Below are positions 1 through 64,000 of a DNA stretch of 64,000 nt, one piece after another (positions within the stretch are counted from its first letter, which is position 1; every line of letters starts with the position of its first letter). Where the stretch lies: IMG/VR virus record IMGVR_UViG_3300036781_000119, positions 1 to 64,000 of that record. One strand, given 5' to 3'. Both the position numbers and the translations under genes were made by a program. Under the pieces are notes generated by a model that had not been told where the DNA came from, did no database searches, and saw nothing but the letters and a program-made list of their open reading frames with translations. Origin of the DNA: a virus.

Positions 1-520
1 CGATGGCACGGAGGCGGGCAATGACATCGGAGAGCGGGGCAAGTTCGTCGGAATCCTTTGCTTTCCACTCGGGGCCACCAAAGCGCGTCAGCCAGTGGAT
101 CAGGCATGACGTGGAGCCGGGTGCATTCTTGTCGAGCGCGCGCTGGACCAAGGTCAAGCCCATCCGGGCGCGCAGATCGTCGGGGCCGTGGGCGAGCTCG
201 ACGCTGCAATACTTCATCAGCGTTTTCGTGTCTTTCTTCAGCGCCCGGGCGATCGTCTCGATGCTGATGCCGTGCGCGCGCATGACGCTGATGGCGGCGC
301 GCTGGTCATCGGTCGGCGCCCAGGGATCGACGCGCGGCGGCGGCTGGCCGTTCTTCCCCGCGATCTTGGCGGCGGCTATGCGGGCTGCCTCGGCCTTGCG
401 GGCGGCGGCGCGTTCGTTCGCAGCCTCGCGGTTGCGGCGCCTTTCCATGGCGGCTTCGCTGGTTCCTGGGGGCCTGCCTCGGCGCTTGGCTGGCGGGGCT
501 GGAGCGCGTGTTTTGGGCAC
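1..520 (-). CDS. small terminase-like DNA-binding protein (partial, runs off left edge)
   Basis: The frame is open from a GTG at 520 to the left edge, 173 codons visible. An in-frame ATG lies at 448. Residues 12-19 form a basic AT-hook-like patch (KRRGRPPG), followed by an Arg/Ala-rich helix and a helix-turn-helix at about 72-110 containing GISIETIARAL and DTKTLMKYCSVEL. This arrangement, then a segment ending LIHWLTRFGGPEWK, resembles phage small-terminase-like proteins in which D-x-KTL-x-K-x-Y/C-x-x-EL is followed by A-I-F-W-L. Such proteins bind packaging-site DNA and load the large terminase. An AAAAGG lies 9 nt before the GTG. It could instead be a general HTH regulator. The downstream partner should lie left of base 1. 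Confidence 0.55.
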   Translation of the reverse strand, partial: MPKTRAPAPPAKRRGRPPGTSEAAMERRRNREAANERAAARKAEAARIAAAKIAGKNGQPPPRVDPWAPTDDQRAAISVMRAHGISIETIARALKKDTKTLMKYCSVELAHGPDDLRARMGLTLVQRALDKNAPGSTSCLIHWLTRFGGPEWKAKDSDELAPLSDVIARLRAI

Positions 521-784
521 TGCGGGGGCCTTTTCGAATTAATCGGGGGTCGCTTTCCGAATTAATCGCCGAATTAATTCACGGTTACGGTTGCGCATGC
601 CTTTGATCCGGTTGGAGAAAACGGGTTAATTCGCGATCCCGAATTTCTACAATATGGCTGCATTCTGCGGGGCGCGTCAAAGGTTCCGGCGTTCATGCAT
701 GAATTACCCTTGCGGGCTGCGTTGGCGTTGCATTACTGTTTGCGGTGCGCGCCACCCACGGCGCGGCAATGGAGGATACCCACG
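521..784. promoter_or_regulatory. divergent intergenic region with GAATTAAT repeats and an ATGCAT palindrome
   Basis: This gap separates the minus-strand terminase-like gene from the plus-strand early genes. It contains GAATTAAT at 536-543, 559-566 and 571-578 and the inverted form GTTAATTC at 625-632; similar AT-rich words precede the -35 boxes of the early promoters. A perfect 12-bp palindrome TTCATGCATGAA lies at 692-703, matching the operator-like sites elsewhere in the window. A weak TTGCGG-17-TTACTG promoter-like pair follows it. Regulatory function is inferred. Confidence 0.45.
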
Positions 785-1201
785 ATGCATAGGTCCCACC
801 CGCTGGCGGCGCTGCTGTCCGGCATGGATCAGGAGGGCGCGGCACCGACGCCGAACCCGATACCGGAAGCGCAGATTGCTGAACTGCTGATCTGCCTACG
901 CGAGAATGGCAGCCCGCCGGCGACGTTCACCCGGGGCGACCGGGTGGAATACAAGCACGGGCGCGGCCCTCTCACGCCCCAGGCGCGGCAGGAGTTGGTG
1001 CTGATCTACTGGCGCACGCTGGAGCCGGACACGAGCGCGGAGGATTGCAGTCGAGCGAACCGGGTCAGCAGTGCAGAGCGCGACAGCATGCCATTTTTCA
1101 ACTGCATGATCGCGCACATGCAGGCGGGGGTGTTGGTGTTCATGCTGGCCGAGACATCGGCGCTGCGGAACCTGGGCAGCATCATCCCGGCCGGCAGCTG
1201 A
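785..1201 (+). CDS. hypothetical phage protein, 138 aa
   Basis: The ATG at 785 is preceded by GGAGG at 771-775, better supported than the in-frame ATG at 695, which has no ribosome binding site and lies on the operator-like palindrome. The protein is acidic to neutral with the segment RGDRVEYKHGRGPLTPQAR near its middle and a hydrophobic stretch (MQAGVLVFMLAETSAL) near the C terminus that is too short and polar for a confident membrane span. I do not recognise a family. It opens a five-gene run of small proteins ending at 3787. Confidence 0.75.
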   Translation: MHRSHPLAALLSGMDQEGAAPTPNPIPEAQIAELLICLRENGSPPATFTRGDRVEYKHGRGPLTPQARQELVLIYWRTLEPDTSAEDCSRANRVSSAERDSMPFFNCMIAHMQAGVLVFMLAETSALRNLGSIIPAGS

Positions 1202-1269
1202 TCGACGGCAGGCGGCTGGGCTGCGGCCCGGCCGCCCTGCATCACCCACACCCACGAAAGCTGCACGAC

Positions 1270-1677
1270 ATGGATAATTCCTCCAATGACGACACGATGG
1301 TTCAGCGGGCGCAGGCATGGCGGCGGGCTGCGATGGCCGATGGTTGGGTGAGCGCGCCGACCTATGCGCCGCACGAGGGCGAGGACCGCGCGTTCACGCT
1401 GACGCACTCCGAGGGCTTCAAGGTCCAGGGGATATCTCGCGCGCCGAGGCCACCGGCCACGCGATACACCGCAAGCCTGCACTGCTGGGCCGCTGATGGG
1501 CTGGCGGTGAAGGTGCCGAATACATACGACATGGACGCGCTGCGGGAGGGTGTTCGCGCCTGCCACTATTGCAAGCGCGCCGGCGTGCCGACCCAGCGCG
1601 TGGGCTTCGCCGGGCGGTCCTGCGCTGCGTGCGCGCCGGCCGAGGAAGCGAAGCTCGGCAAGAATTATTACGCCTGA
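1270..1677 (+). CDS. hypothetical zinc-knuckle protein, 135 aa
   Basis: Starts at the ATG at 1270 (MDNSSNDDTM) with GAAAG about 12 nt upstream. The C-terminal third holds a C-x2-C, 15 residues, C-x2-C arrangement (CHYC ... CAAC), a plausible treble-clef or knuckle zinc site. The N-terminal half has no motif I recognise. It lies 68 bp after the preceding gene and 29 bp before the next. It is one of several unrelated small zinc-binding proteins in this genome; their targets cannot be inferred. Confidence 0.75.
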   Translation: MDNSSNDDTMVQRAQAWRRAAMADGWVSAPTYAPHEGEDRAFTLTHSEGFKVQGISRAPRPPATRYTASLHCWAADGLAVKVPNTYDMDALREGVRACHYCKRAGVPTQRVGFAGRSCAACAPAEEAKLGKNYYA

Positions 1678-1706
1678 CACCCACACCCACACCGAAGGAA
1701 CTGACG

Positions 1707-2801
1707 ATGACAGAGATTGATCGCGCGCGGCTGACCAAGGGCAGCCGATGGATGGTGGAGCTGACGGAAGACTGCCGCATGGAGAGCGACCCTGAATGGG
1801 TTCATGTGGCAGGGAGGCCGGGCGGCTTAGGCGCCAATCTTCCCCGCTCAGCCCTGCGCCCGCTGCCCACCGTGGCGCCGGTGACGCTGGCGGAGGCGGA
1901 GGCGCTTCGCACCCATATCGGCGCCTGGGGGGTGGGCGATGTCGCTGCCTGCAAGGCCCTGACCGCCTTCCTACGCGGCCGGTTCGGGGCGGACGGGCTG
2001 GCCAAGGCGCCGGCGGCGGTCCCTGCCACCGATGCGGAAGTGGCTGCTTTCCACAGCTACGTGAACGCCTGGGGAGTCGGGAAGTCGCAGGCTACGCTGG
2101 TGCGGGACGGGCTGAACGCCTTCCTGGCATCGCGAGTCGCCGCCGGCGCGCCTGTCACCACGCTGCCGGGCTTCACGGCCGACGACGTGGTGGTGGAGCC
2201 CAAGGCGGCGGAATGGGTGCCGCAGCCGGGCGAGCGCGTGATGGTCGTGCAGGGCGCGCACGAGGGGCTGGTGGGAAAGCTGGGCGGCACGAGGGGCGAA
2301 GGCGCAGGCAATCTCATTTGGTATGTCGTTCTGGAGGCGGGGGGCGATTGCTGGCTGCCGCAGTCGAGCCTTGCGCCGATCAGGCCGAAGCCGGCATGGA
2401 GGCAGCAGCCCGAGGTGCCGGCGTGGGTGCCGGCGGTGGGCGCCTACGTAGCGGTCGAGGCCACGTCTCCTTATGCCAGGATGCGGGGAACCGTGATCGA
2501 CCTGGACGCCAAGCGGGGAGCCTTGGTCGATGAAACGCCGGTAGCAGGGCACCCAGCGCGGCGCGTCTGGATTCCGATTGATTGCGTTCACCCAGCCCTG
2601 AAGCCGGCACGCGCCTACAACATCGAATGGCAGGAGGTCGGCACCGCCAGCCCGTATGGCGACCTGATCGCGGCGCTGGAGCGGCGGGTGATCGCCGAGG
2701 CAGAGGCGTGGGAGGCGGCGGAGAATTCCAAGTCGCTGCTGGACGCCATCGCGGCCCTGCGCGGCGCCCGGCTCGCCATCGCGACGCTGGAGGGGCGGTG
2801 A
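1707..2801 (+). CDS. hypothetical protein with duplicated GAWGVG motif and KOW-like segment, 364 aa
   Basis: ATG at 1707 follows AAGGAA at 1694-1699. Residues of about 70-145 hold a tandem duplication: HIGAWGVGDVAACKALTAFL and YVNAWGVG ... GLNAFLASRV. The middle carries a KOW/SH3-like stretch (PGERVMVVQGAHEGLVGKLG), which in other proteins binds nucleic acid or ribosome surfaces. The C terminus is a charged helix. No enzyme signature is visible. The stop overlaps the next start as TGATG, so the two are probably translationally coupled. Confidence 0.75.
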   Translation: MTEIDRARLTKGSRWMVELTEDCRMESDPEWVHVAGRPGGLGANLPRSALRPLPTVAPVTLAEAEALRTHIGAWGVGDVAACKALTAFLRGRFGADGLAKAPAAVPATDAEVAAFHSYVNAWGVGKSQATLVRDGLNAFLASRVAAGAPVTTLPGFTADDVVVEPKAAEWVPQPGERVMVVQGAHEGLVGKLGGTRGEGAGNLIWYVVLEAGGDCWLPQSSLAPIRPKPAWRQQPEVPAWVPAVGAYVAVEATSPYARMRGTVIDLDAKRGALVDETPVAGHPARRVWIPIDCVHPALKPARAYNIEWQEVGTASPYGDLIAALERRVIAEAEAWEAAENSKSLLDAIAALRGARLAIATLEGR

Positions 2802-3016
2802 TGGTCGATCGCACCGACGTTTTCCTGGATGCGCAGATGAAGATCGCGGAGCGGCATGCGGCCAGCTTCAAGCACCTAATGCGCGCGCTGGATGGGCCGA
2901 CCCAAGTGGCCGTAGCTACGACGCTACTGGCCATGGCGATCGACACGTTTCCGACAGAGGCGCGCCCCGAGGCGAAGCGGGTGGCGATCCAGGCAATCGG
3001 CGAGCTTCACGTATGA
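2801..3016 (+). CDS. hypothetical small protein, 71 aa
   Basis: ATG at 2801 shares its first base with the preceding stop (TGATG). The product is a predicted mostly helical protein (MVDRTDVFLDAQMKIAERHA at the start). Similar 70-aa helical proteins are common filler genes in phage early operons, but I do not recognise this one. Its stop overlaps the next start by four bases (ATGA). Confidence 0.7.
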   Translation: MVDRTDVFLDAQMKIAERHAASFKHLMRALDGPTQVAVATTLLAMAIDTFPTEARPEAKRVAIQAIGELHV

Positions 3017-3417
3017 GCGTCACCCCGCAGACCAAGGCGGCGTTCGACTTCATCGCGGGGTTCATCCGGGCGAACGGGTTCAGCCCCACCTACGACGAGA
3101 TAGCGGCTGCCATGGGGGTGCAGCAGCGCGCCACCGCCTGGGTGGCCGTAAACGGGCTGATCAAGGCCGGCTGGCTGCGCAAGGGGAAGGGTAAGCGGGC
3201 GCTGGAGGTAGCCCGCAAGCCGCCGGCGCCGGCGATGCCCAGGACGCGCGACGGGCTGCCCAGGCTGCAACGCACGCTCGAGCAATGGGGGGCCATGACG
3301 CCAACCCAGGTGGCGGATATGCCGCGCCGCGAGATCTCCTACACGCTGGCCGACGCCAAGGCGGACATCGCCACCCTGGCTTCGGCGCTGGTGGAAAGGG
3401 AGCGCCGCGATGCGTAG
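3013..3417 (+). CDS. LexA-type winged-helix DNA-binding protein, 134 aa
   Basis: Residues 1-65 match the LexA N-terminal winged helix-turn-helix: T-x-x-x-x-x-x-FI-x-x-FI-x-x-NG-x-SPTYDEIAAAMG, then a recognition-type helix and the wing AGWLRKGKGKRALEV. The C-terminal part is helical and lacks the S24 protease domain of LexA or phage repressors (no Ser-Lys dyad), so the protein cannot self-cleave. It is a probable transcription factor. It overlaps the next gene by 8 bp. Confidence 0.8.
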   Translation: MSVTPQTKAAFDFIAGFIRANGFSPTYDEIAAAMGVQQRATAWVAVNGLIKAGWLRKGKGKRALEVARKPPAPAMPRTRDGLPRLQRTLEQWGAMTPTQVADMPRREISYTLADAKADIATLASALVERERRDA

Positions 3418-3787
3418 GTTCGGGGGCGTGTTTGCGACGCTCAGCCGCCACACCCGGGAGCCGAAGGCCAGCGCCACGACCAAGGCGGTGCTGCGGCGGC
3501 TGCGGCAGCTGGGCGAGAATATCCCCGGCCCTGACGATGCTTGGAGGATCGCGCGCACCCATGCAGGCTGCCACCAGCGATCGGCCGGTGCATGGAGCTG
3601 GAGCCTTGACCTGATCGCGCCCAGCACGCGCGGGATCGAGCACCGCAGAGCCGATAGCGTCTACGGTGGATACTGGCCGGCGGCGCTGTGCGCGAGGGTG
3701 GGCGCGACGATTGGAGACGATAACTTCGGCCGACGCACGCTGGAGCCCCCCGATTCCGCGCTGCCGCCGCGCACGCCTACCGGCTGA
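3410..3787 (+). CDS. hypothetical basic protein, 125 aa
   Basis: ATG at 3410 overlaps the previous gene's end by 8 nt in another frame. The N terminus is Arg-rich and basic (MRRFGGVFATLSRHTREPK), then ATTKAVLRRLRQLGENI. The middle reads GAWSWSLDLIAPSTRGIEH; the C terminus is Pro-rich. No family is recognised. It is the last gene of the first plus-strand run and is followed 20 bp later by a strong hairpin. Confidence 0.65.
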   Translation: MRRFGGVFATLSRHTREPKASATTKAVLRRLRQLGENIPGPDDAWRIARTHAGCHQRSAGAWSWSLDLIAPSTRGIEHRRADSVYGGYWPAALCARVGATIGDDNFGRRTLEPPDSALPPRTPTG

Positions 3788-3995
3788 ACGCATGGCGACA
3801 AGCTGACCGGGCGGCGGGGTTCGTTAGGCACCGCCGCCCGTATGCTGTCGGTAAAGTCCGAACAGCAGAATGGCCCCCCGTGGGCGAAACCACAGCCAGG
3901 GGCCATTCGCAGCAACAACATAATCGCAGGCGGAAACGCTCAGCCCGGGCAGCTTGCCCGGATGCCGGGCACCGCGTCAAGCGTGCTGATAGGGC
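3788..3995. terminator. convergent-gene spacer with three strong hairpins
   Basis: No credible gene is seen here. Three inverted repeats occur: CGGGCGGCGG 3808-3817 with CCGCCGCCCG 3831-3840; AATGGCCCC 3869-3877 with GGGGCCATT 3899-3907; CCGGGCA 3945-3951 with TGCCCGG 3955-3961. None has a U-tract. As the flanking genes converge, at least the first probably acts as a terminator. The middle one, with the internal string TGGGCGAAACCACA, could also be part of a structured RNA. Confidence 0.55.
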
Positions 3996-4154
3996 CTAGA
4001 CCAGCGTCAGCTTGAGGTGCCGCCGGGCGAAGGCGGCGCATGCGTCTGGATTTACGGGAATGCCCAGCCACGCGGTTGCCTGCATCATCGGCAGGTAGAC
4101 CCATGTGAGCCACCAGGGGACGACGACCCGAAGTCGCACTTCCAATTGCGCCAT
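3996..4154 (-). CDS. hypothetical small protein coupled to DUF3309, 52 aa
   Basis: The ATG at 4154 overlaps the upstream stop as TGATG, so it is translationally coupled to the DUF3309 gene. The sequence begins MAQLEVRLRVVVPWWLTWVY and continues with a short moderately hydrophobic stretch (LPMMQATAWLGI), perhaps membrane associated. The C terminus is basic (FARRHLKLTLV). The family is unknown. Confidence 0.65.
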   Translation of the reverse strand: MAQLEVRLRVVVPWWLTWVYLPMMQATAWLGIPVNPDACAAFARRHLKLTLV

Positions 4155-4318
4155 CAGATGCGGCCCAGCAGCGCCAGCACCAGGATGATCACCAGGACGG
4201 TGCCCAGCAGCCCCGAGGGCGCCCAGCCATAGCCCAGGCCGCCATGCCCCCACCAAGGGCCGGCGCCGATCCCGCCCAGCAGCAGCGCCAGCAGCAGCAC
4301 GACGACGATAATGCTCAT
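4154..4318 (-). CDS. DUF3309 family small membrane protein, 54 aa
   Basis: MSIIVVVLLLALLLGGIGAG at the N terminus is a membrane segment; it is followed by WGHGGLGYGWAPSGLLG and a second hydrophobic segment ending LALLGRI. Two short membrane helices around a Gly-rich W-G-Y-G-x-S-G-x-LG turn and a final L-L-G-R-I are the hallmarks of DUF3309, a proteobacterial family of unknown function. GGGAG lies 8 nt before the ATG. With its coupled neighbour it forms a two-gene minus-strand unit between two plus-strand runs, possibly a moron. Confidence 0.85.
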   Translation of the reverse strand: MSIIVVVLLLALLLGGIGAGPWWGHGGLGYGWAPSGLLGTVLVIILVLALLGRI

Positions 4319-4468
4319 GGGGGGCTCCCGATTGGTGCGGCGGCCCAGGCGGCACCGACTACCACCTGGACCGCCCATCACCCACGATGACCGGCTTGCA
4401 CCGGCTCCCCGAATATGCGGCGGCACCCAGGCCGGGGCAACCGTTTCCGCCCGCCCCGAAAAAACTTC

Positions 4469-4543
4469 ACGAAACGCGATTATTTATCTTGCGCGCGTCG
4501 GAGTTAATGCATAATCTGTTTTTGCAGGCAGGGGATAGGCCCC
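4469..4543 (+). promoter_or_regulatory. early promoter B with ATGCAT palindrome and leader hairpin
   Basis: ACGAAACGCG box 4469-4478; TTGCGC 4489-4494; 15-bp spacer; CATAAT 4510-4515, overlapped by TTAATGCATAAT 4504-4515. The leader carries GGGG 4531-4534 and CCCC 4540-4543 as a small hairpin ahead of the AGGAAC ribosome binding site of the DUF932 gene. The same architecture is repeated at four other places. Confidence 0.75.
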
Positions 4544-4565
4544 GGCACAGACAGGAACTAGCGAC

Positions 4566-5438
4566 ATGCACATGACCCGCAGCTTCGGCAAGACCATCGC
4601 AGACGGCCGCAACGTCCTCACGGATGAGCAGATCAGCCGCTTCGCTCCCAGCGTGTTCGCCACCCAGGCCCACGAGAGCCGCAGCGCCCGCTTCGCCTAC
4701 ATCCCCACCACCCAGGTGCTGGCCGCCATGCGCGCCGAGGGCTTCCAGCCGATGAAGGTGGCCCAGGGCCGCAGCCGCATCGAGGGCAAGGCGGAATACA
4801 CCAAGCACATGATCCGCTTCCGCCACGCCTCGCAGAACCACGGCTCGCTGAAGCTGGGCCAGACCTTCCCGGAGGTGGTGCTGATCAACAGCCACGACGG
4901 CACCAGCGCCTACAAGCTGATGAGCGGCCTGTTCCGGCTGGTTTGCCTGAACGGCATGGTGGTGCGCGAGGGCATCGGCAGCGACTTCCGGGTGCCGCAC
5001 GTCGGCGATGTGGTCGGCAAGGTCATCGAGGGCAGCTACAAGGTGATTGACGAAAGCACCCGCAGCCTGGAGGCCGCCGAAGCCTGGGCCGACATCCGCC
5101 TGGGCCGCGACGAGCAGATGTTCTTCGCCGAGGCGGCCCACACCATCCGGTTCGCGGATGCCGAGGGCAACGTCGAGACGGCGATCAAGCCGGCCCAGCT
5201 GCTTGGCCAGCGCCGGGCGGCGGATGCCAGCAATGACCTTTGGACCACCTTCAACCGGGTGCAGGAGAACGCCGTGAAGGGCGGGCTGACCGCCATGGGC
5301 CGCGACGCGAACAACCGCCTGCGCCGCACCACCACCCGCGAGGTCAAGAACATCGACGGCGACGTGAAGCTGAACCGGGCGCTTTGGGTGCTGGCCGAGC
5401 GCATGGCGAGCCTGAAGGGCGTGGCAGCCGCCGCCTGA
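4566..5438 (+). CDS. DUF932 family protein, 290 aa
   Basis: Matches the DUF932 family (YfjQ/YafZ-like) along its length: an N-terminal ALTDEQI-type opening (VLTDEQISRFAPSVFA), SxRFAYIPT, a KHMIRFRH core, PEVVLINSHDGTSAYKLM, LFRLVCLNGMVV and a C-terminal helical part with a basic segment. This central N-S-H-D-G and R-x-V-C-x-N-G signature is typical. The family is found on phages, plasmids and P4-like elements and its biochemical role is not established. AGGAAC at 4553-4558 supports the first ATG; a second ATG is two codons later. It is a single-gene unit between promoter B and a UUCG hairpin, suggesting strong expression. Confidence 0.9.
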   Translation: MHMTRSFGKTIADGRNVLTDEQISRFAPSVFATQAHESRSARFAYIPTTQVLAAMRAEGFQPMKVAQGRSRIEGKAEYTKHMIRFRHASQNHGSLKLGQTFPEVVLINSHDGTSAYKLMSGLFRLVCLNGMVVREGIGSDFRVPHVGDVVGKVIEGSYKVIDESTRSLEAAEAWADIRLGRDEQMFFAEAAHTIRFADAEGNVETAIKPAQLLGQRRAADASNDLWTTFNRVQENAVKGGLTAMGRDANNRLRRTTTREVKNIDGDVKLNRALWVLAERMASLKGVAAAA

Positions 5439-5449
5439 TCACCGCAACC

Positions 5450-5469
5450 GCCGGGGCTTCGGCCCCGGC
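5450..5469 (+). terminator. UUCG-tetraloop hairpin terminator
   Basis: GCCGGGGC, loop TTCG, GCCCCGGC: a perfect 8-bp GC stem closed by the extra-stable UUCG tetraloop, 11 nt after the DUF932 stop and just before promoter C. There is no U-tract, so it may pause or protect the 3' end rather than terminate alone. Confidence 0.7.
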
Positions 5470-5491
5470 ACACCGCGCGCGATAATTCTTC

Positions 5492-5565
5492 ACGGAACGC
5501 GCGAATTAATATGGACGCGGCGCGGGTTTATGCATAATGTGACTTTGCGGGAGGGGACAGGCCCC
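5492..5565 (+). promoter_or_regulatory. early promoter C with ATGCAT palindrome and leader hairpin
   Basis: ACGGAACGCG 5492-5501; TGGACG 5512-5517; 15-bp spacer; CATAAT 5533-5538, within TTTATGCATAAT 5527-5538. The leader has GGGG 5553-5556 and CCCC 5562-5565. It drives the three small genes from 5588. Confidence 0.75.
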
Positions 5566-5587
5566 GACGCGAAACGGAGACGAGCAC

Positions 5588-5875
5588 ATGGCCAAAACCG
5601 AATTCCGCAAGGCATGGCGTCAGGTGCGCCTCATGCTGGGCAACACCCATCGCGGCGCCCGCCGCAACCGCCATACCAACGAAACGGCGGTGCTGTTCGG
5701 GCTGGCGATGCGGTGCTGGAGCGGACAAGCAGCCCGGGCATCATGGGCCACCCGCGCCGCCGAACTTTGCGTGTATCCGGACGGCATGGCAGCCGCGATC
5801 GCCGCCGGCATGGTGCCCAGCGCGAGGGCCGCCATGGTGCGTAACGTGCGCGATTTGCGGATGGGGGCACGCTGA
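5588..5875 (+). CDS. hypothetical basic protein, 95 aa
   Basis: ATG at 5588 follows GGAG at 5575-5578. The product is Arg- and Ala-rich with a highly basic first third (KAWRQVRLMLGNTHRGARR), so nucleic-acid binding is possible but no fold is recognised. It is the first gene after promoter C and overlaps the next start as TGATG. Confidence 0.7.
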   Translation: MAKTEFRKAWRQVRLMLGNTHRGARRNRHTNETAVLFGLAMRCWSGQAARASWATRAAELCVYPDGMAAAIAAGMVPSARAAMVRNVRDLRMGAR

Positions 5876-6111
5876 TGGCCGGCCGCGAATCGCTGGCTAA
5901 CCCCGACACCAGCGTGTTTCTCGACTACCTCCCGATGAACAGGCTGGGGCTGACGGAGGAACAGGTTGAACGCTACGTCGAGAGGGCCACCAACGGGCTC
6001 GACCGGCTGCTGATGGGCAGGCATCTGACCCAGGCCGACTACGACACCAACATCCGCCGGCTGGACCTTTGGGCCGAAGATGCCCTGAAGCACCGCACGC
6101 GCGCCGCCTGA
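5875..6111 (+). CDS. hypothetical protein, 78 aa
   Basis: Starts at an ATG overlapping the preceding stop (TGATG). The segment LGLTEEQVERYVERATNGLD and the following RHLTQADYDTNIRRLDLWAE predict a small helical bundle, a pattern frequent in uncharacterised phage early proteins. No function can be assigned. Confidence 0.75.
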   Translation: MAGRESLANPDTSVFLDYLPMNRLGLTEEQVERYVERATNGLDRLLMGRHLTQADYDTNIRRLDLWAEDALKHRTRAA

Positions 6112-6139
6112 TACCACCCCACCCACGAGGATACCCACC

Positions 6140-6610
6140 ATGGAACTGCTGACTCGACAGACGATGCACCGCGCCGTTGACGCGCTGTGCCGATTCCACA
6201 GCCTGCGCCAGATGGGCACGCTGATGATGCTGGAGACGCCCATGCAGCGGGAGCCGGCCATCGCGCCGCAGCCGCGCAGCACCGGCCTGGAGCGCGACAC
6301 CATCGGCCGGATGCTCTACCGCGTGAACCTCGCCGCGCTGCGGGCCGCTGGGCGGGCGCCAGACGGCGGCAGCGTGGTCACCTACCGCTGGGCACCCACG
6401 GCACCGGCCAGCGACTTCGCAGCCTTCCGCGCGCTGTGCACCCTGGCGGACGGGTGCGACGTGAACCCCGTCAACTGCTGGCCAGCCTTCCGCCTGATCT
6501 GCGCCGCCCGGCTCGCTGCCGCTGAGGCGGTGGCGCTGGTGCACCCGGATTTCCAGGCCATGCAGGCGCAGTGGCCCGACGCGGCACCGCTGATCCGCAG
6601 GAGCGCGTGA
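6140..6610 (+). CDS. hypothetical protein, 156 aa
   Basis: ATG at 6140 follows a GAGGA in the CACGAGGATACCCACC leader used, with variations, ahead of many genes here. The protein is Ala- and Arg-rich and predicted helical, with three Cys that form no clear metal motif. No homologous family is recognised. It lies 28 bp after 5875-6111 and 1 bp before the following gene. Confidence 0.7.
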   Translation: MELLTRQTMHRAVDALCRFHSLRQMGTLMMLETPMQREPAIAPQPRSTGLERDTIGRMLYRVNLAALRAAGRAPDGGSVVTYRWAPTAPASDFAAFRALCTLADGCDVNPVNCWPAFRLICAARLAAAEAVALVHPDFQAMQAQWPDAAPLIRRSA

Positions 6611-6611
6611 C

Positions 6612-7262
6612 ATGATCCATCGCCGCCTGACCGAGCTACGCGCCCGCAAGGCCCGCATGCTCGCCGCCAACGCATGCGTCGCCAAGGGCGATCGGATGGG
6701 GCTCGCCGCGCTGGGCTACGGTTTCGCCCAGGCGGATGCGCTGCTGGAGTTCGACCCGGTGACGCGCAGGCGGGGCTTCTGCACCGAACAGATCGCCGCC
6801 CTGACATTGCAGATTGCCGACCTGGAGGCGCAGGCCCGCACCGCCCGGCCGCCGGCGGCGCGGCGCCACGAGTTCCGCGCAGGCGCGATCGTGCTGGCGG
6901 TTGCCTTGTGCCTGCCTGCATCGGCCCGCGCCGACATGGGTCCGCTGGTGCCGATGAAGAACCCGCCCGCCTATCTATGCGACCAGTTGGCCGTGACCTT
7001 TCGAATGGAGTTGCACCTGGGCAACGTGATCGACCGGGGGCCGCCGGGCTACGCCGGGCCGATGCGGCTGCGGGGCGACGTGGAGCGCATCGAGGGGCTT
7101 GCGATGCGGGAGGTGCTGACGCCCAGCACGATGCGGGACGTGCCCTGGGTGATCGCCTGCTACGCCCGGGTCAAGGTGGCGGGGAGCCCGATGGCGGCAG
7201 GGACGATGGTCATGCAGCGACTCGGTATGGGCGCCAGCATGGCGTGGGTGCCGGCTCCGTAG
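6612..7262 (+). CDS. hypothetical protein with an internal membrane or signal-like segment, 216 aa
   Basis: Residues 1-87 form a charged helical domain (RRLTELRARKARMLAANA start). It is followed by FRAGAIVLAVALCLPASARA at about 88-107, which looks exactly like a signal peptide ending in AxA. A soluble domain of about 110 residues with two Cys follows. The protein may therefore be a type II membrane protein with a cytoplasmic coiled domain. I see no well-placed ribosome binding site for an internal start directly before the hydrophobic segment. No family is recognised. Confidence 0.65.
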   Translation: MIHRRLTELRARKARMLAANACVAKGDRMGLAALGYGFAQADALLEFDPVTRRRGFCTEQIAALTLQIADLEAQARTARPPAARRHEFRAGAIVLAVALCLPASARADMGPLVPMKNPPAYLCDQLAVTFRMELHLGNVIDRGPPGYAGPMRLRGDVERIEGLAMREVLTPSTMRDVPWVIACYARVKVAGSPMAAGTMVMQRLGMGASMAWVPAP

Positions 7263-7279
7263 CGCGCAAATTAATTCGC

Positions 7280-7359
7280 ACGAAACGCGAGAATTAACTG
7301 GACGCACGCGAGGTTAATGCATAAATTCCCCTTCACCGGCAGCGACCCACCGCTGCCGG
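7280..7359 (+). promoter_or_regulatory. early promoter D with ATGCAT palindrome and strong leader hairpin
   Basis: ACGAAACGCG 7280-7289; TGGACG 7299-7304; 15-bp spacer; CATAAA 7320-7325, within TTAATGCATAAA 7314-7325. The leader hairpin is the strongest of the set: CCGGCAGCG 7336-7344 pairs with CGCTGCCGG 7351-7359, followed by AAGGAA for the next gene. Confidence 0.75.
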
Positions 7360-7377
7360 ATTTGAAGGAACGCCCCG

Positions 7378-7575
7378 ATGATGCGCATCGCCGAATACCA
7401 AGCCATCCTTGCCCTTCGCCTTCTCCCCACCGCTCGCGATGTCGGCGACAACGCGGTGGTCACCGCGCTGGTGAACATCCGGCAGGGCTGGCTTCTCGGC
7501 CGGCGCGTCGCCCGCACGGACTGGGCTCTGGCGGATTGCTTTGACGACGCCATGCGCGAAGCCGCCGCAGCCTGA
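7378..7575 (+). CDS. hypothetical small protein, 65 aa
   Basis: Two adjacent ATGs at 7378 and 7381 follow AAGGAA at about 7366-7371. The product (MMRIAEYQAILALRLLPTAR at the start) is helical and mildly hydrophobic but not clearly a membrane protein. First gene after promoter D; no family recognised. Confidence 0.7.
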   Translation: MMRIAEYQAILALRLLPTARDVGDNAVVTALVNIRQGWLLGRRVARTDWALADCFDDAMREAAAA

Positions 7576-7622
7576 AACGGGCTCCTGCCGCTCTCTACAC
7601 TCACACCGAAGGGACACCCAAG

Positions 7623-7826
7623 ATGACCATCGCACCCACGATCGGATCGCCTGCCACGGTGCCGACCAGGACCATCCCACAGCCCGGCAAGGTCGTGGCC
7701 GTCCAGCCCGACTACCTCGTGCTTCAGCTGGCCACCGGCCCCATCGTCATTGCCGCCTACCGCGACGGCGCATGGCGCGAAGATGGCAACCCTGCCGAAG
7801 CACCGATCGAATTCACCACCCACTGA
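7623..7826 (+). CDS. hypothetical small protein, 67 aa
   Basis: ATG at 7623 is preceded by GAAGGGA. The sequence is Thr/Pro-rich at the N terminus and then reads KVVAVQPDYLVLQLATGPIV, a likely small beta-barrel or hairpin, and ends in an acidic tail. The function is unknown. It lies between 7378-7575 and the DUF3489-type gene. Confidence 0.7.
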   Translation: MTIAPTIGSPATVPTRTIPQPGKVVAVQPDYLVLQLATGPIVIAAYRDGAWREDGNPAEAPIEFTTH

Positions 7827-7882
7827 ACGCCTGCCGGCCGGGGGATTTCCCCCCGGCCACCCCCACCGAAGGAACAGCCGAC

Positions 7883-8578
7883 ATGAAGCCCATCAGCAAG
7901 AAGCCCCTGAAGCCCGCCAGCGCCCGCAAGCCGATCACCAAGGTGCTGACGCCCAAGCCGACCGCCGCCAAGCTGAAGGCCGGCACCAAGATCAGCGCGC
8001 CCGGCCACCCGATCGACGGCGGCAAGATCGTCGCGGTTGCCACCGGGAAGGCGCCCGAGATCGGCGCGAAGGAGTTCAACGACATCAGAAACATTGCCGA
8101 CAAAACTGCCGACAGGATCTTGGCCAAGCGCACCAAGGCAGCGCCGAAGGCCGCCCAGGCACCCGAGCCCACACCAGCCCCGGTTGCCCCGGCCGCACCG
8201 CCGGAAGCCGCCCAGGCCCAGCCTGCCGCACCGCGCGCTACCCTGCGCAGCTTGGCCCAGGCAGTCGTGGACACCGCCGGTCCCGAGGGCACCTTGGCCC
8301 ATGGCTTGGCGATCGCCGCCCTGCGCGATTTCCTCGCCGGCAAGCCCAAGGCGGAGCGCGGCCCGGCTCAGCCGACCGAGACCCAGGCCGAGCTGATCGA
8401 CATCTGCACCCGCCCCCAGGGTGCCACGGCTCGGGAACTGGCCAACGCGGTCGGCTGGCCCAGCATCGCGGCTCGCACCACCCTGACGAAGATGGCCGAC
8501 CGCTTCGGCTACACCCTGACCGAGAAGCCGAAGGCCGCCGGCCGGGGCATCACCTTCTACATGGAGCGCAACGCCTGA
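7883..8578 (+). CDS. DUF3489-type protein with Lys/Ala/Pro-rich N-terminal region, 231 aa
   Basis: ATG at 7883 follows AAGGAAC. Residues 1-80 are Lys-rich (KPISKKPLKPASARKPITK), residues of about 95-125 a Pro/Ala linker, and the C-terminal 65 residues match DUF3489: TQAELIDICTRPQGATARE, LANAVGW, then a helix pair and ITFYMERNA. In DUF3489 proteins this domain resembles a winged helix that starts TKQAxLIxLLxRPEGATxxEL. DNA binding by both the wing and the histone-like basic tail is an inference. Its stop abuts that of the convergent methyltransferase gene (TGATCA). Confidence 0.8.
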   Translation: MKPISKKPLKPASARKPITKVLTPKPTAAKLKAGTKISAPGHPIDGGKIVAVATGKAPEIGAKEFNDIRNIADKTADRILAKRTKAAPKAAQAPEPTPAPVAPAAPPEAAQAQPAAPRATLRSLAQAVVDTAGPEGTLAHGLAIAALRDFLAGKPKAERGPAQPTETQAELIDICTRPQGATARELANAVGWPSIAARTTLTKMADRFGYTLTEKPKAAGRGITFYMERNA

Positions 8579-9814
8579 TCAGGCTGCCGCCGCTGCCTCA
8601 CGGGTGGCGGCGGTTTCGCTGAAGGTGGCGCCCGTCGCCGCAAGAGTCGCCTGCTTTCCGGTGAACCGTTCCCACCGGCGCACAGTCGTGTCGCAGTAGG
8701 CGGTGGTGAGCTCCACCCCGTGGCATACGCGCCCCGTCATTTCCGCCGCTATGATCGTGCTGCCGCTGCCGCAGAATGGATCCGCGATGGTGCGCGCCAT
8801 GTCCGTCACTTCAATGATCGACGTGAGCAGTTCCACCGGCTTTTCAGTCGCATGCAGGATGTTTCCCGTGCGCTTGCATGTGATCACGTTGCCCTGCGCC
8901 TTTTTCGGGTTGAAGGGCGACTTCACCCGCACCCCGCACATGATGAGCTCGTGCTGCATCCGCCATCCTGCCCCCATGCCCGGCGTGCCCTTGTCCCATA
9001 CGATCATGTTGCGGACACCGAACCCGCTGCTTTCGACCACATCGAACAGGTTGATCCACATGCGCCAATCGGTGAAGGCATAGACCACGCCGGCGTTGAA
9101 ATTCGGCAGAACCGCGCGCATGAGCGCCATATATCCGCGCGTGGATAGGGTGTCGTTGGCAATCATAGCGGTGCCGCGCGTGCCTACGCTGCCGGCTGAC
9201 TTGCCCGCCTCCTGAAAGCCGCCCGAGCAATAGGGCGGATCTGTCAGGATCATGTCCACCGTGGCGCCGTTTTCTGCGCTGATGCTATCGCCGCAGACGA
9301 GTCGATGCTTGTCCATTTGCCAGACATCGCCCCGCCGCGTGATGACCGTGGGCAGCGGCTCGGGAACCTCGTCAGGCCCAGCCCGGCCTGTCGTCTTGTC
9401 GAGGAACCCGGATAGCTCGATATCGCTGAAGCCGGTCAGACTGAGGTCGAAGCCCTCCAGCTTCAGGTCGCCGAGCTCCAGCTTCAGCAGATCCGTATCC
9501 CAGCCAGATTGCAGCGCCAGCGCGTTGTCGGCGAGGGTGTAGGCGCGGCGCTGGGCGGGGCTCAGGTGGGCGAGCTCGATCACCGGCACTTCGCCCAGGC
9601 CCATCGACAGGGCGGCTTGCACGCGGGCGTGCCCGGCCAGGATCACGCCATCGCTGCCGATCAGCACGGGGACGGTGAAACCGAACTCGCGGATGGACCG
9701 CACCACCGCTTCGATCTGCGCGGCGGAATGCGTGCGGGCGTTGCGCGGGTTCGGCTTCAGGTCGCCCGGCGCCATCGGGCGATAGGGCGGCAGGGCGACG
9801 GGTTTCTTGGTCAT
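8579..9814 (-). CDS. ParB-like nuclease domain fused to DNA methyltransferase, 411 aa
   Basis: Residues 11-110 are a ParB/Spo0J-like domain (LKPNPRNARTHS ... GHARVQAAL ... TLADNALAL). Residues of about 160-395 are an S-adenosylmethionine-dependent amino-methyltransferase with motif IV DPPY at 192-195 before the AdoMet motif DPFCGSG at 345-351 and HATEKP at 321-326, the beta-class order used by N6-adenine or N4-cytosine enzymes. ParB-methylase fusions are common in phages, where the methylase protects phage DNA from host restriction. The ATG at 9814 is chosen over the upstream 9841 codon because ACGGAG lies 6 nt before it. It stands alone on the minus strand within a plus-strand region, as expected for a moron. 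The target site cannot be predicted. Confidence 0.92.
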   Translation of the reverse strand: MTKKPVALPPYRPMAPGDLKPNPRNARTHSAAQIEAVVRSIREFGFTVPVLIGSDGVILAGHARVQAALSMGLGEVPVIELAHLSPAQRRAYTLADNALALQSGWDTDLLKLELGDLKLEGFDLSLTGFSDIELSGFLDKTTGRAGPDEVPEPLPTVITRRGDVWQMDKHRLVCGDSISAENGATVDMILTDPPYCSGGFQEAGKSAGSVGTRGTAMIANDTLSTRGYMALMRAVLPNFNAGVVYAFTDWRMWINLFDVVESSGFGVRNMIVWDKGTPGMGAGWRMQHELIMCGVRVKSPFNPKKAQGNVITCKRTGNILHATEKPVELLTSIIEVTDMARTIADPFCGSGSTIIAAEMTGRVCHGVELTTAYCDTTVRRWERFTGKQATLAATGATFSETAATREAAAAA

Positions 9815-9873
9815 GTCGGGCTCCGTGGGTGATCGCGGCATGATGCAGCACCGGAGCGCGCGATAAAATATTT

Positions 9874-9952
9874 ACGGAACGCGCGGATTTATCGTGGACA
9901 GCGCGGCGGTTTATGCATAATGTCTGATTACCGGCAGGCGATGGGCCGCCGG
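9874..9952 (+). promoter_or_regulatory. early promoter E with ATGCAT palindrome and leader hairpin
   Basis: ACGGAACGCG 9874-9883; TGGACA 9895-9900; 15-bp spacer; CATAAT 9916-9921, within TTTATGCATAAT 9910-9921. The leader pairs CCGGC 9931-9935 with GCCGG 9948-9952, continued by GGC/GCC. It precedes the longest uninterrupted early operon (9972-14575). Confidence 0.75.
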
Positions 9953-9971
9953 CAGCAAGGATATCCACCCG

Positions 9972-10439
9972 ATGCTCGCACACCCCACCGACAAGCTGGG
10001 CTTTGAAATTCAGACATGCAGCCGCTGCGGCGGGTCGGGCCATTACAGCTACAACCAGATCAACGGCACCACCTGCTTTGGCTGCGGCGGCACGGGCAAG
10101 AAGCACACGAAGCGCGGCGCGGTGGCCCATGCAGCCTACATCGAAAGCCTGAAGGTCCGCCTGGGCGATCTGAAGGTGGGCGACCTGCTGCGGGTCGAAA
10201 CCTTCGGCCGCGCCTACTTCGCCCCGATCGTGGAAATCGGCGCCCCGCACGTCAACGGCTGGAGCGAACGCGACGGCGTGCGCAAGGACTCGGTCGTGAT
10301 CAACGTCACCACCCAGCACGCCAAGTATGGCCGCAGCGGGCTGGTCGCCTCGCCCGACTACATGGCGCGCAAGGGCTGGACCGCCGAAGAAAAGGCGCCG
10401 CTGATCGCCGCCGCCCTCCAGCTTCAGGGGGGCGTGTGA
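9972..10439 (+). CDS. DnaJ-type zinc-finger protein, 155 aa
   Basis: Residues 16-45 contain two CxxCxGxG repeats (CSRCGGSGHY and CFGCGGTGKK), the zinc-binding module of DnaJ and of many phage early proteins. The C-terminal 100 residues form a beta-rich domain (KVGDLLRVETFGRAYFAPIV) without J-domain residues, so it is not a co-chaperone in the usual sense. AAGGA at 9956-9960 is well spaced. First gene of the operon behind promoter E, and coupled to the next by TGATG. Confidence 0.85.
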   Translation: MLAHPTDKLGFEIQTCSRCGGSGHYSYNQINGTTCFGCGGTGKKHTKRGAVAHAAYIESLKVRLGDLKVGDLLRVETFGRAYFAPIVEIGAPHVNGWSERDGVRKDSVVINVTTQHAKYGRSGLVASPDYMARKGWTAEEKAPLIAAALQLQGGV

Positions 10440-10693
10440 TGTCCGTCATCCTCCCCACCATCCACATGAACGGCACATCGCGGGCCAGCCTGCTGGGCGA
10501 CCTGATCGCCGCGATCGACGCGCTGCGGCTTGCAGGCGAGGCGGTGGGCCGCACCGTGCCGAACGGCCGGGACTATTACCCCCAGGGGGCGGAAGCCTTC
10601 AGGCAGGCCCAGGAGGCTCACGCCAAGCGGGCGCGCGACATCGACGCGGTGCGCCGGGAACTGAACGAAATCGCAGAAGGGATTGCAACATGA
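10439..10693 (+). CDS. hypothetical helical protein, 84 aa
   Basis: Start ATG overlaps the upstream stop as TGATG. After a short leader the protein is helical with heptad-like spacing (LLGDLIAAIDALRLAGEAV and RARDIDAVRRELNEIAEGI). No family recognised. It overlaps the next gene by ATGA. Confidence 0.75.
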   Translation: MSVILPTIHMNGTSRASLLGDLIAAIDALRLAGEAVGRTVPNGRDYYPQGAEAFRQAQEAHAKRARDIDAVRRELNEIAEGIAT

Positions 10694-11022
10694 TCGACAT
10701 CAGCAAAGCCGCACCCAGGCCGTGGGTATCGGGGCCGACCGGCTCCCGGATGCAGGGCTACGGACAGACCGTGGCCATCGTGCAGCTGGACAACCCGCGC
10801 AACCTTATCGCTGGCGTGTTCGGCGATCAGACCGGCGGGGAGGAAGCCGCCCAGGCAAGCGCCGCCCTGATCGTGCGCGCCGTGAACAGCCATGATCAGC
10901 TGGTGGAGCAGCTGAAGGAACTGGTCAGCTGGACCGAGGGCGTTTGCTACCAGTTCGGCATTGGCGAAGACGCCCTGGCGGGAGCCCGCGCCGCGATCGC
11001 CGCTGCGGAGGGCCGGTCGTGA
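10690..11022 (+). CDS. conserved phage hypothetical protein, 110 aa
   Basis: The pattern MIDISKAAPRPW near the start, then N-x-x-L-I-A-G-V, AALIVRAVNSHDQLVEQLKE and a final AxAAIAAAEG, is that of a small protein widespread in phages, in which alternating strands precede an A-x-L-I-V-x-A-V-N-x-H helix. Its function is unknown. ATGA overlap upstream, GTGA overlap downstream. Confidence 0.8.
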   Translation: MIDISKAAPRPWVSGPTGSRMQGYGQTVAIVQLDNPRNLIAGVFGDQTGGEEAAQASAALIVRAVNSHDQLVEQLKELVSWTEGVCYQFGIGEDALAGARAAIAAAEGRS

Positions 11023-11147
11023 GCGGGCGCATCCTCGCGCTGCTGGCGTGCGCGTGCCTCGCGCTGGCCGTGGCCATCCCGGCGGCTGTGACCATCGGGG
11101 ACGCCTTTGGTCGAGCCGGCGCGACGCTGGGGAGCGCCGCACGATGA
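11019..11147 (+). CDS. small membrane protein, 42 aa
   Basis: GTG at 11019 overlaps the preceding stop (GTGA) and the stop overlaps the next ATG (ATGA), which strongly supports translation although the gene is short. The product is one hydrophobic helix (ILALLACACLALAVAIPAAV) followed by a short tail. It may be a single-pass inner-membrane peptide or a secreted peptide. Confidence 0.65.
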   Translation: MSGRILALLACACLALAVAIPAAVTIGDAFGRAGATLGSAAR

Positions 11148-11986
11148 CCGGCATCGTTCGCAAGGACTCGATCGAGGAACTGTGCGGCCACCGGGATGCG
11201 GCGCTGTCGCTGTATGCCCAGGCGTTCGAACTGTTCAAGGCGGCGCGCGCTGCCCATGCCAGGGCGTGCGTCGGCTATCCGCATATCTCGGCGGCGGTGA
11301 CCGATCCGTTCCGCTTCATCCGGGCCGAGGATGGCGGCGCGCGGTATGCGGGCGAGGTCCGGCCGCACCTGGACCGCGATATGTGGCGCGCGCTGCTGGT
11401 GAACACCAAGCTGGGCAGCCTGATGGACGAACAGGAGCGGAAGGCATTCGACAAGGGGCTGGAGAACCCGCCCGAGATCTCGGCGGAGACGGTGTTCGCC
11501 ACCCTGTCGCGGCTGGCCGCCGAGGGCGATGCGATCTTCCGGCGCGGCATGGTCGAGGCATTCCGCAGCCTGTCCAACGACTACCGATCGCACGACGGGT
11601 TCAAGATCGGGCCGCGCATGGTGGTGCGGCGCGTGGTCGATGTCACCCCGTTTCGGGGCGACAAGGGCAAGCGCAGTTTGTGGGTGCGGCTGTCCACCAG
11701 TGGCGAGCAGCGGTTGCAGGACGTTGACCGGGTGCTGCACATCCTGGATGGGAAGGCGCCACCCGAAAGGCTGCAAGGCATCTGCCAAGCCATGCGCGAG
11801 GCCATCCCCAACGAAGGCATGGGGCCGGGCGAGGCGGAGACGCCCTACATGCGGGTGCGCTATTTCCAGAACGGAAACGGGCACCTTTGGATCCTGCGCG
11901 ATGATCTGCGCGAGAAGGCCAACCTGCTGATCGCCGAGCACTACGGCGCGGCGCTGGGCGACAACACCAACCGGAGGGCCGCATGA
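11144..11986 (+). CDS. DUF4942 domain protein, 280 aa
   Basis: Contains the DUF4942 pattern: an N-terminal helical part, WRALLVNTKLGSLMDEQERK, an acidic F-x-T-L region, then AIFRRGMVEAFRSLSNDYRS, FKIGPRMVVRRVVD, and a C-terminal RYFQNGNGHLWILRDDLREK. The paired signatures R-x-L-S-x-D-Y-x-(S/T) and F-x-N-G-x-x-H-L are characteristic. DUF4942 occurs on phages and plasmids, sometimes near methyltransferases; its function is unknown. Coupled on both sides by ATGA overlaps. Confidence 0.85.
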   Translation: MTGIVRKDSIEELCGHRDAALSLYAQAFELFKAARAAHARACVGYPHISAAVTDPFRFIRAEDGGARYAGEVRPHLDRDMWRALLVNTKLGSLMDEQERKAFDKGLENPPEISAETVFATLSRLAAEGDAIFRRGMVEAFRSLSNDYRSHDGFKIGPRMVVRRVVDVTPFRGDKGKRSLWVRLSTSGEQRLQDVDRVLHILDGKAPPERLQGICQAMREAIPNEGMGPGEAETPYMRVRYFQNGNGHLWILRDDLREKANLLIAEHYGAALGDNTNRRAA

Positions 11987-12504
11987 GCCGAATCGTCTGC
12001 CCGTCGTGCTCGAGGAAATTCGCCAGCGCCGCAGCTGGCCGTGAGCACCAGCGCGCCACCCATGACAATCCGGCCTGGGTGCGCGAACGCGAGGCCAAGG
12101 CGCAGGCGGCCGCGATATTTCGCTCCGATGCGGCCGATGCGGTCGAGCTCGCCCGCGATGCCAAGCGCACCAGCGTGCCGACATGCCCCAGCTGCGGCAA
12201 CCTCGCCCGCATGTCGGTCGGCAAGTGGGGCGTTCGCGCTGACTGCTGCGGGCTCTGGTCATGGAAGGGAAAGCCCTTGGTCGATCGCGAGACGCACGCC
12301 GCCCGCATCCATGCGCACGACGCCTTCGATCGGCTCTGGAAATCCGGGGCGGTGCCGCGCCACCGCTGCTACGCCCGGCTCGCCGCGCTGATGGGGCTGA
12401 CCCGGGACGAATGCCACATCGCGCTGATGACCGCCGCGCAGTGCCGGCAGGTGATCGCCTTGGTGAATGCCGGGCGGCTGGCGCTGGCCGAGGTGGCGTC
12501 GTGA
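11983..12504 (+). CDS. DUF3268-type zinc-finger protein, 173 aa
   Basis: Two metal sites are visible. CPSCSRKFASAAAGREHQRA followed by TH is a C2H2-like finger at residues 6-27. A CPSCGN ... DCCG ribbon lies at about 66-87. The C-terminal part (HAHDAFDRLWKSGAV, YARLAALMGLTRDECHIALM, QCRQVIALV) matches the zinc-finger-containing DUF3268 family, whose members carry H-x-A-F-D-x-L-W and (D/E)ECHIG. The C2H2 finger is an addition to the usual family layout. Probable nucleic-acid binder. Confidence 0.85.
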   Translation: MSRIVCPSCSRKFASAAAGREHQRATHDNPAWVREREAKAQAAAIFRSDAADAVELARDAKRTSVPTCPSCGNLARMSVGKWGVRADCCGLWSWKGKPLVDRETHAARIHAHDAFDRLWKSGAVPRHRCYARLAALMGLTRDECHIALMTAAQCRQVIALVNAGRLALAEVAS

Positions 12505-12737
12505 TGCCCCGTCGCCGCGCGCTGCTGCTGGGGAGCGCGAGCTTGGCCCTGGGGACGGTCGATAGGCCCACGCTGACCGTGGCGCCCAGCCGGCGGGTGC
12601 CGGTGCTTTGGCACCCCAAGCCGGGCGACCGAATCACCTACGGCCGGGAGACATTCTTCGTGCAGGAGGTGCTGAGCGAAAGCACTGTCACGCTGGCGGA
12701 CAAGCCGCCGTTTCCGTTCAAGCGAGACGTGCCGTAA
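12504..12737 (+). CDS. hypothetical protein, 77 aa
   Basis: The ATG at 12504 overlaps the preceding stop (TGATG). A basic start (MPRRRALLLGSASLALGT) looks like a weak Tat/Sec-type signal, but no cleavage site is convincing. The rest is beta-rich (KPGDRITYGRETFFVQEVL), resembling a small SH3-like barrel. No function assigned. It ends 50 bp before the next gene. Confidence 0.7.
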   Translation: MPRRRALLLGSASLALGTVDRPTLTVAPSRRVPVLWHPKPGDRITYGRETFFVQEVLSESTVTLADKPPFPFKRDVP

Positions 12738-12787
12738 TCCAGCACCACCGCCGCCTAAAGCCTACCCACCCACAATGGAGAACACCG

Positions 12788-13405
12788 ATGGAAAAGCCGA
12801 AATTCTTCCAGTTTCAGATTGGCGATCGCGTCGAGACGATCAAAGACCTGGGCAGCAAGCGGGGCGTGGTGCAAAGCATCATCCGCCGTGAGGGCTACAC
12901 CGACTGCCCGCGCGTGCTCTACGCCGATGATTCGTATGGGGACGTCCACCCCGCCAACCTGATCCTGCTGGCGCGGCGCGAGGGCGCGGGCTTTGACATC
13001 CACGGCGAGGGCGAGCCCCAGGACGAGGCAGGCGCCGACATGGAGGACGATGCCGACGAGGCGGCGCGGGCCGCCCAGGCGCAGCGGATCAAGGCCGCCG
13101 GCGACGCGCTGCTGAACAACATCATGGCCCGGTGGCGATCCTTCGGCAGCCCGCGCTCCGCCATCCACGAAGCTGAGAACACCATGTGGGAACTGTGCGT
13201 GGCGCTGGACGACGCGGCCAAGCCACCGGCGCCCGATCCCGTGGACGTGATGGCCGAAGCGCTCTGGCCGTGGTTGCGGAACGCCATGCCGGGTTGCGAG
13301 AGGTCAGAGTGGAGCGCGGTCCAAACGGGATCGGCGGCACACGCAATGGCGCGCAACGCGGCAAAGGCCGCCCTCGCCATCCGTGAGGCCAAGGCCAATG
13401 GCTGA
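12788..13405 (+). CDS. hypothetical two-domain protein, 205 aa
   Basis: ATG at 12788 follows GGAGA at 12776-12780. Residues 1-65 form an SH3/KOW-like beta domain (FQIGDRVETIKDLGSKRGVV, then LYADDSYGDVHPANL). An acidic linker (DMEDDADEAARAAQAQ) and a helical C terminus follow. The N-terminal type is common in phage proteins but has no specific role. It overlaps the next gene by 8 bp. Confidence 0.75.
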   Translation: MEKPKFFQFQIGDRVETIKDLGSKRGVVQSIIRREGYTDCPRVLYADDSYGDVHPANLILLARREGAGFDIHGEGEPQDEAGADMEDDADEAARAAQAQRIKAAGDALLNNIMARWRSFGSPRSAIHEAENTMWELCVALDDAAKPPAPDPVDVMAEALWPWLRNAMPGCERSEWSAVQTGSAAHAMARNAAKAALAIREAKANG

Positions 13406-13616
13406 CGGGACAGGCCTATTCGGCGAAATGCCGGTCAGCGCGTCGATTGAGGATCAGATCGCCGAGGTGAAGCGGGAAATCGCGATGCGCCGCCGGGTCT
13501 ACGCTGGCCGCGTGGCGGACGGGAAGATGACCGCCCAGGCAGCGGCGCGGCAGACTGGCGTGATGGAGGCGGTGCTGGCGACGCTGCAATCCGTCCAGAA
13601 GGCGAGGCCGGCATGA
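13398..13616 (+). CDS. hypothetical helical protein, 72 aa
   Basis: ATG at 13398 (MADGTGLFGEM) is preferred over 13383, which would overlap the upstream gene further without a better ribosome site. The body, IEDQIAEVKREIAMRRRVYA through MEAVLATLQSVQKA, is a predicted helical hairpin of a kind frequent in phages. No function known. Confidence 0.7.
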   Translation: MADGTGLFGEMPVSASIEDQIAEVKREIAMRRRVYAGRVADGKMTAQAAARQTGVMEAVLATLQSVQKARPA

Positions 13617-13807
13617 GCACCGCCACACAGCCCGGCCTGTTCGATCCGGTGCCCCAGCCGACATGGCGGCCGCCGAAGGGAGCGGGCGCCTGCACGCGCG
13701 ACATCAAGGCTGGCCCAGGCACATGCTGGCACTGGTGGGAGGGCTGCCCCAGCGCCGAGCGACGGGGCTGCTACCTGCTATGGAACAAGCAGCGGAGGCA
13801 GACATGA
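13613..13807 (+). CDS. hypothetical Cys/Trp-rich protein, 64 aa
   Basis: ATGA overlaps on both ends place it firmly in the operon. It has four Cys (C27, C38, C45, C53) and several Trp around GTCWHWWEGCPSAERRGCY, possibly a small metal- or disulfide-stabilised fold. The N-terminal QPGLFDPVPQPTW includes an LFD motif. No family recognised. Confidence 0.65.
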   Translation: MSTATQPGLFDPVPQPTWRPPKGAGACTRDIKAGPGTCWHWWEGCPSAERRGCYLLWNKQRRQT

Positions 13808-13989
13808 ACCCGCGCCGCGATCGCGCCAGCGGCATCACCCGCTGCGCCGTGTGCGACGGCTACATGCGGCGGGTGGAGTCCAGCCGCTTCACCTGCGCTG
13901 CGGTGGATTGCCCAGGCCACGCCACCGGCGGGGTGCTGACCGCCGAGCTCGCCGAGGCCGAGCGCGCAGCGGTGGAGGCACGGCCATGA
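13804..13989 (+). CDS. zinc-knuckle miniprotein, 61 aa
   Basis: Contains CAVC and, 17 residues after its last Cys, CAAVDCPGH, a C-x2-C / C-x4-C-x2-H set consistent with one zinc site, followed by a short acidic helix. ATGA overlaps join it to both neighbours. Too short for other assignment. Confidence 0.7.
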   Translation: MNPRRDRASGITRCAVCDGYMRRVESSRFTCAAVDCPGHATGGVLTAELAEAERAAVEARP

Positions 13990-14309
13990 AGCCGATCACG
14001 GCAGGAAGGCGCGGGCGCGGAAAGAAAAACCGGACGCCCGGCTTCACCGTCACGCGATCGGACCTGGAGAGCCTGATCTATGTCTCGTCTCTGCCAGGAA
14101 TACGCTACGCGGTGATCACCAGCGGATTTGCGGGGATCGACAAGCCACCCGAAACCCACTCATGGCCCGTGGCGTGCGCCATGGTGCGGACGCTGCGGGA
14201 TCAAGCCTTCGCTCGTCCTGGGCTGTTTCCGGCATTGGTGCAGCAGCGCATGCTGGCATTTCGCGAGCAGATCAACCGTGACGTGCTGGCGGTGGAGGCG
14301 CGCCCATGA
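13986..14309 (+). CDS. hypothetical protein, 107 aa
   Basis: Starts at an ATGA overlap. The N terminus is very basic (AGRRGRGKKNRTPGF); the rest is mixed alpha/beta (TRSDLESLIYVSSLPGIRYA). Nucleic-acid binding is possible from charge alone. No family recognised. Confidence 0.7.
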   Translation: MKPITAGRRGRGKKNRTPGFTVTRSDLESLIYVSSLPGIRYAVITSGFAGIDKPPETHSWPVACAMVRTLRDQAFARPGLFPALVQQRMLAFREQINRDVLAVEARP

Positions 14310-14575
14310 CCGGCCCGGTGGAATGGGTTCCGCCCCGGCGGATCACCCACCCGGCGCTGGCGGTGCCATGCGGCCACTGCGGCGCCTACATCGGCAAGGC
14401 GTGCACCGACAGCTATTCGACCGGCAAGCCGGCCGAGCCCCACGCGATCCGCCACATGATCGCCGAGGCGCACGGGTTCAGGTGGGCAAAGGGGGTCGGC
14501 AGTAGCGACCCCCTTCCCGCGCCACGGCCGCCGGATCAGGACTTGCCGCTGTTCGCTGAGATCTCGGCGACCTGA
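14306..14575 (+). CDS. zinc-ribbon protein of the C-x2-C...PHxxR type, 89 aa
   Basis: Residues 20-55 read VPCGHCGAYIGKACTDS and then PAEPHAIRHMIAEA, the layout of a small zinc-binding domain widespread in phage and actinobacterial proteins (C-P-x-C-x-A-x-x-G-x-x-C ... P-H-x-x-R). A C-terminal Pro-rich tail follows. It is the last gene of the 9972 operon and its 3' end overlaps a convergent minus-strand gene by 40 bp, so transcripts run into each other without a spacer. Confidence 0.75.
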   Translation: MTGPVEWVPPRRITHPALAVPCGHCGAYIGKACTDSYSTGKPAEPHAIRHMIAEAHGFRWAKGVGSSDPLPAPRPPDQDLPLFAEISAT

Positions 14576-14772
14576 TCCGGCGTAACGCGCACGCCGCGCA
14601 TGCTCGACCCCCGCGCCGCCCGCGCGTGGCGCCGGATGGCGCGGGCCATGCGATGCCACGTCCACCCCGCCATCGCCGCAGCGTCCGCACAGCGCACCGG
14701 CTGCCACGGCATCGCCAGCTGACGCGCATGCTCGGCCCCCGCGCTGGTGATGGAGCGGAGGGTCAGGGTCAT
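14536..14772 (-). CDS. hypothetical basic protein, 78 aa
   Basis: ATG at 14772 overlaps the stop of the TGT-like gene (ATGA). It is Arg/Ala-rich with WTWHRMARAIRRHARAARGS in the middle and ends DQVAEISANSGKS. Possibly nucleic-acid binding. The last gene of the minus-strand DNA-metabolism operon; it overlaps the convergent zinc-ribbon gene by 40 bp. Confidence 0.65.
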   Translation of the reverse strand: MTLTLRSITSAGAEHARQLAMPWQPVRCADAAAMAGWTWHRMARAIRRHARAARGSSMRGVRVTPDQVAEISANSGKS

Positions 14773-15506
14773 TCCGGGAGACCGAACAGGACGTCCTGCA
14801 CCGGCATGGTGGCAATGCGCTTGCCGAACCGCGCCGCCTCTCGCCAGTCGTTCCCGTTTCTGCCTTGCTTTCTGGCGCTATACGACCATGCCATCGAATC
14901 CGCGGTATGCAGCAGATCCCGCACGAGGCCGGAACCCAACGCGGTGGTCTTTATGCCGAACCCATGCAACCGCAGATCAGGCCGCGCGCCCTTGATGGCC
15001 AGCAGCACATCCTCGATCGCTGCTTTGTCGCCATTGCGCTTGCAGACACTGCCGACTCCTACCCATGCCCCCCGATCTAAACGAGGGCCGTACGCTTCGA
15101 TGTGGCGGACGTAATCGGATGGGGCGTATCCTTGCAACACGGGCATGATGTAGATGCCTCCAGAGTCGCAATTCAGAAGGTCGTCGTAACGCTCGATCGT
15201 CAAGCGCTGGTGCTCTTCTATCGACAAGCCAGTCTTCGCCAGCATTATCGCCTCGCGCATGTAGTCCTGCGCCACCGCAGCGAGCAGTTTTCCGTTGGTG
15301 GCCCATCGCTTGATTTGCTCGGCATAGACAGCAACCGGATGGCGATACTGGCCGAACAGTAGCAACTCCATGAATGCGCCGCTGTCCATGATCCATTCGT
15401 CTACGACAAAGGGACCGACGCGGTTGCGAACCCGGTTGACGGAAATGAATGCAGGCGACACATGCTTGGCATCGGATGGTTGATGTAGGCCATAGAAGAA
15501 CCGCAT
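14769..15506 (-). CDS. TGT/DpdA-like (7-deazaguanine transglycosylase-related) protein, 245 aa
   Basis: The TIM-barrel pattern of the queuine tRNA-ribosyltransferase superfamily is visible: MDSGAF at 40-45, QDYM at 80-83, PVLQGYAPSDYVRHI at 122-136, WVGVGSVCKRN at 148-158, RLHGFGIKT at 179-187 and ADSMAWSYSARKQGR at 202-216. The last aligns with the nucleophile segment (D-x-F/M-D-C-V-x-P-T-R) of TGT. The four-ligand zinc site of bacterial TGT is absent. Phage DpdA proteins of this type insert preQ0 derivatives into DNA to escape restriction; that is established for the family, not for this gene. No FolE, QueC, QueD or QueE gene is seen in the window. Coupled to its neighbours by TGATG and ATGA overlaps in the nuclease/replication operon. 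Confidence 0.75.
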   Translation of the reverse strand: MRFFYGLHQPSDAKHVSPAFISVNRVRNRVGPFVVDEWIMDSGAFMELLLFGQYRHPVAVYAEQIKRWATNGKLLAAVAQDYMREAIMLAKTGLSIEEHQRLTIERYDDLLNCDSGGIYIMPVLQGYAPSDYVRHIEAYGPRLDRGAWVGVGSVCKRNGDKAAIEDVLLAIKGARPDLRLHGFGIKTTALGSGLVRDLLHTADSMAWSYSARKQGRNGNDWREAARFGKRIATMPVQDVLFGLPE

Positions 15507-15835
15507 CAGCCGGACACCAGCGACAGATGGCGCGGCCGCCGGCGCTGGATGTCGAATATATCCCGGCTGGCGAGGTAGGCGCCCAGCGACCGCCGGTCCA
15601 TCTGGTATTCGCGCGCCTGCATATACACCAGCACGTTGATGTCGCCGTGCAGCGTCATGCAGGCGAAGTGGCCTTCAGGGTCATAGCCGGTGCGCTGCCA
15701 ATGCACGCGCAGCCGGGCAACCTCTGCCCGGTATTTGCCCAGGGCCAGCCCGTCCGCCTGGGCCTTCTCCGTCTGCACGCCATCGGGATCATCCAGGGTG
15801 GCGGCCAGCCGGCGCGATGCGAGCTTGAGCCTCAT
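15506..15835 (-). CDS. hypothetical protein, 109 aa
   Basis: The stop overlaps the TGT-like start (TGATG) and the start overlaps the HNH gene (ATGA). The sequence is mixed alpha/beta with YDPEGHFACMTLHGDINVLV and ends in a very basic tail (DIQRRRPRHLSLVSG). No family is recognised. Its place between an HNH nuclease and the TGT-like protein suggests a DNA-related accessory role, as inference only. Confidence 0.7.
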   Translation of the reverse strand: MRLKLASRRLAATLDDPDGVQTEKAQADGLALGKYRAEVARLRVHWQRTGYDPEGHFACMTLHGDINVLVYMQAREYQMDRRSLGAYLASRDIFDIQRRRPRHLSLVSG

Positions 15836-16182
15836 GGCATCGCCCCCGCCCGGCTTTCAGCGCGCAGCCGGGCCGCCAGCACCAGCGGCACGATGCCATG
15901 CATCGGCCAGAATTTCCGCTCGCCGATAGCTTCCACGCCCGTGTCGCCTTGGTGGTGCTCATGGCACAGCGGCACCGTCTCGTCGTCGCCGCTGCGCCGG
16001 CCTGCTGCGGCGCTGGAGCCCAGGCAGCGCAGGTGATGCACCGTCGCCCGCCGGCCGCATCCGGGCACACAGCAGGGCAGGCTGGCGACGTAGGCGAGGT
16101 GCCCGGGATCTGTCACCCGACGCTGGCGACGCTCGCGCGGGCGGCTGCGCAGCTTGCTGATCGGCAGCGTGTCCGCCTTCAT
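15832..16182 (-). CDS. HNH nuclease of the DUF968/Ref-like type, 116 aa
   Basis: HNH features: CCVPGC at 37-42, HH at 49-50, an acidic DD at 66-67 and PLCHEHH at 71-77, followed by a G-x-E-x-x-G element. The order C-x4-C, HH, D-D-x-x-x-x-P-L-C-x-x-H-H is that of the small HNH proteins related to DUF968 and to the RecA-dependent nuclease Ref of phage P1. The N terminus is strongly basic (SRPRERRQRRV). It probably nicks or cuts recombination intermediates. Position in the recombination/replication operon agrees. Confidence 0.85.
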   Translation of the reverse strand: MKADTLPISKLRSRPRERRQRRVTDPGHLAYVASLPCCVPGCGRRATVHHLRCLGSSAAAGRRSGDDETVPLCHEHHQGDTGVEAIGERKFWPMHGIVPLVLAARLRAESRAGAMP

Positions 16183-16382
16183 GCCGCGCCACCATGGGCA
16201 ATGAACGCCACCCGATCATTCAGCCAGCCGAAGTCTGACGAGGAAGCGCCCGGTCCGTGCAGCTCCCACCCGCCGGTCGCGTATTGCTCCAGGCGCCACA
16301 TGCCCAGCGGCGGGAGCCTCCACGGCCGCCACGCCCGCATCGAGGTGCCGAGCGCGGATGTCAGGCACAAGGTCGCCTTCAT
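16179..16382 (-). CDS. hypothetical protein, 67 aa
   Basis: ATG at 16382 overlaps the preceding stop and its own stop overlaps the HNH start (ATGA on both sides). The sequence is Trp-rich (WRPWRLPPLGMWRLEQYATG) and beta-rich. A similar short layout, M-W-x-L-E-x-Y, occurs in other phage hypotheticals. No function. Confidence 0.7.
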   Translation of the reverse strand: MKATLCLTSALGTSMRAWRPWRLPPLGMWRLEQYATGGWELHGPGASSSDFGWLNDRVAFIAHGGAA

Positions 16383-16678
16383 GCCGCACGCCCGGTCGGC
16401 CGAGGCCCGCACCACCGGCACGACTGGCCCCGCTCGTGGCGCAGGCAGCCGCCGCGATCGCGGATCGCCAGCAGGTGCGCCAGCCGCTGGTGTTCGTCCG
16501 TGATTTCGATTTCGCCCAGGTCCATCATCGCGGTGCGCCAGCCGTGATGGTAGCTGCGCGTGTGATTCGGCCCAGGCTCCGGGTCGCCCTTCTTGGCCCC
16601 CATATAGCCGGCGTGAAGTTCCTCCCGGTCGAGCGCGTCGATTTCCTCCACCGTGGTGATCGGCTGGTGCGCACCCAT
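16379..16678 (-). CDS. Rmf-like motif protein with C-terminal Cys cluster, 99 aa
   Basis: The segment HAGYMGAKKGDPEPGPNHTR followed by SYHHGWRTAMMD has the G-Y-x-x-G ... S-Y-x-x-G-W-R-x-x-M layout of ribosome-modulation-factor-like phage proteins. The C terminus holds three Cys (CLRHERGQSCRWCGP) suggesting a metal site with the nearby His. It may bind rRNA or DNA; this is inference. TGATG and ATGA overlaps join its neighbours. Confidence 0.65.
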   Translation of the reverse strand: MGAHQPITTVEEIDALDREELHAGYMGAKKGDPEPGPNHTRSYHHGWRTAMMDLGEIEITDEHQRLAHLLAIRDRGGCLRHERGQSCRWCGPRPTGRAA

Positions 16679-17379
16679 CAGCCGAACAGCCCGTGGCGCT
16701 TCGCCGCCTGCACGATCGGGTTCGCCTCGCGCGCCGCCAGCACATCAGGCGACGCCTGGGGCGCTGGGGCATCAGGTGGCGGCAGGGCGGCCAGCTGGGC
16801 AGCCACCGGGGCCGACGCCGGCACGTAGGGCATGGCGGCTTGGCTGGCCACCGTGCGCGCCAGCCGCGCCGTCGCTGCGATGCGCTCCCGGTCGTATTCG
16901 GTGGGCTCGCGCCGCGTCGGCTCGGTGTTGCCGGTGATGACGCGCCATGCCGGAAGCGACTCGCGCCTGATCAGCCCCAGCAGGTGCGCGCGGGCGTTGT
17001 CGGGGTGAATATGCTGCGGCGGCGGGTAGAAGTTTTCCGCCTGCCGGTTGTGGAAATAGTTGCACCAGTGCAGGTCCATCCCGGTCAGCCCGTGCGCACC
17101 GCCGCCGCCGACCGCCCGCGTCGCGCGCCGGGTTTGCTGGAAATCCCACCACGCCCGCGCGCGCTGTTCGATCGAATCGAAGCCCGGGAAGAAATCTCCC
17201 TTTGCGCACTCGCGCGCCGACGCGGCGGTGAAGGCACCCGATGGCAAAACCTCAGCCAACGCCTCCGCCATCTGGAGCAGCTTGGCCTTGGTCGGATCCT
17301 GCCCGGCCGGGTGGACGCACAGGTCGGCCAGCCCCTTCAGCCACGTCGCAATTTCGGCAATCAGCTTTCGGTCAGCCAT
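16678..17379 (-). CDS. hypothetical protein downstream of replication initiator, 233 aa
   Basis: ATG at 17379 (MADRKLI) overlaps the upstream gene by 8 bp; the codon at 17391 would be TTG and is less likely. The N-terminal half is helical (IAEIATWLKGLADLCVHP), the middle contains DLHWCNYFHNRQAENFYPPP and the C terminus is Ala/Pro-rich. No recognised domain. Phage genes in this position, right after an O-like initiator, often encode helicase loaders, but no Walker motif is present here. Confidence 0.7.
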   Translation of the reverse strand: MADRKLIAEIATWLKGLADLCVHPAGQDPTKAKLLQMAEALAEVLPSGAFTAASARECAKGDFFPGFDSIEQRARAWWDFQQTRRATRAVGGGGAHGLTGMDLHWCNYFHNRQAENFYPPPQHIHPDNARAHLLGLIRRESLPAWRVITGNTEPTRREPTEYDRERIAATARLARTVASQAAMPYVPASAPVAAQLAALPPPDAPAPQASPDVLAAREANPIVQAAKRHGLFG

Positions 17380-18199
17380 GGTCGGTTCCAATCATGCGTT
17401 GCTGTTCGCGGTAGGCGTCTAGCTCGCCAAGGGTCAGGGTGCGCTCCGCATCCGACACGTCGGCGAGGTGTTTGCCCTTGGCCAGCCACTTCGCCGGCTC
17501 GGGGATGAATTGCGGGCGGTCGAGTTCGAATGGGTAATTCAGCACCGCATCAAGGATGCGATCGGGGGGCGTGATCTTGATCGCCTTGGCGTAAGCCTTC
17601 ATGGCTTCCTGCTTGCCATCCCGCACCATGCGACCGCTCGACAGCCGTTTGGGGAACGCTTGCCAGAATTCTTCGAACGCGACCGCTTTGCCGTTGACGA
17701 GGATGGGGGGCTTGGAAGCCTGTGCAGCGATCTGATCCCCGAACAGCCCCCACGTCGCCGGCTTCGGCGACACTGCCGGCGGCGGCGGATTTGTCGGCGG
17801 GAGTTTAATTTCGGGTTCTATGATGGGTTCACTGGTAGGTTCGGGCGCAGGATACGCACCCTTTTGCGCACTGTCCTGCACCCTTTCTGGCGCTACGTGC
17901 ACCGTTTCCCGCTTGACGTGCACCGTTTCCGGCGGCGCCTCAGTGCCGACCTGAAGGCGATACATGCGCGTCAGACGCCTTCCTCCAACGCCCTCAGATA
18001 CGACCAAGCCGGCGCGCTCCAAGGCGCGCAGGCTGCCCTGCGCGCTTCTCTCCGACACGCCTGCATCATGGGCTATGGTGCCCACAGCGGGCCAGCATTT
18101 GTCGTCATCGTCGGCGCGGATAGCGAGTGCCAGAAGAACTGCCTTCGTGGGGCCGGACAGCGCGCAAGACAGAGCCCACATGCGAGCGCCATGGCTCAT
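17372..18199 (-). CDS. replication initiator-like protein with winged helix, 275 aa
   Basis: ATG at 18199 overlaps the upstream stop (ATGA) with GGAAAG 8 nt before it. Residues 1-85 are an HTH_36-type winged helix: ARMWALSCALSGPTKAVLLA, then CWPAVGTIAHDAGVSERSA, a recognition helix and wing. A long Pro-rich linker separates it from a C-terminal domain (FEEFWQAFPKRLSSGRM ... KAYAKAIKI). This resembles phage O-like replication proteins, in which the C-terminal W-x-x-F-P-(K/R) segment precedes contacts with the helicase loader. The linker DNA may contain the origin, as in lambda, but no iterons are obvious. Confidence 0.75.
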   Translation of the reverse strand: MSHGARMWALSCALSGPTKAVLLALAIRADDDDKCWPAVGTIAHDAGVSERSAQGSLRALERAGLVVSEGVGGRRLTRMYRLQVGTEAPPETVHVKRETVHVAPERVQDSAQKGAYPAPEPTSEPIIEPEIKLPPTNPPPPAVSPKPATWGLFGDQIAAQASKPPILVNGKAVAFEEFWQAFPKRLSSGRMVRDGKQEAMKAYAKAIKITPPDRILDAVLNYPFELDRPQFIPEPAKWLAKGKHLADVSDAERTLTLGELDAYREQQRMIGTDHG

Positions 18200-18771
18200 G
18201 TCGGCGCTTTCCATTGGACCATGTTCGTGGCCTGCGCCCACAGCTCCATGGTGTGCGCCGCATAGGGCTTCGGCCCCCTATCGCGCCCCCATGAACTGGC
18301 ATCGCCACCAGCTGCGATCCATCCGTCCGGCTGTAGGTCGATCACGTCCGCCTTGAAACGCGGGACCACGTTGCCCGAAAGCCAGCCTAGGAACGCACGG
18401 CTCGGCTGAATCCCCCCATACTGCGTCCACCATCCAAGCTGACAGCCGCTTCGGGCGCGTCGATCGGGTGCCACGCCAAACAGCATAAGGCCGCGCACGG
18501 CGGGGTCCTCGCCTTCGAACATGCCGTTGGCGGCGCAGGTGTTGTGCATTTTCCGGAACACGTCGCGCGGGAATTCCTGCGCTGGCTTGATTTCGACCAG
18601 TGCGCCAAAATCCGGCAGCAGGAAGTCAGGCGACCACCCGCCGAGGTCGAACGGCTCGTATTCGTGCCGCCACTCCAGGAGGTCGAAGAATGCGGCCCAG
18701 CGCGCCTCAAGCCGGCTGCGATACCGGCGCCCGCGATACGTCGTCGGGATCGCCGCGATGGTATATTCCAT
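18196..18771 (-). CDS. PD-(D/E)XK nuclease, 191 aa
   Basis: Signature residues: E22 in YRSRLEARWA, D49 in WSPDFLLP, and E60-I-K62 in ALVEIKP, the E-D-ExK active site of the PD-(D/E)XK superfamily. The opening TTYRGRRYRSRLEARWAAFF is typical of a group of phage endonuclease-like proteins. The remaining 130 residues have a G-W-W-T-Q-Y-G element. The ATG at 18771 overlaps the tiny upstream gene's stop (TGATG). Role in DNA processing is inferred from fold and operon. Confidence 0.85.
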   Translation of the reverse strand: MEYTIAAIPTTYRGRRYRSRLEARWAAFFDLLEWRHEYEPFDLGGWSPDFLLPDFGALVEIKPAQEFPRDVFRKMHNTCAANGMFEGEDPAVRGLMLFGVAPDRRARSGCQLGWWTQYGGIQPSRAFLGWLSGNVVPRFKADVIDLQPDGWIAAGGDASSWGRDRGPKPYAAHTMELWAQATNMVQWKAPT

Positions 18772-18863
18772 CACGCTGTTTCGCTCAGCGTAATGTCATT
18801 GGATCGTGACAGGCTGGGCTTGTCATCGAACAGGCGCGGCAATACATTGCTATGCGCAGGCAT
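18771..18863 (-). CDS. 30-aa small protein preceding the nuclease
   Basis: An ATG at 18863 with AAAGGAC about 8 nt upstream opens a 30-codon frame (MPAHSNVLPRLFDDKPSLSR, then a short tail) whose stop shares a base with the nuclease start (TGATG). Good ribosome site plus coupling argue for translation; it may act as a leader that couples nuclease synthesis. No family. Confidence 0.55.
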   Translation of the reverse strand: MPAHSNVLPRLFDDKPSLSRSNDITLSETA

Positions 18864-18999
18864 CGGCGAGGTCCTTTCGTCTGGTGCGGATACCCCCCGA
18901 GGCGTCAACCTCGGTCAGTCTACAGAGCGCCCGCCACTTGCCCGGCGGGCGTTTCTGCGTTCGGCTACGCTACGCCACCCCCCGGCCGGCTGGCAAGCC
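18864..18999. terminator. spacer with two hairpins inside the minus-strand operon
   Basis: CCGAGG 18897-18902 pairs with CCTCGG 18909-18914, and CGCCCGCC 18928-18935 pairs with GGCGGGCG 18944-18951. On the minus strand the first stem encloses TTGACG, a -35-like hexamer. This is the only large gap in the operon, so it may hold an attenuator or internal promoter. No gene is seen. Confidence 0.45.
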
Positions 19000-19230
19000 T
19001 CACGGCGCGGCGAACAGATCGCGCTGGGAGGCACGCTGCGGCCAGTGGGTGAAGCACCACGCCTGATCCGGCCGCCCGCGCCGCGTGACGATGCCGCCCG
19101 GCGCTATCTCGGGCTCAGCCCCAGGCTTGACCGCGAACGCGGCATCCCCGCACACGCCGCAGATCAGCGGGTCAGGCAAAGAGCCCGTGCTTCTTTCGAC
19201 CGCTCTTTCGGGCACCCTTGCGTCGTCCAT
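19000..19230 (-). CDS. hypothetical zinc-knuckle protein, 76 aa
   Basis: Contains CGVCGDAAF and, near the C terminus, WCFTHWP, giving a C-x2-C ... C-x2-H set. The start is uncertain: ATG at 19230 has GGGGAG 10 nt upstream but overlaps the resolvase by 59 bp, whereas a TTG near 19178 would just overlap the resolvase stop. The core from LICGVCGDAA onward is supported either way. Confidence 0.65.
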   Translation of the reverse strand: MDDARVPERAVERSTGSLPDPLICGVCGDAAFAVKPGAEPEIAPGGIVTRRGRPDQAWCFTHWPQRASQRDLFAAP

Positions 19231-19759
19231 CCTTGTCCAACTCCCCAGCCCGCGACATGCGGTCATATTCCAGCAGCACCAGCGCATCGCCCGCGTTGTG
19301 GTCGCGCGGCGCGTAGCCGAACTCCTTGCACCAAGCCATGACGGCTTCCTTGGCGCGTTCGCTGCCGTCTTGGTTCAGCCGGTTGAACTCGTCGCGCGTG
19401 CCGAAGCTGGACCTGCCCAGCACCGCCGCGCGCACCTTCATTTCGTGCGCCTCCCTCGGCTCGATCTGGTGGTTGTAGGCGGTCAGCTCGGCCACCGCCT
19501 GGAGCCCGTTGAGGGCGCGGCCCGATGTCTGCTGCTGGTCGAATATGGCCATGCACCAGATCAGCCGGCCGGGTCTGTATTTGTCGATCAGCCAGTCAAG
19601 CGTGTTTTCCAGTTCGCTGTAGAGGCGCCCCAGGTGCTTGATTCCACCCAGGATCACCGTGTCATGCGCAGGGCGTGGGCTGCCCTCTACGTTGACAGCC
19701 CAGCCCATCAGCCTGCTGGCCATATCGACCGCCAGCGTGCGCGGCGGCAGGTTGCGCAT
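19172..19759 (-). CDS. RuvC-like Holliday junction resolvase, 195 aa
   Basis: RNase H-fold resolvase features: TLAVDMASRLMGWAV with D12 in the first strand, an acidic helix region around IEPREAHEMKVRAAVLG, and DHNAGDALVLLEY at 153-165, the C-terminal acidic motif (D/H-x-A-D-A). Phage RuvC-like enzymes resolve branched DNA before packaging. Length is close to the usual 160-200. GGAGAAGG precedes the ATG. C-terminal tail is basic (GRRKGARKSGRKKHGLF). Middle of the DNA-metabolism operon. Confidence 0.82.
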   Translation of the reverse strand: MRNLPPRTLAVDMASRLMGWAVNVEGSPRPAHDTVILGGIKHLGRLYSELENTLDWLIDKYRPGRLIWCMAIFDQQQTSGRALNGLQAVAELTAYNHQIEPREAHEMKVRAAVLGRSSFGTRDEFNRLNQDGSERAKEAVMAWCKEFGYAPRDHNAGDALVLLEYDRMSRAGELDKDGRRKGARKSGRKKHGLFA

Positions 19760-19765
19760 GGGCGG

Positions 19766-20011
19766 TCAGACCTTCTCCGCCATATCCACGCCCAGGGCTT
19801 CCAGGCGCGCGGCGGTTTCGGCCAGTCCGTCGTCGGCGATGCGCACGCATATGGCGCGCAGCTGATCGACCAGCGCGCCTTCGCCCAGGTTGATGCGGAT
19901 ATATTCGATCAGGCTGGCCTTGGGTGCCGCATCCAGGCTCGCCCGCATCACGGCGGCACGCTTGTGGCTTTCGATCAGGTTGGCCGCCCGGGTGATTTCG
20001 TCAGGGGTCAT
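19766..20011 (-). CDS. hypothetical protein, 81 aa
   Basis: A helical protein (MTPDEITRAANLIESHKRAA) with a C-terminal EALGVDMAEKV. The pattern T-P-x-E-I-x-x-A-x-x-L-I-x-x-x-x-x-x-x can be found in small phage proteins next to resolvases, but no function is known. It ends 6 bp before the resolvase ATG. Confidence 0.75.
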   Translation of the reverse strand: MTPDEITRAANLIESHKRAAVMRASLDAAPKASLIEYIRINLGEGALVDQLRAICVRIADDGLAETAARLEALGVDMAEKV

Positions 20012-20020
20012 GTCGCGCTC

Positions 20021-20632
20021 CTACGCGCTGCCGGCGGTTTCGCCGATCGTGTCGGCGGTGGGCTCGGGTTCCTCCGCCTTGGCTTTCTTCGGCCGCCCGA
20101 CCGCGCGCTTGGGTGGCGGCGTCCTGCCCGATAGCTCGCCGTCAGCCTGAAGCCACCCGCGATCCCAGGAATCCCAGTCGGCGCTGCCCGGTTCGAACAG
20201 GGCTTCCTTGTCGCCGCGCTCCGCCTGCCCGATCCTCGCCTCGTAGCCCAGCGTCATCATGCGGCTGGCCCGCTCCTGGGCGCGCATTTCGTCGGTGACC
20301 GGGTCATCCGGGAACATCGCGCCCTGGGGCTGATCGGTGGTCGGCCCAGTCCACAGCGGGCGGCCCATCGCGCTGGTGTAGCGGTGGAGCTCGGCCATGT
20401 AGTCGTTGTGCTCGTCCTCGTCGCGATCAATGATCGTGATCGCCTCGTCCAAGATTTCCTTGGAGCCGCCGGAAGCTTTGACGGAGCGGTAGACGCCCGC
20501 GATGCGGCCCCGCACTTCGGCCGTCTCGGTTTTCAGCTTCAGCATGTCGCGCCTGAGGTCGCGCAGTTCGCTGGCGCGCTTCAGGATTTCGGCTGTGCTG
20601 ATCTTGTTAGACTTGTCGAGCCGGTCTGCCAC
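20021..20632 (-). CDS. GapR/DUF2312-like DNA-binding protein with extended C terminus, 203 aa
   Basis: Residues 14-92 follow the GapR (DUF2312) pattern: a coiled-coil basic helix (LRDLRRDMLKLKTETAEVRG), then VYRSVKASGGSKEILDEAI and LHRYTSAMGRPLW, matching the family's VYAEAKxxGFDxKxLR and LxxYLxALGM. GapR tracks overtwisted DNA in alphaproteobacteria. The C terminus adds SWDRGWLQADGE, similar to Rmf-type motifs, and an AT-hook-like GRPKKAKA. GTG start with GGAG 10 nt upstream. A phage homologue could assist replication or transcription; that is inference. Confidence 0.65.
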   Translation of the reverse strand: MADRLDKSNKISTAEILKRASELRDLRRDMLKLKTETAEVRGRIAGVYRSVKASGGSKEILDEAITIIDRDEDEHNDYMAELHRYTSAMGRPLWTGPTTDQPQGAMFPDDPVTDEMRAQERASRMMTLGYEARIGQAERGDKEALFEPGSADWDSWDRGWLQADGELSGRTPPPKRAVGRPKKAKAEEPEPTADTIGETAGSA

Positions 20633-20957
20633 GGGGTTTGGTCTCCTTTTTCTGCGTGGTCGCCTTGTTGGCTGCCACGGCGCGCCGCAGCGCGTCAGCG
20701 TTGGATTGCCGCACCGGCGCCGAACTGGCCAGCGCCGCTTCGGTGACGTGCTTGCGGATTTGGGTCCGCTCGGGCTCGCGCTCGGCCAGCTTCACCAGCC
20801 AGACCCACCACGGCTTCGGAACCGAGTTGCGCAGGTGCCATCCCTGGATTGTGCCAAGGGGGACGAAAACGCCCGAGATCTCGCTGAGAGCGCGGGCGAG
20901 GGCGGAACGGTTGGGCCACAGCGCCAGCAGTTCCGCGTGGGATAGGGGTTGTGCCAT
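20607..20957 (-). CDS. helix-turn-helix regulator (Cro/YdaS-type candidate), 116 aa
   Basis: ATG at 20957 gives MAQPLSHAELLALWPNRSAL; an upstream in-frame codon at 20993 falls inside the promoter and is rejected. Residues 5-55 form a probable HTH: LLALWPNRSALARALSEISG, VFVPLGTIQGWHLR, VPKPWWVWLV. The C terminus is basic with an RGRP AT-hook-like motif. It is divergently arranged from 21031 across two ATGCAT palindromes, the classical position of a phage repressor, and heads the minus-strand operon. It is the best candidate for the protein binding the ATGCAT sites. Confidence 0.7.
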   Translation of the reverse strand: MAQPLSHAELLALWPNRSALARALSEISGVFVPLGTIQGWHLRNSVPKPWWVWLVKLAEREPERTQIRKHVTEAALASSAPVRQSNADALRRAVAANKATTQKKETKPRGRPARQV

Positions 20958-21031
20958 GCACCCTATATAAACGACGCATAATGCATAAATCAAGCTTGCA
21001 CTGCGCCACCGCCGGGTTTATGCATTAATTA
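20957..21031. promoter_or_regulatory. divergent promoters with two ATGCAT operators
   Basis: Plus strand: TTGCAC 20996-21001, 17 bp, TATGCA 21019-21024, predicted start at or next to the ATG at 21031. Minus strand: TTGATT (20993-20988), 18 bp, TATATA (20969-20964), predicted start at or next to the ATG at 20957. Operator-like ATAATGCATAAAT lies at 20978-20990 and TTTATGCATTAATT at 21017-21030, one overlapping the spacer of the minus promoter and one the plus -10. Neither gene has a Shine-Dalgarno sequence in this gap. Confidence 0.7.
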
Positions 21032-21405
21032 TGACCCGCGCACCCGCCCCGATGAACCCCCGCCATCAGCAAGCCGCCCGGCCCACCGACGTGCCGGTGC
21101 CGGGCTTCTACCGGGCGCGGCTCGTGAAGCGGGGGCCGTATGTGGCCTGCCGCATCATGCAGATGGATGACGGGTGGCTGCTGCTGGTCGGGGGCGAGCC
21201 CACCGAAGCGGCGGTGCACGTCAACCCCTGGGTGGTGCGCCGGATGGAATCGGTGGCGATGTATGGCGACCCGATCACCGCCGAGACATACGACGCGATG
21301 CTGGCCGAAGCTGCGGCCGCGCCGCCCGGCCACCCGCTGCGCAACCCCACCCAGCCGGTGGACCTGAAGGCCGCCGGCGCCATCATCACCAGGAGGACCA
21401 CATGA
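21031..21405 (+). CDS. hypothetical protein, probably leaderless, 124 aa
   Basis: Starts at the ATG at 21031, 7 nt after the -10; a second ATG at 21052 has no ribosome site. The middle, PGFYRARLVKRGPYVACRIM then LLLVGGEPTEAAVHV, is beta-rich and ends with a helix (ETYDAMLAEAAAAPPGHP). This P-G-F-(Y/F)-x-x-R-L-V-K-x-x-P-x-V-x-x-R-I type occurs in phage early proteins without known function. ATGA overlap to the next gene. Confidence 0.75.
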   Translation: MTRAPAPMNPRHQQAARPTDVPVPGFYRARLVKRGPYVACRIMQMDDGWLLLVGGEPTEAAVHVNPWVVRRMESVAMYGDPITAETYDAMLAEAAAAPPGHPLRNPTQPVDLKAAGAIITRRTT

Positions 21406-21992
21406 CCCGAGGCGGCATCGGCGACGAAATCTATGCCCTGCTGATCAATTTGGAGCCCCGGCAGCGCAGGACCGCGCTGGAATATGCGCATCAGCGCATG
21501 CTGGAGGACAGCCGCGCGCAGGAAGCGGCGAAGCATGCCGGGCCGAAGCCCACCTTCTGGTGCCTGGACGGCAAGCTGCCGGGCGACGATTTCACCGGCC
21601 CCGACCTGGGCGAACTGCTGGCCGAGTTCATGGGCCGCGATTTCGAAATCACCGAAGCCGCCGGCATGGCGGTGGTCGACCAGCGGTTTCTGGTGTGGCT
21701 GCCGGTCGATGGATCGTGGGAGCCCGAGAGCTTTGCCACCCGCGCCGAGGCCGAAGCCTGCGCCGCGCAGTGGAAGGCCGAATCCGCCAATCCTCTGCCC
21801 AGGCGCCCCGAGGGCATGGCGGACGACGAGCGCGCCGCCTTCCTTGCGTGGTGGAAGATGGTGGCGGCCAAGGGCGCATGGGTGGACGAGGCGGCAACCG
21901 ACAACCTGGACTCTGCATCCTGGGTGATGCGGTTCCGCGCCAAGATGACGCCCGATCAAGCCTTCACCGACTGCGACCTGATCCCCTTCTGA
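21402..21992 (+). CDS. hypothetical protein, 196 aa
   Basis: AGGAGG at 21391-21396 precedes the ATG. The N-terminal 40 residues are helical (LLINLEPRQRRTALEYAHQR); the middle is mixed with an FWCLDGKLPGDDFTGPDLGE stretch. No recognised domain. It sits between the 21031 gene and the coiled-coil protein that precedes RecT, so it belongs to the recombination operon. Confidence 0.75.
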   Translation: MTRGGIGDEIYALLINLEPRQRRTALEYAHQRMLEDSRAQEAAKHAGPKPTFWCLDGKLPGDDFTGPDLGELLAEFMGRDFEITEAAGMAVVDQRFLVWLPVDGSWEPESFATRAEAEACAAQWKAESANPLPRRPEGMADDERAAFLAWWKMVAAKGAWVDEAATDNLDSASWVMRFRAKMTPDQAFTDCDLIPF

Positions 21993-22003
21993 AAGGACCA
22001 ACC

Positions 22004-22912
22004 ATGAGCGATATCGACGCCGAGCTCGACGCCCGCCTGGGCATGGGCGCGAACAACCCCCCGGTGGAAATCGACCCCGAGCACTTGCTGGTGCTGCCCT
22101 ATGACGAGATCCCGGCGCTGCTCGAGCGCAACTACGCGCCGCTGACGGAGCGCAAGGGCGAGCTTCAGGAGCAGCTGAAGGAATGGCTGGCCCAGCACCT
22201 TGCACCCAAGCCCCGGCCGAACGCGGCCGATGTCTATCTGATCGCCGACGATGCAGATCTGGCGCGCAGCAGCGACGTGCTGGCGCAGCTGGACACCTTC
22301 ACGAAGGACGGCGACGACGGCGAGGTGGACGGCACCCGGCGGCGCGTCAAGAAAGGCCCATTCGAAGCTGGCAAGGCGATCGACGCATTCTTCAAGGCGC
22401 TGCGCGAACCGCTGATGGAACATCGCCAGCGCATCGTCCAGGCGCAGTCGGTCTACCTGGGCGCCAAGCGCGCGCAGCAGGAGGCGGAGGCGCGGGCCGA
22501 AGCGGAGCGGCAGCGCCGCGCTGCTGAGGAAGCCCGGCTGGCCGCCGAGGAAGCCGCCCGCGCCGCGCAATCGGCGGAGGAACCGGACGAAGATGCGATC
22601 TTCGCCGCCGAGCTCGCCGCCGAGGAAGCAGGGCAGGCCGCCGCCGAGGTCGCCGCAGCGCGGCCCGTGGAGGTCGCGTCCACCAAGGTTCAGTCGTCGC
22701 TGGGCACCACCACGTTCCTGAAGGGAACCTGGAAATTCCGGGTGGTCGATATCAAGGCGCTGGCCGCCGCTGTCGCCGCCGGCACCGTGCCCGCCAGCTT
22801 CCTGACGACGAACGACTCGGTGATCAACGCCAGCATCAAGGGCGCCACGGGCGTGCGGCAGGCGGCGGGCCTGGAAATCTATCAGGAGCAGACCGCCGGG
22901 CGCCGTAGGTAA
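22004..22912 (+). CDS. coiled-coil phage protein associated with RecT, 302 aa
   Basis: AAAGGA precedes ATG at 22004. Residues 45-75 and 135-220 are long charged or Ala/Glu-rich helices. The C-terminal 75 residues (SSLGTTTFLKGTWKFRVVDI ... NDSVINASIKGATGVRQAAG ... LEIYQEQTAGRR) form a conserved domain found at the end of many phage coiled-coil proteins encoded beside recombination genes. Exact role unknown. It directly precedes the recT promoter region. Confidence 0.75.
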   Translation: MSDIDAELDARLGMGANNPPVEIDPEHLLVLPYDEIPALLERNYAPLTERKGELQEQLKEWLAQHLAPKPRPNAADVYLIADDADLARSSDVLAQLDTFTKDGDDGEVDGTRRRVKKGPFEAGKAIDAFFKALREPLMEHRQRIVQAQSVYLGAKRAQQEAEARAEAERQRRAAEEARLAAEEAARAAQSAEEPDEDAIFAAELAAEEAGQAAAEVAAARPVEVASTKVQSSLGTTTFLKGTWKFRVVDIKALAAAVAAGTVPASFLTTNDSVINASIKGATGVRQAAGLEIYQEQTAGRRR

Positions 22913-22928
22913 TTCCCAAGTTCTAAGC

Positions 22929-22934
22929 TATAAT
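22929..22934 (+). promoter_or_regulatory. TATAAT -10 element upstream of recT
   Basis: A perfect TATAAT lies 40 bp before the recT start in an otherwise AT-poor region. No good -35 is visible at 16-18 bp (TTCCCA is only 10 bp away), so it may be weak or activator dependent. Confidence 0.45.
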
Positions 22935-22973
22935 CTGGCCGCTTGCCAAATTCACCCACAAGGAAAGACCATC

Positions 22974-24869
22974 ATGGCCGATCGCACCGAAAGCCTTGCG
23001 AGCAAAGAAAACCGCAGCCGCGAAGGGCTGGTTGCCCTGCTTGCCGCCGTCGAAGCCCGGCGGACGCAATTCCTGGATTTGCTGCCCAGCGAAATCCCGT
23101 TTGAGGTGTTCAAGGACACGTTCAAGCTGGCGATCCAGCAGAACAACCGGCTAATGGACGCCGACCGGGACAGCCTGTTCATCGCCTTGCAGAAGGCCGC
23201 GATTGACGGGCTGCGGCCGGATGGGCGCGAGGGTGCGCTGGTGATCTTCGGCGACGACCAGGAGGATGACGAGGGCAACGTCGTCAAGAGCACGGCGGGG
23301 AAGCCCAAGCGGGTGCAGTGGATGCCCATGATCGCCGGCCTGATCAAGCAGGTGCGGAACACGGGCGAGGTGACCAACGTGCGCGCGGCGGTGATCTATG
23401 AGGGCGAGACCTTCAGCATGTCCGACGAGGATGGCCAGCTGGCCTACAAGCATGAGCGCCGTATGGCGCGGGATTTCGATGATACCGACGAGAAGATTGT
23501 CGGCGCCTATGCCGTGATCCAGTTCAAGGACGGCAGCTGGGATATGGAGCCGATGTCGCGCCGTCAGATTGACCGGGTGCGCGCGGTGTCCAAGGCGAAG
23601 AAAGGCCCGTGGCTGCCGTGGTATAGCGAAATGGCCAAGAAAACCGTCCTGCGCCGGCTGCTGAAGCGGCAGCAGCACGAGGCCGCCAATCGCGCGCTGG
23701 CGTCGATCGACCGCGACGAGTCCATGATCATCGAAGGCGACCTGGACGAAGCGCGGCCGGTGACCGAGCCCGCGCGCCTGCCCACGCCCACCCCCCAGGT
23801 GGACATCGGGCTGAACCGCCAACCTGCGCAGAATGCGGGCGTCGCCGAGGATCCGGCCGATGCTTCGCTGGGCACGAAGGCGCGCACCGTGAGCGACCCG
23901 GTAGCCGGTAGCGGCGGCGGTGGCGTTTCGGCAGGCGGTGGCACGCCCAGCGGCGGATCGGCGACCGGCCGGACCACGGCCAACACGACGGCCGCCAGCG
24001 GCGCGGGCGGGGCTGGCACTGCCACCACAACCAAGGCGCCCGACAAGCGGGTGGAGCCCGCGAAGGAAACGCCCAAGCCCGAGCCCACCCCTGCCGCACC
24101 GGAGCCCTTTGAACACTGGGCGATGGATCAGTCCGGCCAGCCGATTGACGACCATCAGGGCGAACCGCTCGACAGCCCTGAAGCCTTCGCCGCGTGGTTC
24201 GAACTGGCCGCCGGCGTGTGCACCGATATTGACGCGCTGGTGCAGCACAATGCCGACGCGCTGGGCGATGTCGGGGCCGACCCTGCCATGGCCGCCCGCA
24301 TCCAGGTGGCCGTGAACACCGCCCGCGCGCGGCTGACCGCCAAGCCTGCCGAGGAAGCCAAGGCCGCCGAGCCGGCCGCGCAGGCCGCCCGGCCATTGCC
24401 GCACCCCATGCCGATGACGCCGGGAAACAAGCCGCATTATCCGAACTATCTGGCCGAGATTAAGCCGATCATCGACGCCATGGCCACCTTGGACGATCTG
24501 AACGCATGGTGGGAAATCAACCGGCCGGTCAGCGCGGCATCGGCCGCCACCGCCAAGAGGGTGATGGGCTTCCTGTCGGCGCGCCGGGACGCCATAGATG
24601 CGGGCGCGCAGGCCGCCGATCCCGAGCCCGATACTGGCAAGGATGCCGATCTTGTGTGGGCCTTGGCCGCCTGCCGTGACATCGACGGCCAGCGCACCCT
24701 CTATGACCTGCAATCCTGGGGCAACAATGCCGCCATCCGGGCCAAGATGGCGCGCCTGCTGACGGAGCGGCCTGACCTGCACACGATGGTCAACGAAGCC
24801 AGCGCGGCGAAGATGAAATTATTCGGTTCCACCGCGACCAAGGCGGAGACGGACGGTAGCGCGCCGTGA
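22974..24869 (+). CDS. recT: RecT-family single-strand annealing protein with long C-terminal extension, 631 aa
   Basis: Residues 1-265 match RecT: LPSEIPFEVFKDTFKLAIQQ, ADRDSLFIALQKAAIDGLRP, DGREGALVIF, VQWMPMIAGLIKQVRNTG, AVIQFKDGSWDMEPMSRRQI and the C-terminal KKGPWLPWYSEMAKKTVLRR. RecT anneals complementary single strands in phage recombination. Typical family members are about 260-330 aa. Here a Gly/Thr/Pro-rich linker (about 270-385) is followed by some 245 more residues, with GEPLDSPEAFAAWFELAAGV, LDDLNAWWEINRP and a final acidic helical part that I do not recognise. AAGGAAAGACC precedes the ATG. Confidence 0.9.
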   Translation: MADRTESLASKENRSREGLVALLAAVEARRTQFLDLLPSEIPFEVFKDTFKLAIQQNNRLMDADRDSLFIALQKAAIDGLRPDGREGALVIFGDDQEDDEGNVVKSTAGKPKRVQWMPMIAGLIKQVRNTGEVTNVRAAVIYEGETFSMSDEDGQLAYKHERRMARDFDDTDEKIVGAYAVIQFKDGSWDMEPMSRRQIDRVRAVSKAKKGPWLPWYSEMAKKTVLRRLLKRQQHEAANRALASIDRDESMIIEGDLDEARPVTEPARLPTPTPQVDIGLNRQPAQNAGVAEDPADASLGTKARTVSDPVAGSGGGGVSAGGGTPSGGSATGRTTANTTAASGAGGAGTATTTKAPDKRVEPAKETPKPEPTPAAPEPFEHWAMDQSGQPIDDHQGEPLDSPEAFAAWFELAAGVCTDIDALVQHNADALGDVGADPAMAARIQVAVNTARARLTAKPAEEAKAAEPAAQAARPLPHPMPMTPGNKPHYPNYLAEIKPIIDAMATLDDLNAWWEINRPVSAASAATAKRVMGFLSARRDAIDAGAQAADPEPDTGKDADLVWALAACRDIDGQRTLYDLQSWGNNAAIRAKMARLLTERPDLHTMVNEASAAKMKLFGSTATKAETDGSAP

Positions 24870-25084
24870 GCGGCATCGACCCAGCCGACGAAGCCTTGGC
24901 CGCCGAATTCAGGGCCAAGGTGCTGGCGCTGGAAACAGCCCTGAATTCGGCGGTGGAGAACGCGCAGCTGGCCGGGCTGCGCGCCACCATCACCACCAGC
25001 TGGCACGGCACCGGCATGCAAAGCGTCCACGTCGAAATCACCCCACGATCTGCCTTTGAAAAGGAACTGCTCAATGGACGGTAA
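24866..25084 (+). CDS. hypothetical protein, 72 aa
   Basis: GTG at 24866 overlaps the recT stop (GTGA). It has an N-terminal helix (DEALAAEFRAKVLALETALN) and a beta pair (GLRATITTSWHGTGMQSVHV). It overlaps the exonuclease-like gene by 11 bp. Probably translated together with RecT; no family recognised. Confidence 0.7.
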   Translation: MSGIDPADEALAAEFRAKVLALETALNSAVENAQLAGLRATITTSWHGTGMQSVHVEITPRSAFEKELLNGR

Positions 25085-25736
25085 CGCCCTGGCCGGGAAG
25101 CTGATCCCCGGCACCCGCGCCTACATCGACTGCGTGTCCACCGCCGAGCCCACCTACGGGGCGCACGGCCGCGACAAGAAACACCCTATCCGGGTGTCGA
25201 TCGCCCTGGAGGAAGGGCGCAAAATCACCGGCCGCCTGAACGTCCAGGTGTGCCCTGAGCCGGGCTGGACGGTGGAGCCGCAGTGGTGCCGCCGCTACGG
25301 CGCCAATGCCTCCCTGGCGCGCGCTGCCGGGATGCCGCCGCGTGATGTGGCCGAGGCCGCCCGCAACCTGCTCGGCACCGCCGAGGTCATCGTGGGCCAC
25401 TCCATCGCCTTCCACACGGGCCTGATCGCCCAGCTGCTGGTCGATGCGGGCGTGGCCGGCGCCTACAACCGGGAAGCCCTGGGGCCGACATTCGACACGA
25501 TGCAGCAGACTGCCCAGGACTGCGCGATCGCCGGCACCCGGGGGAAGGGGTTCAAGCCGCCCCGGATGCCGGAAGCCTACCTGCATTTCACCGGGGAACA
25601 GCTGCCCGACATCAGCGACCCGAGCGTGACGTGGTGGCAGGCCGGCTTGCTCCAGCTGACCGCGCTGCGTCGGATCTGGTGGGGCAAGCACCGCTGGGGG
25701 CTGGCGCCGGCTATTGAAGCCGAGGGGGTGCCGTGA
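25074..25736 (+). CDS. DEDD 3'-5' exonuclease-like protein with degenerate active site, 220 aa
   Basis: The DnaQ-like fold can be traced: YIDCVSTAEP at the usual DxE strand, VIVGHSIAFHTGLIAQLL at the N-x-x-F-D helix, PTFDTMQQTAQDCAIAG, RGKGFKPPRMPEAYLHFTGE and a final helix SVTWWQAGLLQLTALRRIW. Of the catalytic residues only the first Asp remains: the DxE Glu is Val, the F-D Asp is His, and the final H-x(3-5)-D is replaced by Trp/Gln. It is therefore probably inactive or has another role next to RecT. AAGGAA precedes the ATG at 25074. Confidence 0.7.
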   Translation: MDGNALAGKLIPGTRAYIDCVSTAEPTYGAHGRDKKHPIRVSIALEEGRKITGRLNVQVCPEPGWTVEPQWCRRYGANASLARAAGMPPRDVAEAARNLLGTAEVIVGHSIAFHTGLIAQLLVDAGVAGAYNREALGPTFDTMQQTAQDCAIAGTRGKGFKPPRMPEAYLHFTGEQLPDISDPSVTWWQAGLLQLTALRRIWWGKHRWGLAPAIEAEGVP

Positions 25737-25957
25737 CCGTCGCCGAGTTGCGCAAGGCGCTTGAGGCCCTGCCGGGTCACCTGCCGGTCAAGGGCACCAA
25801 CGGCATCACGTTCACCAGCCTGAACCAGCTGATCGAGGGGCAGGTCTGGTGGAATACCTCGTCAACGCTGCTGCCGATGGACAGGGGCGGCCTGGAGAAG
25901 ATCGACGCCGCCCTGCTGGTATTCGACAGCCCGGCCGGCACGGGAACGCGGGCATGA
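25733..25957 (+). CDS. hypothetical protein, 74 aa
   Basis: GTG start overlapping the previous stop (GTGA). Opening TVAELRKALEALPGHLPV is a helix commonly seen in small phage and bacterial proteins that begin with T-V-x-E-L-x-x-x-L. The rest is beta-rich. It overlaps the next gene by ATGA. No function known. Confidence 0.7.
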   Translation: MTVAELRKALEALPGHLPVKGTNGITFTSLNQLIEGQVWWNTSSTLLPMDRGGLEKIDAALLVFDSPAGTGTRA

Positions 25958-26274
25958 GTGACGATCGTATCCGCAAGATGTTCCGGTTGGCCAAGACGGC
26001 GCGTGTGCAAGCCGATTCCGCCGAACTCAATCGTCTGCGCGTTACCAACACGCAAATTCGCGACGAGCGGCACCTTGCTATGTCGGAGTTGTCCAAAGCC
26101 TCCGCCGAGCTGGCCCGCCTGCGCGCCGAGGTGGAGCGTCTGAAAGGTGCGCTGCTGCAAATCGAGCGGCGAGATTTGGTGAAAGAGCCCACCGAGAACG
26201 GCTATCGGGTGTGCGCTGGAGTGTTCGGAACCATCGCCCGCGCTGCCCTATCTGCTGGGGAGCCGGGACGGTGA
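25954..26274 (+). CDS. coiled-coil protein, 106 aa
   Basis: The central 55 residues (ELNRLRVTNTQIRDERHLA to ELARLRAEVERLKGALLQI) have leucine heptads and predict a coiled coil; the C terminus is a short mixed domain. The start overlaps the previous stop (ATGA) and the stop overlaps a GTG (GTGA). Such Gp-like coiled-coil proteins are frequent beside recombination genes; function unknown. Confidence 0.7.
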   Translation: MSDDRIRKMFRLAKTARVQADSAELNRLRVTNTQIRDERHLAMSELSKASAELARLRAEVERLKGALLQIERRDLVKEPTENGYRVCAGVFGTIARAALSAGEPGR

Positions 26275-26621
26275 GCGGGGCAAGGTGCGAGCCGGCTGAT
26301 CCGACGAGGGATGGGACGCACTGGCTCAGCCACGACATCGGCGGGGACGTGCATCTGCGCCCGTTCTGGTGGGACAGTCGCAGAGCGCAATGGGTTGAAG
26401 TCGGCAAAACCTATAGCTCTGAGGAAATGACCCGCACTGGATGGGTTTACGAAGCCCCAATCCCCACCCCATCAGCCGTCGCGGCATTGGTCCAGGCGGC
26501 GAGGGCGGTTGCCAAGGCGTTTCCGTTGGGGTGTGAGACGACCACGCAAGACGACGCACTCGAATGTCTCGACGCCGCCCTCGAACCCTTCCCCCAGCAG
26601 GAGACGAACGATGGCAAGTGA
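26271..26621 (+). CDS. hypothetical protein, 116 aa
   Basis: GTG at 26271 in a GTGA overlap. The N-terminal half is beta-like with several Trp (THWLSHDIGGDVHLRPFWWD), then a helical C terminus (AVAALVQAARAVAKAFPL). The combination is frequent in uncharacterised phage early proteins. AGGAGA for the next gene lies within its 3' end. Confidence 0.65.
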   Translation: MSGARCEPADPTRDGTHWLSHDIGGDVHLRPFWWDSRRAQWVEVGKTYSSEEMTRTGWVYEAPIPTPSAVAALVQAARAVAKAFPLGCETTTQDDALECLDAALEPFPQQETNDGK

Positions 26622-26799
26622 GCCGGTGACGCGGTGGGTGGTTTGGCATCCGGTCGAATTGGAGGCGCACGCTGGCGATACCCAGGATGGGGCGTGGTTT
26701 GCTGCCCAGTGCGCTGAGGATGTCGGGAAGCCTGTCCTTGTCGGTAAAGGCTGGACCTGCTCCCCCGTGACGCGGGAGGCGGGGGATGGCGGACGGTGA
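26611..26799 (+). CDS. hypothetical small protein, 62 aa
   Basis: ATG at 26611 follows AGGAGA at 26599-26604 and overlaps the preceding gene by 11 bp. Beta-rich N terminus (EPVTRWVVWHPVELEAHA), three acidic residues and two Cys. No family recognised. Confidence 0.6.
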   Translation: MASEPVTRWVVWHPVELEAHAGDTQDGAWFAAQCAEDVGKPVLVGKGWTCSPVTREAGDGGR

Positions 26800-26995
26800 G
26801 GCCAAATCCCTGCGCGATCTCGGCGAAGCGCGGACAGATATGGAACTGTTCGCGGTTGCCGAAAGCCTGATGGAGCGCGTGCGCGGGCAACAGAACGAAG
26901 CCGCGCGGATATCCAGGCTTTGCCGGGCGGCACAACAGAAGTGCTTGACCGAATATGACCGGGCCAGCCGCGCCCTGATCGGGAGAACCGTATGA
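26786..26995 (+). CDS. hypothetical helical protein, 69 aa
   Basis: GGGAGG precedes the ATG and the gene overlaps the previous one by 14 bp. Helical throughout (LFAVAESLMERVRGQQNEAA). No function. ATGA overlap with the next gene. Confidence 0.65.
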   Translation: MADGEAKSLRDLGEARTDMELFAVAESLMERVRGQQNEAARISRLCRAAQQKCLTEYDRASRALIGRTV

Positions 26996-27297
26996 TGCCC
27001 GCTAACCCCGACCTGACGGCGGCTGCCGTGGAGGCGATGGCGCGGGCGGCGTGGGGCAAATTGTCCATGCCCAGCATGATGGAGGCCGCCCTAACCGCCC
27101 TCCTGGCCCTGCTTCAAGATCGGGGGTGGCGGATCGTGCCCGAAGAGCCGACGCAGGACATGCTTCGGGCCGCAGGGAAGGCCGACGACGCAAGCGCCGT
27201 GGGCAACGGGCGCGATGCCGGATGCGAGGAGCATTGGGACGCCATGCTCTCCGCCTCCCCGTCCCCGTTCGCTGGGGAGGCCGGGGGTGGAGGGTGA
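26992..27297 (+). CDS. hypothetical protein, 101 aa
   Basis: The layout AAVEAMARAAWGKL, then AALTALLALLQDRGWRIVPE and EPTQDMLRAAGKADD, is that of a widespread small phage protein in which a helix pair is followed by G-W-x-I-V-P-x-E-P-T-x-x-M. Its function is unknown. It overlaps the following GTG-initiated gene by 11 bp. Confidence 0.75.
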   Translation: MMPANPDLTAAAVEAMARAAWGKLSMPSMMEAALTALLALLQDRGWRIVPEEPTQDMLRAAGKADDASAVGNGRDAGCEEHWDAMLSASPSPFAGEAGGGG

Positions 27298-27577
27298 ACC
27301 GGTCGCGCCGATTTCGCGAAACGCCGAGGTTGTCGCTTGGTTCTTCCAGACGATGCCGACGACACTCAAGTTTATGCGCCCGCACGTCATTCATCCAGGC
27401 ACGAGAGCGGCGCTGGACGAACTGACCGCGGCTGGGCTTTTGGTCGTGACCCGCGATCCACGAGGCCCGATGGAATGGAAGGCAGCGCCGTCGCTGGGCC
27501 TGCTGCGCAAGTTCCGGCATCCCGAGAAGGACGAAGGTTTCCCGCTGACCATTGATGAGGACCCCCCCAATGCCTGA
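27287..27577 (+). CDS. hypothetical protein, 96 aa
   Basis: GTG at 27287 with GGGGAGG just upstream is the most plausible start; upstream in-frame codons lie inside the preceding gene without a ribosome site. The product has VVAWFFQTMPTTLKFMRPHV and LDELTAAGLLVVTRDPRGPM, compatible with a small winged-helix-like fold, but this is not certain. It overlaps the next gene by 8 bp. Confidence 0.6.
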   Translation: MEGEPVAPISRNAEVVAWFFQTMPTTLKFMRPHVIHPGTRAALDELTAAGLLVVTRDPRGPMEWKAAPSLGLLRKFRHPEKDEGFPLTIDEDPPNA

Positions 27578-27947
27578 CCCCGACACCCTCCTTGCCCTCG
27601 CCGCGCGTGCGGAAGCTGGCGGGGATGCGACGCTCTCGGATGACGTGTGGCGGGCGCTGGGGTGGCAAAATCGTCACGGCTACGGATGGCGGCTGCCTCC
27701 GTCTTTTGCGGAAAAGCGAAGTCTTCCCGACCTGACCCGCAGCATCGACGCGCAGGCGGAGTTGCCGGGGCGGATTTTGCGCGTAGTGCTGGATCAGTTT
27801 ACTGGCGCTCCATATTTCGTGGTCCGCGCAGAAATTCCCTTTGAAGGGATGTCCTACCGCAGCGGCGAAGGCAAAGCTTATACCGAGATTTTGGCCAGAC
27901 TTGCAGCGAGACTGCGCGCTATAGCTTCTTCTGTCGAAGAACGATGA
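27570..27947 (+). CDS. phage ABA-sandwich-like protein, 125 aa
   Basis: LLALAARAEAGGDATLSDDV at the N terminus, then RSLPDLTRSIDAQAEL, GRILRVVLDQFTGAPYFVV and AKAYTEI-type C-terminal helix ILARLAARLRA follow the layout of the phage ABA-sandwich domain (helix, S-x-D-A segment, long strands, A-x-A-L-x-x-A-L-R-A). GAGGA lies 8 nt before ATG 27570. Role unknown; the domain is confined to phage and prophage proteins. Confidence 0.7.
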   Translation: MPDPDTLLALAARAEAGGDATLSDDVWRALGWQNRHGYGWRLPPSFAEKRSLPDLTRSIDAQAELPGRILRVVLDQFTGAPYFVVRAEIPFEGMSYRSGEGKAYTEILARLAARLRAIASSVEER

Positions 27948-28168
27948 TGCCGTGGTGCCCCGTCTGTGATGGAAGCGGAAAACATTGGGTCCACTTGCCG
28001 CAGCGCGATGATCCCGACCTGATGGTTGAGACGCATGGGCCATGCCGCGCCAGATGTGACGCCGGATATATCGAAGGAGAACCTGTCGAGATGGACGATC
28101 TGGCCACCACTGAACCCCTGGCCGCCCTCCTCCGCGCAGCCGCACAGAAGGACGCTCCCAATGCCTGA
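27944..28168 (+). CDS. DnaJ-type zinc-finger miniprotein, 74 aa
   Basis: CPVCDGSGKH and CRARCDAGYIEG form a pair of C-x2-C-x-(G/A)-x-G units like those of the 9972 protein, giving a probable zinc site. The C terminus is a short acidic helix. Start overlaps the preceding stop (ATGA). Last well-supported plus-strand gene of the recombination operon. Confidence 0.7.
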   Translation: MMPWCPVCDGSGKHWVHLPQRDDPDLMVETHGPCRARCDAGYIEGEPVEMDDLATTEPLAALLRAAAQKDAPNA

Positions 28169-28255
28169 CCCCACGCCAACCCTCGTCGCAGCGGCGGCGG
28201 GGAGATGACCGATCCGCACCGCCGCGCCACCCCGCCCGGCCGAGGGGAGAAATAG
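28161..28255 (+). pseudogene. two vestigial mini-frames, possible remnant of a duplicated gene start
   Basis: ATG at 28161 opens 15 codons (MPDPTPTLVAAAAGR) resembling the start of the 27570 protein (MPDPDTLLALAARAE); the DNA around both starts shares CCAATGCCTGACCCC. It overlaps a 16-codon frame at 28205 (MTDPHRRATPPGRGEK) by ATGA. They look like debris of a duplicated gene rather than functional peptides. Confidence 0.35.
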
Positions 28256-28257
28256 AC

Positions 28258-28322
28258 GGGGCGGCTCCCGACATGCGAGCGCCGCCCCTGCATCCCCGCC
28301 CCCTGCCGTTCAGCAGAGGGGC
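28258..28322. terminator. bidirectional terminator between early and late blocks
   Basis: GGGGCGGC 28258-28265 pairs with GCCGCCCC 28281-28288. A second stem pairs GCCCC/CTGC (28298-28306) with GCAG/GGGGC (28313-28322). They lie exactly where the plus-strand recombination operon meets the convergent minus-strand late operon. Confidence 0.7.
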
Positions 28323-28339
28323 GGCACGCTGTAGAGCCC

Positions 28340-29890
28340 CTACGCCGCCTTGGCCGGGAATGATCCGTTGATGCTGCGCCAGTTCGCCTCCTGGGGTGCA
28401 TCCGGGCCGGTATAGCTGCACCCGGGGCGGATGATCAGATCGGCATTGCCCACGTTCTCGATCTTGCCGCCGTCCGCCGTCTCCTGGCTGTCGAACGCCA
28501 CGCCGTCGAGCGTCAGCACCATGCCGATGCCGGCATTGTTGGCGTTCTCCAGCGCGAAGCCGATCAGCTGGTGATTGCCAGCGCCCCGCCCCATCCGCAC
28601 GGTGCCGCCGACCAGGGTAGCGATGCCGCCATTTGGCAGGTCCACCACGCTGCCGCCCACATGCCCGTCGTCGGGATTGCCTTCGAAGGTGCTGTCGGTG
28701 GCGGTGGTGTGGCCGAAGCGCGACTTCAGGGCGTGGGTGGCCTTCATGCCGCACGACAGGGCGCAGCTGACCAAGGTCAGCGAACCAAGTTCGGGCGTGT
28801 CGCCGCTGGCGTAGACGGCATGGCTGAGCCCGTCGCTGTTGCCGCAGTCGTGGACGTTGACGCGGGTCAGCTTGATGTCGCCCGAGAAGGTCAGCAGGCC
28901 GTCCTGGCACCCATAGATTTCGCAGTCCTCCAGGGTGAAGCTGATCCCGTCGCCCTGCTGGCGCACCGCCGCGCAGTTGCCATCCGGGCCGCTGGCGCCG
29001 GTCAGGATCAGGTGCTTGCCGACGAAGCCGCTCACGGTCGGAACCAGGATCGCCTTGCCGAAGGCCACAGGCAGGCCGGTGGCGTCAAGGATCGTCGCGC
29101 CCGGCTGCCCCTGCACGGTGATGTTGTGGACGCCACAGGTGCCCACGAATCGCCCGGCAGGCAGCACCAGCGTGCCGCCGGCAGGCGTGCGCTCTACCAG
29201 CCCCGCCAGCGTGGCGGGCGCGGCCGGCTGGCCGTTGATGCTGGCCCCGGTGATCGTGCTGACTTCGGCGGGCGGCGCCGGCGGCTGCACCACCACTTCG
29301 GTTTCGCTGACGACCATGGGAATGCCCGTGTTGTCCCAGGCGGACGGGCTGTTCGGCGCCGGCTTGGACCCGCGCGCATCCATGGACGGGCCATTGTAGA
29401 GCAGGGGCACGAAGTTGATGCTGCCGCCGTTCCACCAGAGATCCTTCAGGCCGCCGAGCTCGTGCCCGTCCACGACGGTGACGAGGTGCGGCGCGGGGCC
29501 GAACTCGCCCTTGATCGTGAACACCTGCCCCCGCTCGCCGCCGCTGGCCGCGCTGACCGTGAGCGGCCCAGCGATCGCCTTGCCGTTCATCAGCAGGGCA
29601 ACGACGTTGTAGGCTTCCGGCTTGGCATTCGGGTTGCTCGATAGCGTCATCACCAGCGTGTCGCTGCCGACGCCGAGGGTGACCGGATCGCCGGGCTTGG
29701 CCACCGGCTTCATCTTCAGGGGATAGGTGTTCTTGTCCACAGGGACGGTGGGCGGCGCGGGATCTCCACTGATCGGCACATAGGCGCCGCGCGGGTTGAT
29801 ATAGGCGAACTGCTTGGTGGCTGGATTGTAGACGACGGGCCGCCGGAACGGGTCGGAAAACACGTCGCCGGGGACGGGAAGCTTGGACAT
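28340..29890 (-). CDS. tailspike: carbohydrate-binding domain plus right-handed beta-helix, 516 aa
   Basis: ATG at 29890 has GGAG about 10 nt upstream; the longer frame to 30121 overlaps the lysis gene and is rejected. Residues of about 60-185 contain NGKAIAGPLTVSAASGGERG and LVTVVDGHELGGLKDLWWNG followed by LLYNG, the layout of the calcium-dependent xylan-binding (CBM60/CBM36-like) sandwich. Residues of about 235-516 are a pectate-lyase-like beta-helix (VHNITVQGQPGATILDAT, CEIYGCQDGLLTF, NVHDCGNSDGLSHAVYASG). It should bind and perhaps cleave host surface polysaccharide. Last gene of the late operon. Catalytic residues cannot be assigned. Confidence 0.75.
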   Translation of the reverse strand: MSKLPVPGDVFSDPFRRPVVYNPATKQFAYINPRGAYVPISGDPAPPTVPVDKNTYPLKMKPVAKPGDPVTLGVGSDTLVMTLSSNPNAKPEAYNVVALLMNGKAIAGPLTVSAASGGERGQVFTIKGEFGPAPHLVTVVDGHELGGLKDLWWNGGSINFVPLLYNGPSMDARGSKPAPNSPSAWDNTGIPMVVSETEVVVQPPAPPAEVSTITGASINGQPAAPATLAGLVERTPAGGTLVLPAGRFVGTCGVHNITVQGQPGATILDATGLPVAFGKAILVPTVSGFVGKHLILTGASGPDGNCAAVRQQGDGISFTLEDCEIYGCQDGLLTFSGDIKLTRVNVHDCGNSDGLSHAVYASGDTPELGSLTLVSCALSCGMKATHALKSRFGHTTATDSTFEGNPDDGHVGGSVVDLPNGGIATLVGGTVRMGRGAGNHQLIGFALENANNAGIGMVLTLDGVAFDSQETADGGKIENVGNADLIIRPGCSYTGPDAPQEANWRSINGSFPAKAA

Positions 29891-29904
29891 GGTGGGGAAC
29901 TCCA

Positions 29905-30426
29905 TCAGTTGAAAAACGATTGTGCCTGCGCATACATCGACAGGAAGCCGTCGAGCGTGGCCTTGTCGGGCTCGGCCGCAGCATCGCCGCGCACCCACTC
30001 CTTGAAGTATGCGCGCGCCAGATCGGTGGGCGTGGCGATGACCATGTTGGCGATCAGGTGGGTGCGCCCGCCGATGTAGAGCCCCCGAGCGCCGATCCGG
30101 TCGCACAGGAAGGCGAGGCAATCGGCGGGCGTGCGGAAGCTGACGAACCGCCGGCGGAGGCCGGTCTGGTTTTCAGGCAGCACCACCGTGCCTTCAAACC
30201 AGTGCGTCAGGTTTTCCGGCCAGCGCCCCGAATCCGCCTGGACGCCGGCATAGTTGTTGTTCACGCCCGACTGGCCGTTCGCGCTTTCGTTCCGGAAAAC
30301 TATGTAGGCGGCGCGCTGGATTTCGACCATTTCCGGCATCGCCCGGATGGCGTCGATCACGTCGGGCATCGTGACCGTGGTGCGGCGGTAGGGGATAACG
30401 GCGAGCTCGGGGTAAGCGTTCTGCAC
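29905..30426 (-). CDS. probable endolysin (glucosaminidase/lytic type), 173 aa
   Basis: The core, AAYIVFRNESANGQSGVNNN followed by YAGVQAD, then a G-x-x-R-R-F-V-S-F strand and RIGARGLYIGG with YFKEWVRGD, follows phage peptidoglycan hydrolases with a catalytic Glu (E47) early in the domain and an N-N-N-Y-x-G-x-Q-A turn. The start is a GTG at 30426 without a clear ribosome site; an internal ATG at 30369 would drop 19 residues but keep the domain. Neighbouring holin-like and lipoprotein genes support a lysis role. No signal peptide. Confidence 0.65.
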   Translation of the reverse strand: MQNAYPELAVIPYRRTTVTMPDVIDAIRAMPEMVEIQRAAYIVFRNESANGQSGVNNNYAGVQADSGRWPENLTHWFEGTVVLPENQTGLRRRFVSFRTPADCLAFLCDRIGARGLYIGGRTHLIANMVIATPTDLARAYFKEWVRGDAAAEPDKATLDGFLSMYAQAQSFFN

Positions 30427-30443
30427 CCGGCCGCTATCCCCAG

Positions 30444-30671
30444 CTATTCCCCCTTGGCGGGCGCCTCCGGTGCGGCGGCTTCCTCGGCCACAGCAACCGC
30501 GACAGCTGCTTGAAGGCTGGCGTGCGCCGCCTCCTGGGCCGCGCGCAGGGCGGCCCGCTGTTCGAACGACAGATCACCCTCCAGGGCCGACAGCAGTTCC
30601 TTGCCGCTATCGACCAGGGCGGGGGCAGCCTGGAGGGCTAGGAGGATGAATTGCAGATAGGCGGGGTTCAT
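30444..30671 (-). CDS. small helical protein of the lysis region, 75 aa
   Basis: MNPAYLQFILLALQAAPALV gives a short amphipathic or hydrophobic start, followed by an Ala/Glu-rich helix. Similar 70-80-aa proteins occur between phage endolysin and spanin/holin genes; a specific role is unknown. It ends 18 bp before the endolysin start. Confidence 0.65.
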   Translation of the reverse strand: MNPAYLQFILLALQAAPALVDSGKELLSALEGDLSFEQRAALRAAQEAAHASLQAAVAVAVAEEAAAPEAPAKGE

Positions 30672-30681
30672 AGGTGGGCTC

Positions 30682-31038
30682 CTACTTGGTGGGGATCAGC
30701 GCGACCATGGCGGCCAGCGCGGCGGCAGCCTGGGCATAGGTGGTCTGGCCGGCTCGGTATTGCGTGAGCGCGGCATGGGCCACGGTGTCGGCCGCGCCGA
30801 TCTTCGCCGCCACGCCGCGATCGCGGCACAGGCCGGTCGGCTGGGGGCACAGCGGCAGATGGACATAGATCGTCGCCGCCGTCTCGGCCGCCTTCAGGCC
30901 GCCGGTGAGCGCGTCCACCGTGTCGGCTGACGGGCTGGCCGTGGCAGCAGCAGGGGTCGCCGTGGCGGAGGTGTCCTTGACGCCACCGCAGGCCGCGAGC
31001 GGCAGCAGCAGGGCGAAGGCGAGGGTGAGGCGCTTCAT
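30682..31038 (-). CDS. phage lipoprotein, 118 aa
   Basis: Signal peptide MKRLTLAFALLLPLAAC ends with the lipobox LAAC (Cys17), so the mature protein is probably a lipid-anchored periplasmic protein. The rest is Ala-rich and helical with a C-x4-(G)-L-C-R-D segment. In this position it may be an o-spanin-like or accessory lysis protein, but it is longer than classical Rz1 and not proline rich. Confidence 0.7.
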   Translation of the reverse strand: MKRLTLAFALLLPLAACGGVKDTSATATPAAATASPSADTVDALTGGLKAAETAATIYVHLPLCPQPTGLCRDRGVAAKIGAADTVAHAALTQYRAGQTTYAQAAAALAAMVALIPTK

Positions 31039-31052
31039 GGCGGGATGATCCT

Positions 31053-31523
31053 TTACGTGGGGGATGCGGCTTGCGTCGCCGCGCTGGTGGAGCCGTCAAC
31101 CGTTTTGGCCGATTCGACGGCGGTAGTCACGGGCACGGTCGGCACCGCCGGGTCGCCCGCGATGGCATGGCCGACGCCGGCCACGATCTTGGCCGCGATG
31201 GTGTCGGCAGAGGGTGCAATGGCCGTGATGGCGGTGGGCACGGCATCGACAATCCGCTGCACCTGCGCGCGCACGTCGGGGTCGCGGATGGTGATCTGCT
31301 GGAGCGGCTTTGTGCCGGCAGCAAGCTGGGTGACCAGCATGCCCACGCTGGTGCGGATTGCGGTTTCAATGACCGCCTTCTGCTGATCTTCCACGACGAT
31401 GCCGCGATCCTTCGCCTTGTTCGCCAGCCATGCCGTGATCGCGCCGGCGGCAGCGGTCAGGATGGCGCCAGCCAGCGCGATCAGCGGGGTGATGATGGGC
31501 GTCAGGTCCACGGCGGTGGTCAC
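31053..31523 (-). CDS. LLH-type holin candidate, 156 aa
   Basis: GTG at 31523 overlaps the stop of the tiny upstream gene (GTGA). One membrane helix near the N terminus (LTPIITPLIALAGAILTAAA) leads into a charged cytoplasmic part (WLANKAKDRGIVVEDQQKAV). This single-span plus alpha-helical tail layout is that of the LLH holin superfamily. The C-terminal region is Ala/Val/Thr-rich and longer than usual. A holin would permeabilise the inner membrane for the endolysin. Confidence 0.65.
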   Translation of the reverse strand: MTTAVDLTPIITPLIALAGAILTAAAGAITAWLANKAKDRGIVVEDQQKAVIETAIRTSVGMLVTQLAAGTKPLQQITIRDPDVRAQVQRIVDAVPTAITAIAPSADTIAAKIVAGVGHAIAGDPAVPTVPVTTAVESAKTVDGSTSAATQAASPT

Positions 31524-31624
31524 AGCATCAGCCAAACGAGCCTCCCCAGTCCAAAAATGAGAATCCACGGCATTAACGCAAGAATGACGGGGACAAATGC
31601 CCGCGCCCACATAGACTTAGCCAT
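31520..31624 (-). CDS. small hydrophobic peptide before the holin, 34 aa
   Basis: From ATG 31624 it reads MAKSMWARAFVPVILALMPW and continues hydrophobic to the end, one membrane span. Its stop overlaps the holin GTG. Upstream in-frame ATGs at 31636 and 31747 exist; none has a strong ribosome site. It could be a second holin or an antiholin-like peptide. Confidence 0.45.
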   Translation of the reverse strand: MAKSMWARAFVPVILALMPWILIFGLGRLVWLML

Positions 31625-31814
31625 GGCATCCCGCATTGCTGCAAACCCCCGTGGTCTGGCATACGTCCACACCATAGCGCCTGCCCGGTGTAACAACGTG
31701 GTGATCCCCTGGGAAATGACCACCATAGGTTGTCTTTGTCGCCACATTCAGCCTTTGTTCAGCCTACGGAAGCCGGAAACCGCAGGAGCACGGGCACACC
31801 CATGGGAGCCCTCA

Positions 31815-32273
31815 TTGAGCGATCCGCCGAAGCCGCCTTCCCTGGCGCACCGCCTGCCCTCCATCCTGGCGCTATGGGAGCCGTTTCTGGTCGAGTGGCT
31901 GTTGGTGGCAAATTCGATCTGGCTGGGGCTTTCCCTACTGGATGGGGACTTCTCAACCACCGCGAAGTCCGCCTCGGCGATCGTGCGCGAGGTGGGGCTT
32001 ACGCCCCTGACGGCGGCAGTGCTCGCCTTCTCGGCCGCGTCATTCAAATTGCTCGGTTTGTTCGTCTGCCTGCTGGACGGAGGCAGCCGGGGCGGCATGG
32101 TCCTGCGAATGATCGGGCTGGGGATCGGCGTTTTCATTTGGAGCACGTTGGGCATCGGCTATATGTCCAACGACCAGTGGTTGCCCACTGCCGTGCCAAC
32201 CCTGTCCTGGGGGCTCGCGTCCATCGTGATCCTGATTCGCACGCCAGCACTGCCAGGGAACCGTCCGCGATGA
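31815..32273 (+). CDS. multi-span membrane protein on the opposite strand, 152 aa
   Basis: TTG at 31815 with GGGAG 6 nt upstream is the likeliest start. At least three membrane segments are visible (FLVEWLLVANSIWLGLSLL, LTAAVLAFSAASFKLLGLFV, MIGLGIGVFIWSTLGIGY) with a short C-terminal one. No family recognised, though small polytopic proteins paired with DUF1515-like proteins occur in phage lysis regions. It runs against the late operon. ATGA overlap with the next gene. Confidence 0.65.
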   Translation: MSDPPKPPSLAHRLPSILALWEPFLVEWLLVANSIWLGLSLLDGDFSTTAKSASAIVREVGLTPLTAAVLAFSAASFKLLGLFVCLLDGGSRGGMVLRMIGLGIGVFIWSTLGIGYMSNDQWLPTAVPTLSWGLASIVILIRTPALPGNRPR

Positions 32274-32662
32274 CCCTAAAGCCAGGGTCCACCGGCAGCG
32301 AATACGTCTACGAGACCCTTGGCGAAATCAAAGCGACCCTGCTTTCCGTCAGCCGGCAGATGGATGGGCTGGCCAATACGATTTCGCGCACCGGGGACAA
32401 TCTCAGCGGCGAGCTCCAGGACTTGCGCGACGACGTGGCGGGCGTGGCGCGGCGCGTGGACAAGCTGGAAGCCGACTATGCATCCGTGCGCGGCAGCATG
32501 GATATCATGGCGCCGAAGGTCGAAAGCCTGATCGACCAGCGCAACCGCATCGCCAGCTGGACGATGGGCGCCACGGCCGTGCTGGGCGTGGCTTGGTGGG
32601 CGCTGGGCGGTTACGTGATCGACGGCGCCAAGGCGCTGGTGAAAGCCTTCACCAGCCACTGA
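32270..32662 (+). CDS. DUF1515-like coiled-coil membrane protein, 130 aa
   Basis: A coiled coil (LGEIKATLLSVSRQMDGLAN to VARRVDKLEADYASV) is followed by a C-terminal membrane helix (GATAVLGVAWWALGGYVI). This G-E-x-K-x-x-L-x-x-x-x-x-x-x plus terminal helix layout is that of DUF1515-type phage proteins. ATGA overlap with the polytopic gene indicates a two-gene plus-strand unit, perhaps lysis or superinfection related. Its 3' end abuts the convergent 32663 gene. Confidence 0.7.
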   Translation: MTLKPGSTGSEYVYETLGEIKATLLSVSRQMDGLANTISRTGDNLSGELQDLRDDVAGVARRVDKLEADYASVRGSMDIMAPKVESLIDQRNRIASWTMGATAVLGVAWWALGGYVIDGAKALVKAFTSH

Positions 32663-32938
32663 TCAGATTTTCTTTCTGACGATCCGCTTCTGCACGCCCT
32701 TGGCGTCGTATCGCGTCCACAGCACTTCGGTGAAGCCGACCCGGCGCAACTCGGCGCGGACAGCCGGCCACATCCCAAGGGGCAGGCTTTGGGACGGGCC
32801 GGTGACCATGCCCTTGATGATCGCGAGCCCTTCGTGACCGACCACGGCGACAAAGAAGTCCGGCGGGTCACGGTCTAGGGCGGCGTCATCGTGGTAGAGC
32901 CGCAGCGCCCCGCCGGTAATTTCCAGGTGGGCACGCAA
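32663..32938 (-). CDS. hypothetical protein, 91 aa
   Basis: TTG start at 32938 with a G-rich stretch (AGGGGG) upstream, 9 nt after the fibre gene. ITGGALRLYHDDAALDRDPP and LRRVGFTEVLWTRYDAKGVQ suggest a small alpha/beta domain resembling truncated N-acetyltransferase-like phage proteins, without a visible acetyl-CoA motif. Basic C terminus (KRIVRKKI). Function unknown. Confidence 0.6.
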   Translation of the reverse strand: MRAHLEITGGALRLYHDDAALDRDPPDFFVAVVGHEGLAIIKGMVTGPSQSLPLGMWPAVRAELRRVGFTEVLWTRYDAKGVQKRIVRKKI

Positions 32939-32947
32939 AGTCGCCCC

Positions 32948-35473
32948 CTACCACTGGATGAACAGCGATGCCTGCCGGGTGATTCCCCTGCCCGATCCGG
33001 TTTCCCAGGTGATCGCCGTAACGTAGGTGCGCCCGAGCGTGCCGCCTGTCAGCTTCATCTGGATGCGCGGGCCTGGGTCGATCGCGGGTATGCCGGGCGG
33101 CACCATGACGCGCCGATCGCCGGTATCGACCGCCACGCTGTTGGGCACCACCGCAAGGGGATTGGTGTCACCAGCGAAGGCCGACAGGATCGCCACCGAA
33201 GGGTTCACCACGGTGTCGTCGGGCGGCAGCCATAGCGCCAAGCTGAGCCAGTAATCGTCCGTATCCGTGCCGGCGGCGGGCGACCAGCTTTGCGGCGGGG
33301 TGGGGGGCATGTCATCCTCGTCAGGGGGGAGCAGAATGGCCCGCACGTCGCGGGGTAGGGATAGGAAGCGGCCCGGCCGGGCGGTGCTGGGCGCAACGTA
33401 ACTGATGCCGGACAGGGTGCCATGGCCGCTGGCGGCGCCTTGGGTGGAAGCGGTTGCCGTGCCGGCGCCAGTGAGCGCGCCTGCCCCCGCTGCGGTGCCC
33501 ACAGCCGACGCCTGGGCTATGCCTGCGCCGGCCAGCGCGCCCGAGCCGGCAGCCGCGCCCGTCGCATTGACCACGCCGCCAGCGAAGCCAGTCAAGGCAC
33601 CCGTGCCGGCCGCAGCACCCGCCGCTGCGGCGACGCCCGCGCCAGCACCCAGGAGAGCCCCGGCGCCGGCCGCAGCGCCCATACCAGCCGCCTGGGCACC
33701 ACCGACGCCCGCCAGCACCCCGGCGCCAGATGCGACGCCAGCAGATGCCACGACGGCCGCCCCCGCGCCGGCCAACGCACCCACTCCTGCGGCTGCGCCA
33801 GCGGTGGCCTTCTGCGCCGTGCCCGCGCCAGTAAGCGTCCCGGTCCCGGAAGCGGCACCCACCGCGTCGCTGGTAGAGCTCGGGATCAGGATGACGCTCG
33901 CGCCCTGCGCTACGAAATTCGGCGAGGTGTTCGGCAGCCCGTTGATGTTGACCGGGGTCAGGCCCGACCATGTGACCGGCGGGAAGGTCGCATCGGGCGA
34001 CAGCGCGTAATAGGTGCCATCGCCGAAGCTGTAATCCAGGTGGATCATCCATCGGCCATCGGCCCGCTGAACGACGTTGATGCCCTCGTTATCGCCGCCC
34101 CAGCCGAACGCGCCGCCGACGTTGGTCTGAATGCGGGTATAGCCGGAGAACGGACTACTGCTGGCCCATAGATCAATATACCAGGGGTTGCCGCCGACCG
34201 CGTTGGTGTTCCAGATATAATAAGTGGAACCGACCTTCTGCATGAAGGCGTCGTATACTTTGTTCGGAAGCGAGGTTCCGGTGATCTGCACCGGATTGCT
34301 CCAAGTAGTCCACCCGGCATTGGTCGGGTGCATTTCGTAAGGCGCCATCGTGGCCCAATTATCATTGGATATGCACACGATGATGTGGATCGACCCATCG
34401 CTGTCCATGAAGAACTGCGGGCCAAAGGTTCGGGCGTTGCTGCCGACCCCGGAGGCCGACGAACAGTCGGGGCTGGCGACGTAGCGCGCCGTCACGCCAT
34501 CGGCGTCAAGCTTGTATAGATCCCAGGTGCTTTCGACGCCGCCATTGACGTTGATGCAGGCCGACCAAAAGGTGCCGTTCTGCGCCGTCTCCAGCGAGTT
34601 ATTAACGAAGTAGATGCCGGGGTCGTGGATGATATGGCCGCCGGGGGTGCCGATCGTGTTGACGGGCCGGAACTGGAAATTGATCCCGGTCGTGTCGGTG
34701 CCGTTGAACAGGTAGAGCTGGAACAGCGACGCCGGCGAGGATTCCGGCCCCCGGAAGGCCGACATCAGGTATTGCCCCGGCGTGTTCAATGCCGGCAGCG
34801 CCCCCTGGAGGAACGGCGGATCGGCCACATAGGTCGGCGATCCAGAGGTCGTTTGCGTGTAGCCGTTCGGGCCAAGGTCGTTGCTGTTGCTGGTCAGCGG
34901 CAGATATTCGACCAGGGCAGTCGGAGAAGCCCGGCTGATGGCGCCGGGCAGCCCGCCCGCCGCGAGATATAGAACCTCAGCATCAAACAGCGTGGTGCGC
35001 CCTGTCCAGACGCCGAGTTGCGAGAACTGACCTCCCGGGGAGACCGTGCCAAAGGCCCCGTAAGGATCCTCCATGATTGATATAGGGGCGCTGCCTGAAG
35101 CGGGAGCGCCGCCGGCCACGCTGTTCTGCCTGACCCCGTCGAGATAGGAATAATAATTCGTCCCGTCGAACCCGAACACGAAGCTATGGAAATTGGTCGT
35201 GCCATATCCAGACGCAGGAAAAGCGGCCGGAAAGATATACCCGCCGCCGCCGTTTAGGATGGTGAAGCTCGCCTTCGCTCCCGCGCCATCATCCCAGGTC
35301 ATACGGACCCGGTAGGTGGCGGCCAAATTCTCCCAGGAAAACAGGGCAGAGTCCGGCGCTCCACCCGGATTGTGGGTGGCCTTATAGAGCAACGAGACGA
35401 AGAATGCGCCGGTGGGGCCGGTGATGGTCGGACTGGCAATGCGATCGGATGACGTGTTGGACTGGACAGCCAT
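32948..35473 (-). CDS. tail fibre: LamG-like, GH43-like propeller, Ala/Gly repeats and C-terminal cap, 841 aa
   Basis: Residues of about 1-215 form a concanavalin/LamG-like sandwich (FFVSLLYKATHNPGG ... VFGFDGTNYYSYLDGVRQNS ... FSQLGVWTGRTTLFDAEVLY). Residues of about 270-535 look like a five-bladed GH43/GH32-type propeller (HIIHDPGIYFVNN, GPQFFMDSDGSIHIIVCIS, VYDAFMQKVGSTYYIWNT, YSFGDGTYYALSPD). Residues 539-689 are seven and a half 20-residue Ala/Gly repeats. The last 150 residues are a beta-rich cap. A fibre that binds or trims glycans is inferred. TGATG overlap with the upstream gene. Confidence 0.75.
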   Translation of the reverse strand: MAVQSNTSSDRIASPTITGPTGAFFVSLLYKATHNPGGAPDSALFSWENLAATYRVRMTWDDGAGAKASFTILNGGGGYIFPAAFPASGYGTTNFHSFVFGFDGTNYYSYLDGVRQNSVAGGAPASGSAPISIMEDPYGAFGTVSPGGQFSQLGVWTGRTTLFDAEVLYLAAGGLPGAISRASPTALVEYLPLTSNSNDLGPNGYTQTTSGSPTYVADPPFLQGALPALNTPGQYLMSAFRGPESSPASLFQLYLFNGTDTTGINFQFRPVNTIGTPGGHIIHDPGIYFVNNSLETAQNGTFWSACINVNGGVESTWDLYKLDADGVTARYVASPDCSSASGVGSNARTFGPQFFMDSDGSIHIIVCISNDNWATMAPYEMHPTNAGWTTWSNPVQITGTSLPNKVYDAFMQKVGSTYYIWNTNAVGGNPWYIDLWASSSPFSGYTRIQTNVGGAFGWGGDNEGINVVQRADGRWMIHLDYSFGDGTYYALSPDATFPPVTWSGLTPVNINGLPNTSPNFVAQGASVILIPSSTSDAVGAASGTGTLTGAGTAQKATAGAAAGVGALAGAGAAVVASAGVASGAGVLAGVGGAQAAGMGAAAGAGALLGAGAGVAAAAGAAAGTGALTGFAGGVVNATGAAAGSGALAGAGIAQASAVGTAAGAGALTGAGTATASTQGAASGHGTLSGISYVAPSTARPGRFLSLPRDVRAILLPPDEDDMPPTPPQSWSPAAGTDTDDYWLSLALWLPPDDTVVNPSVAILSAFAGDTNPLAVVPNSVAVDTGDRRVMVPPGIPAIDPGPRIQMKLTGGTLGRTYVTAITWETGSGRGITRQASLFIQW
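33407..33859 (-). repeat. seven and a half 60-bp repeats in the tail-fibre gene
   Basis: Encodes residues 539-689 as units GAAxGxGALxGAGxAxAxA of 20 residues, for example GAAAGAGALLGAGAGVAAAA and GTAAGAGALTGAGTATASTQ. The DNA repeat is imperfect. It probably forms an extended or helical stalk between propeller and C-terminal cap. Confidence 0.85.
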
Positions 35474-35883
35474 CAGGCCCTCGCCTTCGCTTCCGCCATG
35501 CGGCGCCGAATCTCGGCGGTTTCGGTGGCGATATCGACCCCATCCTTGATCGCGTCCATCACGGCGCCAGACATCGCCTCGCGCACTTCCAAGGCACGCT
35601 GCCGGCGTTCCGGCGGCGCGCTAACCGCGATACCGACCGCATGCGCCAACCGGGGCTTGTTCCGCTCCGCTAGCCATGCGCGCGAGTAGGCGACAGCGCG
35701 CTGATCCAGGCCGGGCAGCTGAAGCCGGGTCAGGTGGATCGTGTGCAACGCCTCGTCATCGCTGGCTGGCTGGGGCATCTTCGGCGCGATATCCCGCCAA
35801 AGCCGTCTGGCTGCGGGAGCGTCGATCTCCACCAAGCATCGGCGGAACTCCGCCCGCGTCGCTTCGGTGCCATGGAACAGCAT
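35473..35883 (-). CDS. hypothetical protein in the fibre cluster, 136 aa
   Basis: MLFHGTEATRAEFRRCLVEI start, then TIHLTRLQLPGLDQRAVAYS and ERNKPRLAHAVGIAVSA, ending with charged helices. Small helical proteins of this type are found just upstream of tail-fibre genes, sometimes as fibre-assembly factors; that role is conjecture. Ends in a TGATG overlap with the 841-aa fibre. Confidence 0.7.
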   Translation of the reverse strand: MLFHGTEATRAEFRRCLVEIDAPAARRLWRDIAPKMPQPASDDEALHTIHLTRLQLPGLDQRAVAYSRAWLAERNKPRLAHAVGIAVSAPPERRQRALEVREAMSGAVMDAIKDGVDIATETAEIRRRMAEAKARA

Positions 35884-35887
35884 GGCA

Positions 35888-36316
35888 TCAGTCCAGCGTG
35901 GCGGCCGTGGCGGTGGTGAGAACGGGGGTGATGCCGTTGCCCAGGGTGATGTTCGGTGTCAGCGTGCCCGAGAACAGGATGGGGGTCGCGCCGCCGCCCG
36001 TCTTGCCGAACGACAGATAAGTGGCGGTGCCGCTGCCGCCGGTGCCGGCCGGGAAGCTGATCGGAGAAACCGGGCTGACGCTGTTGGCCGCGACGGTCCA
36101 GCCGCCCGACGTGCGCGCCACGTTCACCCGGGCATAGGAGGTGTATGCAACCTCACTGGTGGACATATCGCCCGCCTCGCCCGGATCGGCGGTGTGCAGC
36201 GCGCAGGCGATGGAGGACTCGGGCGAGCTCGTCGCGTTGATGGCGTAATTCGCCCATGTCGTGGCGTTGAAGATCAGTTGCAGGAGCGCGTTTTCGGTAG
36301 CGTTGCTCAGGCTCAT
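35888..36316 (-). CDS. phage tail fibre-like protein, 142 aa
   Basis: MSLSNATENALLQLIFNATT, then SSIACALHTADPGEAGDMST and SEVAYTSYARVNVARTSGGW match a widespread phage tail-fibre-like family (A-L-H-T-A-D-P-G and A-Y-x-x-Y-A-R-V-x-V). The C terminus is Gly/Thr-rich beta. It lies 5 bp upstream of the 35473 gene. Confidence 0.8.
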   Translation of the reverse strand: MSLSNATENALLQLIFNATTWANYAINATSSPESSIACALHTADPGEAGDMSTSEVAYTSYARVNVARTSGGWTVAANSVSPVSPISFPAGTGGSGTATYLSFGKTGGGATPILFSGTLTPNITLGNGITPVLTTATAATLD

Positions 36317-36397
36317 GGCGGGGGGTCCATTCGATCGCTGGCCGGCTTACGGAGCCTGCACCATAGAGCCGCCCGGCATGGTTTCTCAATCGAGCGT

Positions 36398-37504
36398 TTA
36401 GAGCATCCCTGCGACGCCAAGCCCGGCTGGGTTGGGTGCCGGCAGCGCCTGGATCGTGTAGGTGATGATGGCGATGCCCTGGGCGCCGTTGCCGCCATTG
36501 CCGCCTGCCGTGCCGGCCGATCCACCGCCGCCGCCGCCAGCTCCGCCGCCGCCATACAGGCCGCCAGCGCCGCCTATGCCGCCGGTTGATGCTGCGCCGG
36601 CCGACCCGCCGCCACCGCCGCCGCCGCCGCCTCCGCCAGCGCCCGCGACGGCACCGTTGGAGGTCTGCGTGTAGTCGGCCCCCGCCCCGCCGGTCCCGCC
36701 CAGGTTGCCGTTGCCGGTTACGAGGTTCTCGCCGCCGCCACCACCGCCCAGCGTGCCCGCGCCACCGCTGGCGAGACCACCGCCAGCCCCGGCCGCATTA
36801 TTGCCGCCCGCGCCGCCTAGCACGCCCACCGGCGTGGATCCGGTCGCCCCATTGGTCCCGGATGCCCCGCCGCCCGAACCGCCGCCGCCGGCCGCGCCGG
36901 TGGCGCTTGTGACCGAAGCCCCGCCGGTCCCGCCTGCGCCGCGCAAGCCGGCCGCTCCGCCCCCACCAGGGCCGCCATGCAGGGACGCGGCACCGCCTGT
37001 CGCGCCGCCCGTGCCGCCATCAGCTTTGGTCGAGCCCACCGATGCGCTGGCCAGCCCGCCAGCCGCGCCCGTGGTAGTCGTAGCCCCCGCGCCTGCCTTG
37101 GCAAGCGCGCCATCAGCAACCGTGACCGGGGCGCTGTTCGCCGCCACGGCCAGCCATGTGTCGGCACCGTTGCCGCCGCTGGTGTTCGCCGAAGCGCCGC
37201 CAGTGCCGCCGGTGCCGATGCTCAGAAACACGATCTGGTTGAGGGTCAGCGTCGCATCAGCCTGGGTGATCTGCGCGAAGGCCGCGCCGCCGCCGGCGCC
37301 CGCGCTGTTCGGGTTGCCGCCGCGCCGCCCGCCGCCGCCGCCGCCGATCGTGGCCACGGTCCATGGCGCGCCGAAGTCAGCCGGCAGGGAAAGCGTCGAT
37401 GCGCCCGTGGTGGTGACGAAGATGGTCCGAGTCTGCGCGGCCGCGCCGTGCGCGCCGAACAGCAGCGCGGAGGCGAGAAGCCCCCGGATCAGGTTTCGGA
37501 TCAT
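36398..37504 (-). CDS. Gly-rich tail protein with Sec-type signal peptide, 368 aa
   Basis: The first 24 residues (MIRNLIRGLLASALLF, then GAHGAAAQ) look like a Sec signal with an AxA-type cleavage site. The mature part starts TRTIFVTTTGASTLSLPADF and AITGGGGGG-like strands, the pattern of the phage Gly-rich receptor-recognition proteins (polyglycine sandwich), and ends AIITYTIQALPAPNP. About 45 percent of the body is Gly. ATGA overlap with the next upstream gene, which also has a signal peptide. Confidence 0.75.
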   Translation of the reverse strand: MIRNLIRGLLASALLFGAHGAAAQTRTIFVTTTGASTLSLPADFGAPWTVATIGGGGGGRRGGNPNSAGAGGGAAFAQITQADATLTLNQIVFLSIGTGGTGGASANTSGGNGADTWLAVAANSAPVTVADGALAKAGAGATTTTGAAGGLASASVGSTKADGGTGGATGGAASLHGGPGGGGAAGLRGAGGTGGASVTSATGAAGGGGSGGGASGTNGATGSTPVGVLGGAGGNNAAGAGGGLASGGAGTLGGGGGGENLVTGNGNLGGTGGAGADYTQTSNGAVAGAGGGGGGGGGGGSAGAASTGGIGGAGGLYGGGGAGGGGGGSAGTAGGNGGNGAQGIAIITYTIQALPAPNPAGLGVAGML

Positions 37505-38424
37505 TTGTAATGCACGTTCACGATGTAGGCGCTGGCCGCAGGTGCGGTGGTGTCGTTGTCGGCGATGCCGGTGGTGACGACATAGGTTATTCCGGTCGAA
37601 TAGGCGACGCCCAGGGGCAGCTGGAAAGCCAGCCCGGTGCCGGCGGTGTTGGCCGGGATCATAAACCGGGCCAGGGGCGTGCCCGAGCCCGCAGTGGCAG
37701 AGGTCGCATTGTAGACCTTGATGTAGGCGATGGTGGCCGAGTTGTTGAAGGCGGTGATGCCGTAGAGCGTGCCGGCCGAGCCCTTCACCACGATGGCGGT
37801 GGTGTTGTTCGGGATCAGCGTGGACGAGACGCTTGCGGCGGTCGTCACGTCGGTGACGTTGAAGGCATCCGTGCCGGTGGCGACGATGTGCGCGCCCCGC
37901 GCCGTGGCCTGCGATTCGACAATCTGGCCCGTGGTCACCGTGGGCTGGGTGGTATTGAAAACCGCGCCGGTCTGGACCGGGAAGCCGGATTTCGCCGAGC
38001 CCGACGCGATCGATCCCACCACCTTGACGCCGAGGTTGCTGCCCGGGAAGCGATACCAGCCCGAACCGCTCCAAACCCAAGAGCCCATCGCGCCCATGTT
38101 GGCGCCGGTCACGTTGTCGGCGAGATTCGACGCGCTGAACTGCGCCACCATGTTGGTGCCATCGGACAGGCCGATCGCGGTTCCCGTCGTCGGGAAGGCC
38201 GCGCCATACGTGGAGCTCGTGCCGCCCCCTCCGCCCCCGCCTCCGCCGGTGGTTGCCAGGGGCGTGGTGGCATCGCAGGGCAGGTAGAGCGACCCGGCGG
38301 TGCGGCACAGCAGCACGACGCCCGAGGCGGTTTGCGACCGATTCCCCGAGTTGGCGAATTCCTCCGCCTGCGCCGGGAGCGCCAGCAGCAGCGCAAGGAA
38401 GGCGAGGCGGATCATTTTCGTCAT
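37501..38424 (-). CDS. tail fibre-like protein with Sec-type signal peptide, 307 aa
   Basis: ATG at 38424 overlaps the 1486-aa fibre stop (ATGA). MTKMIRLAFLALLLALPAQA is a clear signal peptide with cleavage after AQA. The mature protein has a polyglycine run, then TGTAIGLSDGTNMVAQFSAS and a C-terminal domain with IVVKGSAGTLYGITAFNNSA and VYNATSATAGSGTPLARFMI, a beta domain also seen at the C terminus of phage structural proteins. Confidence 0.75.
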   Translation of the reverse strand: MTKMIRLAFLALLLALPAQAEEFANSGNRSQTASGVVLLCRTAGSLYLPCDATTPLATTGGGGGGGGGTSSTYGAAFPTTGTAIGLSDGTNMVAQFSASNLADNVTGANMGAMGSWVWSGSGWYRFPGSNLGVKVVGSIASGSAKSGFPVQTGAVFNTTQPTVTTGQIVESQATARGAHIVATGTDAFNVTDVTTAASVSSTLIPNNTTAIVVKGSAGTLYGITAFNNSATIAYIKVYNATSATAGSGTPLARFMIPANTAGTGLAFQLPLGVAYSTGITYVVTTGIADNDTTAPAASAYIVNVHYK

Positions 38425-41400
38425 GGTATGTAGGTTCCCCAAAGGTCGAGCTGGCATGTGACAGGCGTGCCTTGCGCCACGGACAAGCTGAAATACAGCG
38501 TTGTGTTCGTGTAGGCCGACTGGGCGCTGCTGGTCGCCCCCGCGAGGCGCCACGCGGAGTTCGCCGTATTGTTGAGGCTGGTGAAGGCTGCATTTGTCGA
38601 TACGACCGAGCCGCCCTTCGCTGTGGCGGTATAGATGCCGCCGGATGCGGTGCTGCCCAGGCCCGAGCACTTGGTCAGGCTGGCCACCTGAAGCGATGCG
38701 GTGGTGGCCGTGCTTCCGAGCAGATAGCGGCCCGCCGGCAGCGTGATGGCCTGATCCGATCCGGCACCCGAAGTCGCTGCGTTCAGGTCCACCGTGGTGG
38801 TGGCGATGATGCCGTAGACGCCCGGCGGAGTGGCAGAAGGCCACGCACTGATCGGCGCGCGCTTCCACGCATTGGTGCCCGTGCACAGATAGAAATAGCT
38901 CGCGTCATAGCTGGCCGTGCCGGTCGAGCACGTATCGGTGGGCGTGCTGGGAACCGTGCCCGGCGCCAGCCGCAAGCCGCCCGCGAGGTAAAGCTTCTGC
39001 GGAACCGTGCGCTCGCCGGTCGGGATGCCGGTGGTGCGCAGCGGCGACGACAGGATGGCCGCCACGCTGGGGGTGACGCCCGACCAATCGAGCGTGTTGT
39101 CGAAGTCGTTCACCGTAAGCACGGGCTCGATGAGCGAGTCCACCACCATGCTTTCGCCGACCACGGGCGTGTAGGTGAAGCTGGCCGACGATCCCTGGAG
39201 CGCGGCCACCGTCGCCGTGCGGGTGCTGCCGACATAGCCGACGATCGTCCGCGCTTCGGTGAAGCTGGTAGTCATCGCCCGCGAGCCGAGCGCCAGGGTG
39301 GGCGGGTTCAGGACCGAGTAGGTGCCGACGCCCCCGGTGGTGCCCGTCAGCTGCGCGACGATCTTCTGCCCGCCCTTCACGCCGCTACCGGCCAGCACGG
39401 CGCCGGGCACAAGCCGGCCTGGGGTGACGCCATCCATCGCCGTGACGGTCAGCACCCCGCCCGTGTTGAGGGAGGCGGTGAACTTGGCGGGGATCTGAGC
39501 TACCAGCGCGCCGCCATTGTATTTGCTGTTCGTCGCCGAGCCGTTCAGCAGCACCACCGCCGAGGTGGTCGAGCCGGTGTCCGCGCTGGAGTTGAGGCGG
39601 TTGTCGGTGCGCGTGCCGGTGACGAGGTGGCCTGACGCGCCGAAGCCGTTCTCGATGCCGATATAGACATTGTAGCCGGCCTGCACGTTGATGCCGGTGC
39701 CCAGCGACGATCCGTGGATGCCCACCGCGCCCACGGAGATATTGCTGGGGCGCGATGCCCTGCTGGTGCCGTAGATGCCCAGGCCGCTGCCGCCCTGCTG
39801 CACCGCGACCAACCACAATTGGCCGATGAAAACGCCGGCGATGTCGTCGGTGTCGCCGGGCGACCCGATCATCACGAGATCTCCGACGCCCGCCACGCCC
39901 TGCTGTTTCTGTCCGCGCTCGACGCGCAGGTAGTCCATGATCATGGCCTTGGAACTGCTGACCTGATAGCCGTGGCTGGTCAGCGCGAAGCCTGGGCCGA
40001 AGGGGAAGACAATGTTCCCGTTGTTCACCTGGAGGTTGTTCGTCTTGGCGTTCAGGCCGACCGCATCGAACCACATGGCCGGGCGGCCAGGGATCGGGCC
40101 GGTGCCGGCAGTGCCGCACGAGGTGCAGCGGTAGTCGTTGATCAGGCTCTCGCGCAGGTAGGCGCCGGACGAATTCAGGATGGCGCCGGTGTGGATCAGC
40201 GACCCGATGTCGTTGCCGCTGATGCCGTTGAACAGCATCCCGCCTGCGAGGTCGTAGACCACGAAGCCATCGGGGATGTTGGTCGCGTTGCGGTTGCCGA
40301 ACAGGGAAATGCCCTGCGCGCCCGCGCCCAGCGGGTTGGCCGAGAAGATCGTCGTTGGGCCGGCGGGGCTGATGACGCCCGAGGCGCCGAGGCCCGGCGC
40401 ATAGCCGAAGATGTGCGCCCCGGTGTAGCCCTGGGTGACCGTGATCTGTGTCTGGCTGCGCCCGTCGCCCAGCAGCATCACCGGCTTGGTCATCACCGGG
40501 AGGCCGGTGCCGGTGATGCCGTAATTGCCCGAGGGGATGCGGATGATCGACCGCTTGCCCGCCGTCTGGAGCGCATTCGCCTGATTGATCGCCCGGGTGA
40601 AGGCCGCGTTGTCGTTGCTGAAATAGACGAAGCGGCCAGCCTTGGCGTAGGTGACATCCAAGGTCGCGCCGCACGCACCGGAAGGCGTGGCGCAATCGGT
40701 GGCGGTCGGATCGGTCGGGGTCACCGTGTAGGAGCCGGTGACGCTGGAATCCACCTGCCGCGCGTCCAGCCGGGCAATCGCCAGGATTATGCCGGTGGCG
40801 CCGTTGTCTGCCGTGACCGGCTCGGATGCGAGGTTGGAGGGCGCGACGGTGTAGAGCCCCCCGTTGAACAGATCCACGCTGACCAGCGCCCCGCCGCTGA
40901 ACACGGCGGAGGCGATGAAGCGCATGCCCGATCCGGTCGTGCCGCGCAGGAAGGTGGCGCCGTCCACGCCGCCCGTGCCGGGGTTGACGACGGTCAGGGC
41001 GGGGGTGGTGGCGGTGTTCGGCGCGACAGCGACAGCAGCGACAGCGAAGCACCCTTGGACGGTGTAGGTGCCACCGGCAATGCACACGGTATCGCCGACC
41101 GCATAGTTGCCGGTGGTGCCGCCTACCTCGACATCGGCGCCGATATTGTAGCTCGTGCCGTTCGTGCTGGCGGTGGCGTTGCCCGATAGATCGACGCAAG
41201 AGGTGCTGACCCAGGCGGTGATCGTGCCCAGGAATGGCGTGCCGCCCAGCCCCAGCATGTCGTTGACTTCGATGGTCTTGCCCGCATCGGCCGGGCCGAA
41301 GTTCGCCGATGCGCTGCACAGGCGGTTTGTGCCGGATGTGATCACGCCATCGGCCTGCGCGATCGCGTCCCGCTTGGCGCCCAGGTCGATCACATTCAGC

Positions 41401-42881
41401 ACGTAGTCGGGGCCGATCGTGCCGTCGCCGCTGCCCGTGGTCGATGCCGTCGAGCGGTTCGTCGTGCCGTCCACGTAGAGATTGACGGCAAACGAGGTCG
41501 GCCCCGAAACCCGGCTGGCGATGACCTTGAACACCAGCCGATCGGTGACGCCCATCGCCGCGCCGGCGGTGACGTTGCTGTAGACCGGCAGCACGGCCGG
41601 GGCAGTGCCGTTCAGGGTGGAGGGCAGCGACGTGGCGAGCACGGTTTCGGTGCCGTCGCCCTCGCGCTTGCGGGTTTCGACCACGATGCTGGCGACGCCC
41701 GCGCCATCGCTGACCGTGGCGTAGAGCTGGTGCACCGGAACGCCGGGCGGATAGGCGTTTGCCCCAGGATCGCCGGGGGCGGTGACGAAGTTGGCGACGG
41801 TGAAGGGGCCGGTGCCGGTCAGCGTGGCCGACAGGGCGGTTTCCGACAGGCCGCTGGCGGCCCGGCTGGCGGTCAGATAGGTGGCGATGCCCGAGGCATC
41901 AGGCGCGGCCGACAGGTAGAGCGTGGTTTCGGGCGGTCCAGTGAGCCCGTAGGCGCTGGACAGGTGCACGCCGCGCCCAGGCGGGCCGCCTATGGCCGTG
42001 CTGGAGCCCACGGCGGCGCTGGCGCCCGGGTTGGCCAGCAGCGTGCCCGCGCTCAGCTGCGGCGCCGCAGCCTGCAAGGCCGCCATCGTCGCCAGCTGGG
42101 TGGTGTTCGTGCCAACCGAGGCGGTGGGCGCCGTGGGAATGCCCGTGAAGTGGGGCGAGTTCAGCGGCGCGCCGCCGCCCCCGCCGCCGCCATTGGCCAG
42201 CACGAAGGCGGTGGTGGCGATCTGGTCGGTATCCGTGCCCGGATCGGCAGTCGGCGCGGTGGGGACTCCAGTGAGCCCAGGCGAGGCAAGCGGTGCATAT
42301 CCGGCACCGGCCACGAAAGCGGTGGTCGCCAGCTGCGTCGTGTTCGTGCCCGGGGCGGCGGTCGGCGCGGTGGGGGTGCCGCTGAAGGCCGGGCTGTCGA
42401 TTGGCGCGAAGCCGGCCACGACATAGCCGGTGACGAAGGCCGTGGTGGCGATTTGCGCGGTGCTGGTGCCCGGCGCAGCCGTGGGGGCGGTAGGCGTGCC
42501 GGTAAAGGCTGGGTCGGCCTTGGGCGCAAAGCTGGTGGCCACGAAGTTGGTGGTGGCGACGGCATTGCTGTTTGTGCCCACAGCCACGGTCGGGCCGGTC
42601 AGCGTGCCGGTGAAGGTGCCCGTCAGGAAGGTGGCCGACGTGCCGGCCAGTGCCCCCGTCAGCGTGCCGCCGGTCAGCGACAGATGCAGCGCGCCGGACG
42701 CGGTGATCTGCCCGATGATGTAGGTGTTGCTGTTGTTCAGGTCCGCCGCCGCGAGGCAGCCCGGGTGGAACACCCCGCCGGTAAAGTTCGGCTGCGAGCA
42801 CGCGACGGGAATCGACTGCGCGGCCGCCGGCGCCGCGAGACCGATCAGCGCGGCAGCGGCGAGGATCAGGCGGCGGATCAT
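38421..42881 (-). CDS. long tail fibre with Sec-type signal peptide, TTAFV repeats and beta-helix, 1486 aa
   Basis: Starts MIRRLILAAAALIGLAAP with AAAQ cleavage, a signal peptide unusual for a virion fibre. Residues 89-270 are about five copies of a tail-fibre repeat (PAFTGTPTAPTAAPGTxTxQ, then IATTAFV). The middle has a pectate-lyase-type beta-helix start (SIIRIPSGNYGITGTGLPVM, VMLLGDGRSQTQITV) and long irregular beta repeats. Residues 1136-1206 carry one copy of the Gly/Thr module shared with other virion proteins. The C terminus ends LSVAQGTPVTCQLDLWGTY. The largest gene here; several long shadow frames overlie it. Confidence 0.8.
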   Translation of the reverse strand: MIRRLILAAAALIGLAAPAAAQSIPVACSQPNFTGGVFHPGCLAAADLNNSNTYIIGQITASGALHLSLTGGTLTGALAGTSATFLTGTFTGTLTGPTVAVGTNSNAVATTNFVATSFAPKADPAFTGTPTAPTAAPGTSTAQIATTAFVTGYVVAGFAPIDSPAFSGTPTAPTAAPGTNTTQLATTAFVAGAGYAPLASPGLTGVPTAPTADPGTDTDQIATTAFVLANGGGGGGGAPLNSPHFTGIPTAPTASVGTNTTQLATMAALQAAAPQLSAGTLLANPGASAAVGSSTAIGGPPGRGVHLSSAYGLTGPPETTLYLSAAPDASGIATYLTASRAASGLSETALSATLTGTGPFTVANFVTAPGDPGANAYPPGVPVHQLYATVSDGAGVASIVVETRKREGDGTETVLATSLPSTLNGTAPAVLPVYSNVTAGAAMGVTDRLVFKVIASRVSGPTSFAVNLYVDGTTNRSTASTTGSGDGTIGPDYVLNVIDLGAKRDAIAQADGVITSGTNRLCSASANFGPADAGKTIEVNDMLGLGGTPFLGTITAWVSTSCVDLSGNATASTNGTSYNIGADVEVGGTTGNYAVGDTVCIAGGTYTVQGCFAVAAVAVAPNTATTPALTVVNPGTGGVDGATFLRGTTGSGMRFIASAVFSGGALVSVDLFNGGLYTVAPSNLASEPVTADNGATGIILAIARLDARQVDSSVTGSYTVTPTDPTATDCATPSGACGATLDVTYAKAGRFVYFSNDNAAFTRAINQANALQTAGKRSIIRIPSGNYGITGTGLPVMTKPVMLLGDGRSQTQITVTQGYTGAHIFGYAPGLGASGVISPAGPTTIFSANPLGAGAQGISLFGNRNATNIPDGFVVYDLAGGMLFNGISGNDIGSLIHTGAILNSSGAYLRESLINDYRCTSCGTAGTGPIPGRPAMWFDAVGLNAKTNNLQVNNGNIVFPFGPGFALTSHGYQVSSSKAMIMDYLRVERGQKQQGVAGVGDLVMIGSPGDTDDIAGVFIGQLWLVAVQQGGSGLGIYGTSRASRPSNISVGAVGIHGSSLGTGINVQAGYNVYIGIENGFGASGHLVTGTRTDNRLNSSADTGSTTSAVVLLNGSATNSKYNGGALVAQIPAKFTASLNTGGVLTVTAMDGVTPGRLVPGAVLAGSGVKGGQKIVAQLTGTTGGVGTYSVLNPPTLALGSRAMTTSFTEARTIVGYVGSTRTATVAALQGSSASFTYTPVVGESMVVDSLIEPVLTVNDFDNTLDWSGVTPSVAAILSSPLRTTGIPTGERTVPQKLYLAGGLRLAPGTVPSTPTDTCSTGTASYDASYFYLCTGTNAWKRAPISAWPSATPPGVYGIIATTTVDLNAATSGAGSDQAITLPAGRYLLGSTATTASLQVASLTKCSGLGSTASGGIYTATAKGGSVVSTNAAFTSLNNTANSAWRLAGATSSAQSAYTNTTLYFSLSVAQGTPVTCQLDLWGTYIP
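39264..39476 (-). repeat. Gly/Thr module copy 1 (tail fibre residues 1136-1206)
   Basis: Core VLTVTAMDGVTPGRLVPGAV and IVAQLTGTTGGVGTYSVL match the shared module. The DNA encoding the core (near 39325-39360) is close to that in the sheath and cement genes. Confidence 0.75.
42072..42617 (-). repeat. about five tail-fibre TTAFV repeats
   Basis: Residues 89-270 of the long fibre: units of about 31-40 residues with PTAPTAAPGTNTTQLATTAF as the best conserved part. This repeat is common in phage fibres and may form a trimeric stalk. Confidence 0.85.
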
Positions 42882-43942
42882 GTGGAGTATCCTTCGATGA
42901 TGATGCGCCCAGGACGGCCGGCGCCGCCCGCGAGCGCGCCCGTGTTCTCGTAGGCGATAGAGCCCGAGCCCCCGGAGCCCGCCCCGGTGGCCGCCACGCC
43001 CGCGCCGATATCAACCGATGATCCGCCAGCGCCCCACATGCTGTCCGCCCCCTTGCCCGAGTAGCCGCCGACCGTGAGGCCAAGCACGACGCCCACCAGC
43101 CCGGCATTTCCGGGGGACAGCATCAGGACGGTAGCCCCCGAGGTCGTGGGCGCGCCGCCGCCACCGCCGGCCGCGCCGTTGCGCGGCGGGGCCGTCAGCA
43201 AGCCCACGCTGCCGCCTTGTCCGCCCAGGCATACAAGGTTGCTGCCGAAGCTCGTATTGCCGCCGTTGCCGCCCACAAGGCCGGTGGCCGGCGTGCCGGC
43301 CGCGCCGATGGTGATGGTCGTGCCGTTGAAGTTGCCGACCAGGATGATTTCGCCGATCGAACCCGAGCCCGCACCGCCGCCCACCGCCACCTGCCCCGAT
43401 CCGGTCACCGGGGTGCCGCCGCCCGCGCCGCCGCCGGCGATCCCACGGATGCGCAGCATGTTCACCCCGAAGGCTTGGGTGTAGGCGATTGAGCCGGGCG
43501 TGCCGAAGGATTGCACGTCGATCAGCCGCCCCTGGGTCAGATTGAACCAGTTGGTGGGGGTGACATCAGGATCGGCCGCGTTGGCGTCCACCTTCGACAG
43601 CCACATGCGCCCGAGCACGCCGCTTTGCAGCAGCGCATATTGCGGATATCCGCCTATCGACGTGCTGAAGGTGCCATCGCGGAAGATCGGCCCGCCCGCC
43701 TTCTGCCACTGTGCCCATGCGGAAAGCTCATAGAGGATGCCGTTCACGTCCTGGCCGAATGGGGGCACGCCGCCGCCGGCCAGCGGGATCCAGTTGAGCG
43801 GCGGAAAACCCGTCTCCAGGCTGGCCGCGCCGTCGATGATCCCGACCTGAGACGCTTCAGGAATCGGCCGAATGTAGGTGCCCGGCGTGGCATTCTCGCC
43901 GAACTTGATGGGAAAGGATGCGGGGACGTCACCAGAGTCCAT
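42878..43942 (-). CDS. tail fibre/collar-type protein with Gly-rich C terminus, 354 aa
   Basis: The N-terminal 120 residues (FPIKFGENATPGTYIRPIPE, PPLNWIPLAGGGVPPFGQDV, NGILYELSAWAQWQKAGG) match a widespread phage tail-fibre attachment family that begins after the DUF2612 gene. The C-terminal half is a Gly-rich sandwich (GSIGEIILVGNFNGTTITIG) as in receptor-recognition proteins. No signal peptide, unlike the three genes downstream. ATGA and TGATG overlaps. Confidence 0.8.
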   Translation of the reverse strand: MDSGDVPASFPIKFGENATPGTYIRPIPEASQVGIIDGAASLETGFPPLNWIPLAGGGVPPFGQDVNGILYELSAWAQWQKAGGPIFRDGTFSTSIGGYPQYALLQSGVLGRMWLSKVDANAADPDVTPTNWFNLTQGRLIDVQSFGTPGSIAYTQAFGVNMLRIRGIAGGGAGGGTPVTGSGQVAVGGGAGSGSIGEIILVGNFNGTTITIGAAGTPATGLVGGNGGNTSFGSNLVCLGGQGGSVGLLTAPPRNGAAGGGGGAPTTSGATVLMLSPGNAGLVGVVLGLTVGGYSGKGADSMWGAGGSSVDIGAGVAATGAGSGGSGSIAYENTGALAGGAGRPGRIIIEGYST

Positions 43943-44508
43943 CAGATTATCTCCACAGTGGACGAGACGCCCGCCGGGCGAGGAAGCACGCCCGAGTTGA
44001 CGACAATCGAAACTTCAACCGGGGTGAGGTCGAATTCGAAGTGATAGGTCATGGTCATGTCGTGATTGTCTTTGACGTAGCAGATGCCGCGATCTGGAAA
44101 GAGCGTGTTCAGGACTGTATTTATGGCCGGCACCGAACAGTCGCAGATATTGGCCAGCGCCTTTGCTATGATCAGCACACGATAGCCGGAATCGGACAGC
44201 GCGTAGTTTGCCGTGGCGCTACCGCCGCCGAAGAATGGCGCCTGATTGAAGCCCATCAGCGACGGGTCGGCGGCTTCCTCGAAACCGAGATATTCGCCCG
44301 ATGCGATCGACAGCACCCGGCCGACGCCGACGATGCGGCCCCACACGTCGAGCCCGAACCCCTGCGCGGTCTGGAGGTTCATAACGAGGTCGAAGAATGC
44401 GTCGATGTTCACCTTGGGGTCGATGTGGTCATTCAGGTTGGCCACCAGCTGCCGCAGCGACGGGCTGTTGGCGTATTGGCTGATGACGGTCTGTTCCGGG
44501 TTCTGCAT
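43942..44508 (-). CDS. DUF2612 baseplate-associated protein, 188 aa
   Basis: ATG at 44508 overlaps the baseplate J stop (TGATG). The sequence FFDLVMNLQTAQGFGLDVWG, RIVGVGRVL, then GYRVLIIAKALANICDCSVP and a final ICYVKDNHDMTMTYHFEF match DUF2612, a baseplate family that follows gpJ in many myophages, replacing gpI. Probably joins the fibre to the baseplate. Confidence 0.88.
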   Translation of the reverse strand: MQNPEQTVISQYANSPSLRQLVANLNDHIDPKVNIDAFFDLVMNLQTAQGFGLDVWGRIVGVGRVLSIASGEYLGFEEAADPSLMGFNQAPFFGGGSATANYALSDSGYRVLIIAKALANICDCSVPAINTVLNTLFPDRGICYVKDNHDMTMTYHFEFDLTPVEVSIVVNSGVLPRPAGVSSTVEII

Positions 44509-45932
44509 CACTCAATCACCAGCGACACGTCGAGCGGCGAGACGGTCGGCACCTGATCAATGCGGGTCACCACCACGTCGAGCGACGTATAGGCGGTGAT
44601 GGCTGTGCTGCCCGCCGTCTGGCTGGGCTGGATCGTGTAGGTGCCGATGCCCCCAACCGTGCCGCCGGTCTGAAGGGTGATGATGGTGCCCGGCAGAATT
44701 CCCGTGCCGCTGATAGGCTGCCCCGGGGCCAGCGCACCCGACGACACCGCGCTCACGGTCAGCACCGTGCCAGATATGGAGCCGGTGACCACCGCATTGA
44801 CCGAATTGCCGCTCAGGTGGACCGACAAAATCTGCGCCCAGGGACCAAGCGCCAGGATGGGGGCGTAGAAGCGCGAGGCATAGATCGGGAAGCCGATTTG
44901 CGCACGCGGGCCGCCGTCGCCGCCGGCAAAGGCATTGACGATCGCCGCCTGGATCAGCGCCGCCGCATTCGACGGGATGCCGGCATTGTTGCGCAGCCGC
45001 ACGACAAAGCGCACCGTCAGCGGCGTGGGCCGCGTGAAGGTCACGCTGTAGGGCACGCCCGGCAGCGGGTAGCTCGGGCTGGTATCGTAGACCGTAACCG
45101 TCGTGTTGCCCTGGTAGGCGGAGCCGGGGGGCTTCTTGCGCCAGATCGCCGATGCCACATCGAAATCGGTGCCGCCGGACGCCGCCACGAAGATGCTCTT
45201 GGGGTCGAGGGTGACGCCGCCGGTCACCAGCGGCGAGGCCGTGGGGTTCTCGGTGGTGTAGGCGTCGAGCACGTTGTCTACGGCCAGCACTTCACCTTGG
45301 ATCGCGCCGAGTATGCCCACCGCGTTTTTCGCCACCGATAGGGTGCGGCGGTTTTCGAAGTCGTTCCGGTTCTCCACGACATTGCCCAGCACGCCGTCGA
45401 GCGGGTTGGTGATCGTGTCCCACCCGGCCTGCTGCTGATAGATGCGGGTCAGGGAGCCGGCCGGGCAGGCGATCGGCCCGGTTTCCGTGCACGCGAAATC
45501 GAGCGTGATGGTGCCGGCGCCGCCGATCGTGCCGCCATTGGTCGCCGCGAACAGATCGCCCTGGGTGGACTGCGCCAGCGCACCGGGCGCGATGATGGTC
45601 CCGTTCAGCCCGCTGCACAGCCCCTGCACGACGGTGGGCTCGGCCGGGTTGCGGTAGATGAAGTAGATTTCTGCCAGCGCGTCCTGGTAGCGGCCCTCAC
45701 TCGTGGCCGGATCGAACATATTGGTCAGGTAGACAAACTGGTCATTCTTGCGGCCGATGATCACCGCTTCGCTGGTGGCCAGCTGGCCCTGGGGCGTGTC
45801 CAGCGCGGGGTTCATATCCCCGCCCATGGCTGCATTCCAATCCGCCTGCACGCCCGCGAGGATTTCCGGTTCGCTGGGTGCCACGAAGCCCAGGGGGCCA
45901 AACTGCGGCTCGGGAACGCTGCTGCCGCTCAT
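44508..45932 (-). CDS. baseplate protein J with inserted Gly/Thr module, 474 aa
   Basis: Baseplate J/gp47-like features: a helical N terminus ([40 protein letters not shown]), the central beta domain and the segment [20 protein letters not shown], then [13 protein letters not shown]. Residues 384-447 ([20 protein letters not shown] to [10 protein letters not shown]) are a shared module inserted in the C-terminal domain between SVHLSG and [19 protein letters not shown], the usual J-protein ending. It forms the wedge ring. Confidence 0.9.
44592..44783 (-). repeat. Gly/Thr module copy 2 (baseplate J residues 384-447)
   Basis: [38 protein letters not shown]. It lies inside the last domain of the J protein. 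Confidence 0.8.
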
Positions 45933-45962
45933 GCACGCCTCCTGGTGGTGTCGTCGTCCCGG

Positions 45963-46340
45963 CTAGATTACGCCCACCCCTGCCGCCGCTCCAAACCCCG
46001 CGATCAGACGGGCGCCGTCCTGGGTGATCACCTGCACCTGTCCCGATAGCGCCCGGCCGTCCAGCGAATCAAGGAAACACTGCGCAGCCACCACGGTGGG
46101 CACGCGCTGCGCGGCGGAAATGAACTGAGCCTTGACGTATTGCATGGTCGTCTGCTGGCCCAGGATGCCTTCCCAGTAGGGCACGCCCGGCGCGGTATCG
46201 AACCACAACTCCCCTTTGAACAGGCGGATGGCCGAGGCCACGTCCTGCGCCACCTGATAGGGCGCTTCGGCGATCGCGAGGTTGCCCGATGCGTCCAGGC
46301 AGATGTCCCACTTGTCGCGGGTCAGCAGCAGCGTTTTCAT
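45963..46340 (-). CDS. gp25-like baseplate wedge protein, 125 aa
   Basis: LLLTRDKWDICLDASGNLAI, then DVASAIRLFKGELWFDTAPG and a C-terminal strand set (LSGQVQVITQDG) match the gp25/gpW-like baseplate family present next to gpJ. TGATG overlap with the spike gene. Acts in sheath initiation in other myophages. Confidence 0.85.
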   Translation of the reverse strand: MKTLLLTRDKWDICLDASGNLAIAEAPYQVAQDVASAIRLFKGELWFDTAPGVPYWEGILGQQTTMQYVKAQFISAAQRVPTVVAAQCFLDSLDGRALSGQVQVITQDGARLIAGFGAAAGVGVI

Positions 46341-46981
46341 CAGGTGCCTCCGGTCGGCGGGTTGACGGGCACCTCGGCGTCGCCGTGGCCATCGTTGCCC
46401 TGGGTATGCGTGTGGGTGGCCACGCCCACCTGTCCGCCGGTGCCATAGCGCGCATAGATGTCGCCGGTCACCCGCATTTCGCCCGTGAGCTCGGCCACCG
46501 GCGCCTCGATGCGCACCTTGGTGGGGCTGTGCAGCACGATGCCGCCGGGGGTGAAGTGGACATACTGCGTCGGGGCGCCACCCTGCCACACGCCGAAATA
46601 GATGGCGTCCTGCATGTCGTTCCTGCGCCGCGTGCCGGGGTTCGCCTGCTCGCCGCCAGCGGCCTTCACCGCCGATATGTCGCGATCGCAGAACACCAGC
46701 AGCCCCTTGTCGCCCACCTGGGGGTCGATGATCACCGCGTTGGCGCCGCCCTGGAGCCGGAAATACGGCACGTCCTGGATCTCGCCATGGGGCACGGCCG
46801 TGCCGGTGGCGTCCAGCTGGTTGACGGTCGGGTGCACGGCCACCCTGCCCACGGGGCCGACGCCGCCGCCGGCCACCTTGGTGACGACGCACAGGGTGGC
46901 AGAGTTCGCCCGCGCCAGCACTTCCTGCATGGCCGCCTGCTGGTCGGCCCAGGCGTCCATCTGCTCGCCGAAGGCTGGCAT
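46340..46981 (-). CDS. baseplate spike (Gp138/gpV-like), 213 aa
   Basis: After a short helix, an OB-fold (ATLCVVTKVAG ... VGRVAVHPTVNQL) and PYFRLQGGANAVIIDPQVGD, then FCDRDISAVKA, match the Gp138 N-terminal domain. The C-terminal repeats narrow to THTHTQGNDG at about 186-195, an HxH motif that in P2 gpV binds iron at the membrane-piercing tip. ATG at 46981 overlaps the hub stop. Confidence 0.88.
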   Translation of the reverse strand: MPAFGEQMDAWADQQAAMQEVLARANSATLCVVTKVAGGGVGPVGRVAVHPTVNQLDATGTAVPHGEIQDVPYFRLQGGANAVIIDPQVGDKGLLVFCDRDISAVKAAGGEQANPGTRRRNDMQDAIYFGVWQGGAPTQYVHFTPGGIVLHSPTKVRIEAPVAELTGEMRVTGDIYARYGTGGQVGVATHTHTQGNDGHGDAEVPVNPPTGGT

Positions 46982-47883
46982 CAGTTGCGATCCATCACGG
47001 AGACTGTGCCCATGCGGTAAGCCTCGCATTCGGTGAACCACGCACCGTTCGGCTTCTCCGATTCCAGAACGTGCACCACCTTGCGCACCACCCATTCGCC
47101 CTGCGCCGGCTGAAGGTCGGTTTCGACGTTCACCTTGCCCGCGTAGACGATCGACGGGTTGTATTGCATCTTCAAGGCGCACCCCTGCTGGGTGAAGGCG
47201 GGATAGGCCAGCATGCCCGTGGCGCGGGATATGACCGGGATTTTGGTGTTGCGCGCGCCGCCCTTGGGGAAGATGACCAGGGTGTTTTCGCTCTCCAGCA
47301 CCTGCCCGTCGATGTTGGCGTGCTGGATCACCGCCTTGATCTGTTCAAGCAGGGAGCCGGGGAAGTAGCTGGTGGGCAGCATCACGCCCTGCACGCCGTT
47401 GTTCTCGAATGCCAGTCCAGCCTGCTTGGCCAGCCCCGCCAGGATCGTCACCACGTCGATGGGGCCGATATAGCTCAGCGGGATAGACGCAATCCCCGCA
47501 AGGTCCACCCCTGACCATGCGACGATCGTCACGCCCACGTCGGGCATGGCGTCAGTCTCCACCCACGCCTCGCCCAGCGTGCCCTGAAACACCAGCCCCA
47601 TGCCGCTGGCATCGTCGCCTGCCTCGACCCTGATCTTGTCCCGGCGCACGCGCAGGTCCATTAGGCCGATTGTGGATAGCCGGTTCACTAGCGACATGCT
47701 CAGCCCGTAAACCCGCACTTGCGCGCCCGGCATCATGTTCCACCCTTGCACCTGGATGGCCGCAGTGACGCGCAAATCCTCTACGGTCACCGTCTCGTAT
47801 TCCTTCGGCGGCAACTCGGTATCAGGCCCCTTGGCGAATAGGAACGTCAGGGTGATCCGCTTGCGGGTATAGGTGGCGGTCAT
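46981..47883 (-). CDS. baseplate hub protein, 300 aa
   Basis: Located between tape measure and spike, the usual hub position, with beta-rich segments (ITLTFLFAKGPDTELPPKEY, RVYGLSMSLVNRLSTIG) and ILAGLAKQAGLAFENNGVQG typical of the gp44/gpD-like hub (MuGp44 fold). It links the tail tube to the spike. ATGA overlap on one side and TGATG on the other. Confidence 0.8.
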   Translation of the reverse strand: MTATYTRKRITLTFLFAKGPDTELPPKEYETVTVEDLRVTAAIQVQGWNMMPGAQVRVYGLSMSLVNRLSTIGLMDLRVRRDKIRVEAGDDASGMGLVFQGTLGEAWVETDAMPDVGVTIVAWSGVDLAGIASIPLSYIGPIDVVTILAGLAKQAGLAFENNGVQGVMLPTSYFPGSLLEQIKAVIQHANIDGQVLESENTLVIFPKGGARNTKIPVISRATGMLAYPAFTQQGCALKMQYNPSIVYAGKVNVETDLQPAQGEWVVRKVVHVLESEKPNGAWFTECEAYRMGTVSVMDRN

Positions 47884-49721
47884 CGGGCACCATAGCTGTT
47901 ATTCGCCACCTGGGGCGAGGCGCCGCCCATGGTCCGCTTTACCTCCTGCGCAACCTCAATCGGGCTGCTGGCGCGGGTGTTCACCGTGATGCTGCCCACA
48001 TTGGTGGTCTGGCTGGAGTTGTTGTTGGCGACGTTGCCCAAGGGGCCGCTGCCCATCAGCGCGGGATCAATCGGCGGAGGCATCGGGCGCGGCGAAGCGA
48101 AGCGGCGCAGGTAGTTTTCCGATGCTGGCGAATTCAACCGCTTCGCGCGATCTTCGGCGCCCGGGATGCCGAATTCATCCAGCACCACGTTGCCCGCCTG
48201 GGTCGCCGTGCGGGCGTTGCGCAGGCTTTGTCCCGCGCCCGCATGGGTGTTGTTGAGCTCCCATTGCATGAAGGCAAGCTGCTCGCGAAACAGCTGATCC
48301 TCGGGGATGGTGGGATCGTCCTGCTTGTGCCCATACATGCTGACGAATTTCCTGATGCGCGGCCCGCGCCACTGCCCCATGCCGCGCGCGCCGTCGCCGC
48401 CGCCAGCCGGGTTGTAGGTGCGCGGCCGAAACCCGCTTTCCTCCTTCAGATAGGTCAGGATGCCGGCGGTCTGTTCTTCGCTCCAGCCCTGCGATCGGAA
48501 ATAGTCGTGCGCAGTCCGCTCGCGGTCGGTGACGGGGCCTGTCGGCAGGGATGCACCCGATGGCATGGCGCTGCCCGCAGGCCCTCCCGGGGCGCCTGCC
48601 CTGGGTGGCGCGGGAGATCCCGTGATCCAGCCCCAAAACCGCTTCAGCTTGCCCAGGGGGTCGGTGCGGGTTTCCTCCAGCCCTTCGCCCAGCGCCGAGC
48701 CCACGCTGGCGGCGCCTCCCGTGATCGCTTCCTTGATCGCGTCCCGGTTGGCGCGCAGCCATTGCGCCGGGGAGAAGTTCACCACCTCGCGCAGCCACGC
48801 CAGAAACTTGGTGAGCTCGCCCTTGCTGGCGGTCAGCAGCAGCATCGACTCGTCAAGCTCTTTGATCATCTTGGTGACCTGGGGGGCAATCAGCGCGAGC
48901 CCTTCGCGCGCTGCCGATTCCGCCGTGGTCTGCAAGCCGATCAGCGCGCTGTTCAAGTTCTGGAATGTCTTGGCCTGATCCTCGGTCACCGTGCCGCGCG
49001 AGGTCTGCGCGGATAGCGCCGACCGCACCGCATCCGGGCCTTGCAACAGCAGGTTGCGCATGCCCGGCGGCAGCTGGCCGAGCTCCGCCATGCGCAGGTT
49101 GGCCTGGGCCGGGCTCATGCCCTGCATGACGGTGGCGGCTTCGATCATCACCTCGGTGAAGGTCTTGAAGCCGCCGGTGGATTTTTGCAGGCCGATGTTC
49201 AGGCTGGCGAAAAACGGGGTGATGCTCGACTGCATCCCCATCTTCATCCGCTCGAATTCCATCGACAGCCGCTCGATCGTGCCGACCGCTTCCTCTCCCG
49301 TGCCGCCGCCGAACTGCTTGACGGCGCCGGCCCATGCGGAGAGCTCAGCCGTGGTGACGCCGATTCCGCGCGCGAGGTAGCCGGTAGCAGCTGCCGCCGC
49401 CATGGTCTGTCCAGCGAAAGCCTGGAGCCCGCGCCCAGCCAGAAGCACCGCGAACAGCCCCACCGCCTGATTGCGGATTGACGAGAAGAACGTCCCCGCC
49501 TGCTTGCCGCGCGACTCCAGTTCTATCGCCGTTTCGCGCGCGTCGTTGCGGGTGTCGCGCTGATAGTTCCGGCCAACCTTGCCCGCCTCGTCCACCCGCT
49601 TCATGCCAAGGGTGGCTTCGCCGCTGATGTTCTTCAGGGCGGCCTTGGCCATTTCCAGGCCCTTGGTGAACCCGTCCGTGTTCAGCGCAAGGTTGACGAC
49701 GAGAGTGTCAATGGTGGCCAT
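47880..49721 (-). CDS. tail tape measure protein with phage tail lysozyme domain, 613 aa
   Basis: The N terminus (TLVVNLALNTDGFTKGLEMA, KAALKNISGEATLGM) and helical middle with a small membrane-like patch (NQAVGLFAVLLAGRG) are typical of tape measures. Residues of about 398-530 are a phage tail lysozyme domain: DYFRSQGWSEEQTAGILTYL, KEESGFRP, ARGMGQWRGPRIRKF, FMQWELNN. Glu in KEESGF is the probable catalytic residue, used to open peptidoglycan during injection. The tape is short, implying a short tail. Ends in a beta segment with IEVAQEVKRTMGG. Confidence 0.9.
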   Translation of the reverse strand: MATIDTLVVNLALNTDGFTKGLEMAKAALKNISGEATLGMKRVDEAGKVGRNYQRDTRNDARETAIELESRGKQAGTFFSSIRNQAVGLFAVLLAGRGLQAFAGQTMAAAAATGYLARGIGVTTAELSAWAGAVKQFGGGTGEEAVGTIERLSMEFERMKMGMQSSITPFFASLNIGLQKSTGGFKTFTEVMIEAATVMQGMSPAQANLRMAELGQLPPGMRNLLLQGPDAVRSALSAQTSRGTVTEDQAKTFQNLNSALIGLQTTAESAAREGLALIAPQVTKMIKELDESMLLLTASKGELTKFLAWLREVVNFSPAQWLRANRDAIKEAITGGAASVGSALGEGLEETRTDPLGKLKRFWGWITGSPAPPRAGAPGGPAGSAMPSGASLPTGPVTDRERTAHDYFRSQGWSEEQTAGILTYLKEESGFRPRTYNPAGGGDGARGMGQWRGPRIRKFVSMYGHKQDDPTIPEDQLFREQLAFMQWELNNTHAGAGQSLRNARTATQAGNVVLDEFGIPGAEDRAKRLNSPASENYLRRFASPRPMPPPIDPALMGSGPLGNVANNNSSQTTNVGSITVNTRASSPIEVAQEVKRTMGGASPQVANNSYGAR

Positions 49722-50325
49722 CAGCCGTTCCTCCGCTCATTTGCTCGGCGCTGGTTTTCGGCATTCACCGCCGCGATTTCCACCAGCATGTAGAGGTCGC
49801 GCGCGCCAAGCACGGTGGACAGATCGACCAGCGATGTGCCCCCATTTATGGCGACGTGGATGGCGCGGGGGACATTGGCGCACCAAGCCCATTCGACGCG
49901 ATCACCGCCGCCGCCGCCAAAGCTGAGAGGGCGACGGCTATCGAAAAACCCAGGTGGAGCTCCATCACCGCCTTCCGCAGTTCGATTCGGGTGCGGACTT
50001 CCTCGATATCGCTTTCGATCAGCGGCCTTGGGTGCGGCCGGGCAGGATCGGGAATCACCTGCACGCATGCCATCATGTCCGCCAGCAGCGGCCGGGCGAT
50101 GTCGATGGGGATAGAACCCAGCGTCTTCACGCCAAGAGCGGCGATGCCGGCAAGCCCGTTTTCGTCCATGCCGACTGGGATTTCTACGCCCGATGCCGAC
50201 AGCGCGGCGAAGGCGCGATAGGCCCAGTCCTCCGCAGCGGTAGCTGCCATTTCGGTCAGAAAGAACTGCTTGCCCTCGTCTCGCCCGGGCGATTTGACGG
50301 TATAGGTTTCGGTGCGGCGCGCCAT
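49721..50325 (-). CDS. tail assembly chaperone, long form by -1 frameshift, 201 aa
   Basis: The short chaperone frame shifts by -1 at G GGT TTT (49951-49945) into a frame that continues FDSRRPLSFGGGGGDRVEWA, WCANVPRAIHVAING and DLYMLVEIAAVNAENQRRAN to a stop at 49721, overlapping the tape-measure start. The extension has no ribosome site of its own. Long/short chaperone pairs made this way, just before the tape measure, are established in many tailed phages (lambda G/GT, P2 E/E+E'). Confidence 0.8.
49846..50325 (-). CDS. tail assembly chaperone, short form, 159 aa
   Basis: TVKSPGRDEGKQFFLTEMAA, AEDWAYRAFAALSASGVEIP and RTRIELRKAVMELHLGF are of the phage tail chaperone type, encoded between baseplate plug and tape measure. 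Terminates in frame 0 at 49846 after a hydrophobic tail; the long form diverges at the slippery site. Confidence 0.8.
   Translation of the reverse strand: MARRTETYTVKSPGRDEGKQFFLTEMAATAAEDWAYRAFAALSASGVEIPVGMDENGLAGIAALGVKTLGSIPIDIARPLLADMMACVQVIPDPARPHPRPLIESDIEEVRTRIELRKAVMELHLGFSIAVALSALAAAAVIASNGLGAPMSPAPSTSP
49945..49951 (-). other. -1 slippery heptamer G GGT TTT
   Basis: In frame 0 the codons are CTG GGT TTT TCG. X XXY YYZ with X=G, Y=T, Z=T is a canonical -1 slip site. Confidence 0.8.
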
Positions 50326-50337
50326 GCGTGGGTGTCC

Positions 50338-50640
50338 TTACGGTGGGTCGGTAGCCTCCAGATACACCAGAAGCCATCGGCTGTTCAGCCCGGTGTAATA
50401 GGGGTCGTCGGTGCCCTGGGTGTCGATGAACATCAGATTGCCCCGGAAGGGCAGGTAGCGGCCGCGCACGAGCCGGTTGCGGTCCTGGCAAATCTGGCCG
50501 CCGACAATCAGCGCGTCATCCACGTAGAGGTTCAGGAACATGCCGGTGGACTTCTGGCCGATGTCGATGCGGCACCCCTGCTGGTCGAGCACCACGCGGA
50601 AGGTCTGGCTGGGGAACGCCTGGGTGGGGATGATCAGCAT
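50338..50640 (-). CDS. baseplate plug (Pam3 gp18-like), 100 aa
   Basis: PTQAFPSQTFRVVLDQQGCR, MFLNLYVDDALIVGGQICQD, RNRLVRGRYLPFRGNLMF and DTQGTDDPYYTGLNSRWLLV follow the Pam3 gp18-type baseplate plug family almost throughout. Length fits. It lies between the Dit-like protein and the chaperones; TGATG overlap with the former. Confidence 0.85.
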   Translation of the reverse strand: MLIIPTQAFPSQTFRVVLDQQGCRIDIGQKSTGMFLNLYVDDALIVGGQICQDRNRLVRGRYLPFRGNLMFIDTQGTDDPYYTGLNSRWLLVYLEATDPP

Positions 50641-51356
50641 CAGCCCTGCCCCACACCCGATGGCGCTGCCGCAGCCTGCTGCACGGCCGTGCTCGCCGGC
50701 GTCGCCTGCACCTGCCCGCCGTCTACCGTGCCCGCCGCGCCGGGCGCCTTCACGTCGGTATATTTGGCGCTGATCGTCTCGCGCACTTCCTCCATCCAGA
50801 CATCGACCATCAGCAGCGTGGCGCCGTGCGCGCCCGATCGGTCATAGTCGAAATGCACGATGTTGCCGTTGGGGTAAGACGCCTCCGGGGTCAGCAGCGT
50901 GAACAGGTCCAGGGACGCCGCCGCAGCCTTCACCGACGCGAGGAAGGCCGTCCGCTTGCCGGCTTGCGTCATGCCCACCAGGGAGCCCAGGAAGCCCAGG
51001 CTGCCCACGCCCGGGATCACGTCTCCCTCCGTCGCCAGCGTCACCTTGGCCGACCACGGCACCTGGACCTTGTTGTAGGATTCGAAGCTGCCGCGCTCCA
51101 CGGGGTAATCGCTGATGCGATAATCCTGCTTGAACTCGACGCGCATCACATTGGAGCCGGGGAAGGGGTTCTGCCCGCCCTCGTCAACGATGCCCCACTC
51201 GGAAGGCAGGAACAGCCGCAGCACCTGGATGCCATCGGCGACCAGGAGATTGATGGAGCCCAACGACGAAAACGCCCCGGCGCGCTTGACTGGCGGCACG
51301 CCGGGGTCGTCGGGAACGTCGGGGAACTCGGGGACGGGCGTATCAGGCAACGCCAT
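50640..51356 (-). CDS. Dit-like or gp45-type tail/baseplate protein, 238 aa
   Basis: VMRVEFKQDYRISDYPVERG followed by SFESYNKVQVPWSAKVTLA is the conserved S-D-Y-P-V-E-x-G-x-F-x-S-Y-N-K-V-x-x-P element of a phage baseplate family often annotated near tail tube genes, similar in layout to Dit-like proteins. FLASVKAAAASLDLFTLLTP and a C-terminal Ala/Gln tail follow. It probably forms part of the baseplate-proximal tube. Confidence 0.7.
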   Translation of the reverse strand: MALPDTPVPEFPDVPDDPGVPPVKRAGAFSSLGSINLLVADGIQVLRLFLPSEWGIVDEGGQNPFPGSNVMRVEFKQDYRISDYPVERGSFESYNKVQVPWSAKVTLATEGDVIPGVGSLGFLGSLVGMTQAGKRTAFLASVKAAAASLDLFTLLTPEASYPNGNIVHFDYDRSGAHGATLLMVDVWMEEVRETISAKYTDVKAPGAAGTVDGGQVQATPASTAVQQAAAAPSGVGQG

Positions 51357-51365
51357 CGGGCTGCC

Positions 51366-51797
51366 TTACAGGCGGGCGGGAAGCACGCGCTCCCAGGTGA
51401 TTTCGAACCGGCGCGGCTGGAGGATCTTCTTCACGTCCGGCATGGGCGGGTAGCTGGTCAGGAAGCCCCGGATCAGCGCAATGGTCGTTCCCACCGCCGG
51501 CAGGATGATGTTGCCGAAGGCCGGGTAAGCCTCGCGCTGCGCCTCCTGGGTCTGCACCCATTCATCGAACAGGAAGTTGGATTCGCTGTCCGCCTGGAGG
51601 GTGTAGGTCTGCACCTTCTCTGTCGCCACCCAGCCGCCCGACAGGCGCCCGTCAACGCCCATGCGCGTCTCGACGGACTTCACCGCCGCCGTGGCCAGCA
51701 CGTCGTCTACGTCGAAGCCGTGCAGCTGGACGGGCACGTTGAAGATGCCCACCACGCCCAGGGTGATGACCGAATTCGCGCCGGTGAGAGTTGCCAT
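51366..51797 (-). CDS. tail tube protein (DUF3277-like), 143 aa
   Basis: MATLTGANSVITLGVVGIFN, LHGFDVDDVLATAAVKSVET, MGVDGRLSGGW and PPMPDVKKILQPRRFEITWE have the layout of DUF3277-type tail tube proteins, encoded right after the sheath. Length is as expected. Forms the inner tube. Confidence 0.85.
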   Translation of the reverse strand: MATLTGANSVITLGVVGIFNVPVQLHGFDVDDVLATAAVKSVETRMGVDGRLSGGWVATEKVQTYTLQADSESNFLFDEWVQTQEAQREAYPAFGNIILPAVGTTIALIRGFLTSYPPMPDVKKILQPRRFEITWERVLPARL

Positions 51798-51809
51798 TTT
51801 GCGCGCTCC

Positions 51810-53759
51810 TTACTGGACGTTGATCGACGTGAGGTCGATCTTCTGCACGCTTTGCCCATCGGTATACCAGAGGGTGCTTGGCGGCGATTCGCGCGCCGCG
51901 CGCACCTGGGCGGTGGCGTCCTTGATCTGGAGCACCCAGCCGACCGTGGACAGCGTGCTGCTGATCTTCACGCCGGCCGCGTTGTTCACCTGCTGGGCCT
52001 GTAGCTCGGACAGCGGCACGCCAGCCCGGATCACCCCGTTGTTCAGGCCGGCGGTGATCGGGTCCATGCAGGCCGCCCGGATCAGCCCATAGCCGTCCTG
52101 ATTGTAGGGGATGGATTTCGTGCCGGTCAGAAGCACCATCAGCGCCAGCTGCAAGGCGTTGTTCAGCCAGATTTGGTTGATGAAGCTGTCGGCCCACTTG
52201 AACGAACCGCTGATGCTGCCTGGATACATGAACTGGAAGCGGTCGTTGGCCGTGGCCGACGCGCCGTAATAATTGTAGCCGTTGGCGATGAGGTTCTGTG
52301 CCTTCTGAAGATCGGTCACCGCCGGGGTCAGGCCCGACAGCCCCTTGAAGGCGAGGGTGGCGCGGCCGTTCGTCTCGGCGAAATCGACGCTGGCGGCCCA
52401 GCCCATGATCATGGCGTCGTGGTAGAGCGGCGCGCTTGCCGCCGGCTGCCAGTCCAGGATCGTGCCATCGTAGCCGGCCGCGACCAGGGCGTAGCCGTAG
52501 CTGCTGGTGGCCGGCACGGTGACGGTGGGGGCCGCGTCGTTGTCATCCACCGGCACGTAGGCGAACCGCTTATTGCGACCGTTCGTCCACGCGCTGAAGG
52601 CCAGCTTCACGCTGAAGCCGCTGGCATCGGGATCGGTGACGTTGCCGAACAGCGCCCAGTTCTGCGTCGTGTTGGCGACGGCGTTCATCATGCCGGCGGG
52701 CGTGTTGGCCGCCGCGCCCTGGCTCAGCACCGCCCCGGTGGCTTCGGTGAGCCCGAGCGCGGCGGCAGCGGTGTTGCTGGCGAAGGTGATCGTGGAGGCG
52801 GGTCCGGTCGTGTCGGAAATCACCACCAGCCCGCCAGTGATCGAATCGTAGGTGACCACCGGGATGGAGGCGGTCAGCGTGGTGGACGCGGCGGCGGCGT
52901 TGCTGCCGACGATGTAATTGCCGATGCCGCCCGCCGTGCCGCTGGCCTGCGACGCGATGAAGGTATTGGCCGGAATGCTGGTGCCGTCGATCGCCTGACC
53001 GACCGCGAGCGTGCCGCTGGTGATGGCGGTGACCTTCAGGATGTTGCCCGCGACCGTCATGGCGACGCTCGAGAGGGTCTGCGAAATGCTGACCGCATAG
53101 GTGCCGATGCCGCCGGTCGTGCCCGTCAGCTGGCTGGTGATCCGCGTGTTCGCGGTGACGCCGACGCCGGTGATGACGCCTGGGCCGACCACGCCGTAGG
53201 CAACCGCCGTCACCGTCAGCACGGTGCCTGCAAGCGAGCCGGTGAAGCTGGCGCCCTGGGTGCCCGTCACAACCGCCTGGACCGGCCCCAGCAGGCCCAG
53301 GGCCGTGCTGATGAACTGCGCCATGCTGGACAGCGAGGTCGAATCGGTGAAGTCGATGCCGGCGGTGGTCGTGGTCGTGCCGTTGACGGTGACGGTCAGT
53401 TCCGAACCGGCCAGCGCCTGGATTTCGGCCACGGTCAGGCTGGAGATATCGCCGCCGCGCAGGTAGGCGCCCACCGCCGCCTGATTGAACTGGGCGAACA
53501 GGAGATTGCCCGGGCGCTTATTGCTGTTGGTGAAGCCGCTGAAGTAGACCAGCGCCTTCGCGTATTCCACCGAGGTTGGGCCGAAATAGTCGGCGACGGC
53601 ATCCGCATCGGCGAAGCCGGGGACGGCGCCGAGCGGCACGCGGGTGTTCTCCGTCAGAAACAGCCCGTTGAGCGTCAGCTGGCTGCCGCCGCCCGACAGC
53701 ACGTTGGGCGTGACGTTGACGATCTGAGAAGCCGGGATCGAATTGATGGTGGCGCTCAT
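51810..53759 (-). CDS. contractile tail sheath (DUF3383-like) with two inserted Gly/Thr modules, 649 aa
   Basis: N-terminal MSATINSIPASQIVNVTPNV, GLFLTENTRVPLG, FADADAVADYFG and SVEYAKALVYFSGF are those of the DUF3383 sheath family. TVTVNGTTTTTAGIDFTDST begins a middle domain that should continue directly to VVTYDSITGGLVVISDTTG, but residues 172-298 are two shared modules. After them TEATGAVLSQGAA and the C-terminal part resume the normal family pattern to the end. Longer than typical DUF3383 proteins of about 480-500 aa by roughly the insert. Confidence 0.92.
   Translation of the reverse strand: MSATINSIPASQIVNVTPNVLSGGGSQLTLNGLFLTENTRVPLGAVPGFADADAVADYFGPTSVEYAKALVYFSGFTNSNKRPGNLLFAQFNQAAVGAYLRGGDISSLTVAEIQALAGSELTVTVNGTTTTTAGIDFTDSTSLSSMAQFISTALGLLGPVQAVVTGTQGASFTGSLAGTVLTVTAVAYGVVGPGVITGVGVTANTRITSQLTGTTGGIGTYAVSISQTLSSVAMTVAGNILKVTAITSGTLAVGQAIDGTSIPANTFIASQASGTAGGIGNYIVGSNAAAASTTLTASIPVVTYDSITGGLVVISDTTGPASTITFASNTAAAALGLTEATGAVLSQGAAANTPAGMMNAVANTTQNWALFGNVTDPDASGFSVKLAFSAWTNGRNKRFAYVPVDDNDAAPTVTVPATSSYGYALVAAGYDGTILDWQPAASAPLYHDAMIMGWAASVDFAETNGRATLAFKGLSGLTPAVTDLQKAQNLIANGYNYYGASATANDRFQFMYPGSISGSFKWADSFINQIWLNNALQLALMVLLTGTKSIPYNQDGYGLIRAACMDPITAGLNNGVIRAGVPLSELQAQQVNNAAGVKISSTLSTVGWVLQIKDATAQVRAARESPPSTLWYTDGQSVQKIDLTSINVQ
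52866..53246 (-). repeat. Gly/Thr module copies 3 and 4 (sheath residues 172-298)
   Basis: Tandem: FTGSLAGTVLTVTAVAYGVV ... SQLTGTTGGIGTYAVSISQT, then VAGNILKVTAITSGTLAVGQ ... GTAGGIGNYIV. They split the middle sheath domain. Confidence 0.85.
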
Positions 53760-53821
53760 GGTGCGGCTCCTGGGAGGTGCGATCGGTTATAGTCAGAAAT
53801 CCGCAGCCCGCGAAATGTCCA

Positions 53822-53849
53822 TTGAGAGGCGTGGACCAATTTGTATAAT
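53822..53849 (+). promoter_or_regulatory. sigma70-like promoter of the homing nuclease
   Basis: TTGAGA 53822-53827, 16 bp, TATAAT 53844-53849, 27 bp before the GTG start. It has a near-perfect -10 and is unlike the ATGCAT promoters, consistent with an autonomous element. Confidence 0.7.
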
Positions 53850-53875
53850 GCCGACTTCAGCACAGGACGGCACGC

Positions 53876-54457
53876 GTGAAGGTCTGCAAGGACTGCCGGG
53901 AGACGAAAGAGGCGACCCACTTTTCCTCGCACCCGTCCACCAAGGACAGGCTGGCAATCGCCTGCAAGCCATGCCAGCGCGCCCGCAGCGCGGCTTGGTA
54001 TCAGAAGAACCGAGAGCGGGTTCTTGAGCGCACGGCGCAATGGGGTCGCGATAATATCGAAAAGCGGCGTGAAATCGGGCGAAAGAGCAACCGGGCTACA
54101 ATTTCCACCAGAAGGGCTTGGTATACCGCGAACCCCGACAAGGTGCGCGCGATCGCCCGCGTGACGCGCGCCAAGAATATCGAAAAATGTCGCGCGCGGG
54201 TCCGCGTCAACACCAAGCGGTATCGGGCTCAGCGGCTGCGCAAGCCGGCCAGATGGGCGTGCCTGAAAGCTATCGCAGCGATATATGCGCAAGCCGCCGC
54301 CCGATCGCTTGAGACGGGAATCCCCCACGACGTTGATCATATCGTCCCGGTGCGCGGCAAAGGCGTTTGCGGTCTGCACTGCGAAAGCAACCTCCAAATT
54401 CTTCCCGCTTCCGAAAATCGGGTTAAGGGCAACCGATTCTGGCCGGATATGTTTTAA
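53876..54457 (+). CDS. HNH homing endonuclease, 193 aa
   Basis: GTG start with AGGAC 7 nt upstream. N-terminal zinc site CKDC ... CKPC within MKVCKDCRETKEATHFSSHP and IACKPCQRARSAAWYQKN. A long basic helical region, then HNH: HDVDHIVPVRGKGVCGLHCE and NLQILPASENRVKGNRFW. This is a standard phage HNH homing nuclease. It stands alone on the plus strand between the sheath and neck genes; its stop interlocks with the convergent neck-gene stop (TTAA), and its codon and base use is visibly less GC-rich than its neighbours. Confidence 0.92.
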   Translation: MKVCKDCRETKEATHFSSHPSTKDRLAIACKPCQRARSAAWYQKNRERVLERTAQWGRDNIEKRREIGRKSNRATISTRRAWYTANPDKVRAIARVTRAKNIEKCRARVRVNTKRYRAQRLRKPARWACLKAIAAIYAQAAARSLETGIPHDVDHIVPVRGKGVCGLHCESNLQILPASENRVKGNRFWPDMF

Positions 54458-55179
54458 GGCGGATACCTTTCGTCCACTTCGATCAGGCCAATCTCAACCG
54501 CACCAGCAAACTGCTGCGGCGCTGTCACGGTCAGGTTCGCTTGGAGCACCGCGTCGAGCGTCCAGCGGTTGTCCGTCTGATCCTCGCCCGTGCGGAAGCC
54601 CATCTGGTGCGGGTCGCTGGTGTAGAGCGGCACGACGCCCAGGCCATTCTGCGCCATCAGATCGCACCCGTAGGCGCTGCGCAGCACGGTGCTGATGCGC
54701 TGCGCGTAGTCGGGGCTTTCGGGGCCGTGCGCGTCCAGCTGGATCGTGACCTCGGTGGGCTGCATCATGGCCACGCCCCCGGCAAAGATCAGCCCTTGGG
54801 CCACCGTCTGCGCGGGCGCGATGCGGTAGAGCTCGGCGCCGGGCGGGCCGCCCAGGGCCGCCACGATGCTGCTGTAGGCCGCCACGCCGTCGCCGGCCAG
54901 CGCGGTGCCTGCCGACACGGCGCCGTCCAGCACGGCCGTGACGGTCAGCACGTCGCCCGTAATCGAGCCCTCCAGCACCGCCTCGCCGTAGCGCGTGACG
55001 TTGGTCGCCAGCCGGATCCGGCTGATGGGGGTCATCACCACGTAGGTGGGGCCGACAGGCGAGGGGACGCGGTTCACCTGCCCCAGCACGATGCCCGCAT
55101 TGGCGGGGAGGATTTGCCGCAGCGCGCCGCCGAGCGTGGCGATGATCGCGCTTTCGGTGATGTCCAGCGCCGTTGCCAT
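54454..55179 (-). CDS. neck/tail-terminator-type protein (LIC_12616-like) with inserted module, 241 aa
   Basis: PTYVVMTPISRIRLATNVTR and, after an insert, MMQPTEVTIQLDAHGPESPD, YAQRISTVLRSAYGCDLM match the LIC_12616-like neck or terminator family (R-L-x-T-N-x-x-x-Y ... x-Q-x-D-x-H-G). In usual members these two parts are adjacent. Here residues 71-128 are a shared Gly/Thr module. It probably closes the tail at the head side. Confidence 0.78.
   Translation of the reverse strand: MATALDITESAIIATLGGALRQILPANAGIVLGQVNRVPSPVGPTYVVMTPISRIRLATNVTRYGEAVLEGSITGDVLTVTAVLDGAVSAGTALAGDGVAAYSSIVAALGGPPGAELYRIAPAQTVAQGLIFAGGVAMMQPTEVTIQLDAHGPESPDYAQRISTVLRSAYGCDLMAQNGLGVVPLYTSDPHQMGFRTGEDQTDNRWTLDAVLQANLTVTAPQQFAGAVEIGLIEVDERYPP
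54796..54969 (-). repeat. Gly/Thr module copy 5 (neck protein residues 71-128)
   Basis: GSITGDVLTVTAVLDGAVSA, GPPGAELYRIAPAQTVAQ. It is the most divergent copy, lacking the LTGTTGG core but with the same strand order. Confidence 0.6.
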
Positions 55180-55613
55180 CAGGGCGTGCCCAGGATGAAA
55201 AAGCCCTCGTCAACGGGCAGCACAGCCTGGGCCATCTGCTGGGTGACAGCGATCTTGGACCACGCCTCGGGCGTGCCGATGCGCCAGCTCTCCAGCGCGT
55301 GCACCACCAGCCAGAAGTTGCCTTCGGGGTCGATGACGAGATCTCCGCCGCGCTGGTCGGGGCGGATCACGCCGGCCCAGTAGCCGTTCAGGTAGATCGC
55401 GCGCCGCACGCCCTGGATGTTCAGGCTGTCGAGCATTTTCAGTTCGTCATAGGTCAGGCTTTGGATTTGGCACGGCATCACCTCGGGCGTGCCGTAGCGC
55501 GGCACCGGGGTGAAATCGTCGCGCACATAGACGCCCGCCGACCGCTGAAGCATGCACTCCACCGGCGGGTTGACGGTGCCGATCGCGCCCTGAACGATTT
55601 GGTGCAGGTTCAC
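55179..55613 (-). CDS. neck/head-closure-type protein, 144 aa
   Basis: GTG start 3 nt after the upstream stop. MPCQIQSLTYDELKMLDSLN, RRAIYLNGYWAGVIRPDQRG and FWLVVHALESW show a beta-barrel layout like the phage proteins encoded between the gp10-like and terminator-like genes in DUF2184/DUF4054 head operons. Exact family not certain. Confidence 0.7.
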   Translation of the reverse strand: MNLHQIVQGAIGTVNPPVECMLQRSAGVYVRDDFTPVPRYGTPEVMPCQIQSLTYDELKMLDSLNIQGVRRAIYLNGYWAGVIRPDQRGGDLVIDPEGNFWLVVHALESWRIGTPEAWSKIAVTQQMAQAVLPVDEGFFILGTP

Positions 55614-55616
55614 GGA

Positions 55617-56177
55617 TCAGCTGACTTGGTAATCGACGCGATTGGCCATCTGCCCGCTCCATACCAGCGGCTTGGTAGAGGCATCGCCGGGGCTTTCGCC
55701 CTTCGCCACCCGGCGCCGAGCCTCCAGCACCATGTCGAAGGTGACAGGCGCGTCCACCTTGCCCTTGCGCATGTGGCGCAGCATCACGGTGACCGGGGAC
55801 AGCTTGGGCGCTTGCAGGGCGAAGATCGACGCCTGAACCTGATTCTGGATGTTATATCCGACCTGGGCCAGCGCCATCTTGGCGTCGAAATTCGTATTGA
55901 CCAGGGCGGTGGCCATGTTGTCGCCCCACTCGCCCTTGTGCTTGGCGATGGCCTGCCGAAAGAACGGCCGGGGCGGGATGCCCTTCGCCGGCGCGCCGAA
56001 TTCCTGGATGGCGGCCACCATGGGGATGGACGCTCCGCCCGGATATTTCGCGTTTTCGATGAAGCCGACCTGGACGGACTTGGCGTTGGTGATGCGCGCC
56101 TGGAGCTCCGTCAGGTGCGCCACCATCGCTTCGCCACCGGTGAGGGCCGTCGTTCGGTCGATGGTCGCTTCAGCCAT
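55617..56177 (-). CDS. HK97 gp10-like neck protein, 186 aa
   Basis: SVQVGFIENAKYPGGASIPM, VAAIQEFGAPAKGIPPRPFF and RQAIAKHKGEW carry the gp10-like signature (Y-P-x-G-x-x-(V/I)-x-x-V-A-x-x-x-E-F-G-x-P-x-x-x-I-P-x-R-P-F-x-R). The middle helix and WSGQM near the end also fit. Involved in tail completion. It overlaps the upstream gene by 8 bp. Confidence 0.85.
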   Translation of the reverse strand: MAEATIDRTTALTGGEAMVAHLTELQARITNAKSVQVGFIENAKYPGGASIPMVAAIQEFGAPAKGIPPRPFFRQAIAKHKGEWGDNMATALVNTNFDAKMALAQVGYNIQNQVQASIFALQAPKLSPVTVMLRHMRKGKVDAPVTFDMVLEARRRVAKGESPGDASTKPLVWSGQMANRVDYQVS

Positions 56178-56493
56178 CGGATACGGTTTCCGGTAGATCC
56201 ATCAGCTTGTCCGCGATGTAGGTGGACAGGATGGCCGCAGCCGCTTGCAACACTTCCTTGGGCCATTTGCCCGCCATGGTGGCCGCTTGGATGCGCTCGA
56301 TGCTTCCCCAGCCTTCAGGAACCGCCGTCAGGTCGGCGCCCATCGCCACCACCGCCTTCATCGCGGCCCGCGCGGCGCGCAGCTTCGCCACGCCATCATC
56401 GCCCAGGTCGATGATGTGCTGCTGGAGGCCGAAGACTTCCTCTTTCGTGTCCATGCGCTCAAGGCGGAATACCAGCTTGAAACGGTCAGCCAT
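56170..56493 (-). CDS. hypothetical protein of the neck region, 107 aa
   Basis: RFKLVFRLERMDTKEEVFGL start, then mostly helical (RAARAAMKAVVAMGADLTAV) with C-terminal ILSTYIADKLMDLPETV. No family recognised. Overlaps the gp10-like gene by 8 bp, so probably co-translated. Confidence 0.65.
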   Translation of the reverse strand: MADRFKLVFRLERMDTKEEVFGLQQHIIDLGDDGVAKLRAARAAMKAVVAMGADLTAVPEGWGSIERIQAATMAGKWPKEVLQAAAAILSTYIADKLMDLPETVSDG

Positions 56494-56514
56494 GGTGGGT
56501 GTCCTTTGCTCGCA

Positions 56515-56964
56515 CTACCAGCGGCCCCCGCCCCAGGGTCCGAAGCCGTAGCCGTAGCCGCGCCGGAATGGCGGGAACACGCGGGGCGGGGCGGCTACGT
56601 ATTGAAAGGTCCGGTATTGCGCCGTCGCCTGCCAGTAGAGCGCGCCGTAGGGGGTCTGGAGGAACCAGCTGGCCGCCTCGGGCGCGGCATAGTCGGAGGA
56701 TACCGTCACGCTGCCCTGGGTGGCGCTGCTGATGCGGCCGACCAGCCCGCCGGATGCGCCGGCCTGAAACAGCGTGCCGATGTGGGCGGTCAGGAGGTTG
56801 AGCAGGAAGGTGCGCTCAGGGATCGCCTGCACCCAACTGACATCGGTGTTGTTGAGGATTACCTCGGCGCCCTTGAACCACTCGCCAGCCACGACCGGCC
56901 CCTGGGCAGCAAGCTGCGGGTAGACCAGCGCCCAGGTCGCAAAGTCGAATACGACAACGGCCAT
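56515..56964 (-). CDS. DUF4054 head-tail adaptor, 149 aa
   Basis: FDFATWALVYPQLAAQGPVV, ILNNTDVSWV, FLLNLLTAHIGTLFQ, VGRISSATQGSVTVSSDY and WFLQTPYGALYWQATAQYRT are DUF4054 hallmarks (head-tail connector in phages with DUF2184 capsids). The C terminus is Gly/aromatic-rich. 16 bp from the upstream gene. Confidence 0.88.
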   Translation of the reverse strand: MAVVVFDFATWALVYPQLAAQGPVVAGEWFKGAEVILNNTDVSWVQAIPERTFLLNLLTAHIGTLFQAGASGGLVGRISSATQGSVTVSSDYAAPEAASWFLQTPYGALYWQATAQYRTFQYVAAPPRVFPPFRRGYGYGFGPWGGGRW

Positions 56965-56979
56965 CCCACCCCGCCCAGC

Positions 56980-57537
56980 CTATGCGGCCGCAGTGTCGCG
57001 CACGAGGCCGTATTTCTTGCCCTCAGCATCAGCGTCAAGCCGCTCATGGCCCGACAGCCGCTCCACGTTCGCCGCCGCCGCGTCGATCACGCGCTGCTTG
57101 TTCTCGTGCGCAAAGATCAGGCCAGCCTTGATCGGCCCCCATTCGGCATAGTCGCGCGTGAACTTGTCCCAAAAGGCTTTCGACACGCCTTCGGTCAGCG
57201 CGTAGCCGCCCGACATCTGCGCGCGCGGCGCCTCATTCATCGCGAGGCCACACCCCTTGATGAACACTTCCTTGCCGTTCTGCCGGGCCACCTTGACCAG
57301 CCGCGTGCCGCCGCCCATCACCGGCTCGTATTCGTCAGCCCAGTCGTAGTCCATCAGGCGAAAGCCCGCCGGGTGCTTGCAGGCGACGGTGACGGTCGCT
57401 TCGCCGGTGACCGGCTTGGCCAGCAGGTGCGCCAGCGCGCCCTTGACCAGCGCCGGCCGCTTCTGCCCGGCGGTCGGGGGCGTGGGAAGCCCCCCGACAA
57501 CCGGGGCTTCGCTCTCGTCAGTCGGTGACTTGGCCAT
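56980..57537 (-). CDS. hypothetical head-associated protein, 185 aa
   Basis: Pro-rich N terminus (EAPVVGGLPTPPTAGQKRP), then FRLMDYDWADEYEPVMGGGT and a C-terminal helical part (FTRDYAEWGPIKAGLIFAH). It lies between the major capsid and the DUF4054 adaptor, where other phages carry a minor head or head-completion gene. Family not recognised. Confidence 0.7.
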   Translation of the reverse strand: MAKSPTDESEAPVVGGLPTPPTAGQKRPALVKGALAHLLAKPVTGEATVTVACKHPAGFRLMDYDWADEYEPVMGGGTRLVKVARQNGKEVFIKGCGLAMNEAPRAQMSGGYALTEGVSKAFWDKFTRDYAEWGPIKAGLIFAHENKQRVIDAAAANVERLSGHERLDADAEGKKYGLVRDTAAA

Positions 57538-57540
57538 GGA

Positions 57541-58653
57541 TCAGATACCCACCATCGACGCCACGGCATAGGGCTGCATGTAGACCGCGCCCCAGGTGCC
57601 TTGGCTGAACTTCTGCTCATAGCAGGAGAGTCCCGACACGAGCCGGCCGACGCGCAGCTTGGCATTGTAGGCCAGGATGCCCGTCTTCTGCCCGGCCACG
57701 TTGTCGGCGAACAGCTGCATGAAGTTCCCGCCCACGTAGCCGTAGCCGTTCGCCGCCGACTGCGCGCCATACTGCGGCGCGGTGACGATCTTCAGGTTGG
57801 GGAAGTTCTCCTTCAGCAGCGCCTTGACGGTCACGCCATAGATATTGGCGAACAGCAGGGCGACCGACATATTGCTGGAGAGGGCCAGCGTCATCGGCGA
57901 CTGCATGTCGATGGTCGAGCCCGACTGCGCCACCAGGATGCCGATCAGCACCATGATGTCGTTATAGACCTCATTCGGGGTCGCGTTCGGCGCGCCGCCG
58001 GCGGTGAACCACGTCACGCCGCCGGCCACCTTGGGGGTGGGGGCGACGGCGGCGGACAGGCCGGGATCGTTGAAGATGCCGTAGTTGGCCAGTCCCGCGA
58101 TGCCGAAGAAATAGGCGTTGTTCTGGAAGATGTTCAGCCGCGAGACGGCCGAGCCCTTCTGTTCCGACGCCCAGTTGAGCTTGGCATTGCCGGCCCGCTC
58201 CGCCTCCAGGTCGCCGTATTTGACGATCGCCTGATAGCGGTATGCCTGCCGCTGGGGCCAGTTCGCGTTGACGTTGACCATTCCGTTGTTCGAATAGTCG
58301 CCGTAGCTCGACACCTCGCCGACGTATTCGATGACGTTGAACATCACCGTGTCGTCGGTCCAGGAACCGCGCGCTTCCTCGCCGAAGATCTCCGCCGCGT
58401 TCAGCGGCTGGAAAACGATCCGCACTACCTTTGGGTCGATGACCGTGGTCAGGTAGCTGGGGAAGCCGGCGTTGGGCGCGGTGATCAGCTGCGGCTGCGC
58501 ATCCATCGCCAGCGCGAAGTTACGCTCCGTGCCGTCGATCAGGTAGCTGTCGGCATGCTCGCCGAAGTCCACGCCGCGCGCGGCAAACATGCCCTGATGC
58601 GCGCGGAATAGATCGCGCGCCTGGGCGGCATTCGTGATCCGAATCGGGTCCAT
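57541..58653 (-). CDS. major capsid protein (DUF2184), 370 aa
   Basis: ATG at 58653 with AAGGAGCG upstream. PSYLTTVIDPKVVRIVFQPL, WTDDTVMFNVIEYVGEVSSY, GDYSNNGMVNVNANWPQRQA, YRYQAIVKYGDLEAERAGNA, NIFQNNAYFFGIAGLANYGI and ALSSNMSVALLF are those of the DUF2184 HK97-fold capsid family. Length is as expected. Surrounded by cement, DUF4054 and DUF2213 genes as usual. Confidence 0.93.
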   Translation of the reverse strand: MDPIRITNAAQARDLFRAHQGMFAARGVDFGEHADSYLIDGTERNFALAMDAQPQLITAPNAGFPSYLTTVIDPKVVRIVFQPLNAAEIFGEEARGSWTDDTVMFNVIEYVGEVSSYGDYSNNGMVNVNANWPQRQAYRYQAIVKYGDLEAERAGNAKLNWASEQKGSAVSRLNIFQNNAYFFGIAGLANYGIFNDPGLSAAVAPTPKVAGGVTWFTAGGAPNATPNEVYNDIMVLIGILVAQSGSTIDMQSPMTLALSSNMSVALLFANIYGVTVKALLKENFPNLKIVTAPQYGAQSAANGYGYVGGNFMQLFADNVAGQKTGILAYNAKLRVGRLVSGLSCYEQKFSQGTWGAVYMQPYAVASMVGI

Positions 58654-58664
58654 GATTTCGCTCC

Positions 58665-59597
58665 TTAACCGTTCGGATGATCCGACATCTTGATGAGTTC
58701 GTTTGGACCGCCCGCGCTCATGGCGATCCACTTGGTTTCGATGTTCCCGGTGGCGCTGATCGTCGTGCTGCTGGCGGTCTGCGTCGGGGTGACGGTGTAG
58801 GTGCCCAGGCCGCCCACCGTGTTGGCGCCCAGCTGGGTGATGCGGGTGCCGGCGGTGACGCCCGAGCCCGACAGCACATCGCCGACGCCGAAGGTGCCGG
58901 TCAGCGCGCTGGCGGCGGTGAAGATGCCGTAGGTTTCGCTGATCGTGGTGCTGGCGACCGTCTGGCTGCCCGGGGTGACGCGATACGTGCCGACGCCGCC
59001 CGTGGTGCCGGTCAGCTGGCCCAGCACCTGGGTGCCGCTGACCACGTTGGTGCCCGACAGGATGCCGCCCGGCACGACGACGCCAGAGCCCACCGCCGTG
59101 ATGGTCATGATGTCGTCGGCAATCGAGCCGGTGAAGCTGCCGGTGGCGGCCGCAATCGAGCCGGTGGCCGAAGCCGCCGTAGTGGGCGACGTGCCGGCAG
59201 CGGCGAAGCTGATCGTGCCGTTGTTCAGGTTCGCGAATGCCTTCATGCCGATGGTGACGGCGGCGGCCCCAGTGTTCCGCACCCAAAAATCGCCGCCGTT
59301 CATTGCGGTGACTTCGAAGCCGGCCGGGATCAGCATGGTGGACTGGGCGAGGTAGATCGTCAGCTTCGCCTGACCCTCGCGATGGATGAAGCCCAGCGGC
59401 ACGCCCGTGCCGAAGTTGTTCACCGCGTTGGGGTTGGCCGGGTCGCGCCACACGAAGCGGGCGACGGTGACGCCAGCGGCGCCAGCGATCAGCGCACCCA
59501 CGCCCGCATCGACGCTGAAGATCGGGTTGGCGCTGGCGAAGTCGCCGTCCACCGCCGGGGCGGGAGCGGCGTAGACCTGGGACTGGAAGCCGGACAC
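58665..59597 (-). CDS. capsid cement/decoration protein (Gp24-like) with two inserted modules, 310 aa
   Basis: GTG start with AGGAGT upstream. MSGFQSQVYAAPAPAVDGDF, FVWRDP, GFIHREGQAKLTIYL, MLIPAGFEVTAMNGGDFWVR and the closing NIETKWIAMSAGGPNELIKM are typical of Gp24-like structural cement proteins, usually about 150-190 aa. Residues 154-282 are two Gly/Thr modules inserted just before the last strand, which nearly doubles the length. It decorates or stabilises the capsid. Confidence 0.82.
   Translation of the reverse strand: MSGFQSQVYAAPAPAVDGDFASANPIFSVDAGVGALIAGAAGVTVARFVWRDPANPNAVNNFGTGVPLGFIHREGQAKLTIYLAQSTMLIPAGFEVTAMNGGDFWVRNTGAAAVTIGMKAFANLNNGTISFAAAGTSPTTAASATGSIAAATGSFTGSIADDIMTITAVGSGVVVPGGILSGTNVVSGTQVLGQLTGTTGGVGTYRVTPGSQTVASTTISETYGIFTAASALTGTFGVGDVLSGSGVTAGTRITQLGANTVGGLGTYTVTPTQTASSTTISATGNIETKWIAMSAGGPNELIKMSDHPNG
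58752..59138 (-). repeat. Gly/Thr module copies 6 and 7 (cement residues 154-282)
   Basis: Tandem: FTGSIADDIMTITAVGSGVV ... QLTGTTGGVGTYRVTPGSQT, then FTAASALTGTFGVGDVLSGS ... GGLGTYTVTPTQTASST. Confidence 0.85.
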
Positions 59598-59609
59598 TGG
59601 CGTGACTCC

Positions 59610-61100
59610 TTAGTTCGCCACGCCGAAGCGGGCGGCGCTGGGGAACATCTGATCGAACGTGCTGATGCCGGCCGCATCCATGGCGATCGGCTGGGCCGTG
59701 CGCTGGTTCGGCTTGGGCAGCGCCGCCAGCAGGGCCGGGAAGCCCTCGGGCGGCACCTTGGACACGTCCACGCCGCGCGCCTTGAAGGCGAAGCGGTAGA
59801 CCGCCTCGGCGCTGTCCATGGCAAGGTGGTCCATGTTCAGGTCGCCGATGTGCGGGCGCACGGCAATTTCCGCCTCGCGCAGCGCCTTGGCCTGGGCCTT
59901 GATCTTGGTTTCGCTCGCCGCGACGCGCGCAGCGATCGCCGCGTCCATCGCGCCCTTGGTCATCATGGTGGTCTTGTCCTTGGCGAAGGGGGGGGCCTTC
60001 TTGCCCTTGCCGTCCTTGCCGTCCTTGTCGGCATCGGTATCGGCATCCTCGGCGGGGTCGGCCGGGTCCGCCTCGGGCTGGAGCATCGCCTCGACAGCCG
60101 CCACGTCGTCGTCGCTCAGCTTGGTGCGCAGGAATTCCAGCACCTTGGCCATCGGGTCGGCGTCATCGGTGGTTTCTTCCTCGACCGTCTCCGCAACCGG
60201 ATTCGGATCGACGCCCTCCTGCATGTCGTCTTCCACCTTGTCCACGACACCTTCCAGGTTGTCGAGCATGGTGGCCACGTCCTCGATGGTGGCGTCCTGG
60301 GCCAGCTTACCCTCGACCGCCTTGCCTAGCGCGACCATCAGTGCCGGGCGCTTGGCCTTCCAATCGGCGGCGGTCTTGATGCCCGCGAACAGGGGGCGAA
60401 GATCGACCTTCGCATCCTGGGCCAGCTTGGGGCGGATGGCAGCTCCGATCGCGGTTGCCAGGACGAGCGCGCGCCGGTTGAGCCGGGGCACGGGAGGCTT
60501 TTTCGCCATGTCGAATTCCTTATCTTGTGGCAGCGCGGCATCGCCCACCACTACATCTGCACCAGCACGGCCTTGCTCTACAAGGGCAACGTGGTTCCCC
60601 CGGATGTTGCGCATCACCCCGTCATAGGCCGCGCCCTCGTATTCGCCGGGGGTCATGTCCGCGTCATACCGATAGGCGGATGACAATTCCCGCTGTTGCC
60701 CGCTTTCGATTCTGCGGATTGCGTCGCCTTCCCAAACAACCAGCGAATTGCCGAGGAAGGGGTGGGAAAATTTTGCGTCGGTGCCGGTGCTGCCCACCAC
60801 CAGATCGGGCTGGTGATCGTCCACGGTGACCGGGACGTGCTTGCTGAGGATCGGCAGATTGTTGAAGCTGGCCGCGCCCTTGGCGAGTTCATCCGGGTGG
60901 CGGAGCAGGTGGTAGACCTGATCAGCCTTCAGCCCGAGCCGTTCCCAGTCGGGGATTTCCTCGCCGCGATAGGGGCAGATATTGGCCTTGCTGATATTCG
61001 CCACCTTGACGTGCAGGCGGCCATCCTCGTCGGTGCTGCGCACGCTGTCGCGGTCCATGGCCAGCACGTCGGGCCGGCGGCGGGGGGCTTCAATCAGCAT
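59610..61100 (-). CDS. DUF2213 head maturation/scaffold protein, 496 aa
   Basis: SKANICPYRGEEIPDWERLG, YHLLRHPDELAKGAASFNNL, PILSKHVPV, DLVVGSTGTDAKFSHPFLGN, SLVVWEGDAI and ELSSAYRYDADMTPGEYEGA are DUF2213 hallmarks; QGAxYDGVMRNIRGNHVALV completes the N-terminal domain, thought to be a head protease or its relative. The C-terminal 250 residues are Lys- and acid-rich (ADTDADKDGKDGKGKKAPPF), typical of a scaffolding part. It is the first gene of the visible late operon. Confidence 0.9.
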   Translation of the reverse strand: MLIEAPRRRPDVLAMDRDSVRSTDEDGRLHVKVANISKANICPYRGEEIPDWERLGLKADQVYHLLRHPDELAKGAASFNNLPILSKHVPVTVDDHQPDLVVGSTGTDAKFSHPFLGNSLVVWEGDAIRRIESGQQRELSSAYRYDADMTPGEYEGAAYDGVMRNIRGNHVALVEQGRAGADVVVGDAALPQDKEFDMAKKPPVPRLNRRALVLATAIGAAIRPKLAQDAKVDLRPLFAGIKTAADWKAKRPALMVALGKAVEGKLAQDATIEDVATMLDNLEGVVDKVEDDMQEGVDPNPVAETVEEETTDDADPMAKVLEFLRTKLSDDDVAAVEAMLQPEADPADPAEDADTDADKDGKDGKGKKAPPFAKDKTTMMTKGAMDAAIAARVAASETKIKAQAKALREAEIAVRPHIGDLNMDHLAMDSAEAVYRFAFKARGVDVSKVPPEGFPALLAALPKPNQRTAQPIAMDAAGISTFDQMFPSAARFGVAN

Positions 61101-61207
61101 GCGGGATGCAGTTTCCGATCGGCACCGGGGGATTTAGACCGATTTCAGGTGCGGCGACAACAATTCCACGTCGCGCGGTTTAATTGCGCCGGTTCGTGAT
61201 TAATAAC

Positions 61208-61258
61208 TTGCGCGCCGGATAATTCATGCATAATGTGCCTTACCGGCAGAGAAGCCGG
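61208..61258 (+). promoter_or_regulatory. early promoter H with ATGCAT palindrome and leader hairpin
   Basis: TTGCGC 61208-61213; 15-bp spacer; CATAAT 61229-61234, within TTCATGCATAAT 61223-61234. The leader pairs CCGGC 61243-61247 with GCCGG 61254-61258. The ACGRAACGCG box is not conserved here. The region 61101-61207 holds no gene and must also contain the divergent late promoter. Confidence 0.7.
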
Positions 61259-61285
61259 GCAGCAGCAAGCAGGAGACACCCCACG

Positions 61286-61549
61286 ATGGCCGCCACCTTC
61301 CGCGTCATGCCCGACATGAAGTTCAGCCACAACAGCGCCGAGGCGCTTTACGACATGACCGTCCTGCGCACCCACCGCGATGCCGGATACTGGGAATGCG
61401 TGTTTCTGAACGGGCCGCGCAAGGGCGGCATTTGGGTGCGCAGCGAGATCGACATTCTCGCCGATGTCGTCGCTGACCAGGAAGCGGACGCGACGGTCGC
61501 CGCCGAGCGCCGGGCCGAGCGCGCGCTTTCCCCGGGCTACGCCTCCTGA
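61286..61549 (+). CDS. hypothetical protein, 87 aa
   Basis: AGGAGA precedes ATG 61286. MAATFRVMPDMKFSHNSAEA, YWECVFLNGPRKGGIWVRSE suggest a small beta domain with a helical tail. First gene after promoter H. No family recognised. Confidence 0.75.
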   Translation: MAATFRVMPDMKFSHNSAEALYDMTVLRTHRDAGYWECVFLNGPRKGGIWVRSEIDILADVVADQEADATVAAERRAERALSPGYAS

Positions 61550-61574
61550 TTCACCCACGAAGGAACCACACACC

Positions 61575-61943
61575 ATGGCACCCGCGATCAAACTGGCATC
61601 CGCTGAAGGCCGCACTTTCGCCCTCGGCCAAATTGTCTGCGCTCAGGGCGAGATCAATGGCCCAAAATCGACCGGCGAAATCGTCGGCTTCAAGCGTTCG
61701 GTGAGTGGGGATTTCATCGTCGCCAAGATCAAGCTGCATGGCTCTCGCACCATCGTGCGGTCTGTGCTTCAGGACATCGAGCCAGACGAGTTCTTCGCGG
61801 GCGTGATAGCCGAAATGGAGCGGCGCGGGCTTTCCGGGCGCTTGACCGCCAAGGATGTCAAGGTCGTGAACTTCCTCCGCGCTGGCGGCAAGAGCGCGAT
61901 CGAATGCGGCGCCGATCGCGCCATGTCCTGGATTGCCGACTGA
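61575..61943 (+). CDS. hypothetical protein, 122 aa
   Basis: AAGGAACC precedes ATG 61575. The N-terminal half is beta-rich (FALGQIVCAQGEINGPKSTG, EIVGFKRSVSGDFIVAKIKL), like an SH3 barrel, and the C-terminal half helical. Function unknown. Confidence 0.72.
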   Translation: MAPAIKLASAEGRTFALGQIVCAQGEINGPKSTGEIVGFKRSVSGDFIVAKIKLHGSRTIVRSVLQDIEPDEFFAGVIAEMERRGLSGRLTAKDVKVVNFLRAGGKSAIECGADRAMSWIAD

Positions 61944-61970
61944 ACCACCACCCACGAATAGGACACCGAC

Positions 61971-62135
61971 ATGAAGATCACCGACAGGCGGGGGCGCGTG
62001 TGGACGCTGATCCCCACCCTGCGCCAGATCGGCCCCGTGATGGCCGTATGGCAGGGGCCGGGCGTAGGCATCCGCCGCCGCTTCCCTTCCGTCGCCGCCG
62101 CCCGCGCCGCGCTCCTGGGCAGCGTGACGCCATGA
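61971..62135 (+). CDS. hypothetical small protein, 54 aa
   Basis: ATG 61971 has AGGA about 10 nt upstream. MKITDRRGRVWTLIPTLRQI, then VMAVWQGPGVGIRRRFPSVA, a beta-hairpin-like basic miniprotein. ATGA overlap with the next gene supports it. Confidence 0.65.
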   Translation: MKITDRRGRVWTLIPTLRQIGPVMAVWQGPGVGIRRRFPSVAAARAALLGSVTP

Positions 62136-62359
62136 TGGAGCACGCCCCCCGGCTATCCCAGGCCACCGTCGCCACGCCGCCCGGCAGGCCCTACGTCTGG
62201 CGCGTGCGCGGCATGTGCCGCGTGAGCGGAACCCGGATCAGCCCGGTGTTCTACACCGCCGACCCGAACCGCCACCGGGCGCTGGCGGATGCCGCGCTGG
62301 CCTTCCCGGGGCTGAACGTGGATGCCGTGATGGCTGCCGCCGCCGTGGTGCTGCCGTGA
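62132..62359 (+). CDS. hypothetical small protein, 75 aa
   Basis: Starts ATGATG at the previous stop. PYVWRVRGMCRVSGTRISPV, FYTADPNRHRALADAALAFP reads like a short alpha/beta domain. No function. GTGA overlap to the next gene. Confidence 0.65.
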   Translation: MMEHAPRLSQATVATPPGRPYVWRVRGMCRVSGTRISPVFYTADPNRHRALADAALAFPGLNVDAVMAAAAVVLP

Positions 62360-62616
62360 ACACGCTCGAGCGCATCACCCGCCTGGGGCTGACGGTGCCG
62401 CGCCTCGCGCGCGCCCTGGGCACCACGCCGGCGATCCTGCGCGCTGCCTGCCGCGAAGGCACGGTGCCGCCCGAGGTCGATCGTTGGCTGGATGTTTGCT
62501 TCACCAGCCGCCCCAAGGTCGCCTGGGGCAAGCCGAGGGGGCGCCCACGCCTCCCGGATGGCCCGAAACCCCGCGTCTACAAATCCCGCGCCAAACCGAA
62601 GGATGCGCCCCGATGA
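62356..62616 (+). CDS. small HTH-like basic protein, 86 aa
   Basis: GTG start in a GTGA overlap. LERITRLGLTVPRLARALGT, TPAILRAACREGTVPPEVDR is a plausible Cro-like helix-turn-helix, followed by a basic tail with AT-hook-like KPRGRPRLP. Probable DNA-binding protein, perhaps regulatory. Confidence 0.65.
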   Translation: MNTLERITRLGLTVPRLARALGTTPAILRAACREGTVPPEVDRWLDVCFTSRPKVAWGKPRGRPRLPDGPKPRVYKSRAKPKDAPR

Positions 62617-62828
62617 GAACGCTAGTATCGCTGGCCGACTGGTTCGGGGCGTTCACCTGCCTTTCGGTGTGCATCGCCATCCTGGGCACGACCTGGATGC
62701 AAACGCGCAAGGCCGCCGCCATGGCGCCCTGGGCCATCGTCCGCGCCTGGATCGTCATGGGCTTCGGCTCGGCCTGCCTCCTATGGGCGGCCGGGCGCGT
62801 GGCTGCCGCTGCCCTGGGGTTCCGGTGA
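62613..62828 (+). CDS. small membrane protein, 71 aa
   Basis: Two hydrophobic helices, FGAFTCLSVCIAILGTTWM and VMGFGSACLLWAAGRVAAAA, joined by a basic loop. ATGA overlap upstream and start overlap downstream. Function unknown. Confidence 0.7.
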   Translation: MRTLVSLADWFGAFTCLSVCIAILGTTWMQTRKAAAMAPWAIVRAWIVMGFGSACLLWAAGRVAAAALGFR

Positions 62829-63034
62829 TGAGCGGCCATGATCGCCCGCCCCCGCCGATGCAGATATGGGTCACCGGCTGGTGGTGGTCCAAGGAGTTCA
62901 CTGACGCGGAAGAAGCGCGCCGCTACTATGACGCGATCGGGCGCCGGCAGAAGATCATCGTCAGCATCGCCGCATTGGTGATGCTCGCAATATGCGCGGC
63001 GGCAGAATTCGCCGCATGGAGATTGCACCCATGA
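62828..63034 (+). CDS. single-span membrane protein, 68 aa
   Basis: Polar N-terminal half (RPPPPMQIWVTGWWWSKEFT) and a C-terminal membrane helix (KIIVSIAALVMLAICAAAEF). Starts with a TGATG overlap, ends with an ATGA overlap. Function unknown. Confidence 0.68.
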   Translation: MSGHDRPPPPMQIWVTGWWWSKEFTDAEEARRYYDAIGRRQKIIVSIAALVMLAICAAAEFAAWRLHP

Positions 63035-63237
63035 CCGATGAGACGGATCGCGCGCAGCGGATGCTCCACCTTTCGGTGATGATCCGCCCCGCCACCGCAC
63101 ACGGGTGGCTTCGGCGCCGAGATTTGGACAAGCCGGGCCAGTTCGTTTGGGAGAAACCGGACGGCACCTTGGTGGCAGAAAGCCACGATATTACGCCGCG
63201 CATCGCAACTATGCTGCCAAAGAGGCCCACGCCATGA
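63031..63237 (+). CDS. hypothetical small protein, 68 aa
   Basis: ATGA overlap start. MTDETDRAQRMLHLSVMIRP, RDLDKPGQFVWEKPDGTLVA: a small alpha/beta protein. No family recognised. Overlaps the next gene by ATGA. Confidence 0.65.
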   Translation: MTDETDRAQRMLHLSVMIRPATAHGWLRRRDLDKPGQFVWEKPDGTLVAESHDITPRIATMLPKRPTP

Positions 63238-63824
63238 CCGATCACATGGACGACGGCCGCCCGGTGGCCGCGCACATCGCCGAGGCGCGGGCGCTGGCCA
63301 CGCATCTGCCCTGGTGGTCGCCGAGGCGGTGGCGGGCGTGGTTCGATGTCGCTTTCCCGCCTCCGGTGATGGTGATTCCGCTGACCACGCTGAACATCCC
63401 GCCGCCGCCGCCGCCCCGCCCCGCCTGGAGCCTGACGCCGGCGGAGATTGAGCGGGCGATGTCGCCCATGCGGATCAGGGCCGGCGTCACGCCGGAAATG
63501 CTGGCCGCCTTCGCTCGCGCCAACCACCAGAACCCCACGCTGATCGTGCCCGACAACGCCGCGATGACGCCCTACCTGCCGACCGCCGAGGGCGCCTACT
63601 GGACGGTTTGGAACCATGGCGACGGTGGGGGCGAAGGGTTCGGCAGCCCTGTGCTGCGCTGGTGGAACCCGAAAGGCAGCAGCGATCCCTACGCCCGCAA
63701 CCGCGACGGATGCTGGGAAGGCTGGGGGGACACCCACTACCCCGCCAGCGAATGCCTCGCCATTTCCCCCCGCCTGGAGCCGCCCGAGTGGCCGCCCGCA
63801 CCGAAGGAACACGACCATGGCTGA
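63234..63824 (+). CDS. hypothetical protein, 196 aa
   Basis: MTDHMDDGRPVAAHIAEARA start; a Pro-rich linker (IPPPPPPRPAWS); a C-terminal half with PYLPTAEGAYWTVWNHGDGG and CWEGWGDTHYPASE. Trp/Tyr-rich with no recognised domain. Overlaps the next gene by 8 bp. Confidence 0.68.
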   Translation: MTDHMDDGRPVAAHIAEARALATHLPWWSPRRWRAWFDVAFPPPVMVIPLTTLNIPPPPPPRPAWSLTPAEIERAMSPMRIRAGVTPEMLAAFARANHQNPTLIVPDNAAMTPYLPTAEGAYWTVWNHGDGGGEGFGSPVLRWWNPKGSSDPYARNRDGCWEGWGDTHYPASECLAISPRLEPPEWPPAPKEHDHG

Positions 63825-64000
63825 CGCATTCCGCCCGTCCGGCTATTACTGGGTAGGCGCCGAGGGCGCGGACCCCAAGGACGCCTTCATTGCGTGGTGG
63901 AGCGCCGACTGGAAAGAGTGGCGCCTGGATCGCTGGGGCGTGGAGGGGATCCAGTTCCCGCTCGGCTTCACGGTCTACAGCACCGAGCCGATCGAGTTCC
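63817..64000 (+). CDS. hypothetical protein (partial, runs off right edge)
   Basis: ATG 63817 follows GAAGGAAC. The visible 61 residues begin MADAFRPSGYYWVGAEGADP and include FIAWWSADWKEWRLDRWG. Aromatic-rich N terminus; nothing more can be said as the rest lies outside the window. Confidence 0.65.
   Translation, partial: MADAFRPSGYYWVGAEGADPKDAFIAWWSADWKEWRLDRWGVEGIQFPLGFTVYSTEPIEF

Follow-up and report, generated by a model that had tools for sequence, protein, structure and literature searches.

A small DpdA-family gene in a tailed phage and the repeated pairing of its relatives with a YhhQ-type transporter

The dpdA-like gene and its neighborhood

The stretch of DNA analyzed here (the window) comprises 64,000 bases of a 71,314-base record from a tailed phage with a G+C content of 67%; the remaining 7.3 kb of the record encode a terminase, a portal fusion and a further head gene. 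In the window, a small gene of the DpdA family, an intact ORF of 245 aa read from 15506 to 14769, sits in an early block together with replication genes, and its start and stop codons overlap those of both immediate neighbors:

14769..15506, minus strand: dpdA-like gene (PF23859 / phrog_1279), coding for a TGT-type (beta/alpha) barrel without the zinc subdomain
15506..15835, minus strand: upstream gene of 109 aa with no assigned function, whose stop overlaps the dpdA start (TGATG)
15832..16182, minus strand: gene for an HNH / DUF968-like nuclease (weak matches), in the same operon
14536..14772, minus strand: small downstream ORF of 78 aa with no Pfam match, whose ATG overlaps the dpdA stop (ATGA)
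17372..18241, minus strand: replication initiation protein (phrog_270, 5e-24), in the same leftward early gene block

As conserved partners, the genes of this operon are almost absent from the vicinity of other dpdA genes; the 109-aa upstream gene, which has no Pfam match, has no relatives there at all. We found no tRNA gene in the window.

The family assignment is drawn from profile matches: the 245-aa protein matches the Pfam model PF23859 ‘DpdA’ with E 1.3e-43 and 149.5 bits, against a cut-off of 27 bits, and phrog_1279 with E 1.3e-65 and 222 bits. The initial annotation had proposed a DpdA-like enzyme from a series of motifs, all five of which we recovered (MDSGAF at residues 40-45, VLQGY at 123-127, VGVGSVCKRN at 149-158, LHGFG at 180-184 and ADSMAW at 202-207), and that identity is upheld by Pfam, by structure comparison and by conservation. 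The TGT family PF01702 has no match in the record, with the same search returning a positive result in 14/14 control genomes.

In the phage collection, 399 records match, 390 of which are mycobacteriophages with about 40-44% identity; Sinorhizobium, Rhizobium and Microcystis phages also match, with 57% identity. A first scan of IMG/VR gave 34 loci, and relatives were gathered from IMG/VR and bacterial genomes, using the patterns DYMCE and LHGFG in the scans, to yield a set of 185 loci with a located dpdA (138 non-redundant). The bacterial carriers include Paraburkholderia, Sphingomonas, Rhizobiales, Verrucomicrobia, Cyanobacteria and many Actinomycetota. The dpdA tree divides into an actinobacterial half and a mainly proteobacterial half, the window gene lying in the latter. 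Among 34 pairs of close relatives the median dN/dS is 0.07 (NG86), which amounts to strong purifying selection; the ORF is a real, conserved gene.

The phage itself is less easily placed. No close phage was found by DNA, and in the host search its major head protein reached at most 49% in the sampled Burkholderiales, 50% in IMG/VR and 44% in the class, as sampled, to which the Sphingomonas genome belongs. A motif search placed methyltransferases within 3 kb of dpdA in 14/138 loci, too few, and with no control, to speak of an enrichment.

Predicted fold and active site

An AlphaFold2 model of the window protein, built with 60 homologues (pLDDT 93.4), is predicted to adopt the transglycosylase barrel that the initial annotation had traced. 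The best solved match to the model is 7ui4, the crystal structure of a bacterial DpdA (‘DNA preQ0 insertase DpdA’), with Z 19.1 over 229 residues at 17% identity; the archaeosine TGT 1iq8 has an equal Z of 19.1 and bacterial TGTs about Z 18. The structure comparison with DpdA and TGT thus matched both, with 7ui4 on top. 7ui4 differs in being a 413-residue chain with no detectable sequence match, and more generally neither single-sequence nor profile searches gave a meaningful direct match to solved structures, fold comparison being the only link to them. The zinc ligands of TGT are absent, as had been anticipated: the protein contains two cysteines and its chain ends shortly past the barrel.

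Profile-profile comparison links the protein to a DpdA tested by experiment. With hhalign it aligns to an alignment containing this CAjan DpdA with E 2.9e-6 and a probability of 88%, pairing DSGAF, LHGFG with LHAFG, and ADSMAW with CDSSSW; against TGT only the DSG motif is found (DSGGF in TGT), with E 0.07. The residues of the putative pocket, and one position near it, map as follows:

15384..15386, minus strand: codon of D41, in MDSGAF; D in 183/185 homologues, with 2 gaps
15264..15266, minus strand: codon of D81, in QDYM; D in 184/185, with 1 gap
15255..15257, minus strand: codon CGC of R84; Cys in 181/185 relatives and Thr in 3/185
15132..15134, minus strand: codon of Q125, in VLQGY; Q in 184/185
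14964..14966, minus strand: codon of H181, in LHGFG; H in 185/185, aligned to LHAFG of CAjan
14898..14900, minus strand: codon of D203, in ADSMAW; D in 182/185, aligned to CDSSSW of CAjan

D41, whose motif pairs with both DSGGF of TGT and DSGAF of the CAjan DpdA, is equated by us with D102 of the Z. mobilis TGT, the first of its catalytic Asp residues, and D203 presumably corresponds to the TGT nucleophile D280. This Asp pair, whose absence from a model was part of what the initial annotation had named as counting against its reading, is present and nearly invariant; the three exceptions at D203 (L031, L039 and L076) come from loci that contain an insertion or whose reading seems to be interrupted. 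By position, D81 is probably the base-recognition Asp equivalent to D156 of TGT, Q125 probably the base-recognition Gln equivalent to Q203, and H181 probably the conserved His described for the 9g-type DpdA. The columns of DYMCE and LHGFG were partly selected for, because the scans used those patterns. All five pocket residues (D41, D81, Q125, H181, D203) are retained in the window protein. By analogy with TGT, the N-glycosidic bond of guanine would be broken with D203 as the nucleophile and D41 as the acid/base, and the incoming base would be held by D81, Q125 and the backbone of G150-G152.

The one departure from the family pattern is R84: Arg at this position is seen only in the window phage. 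It may be a change near the pocket, and it stands as a caveat for the activity of the window copy. We consider it very unlikely, however, that the copy has become inactive or altered by this substitution, conspicuous as it is where relatives carry Cys or, rarely, Thr: the ORF is intact, all other pocket residues are kept, close pairs of relatives are under purifying selection, and the single-base difference at the codon could stem from an error in the metagenome or from variation within the population.

The fold also bears on the nucleic acid that might be modified. As the predicted barrel fits DpdA and tRNA-guanine transglycosylases about equally well (Z 18-19), the base exchange might take place on RNA (host or phage tRNA), in line with the alternative of another nucleic acid raised in the initial annotation; it would then alter translation, or the host's queuosine state, instead of marking DNA. 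In TGT, the zinc subdomain is used for binding tRNA and for dimerization. The protein shares with TGT (PF01702) the barrel fold and the DSG motif, but has no PF01702 match, no zinc subdomain and no Cys3-His zinc site; moreover, its profile is closer to the phage DpdA than to TGT, and the window is devoid of tRNA genes. On these and the host data given below, we regard action on RNA as unlikely.

Known DpdA systems and the missing base synthesis

The initial annotation had noted that no genes for preQ0 synthesis accompany the gene, and this holds for the window as well as for the remaining 7.3 kb of the record. HMM searches detected no QueC, QueD or FolE in the whole 71,314-bp record, which is possibly a fragment, and tblastn with the CAjan QueE, the only search made for this enzyme, found no QueE in it; nor does the record contain a TGT or a VUT/YhhQ-type transporter (PF02592). 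One of the sources that had been envisaged for the base, synthesis genes lying outside the window, is thus not borne out by the 7.3 kb beyond it, for a record that may be a fragment. Similarly, no full-length QueC was found in 46 related virus records, where QueC gave two matches that were weak and partial, and QueD a single weak one. Since the phage-encoded FolE, QueD, QueE and QueC of the 7-deazaguanine groups 1 and 2 are missing from the record, the window phage falls in the DpdA-only group 3; and, as it has no transporter, dependence on the base pool of its host would follow.

This third group was delineated by Hutinet 2019 as 76 phages in which DpdA stands alone; the authors were unable to predict the modification state of these phages and considered that the singleton DpdAs might have diverged in function (PMC6884629). 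Two members of the group were assayed: the DNA of Salmonella phage 7-11 contains traces of dADG, and that of Mycobacterium phage Orion, whose host is without a preQ0 pathway, contains none of five tested 7-deazaguanines (PMC6884629). Orion is a Pegunavirus, and PF23859 is present in this genus, for instance in Vista; the Orion result counts against DNA modification by the family, although its host makes no preQ0. By profile or tblastn, the DpdA-only singletons of the mycobacteriophages Hammy and Vista and of Sinorhizobium phage phiLM21 belong to the same PF23859 / phrog_1279 family as the window gene and, like it, have no preQ0 synthesis genes alongside. The window protein is 57% identical to that of phiLM21 and about 40-44% to the mycobacteriophage copies, from which it differs in lying on the mainly proteobacterial side of the tree, apart from the actinobacterial branch, and in having R84; phiLM21, in turn, has an adjacent VUT transporter, whereas the window phage has none. 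We see in the window gene a sound, if ordinary, representative of the DpdA-only class.

The CAjan/9g-type DpdAs, for which dPreQ0 or dG+ in DNA has been established by experiment (PMC6884629), are distant homologues of the window protein over the core with its DSGAF, LHxFG and DS..W motifs. The CAjan DpdA (L041:28848-29765, minus strand) is unmatched by PF23859 at E 1 and is about 306 aa long, compared with 245 aa for the window protein; CAjan also carries FolE, QueD, QueE, QueC and a transporter, none of which was detected in the window record. The PF23859 model itself fits the mycobacteriophage singleton branch, and the Pfam name ‘DpdA’ hence calls for caution, as DNA modification by the branch behind the name is an extrapolation.

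The negative result for Orion (PMC6884629) would also be accounted for if the enzyme used some other guanine-like base than preQ0, one missed by the 2019 assays, which were limited to known 7-deazaguanines. Such a base would also fit the persistence of the gene in many actinobacterial hosts that lack both QueC and TGT. However, the guanine-recognition pattern of D81, Q125 and the glycine loop is conserved, and the family is repeatedly paired with a transporter family for queuosine precursors; we therefore consider another base to be quite unlikely.

Association with a YhhQ-type transporter and the hosts

A plasmid hit in which dpdA adjoins a VUT gene annotated for queuosine salvage was the starting point for a survey of this pairing. 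By profile search, a VUT/YhhQ gene (PF02592) directly adjoins dpdA on the same strand in 21/185 loci (17/138 non-redundant loci), with a gap of 8-83 nt in those loci whose ORF ends are well defined. It lies upstream of dpdA in 14 loci, from Actinomycetota, Dehalococcoidia and Rhodobacteraceae, and downstream in 7, mainly from proteobacterial phages and prophages. Within the 21 loci VUT is found nowhere else than beside dpdA, and across 49 whole virus records PF02592 occurs five times, each time adjacent to dpdA; Pfam confirmed PF02592 above the cut-off for 3/3 of the adjacent genes checked. Mapped on the dpdA tree, the transporter label undergoes 11 changes, at least 6 of them forced by well-supported branches; the pair has therefore formed or been lost repeatedly. 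The turnover seems to be quick, as the dpdA genes of loci L150 and L151 are 92% identical and an adjacent VUT was detected in L151 only.

In E. coli, YhhQ (QPTR) imports preQ0 and preQ1 (PMC11130926), and YhhQ had been recorded in some phages with no correlation to any phage group (Hutinet 2019, PMC6884629). DpdA-only phages were already known; what is new here is the repeated direct pairing of PF23859 dpdA with a YhhQ-type transporter. This pairing supports base exchange with a salvaged 7-deazaguanine, and an importer next to dpdA helps to explain how many relatives do without base synthesis. The window phage does not have this import-and-insert pair. Neither the window nor six loci that have the transporter next to dpdA yielded a preQ1 riboswitch.

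Comparable arrangements occur outside PF23859: in Pseudanabaena phage Pam5, Arthrobacter phage Aoka and Mycobacterium phage StevieRay, a VUT gene lies beside or one gene away from an annotated transglycosylase/DpdA-like gene, and in the Rhizobium phages N3_2 and X2_30 it is next to or close to proteins bearing motifs of the same type. In these phages of four bacterial genera (loci L192, L193, L194, L195 and L196), VUT thus lies next to or near DpdA-like proteins that are likewise short.

For the supply of the base, we sampled 48 host genomes carrying the gene, 25 non-actinobacterial and 23 actinobacterial. The former have TGT in 25/25 and full-length QueC in 18/25; the latter have a full TGT in 1/23 and a full QueC in 9/23. 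The proposal that the base is made or salvaged by the host is thereby supported indirectly, through the transporter pairing in relatives and the pathway genes of the non-actinobacterial hosts. A dozen or so of the actinobacterial hosts lack both TGT and full-length QueC, mostly without an adjacent transporter, and with no visible source of the base they count against a preQ0-exchange model. Three actinobacterial genomes have a single PF02592 match, which by its coordinates adjoins dpdA: those of Prauserella endophytica (L096), Amycolatopsis marina (L103) and A. saalfeldensis (L111). All three hosts are without TGT, and Prauserella also without full QueC, so that the imported base would have no other detected known user than the DpdA-like enzyme. 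VUT transporters also serve tRNA queuosine, as an RNA target would have it, but the occurrence of the family in hosts without any TGT argues against such a target. Across the sample, an adjacent transporter is weakly linked to the lack of TGT (6/22 vs 1/26; Fisher p 0.04), a relation confounded by phylogeny. Host QueC failed as a simple predictor of an adjacent transporter, with full QueC in 4/7 such hosts and no clear relation.

Taken with the pocket and the profile match to CAjan, these observations make it reasonably likely that the gene encodes a small DpdA-family enzyme that inserts a host-derived 7-deazaguanine into DNA as protection. The base, most likely preQ0, would be taken from the queuosine pathway of the host rather than made by the phage, and would be put into DNA in place of guanine, the modified DNA then being shielded from host nucleases; some relatives would add their own YhhQ-type importer beside dpdA. 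We infer preQ0 as the substrate, DNA as the target and protection as the benefit. Tentatively, PF23859 as a whole might constitute a salvage-only DNA modification system, which makes no base, uses whatever 7-deazaguanine is available, has its own importer in several lineages and works even in Prauserella-like hosts without TGT or full QueC. The YhhQ-type pairing ties the family to salvaged queuosine precursors and renders the question of its function testable; should the proposed scheme hold, many temperate phages would have a modification state that depends on what the host or its neighbors produce, with effects on restriction and host range.

Elsewhere in the same phage we observed a protein joining a ParB-like N-terminus to an N6/N4 DNA methylase (window 8579-9841, minus strand; PF01555, 3e-17), a DUF932 protein (4566-5438, plus strand), a RecT-family annealing protein whose C-terminal part is long and of low complexity (22974-24869, plus strand) and, beyond the window, the above-mentioned portal fusion, in which an ADP-ribosyltransferase domain forms the C-terminal part (record 65759-69379; PF06381, 2e-82, and PF03496, 7e-14).
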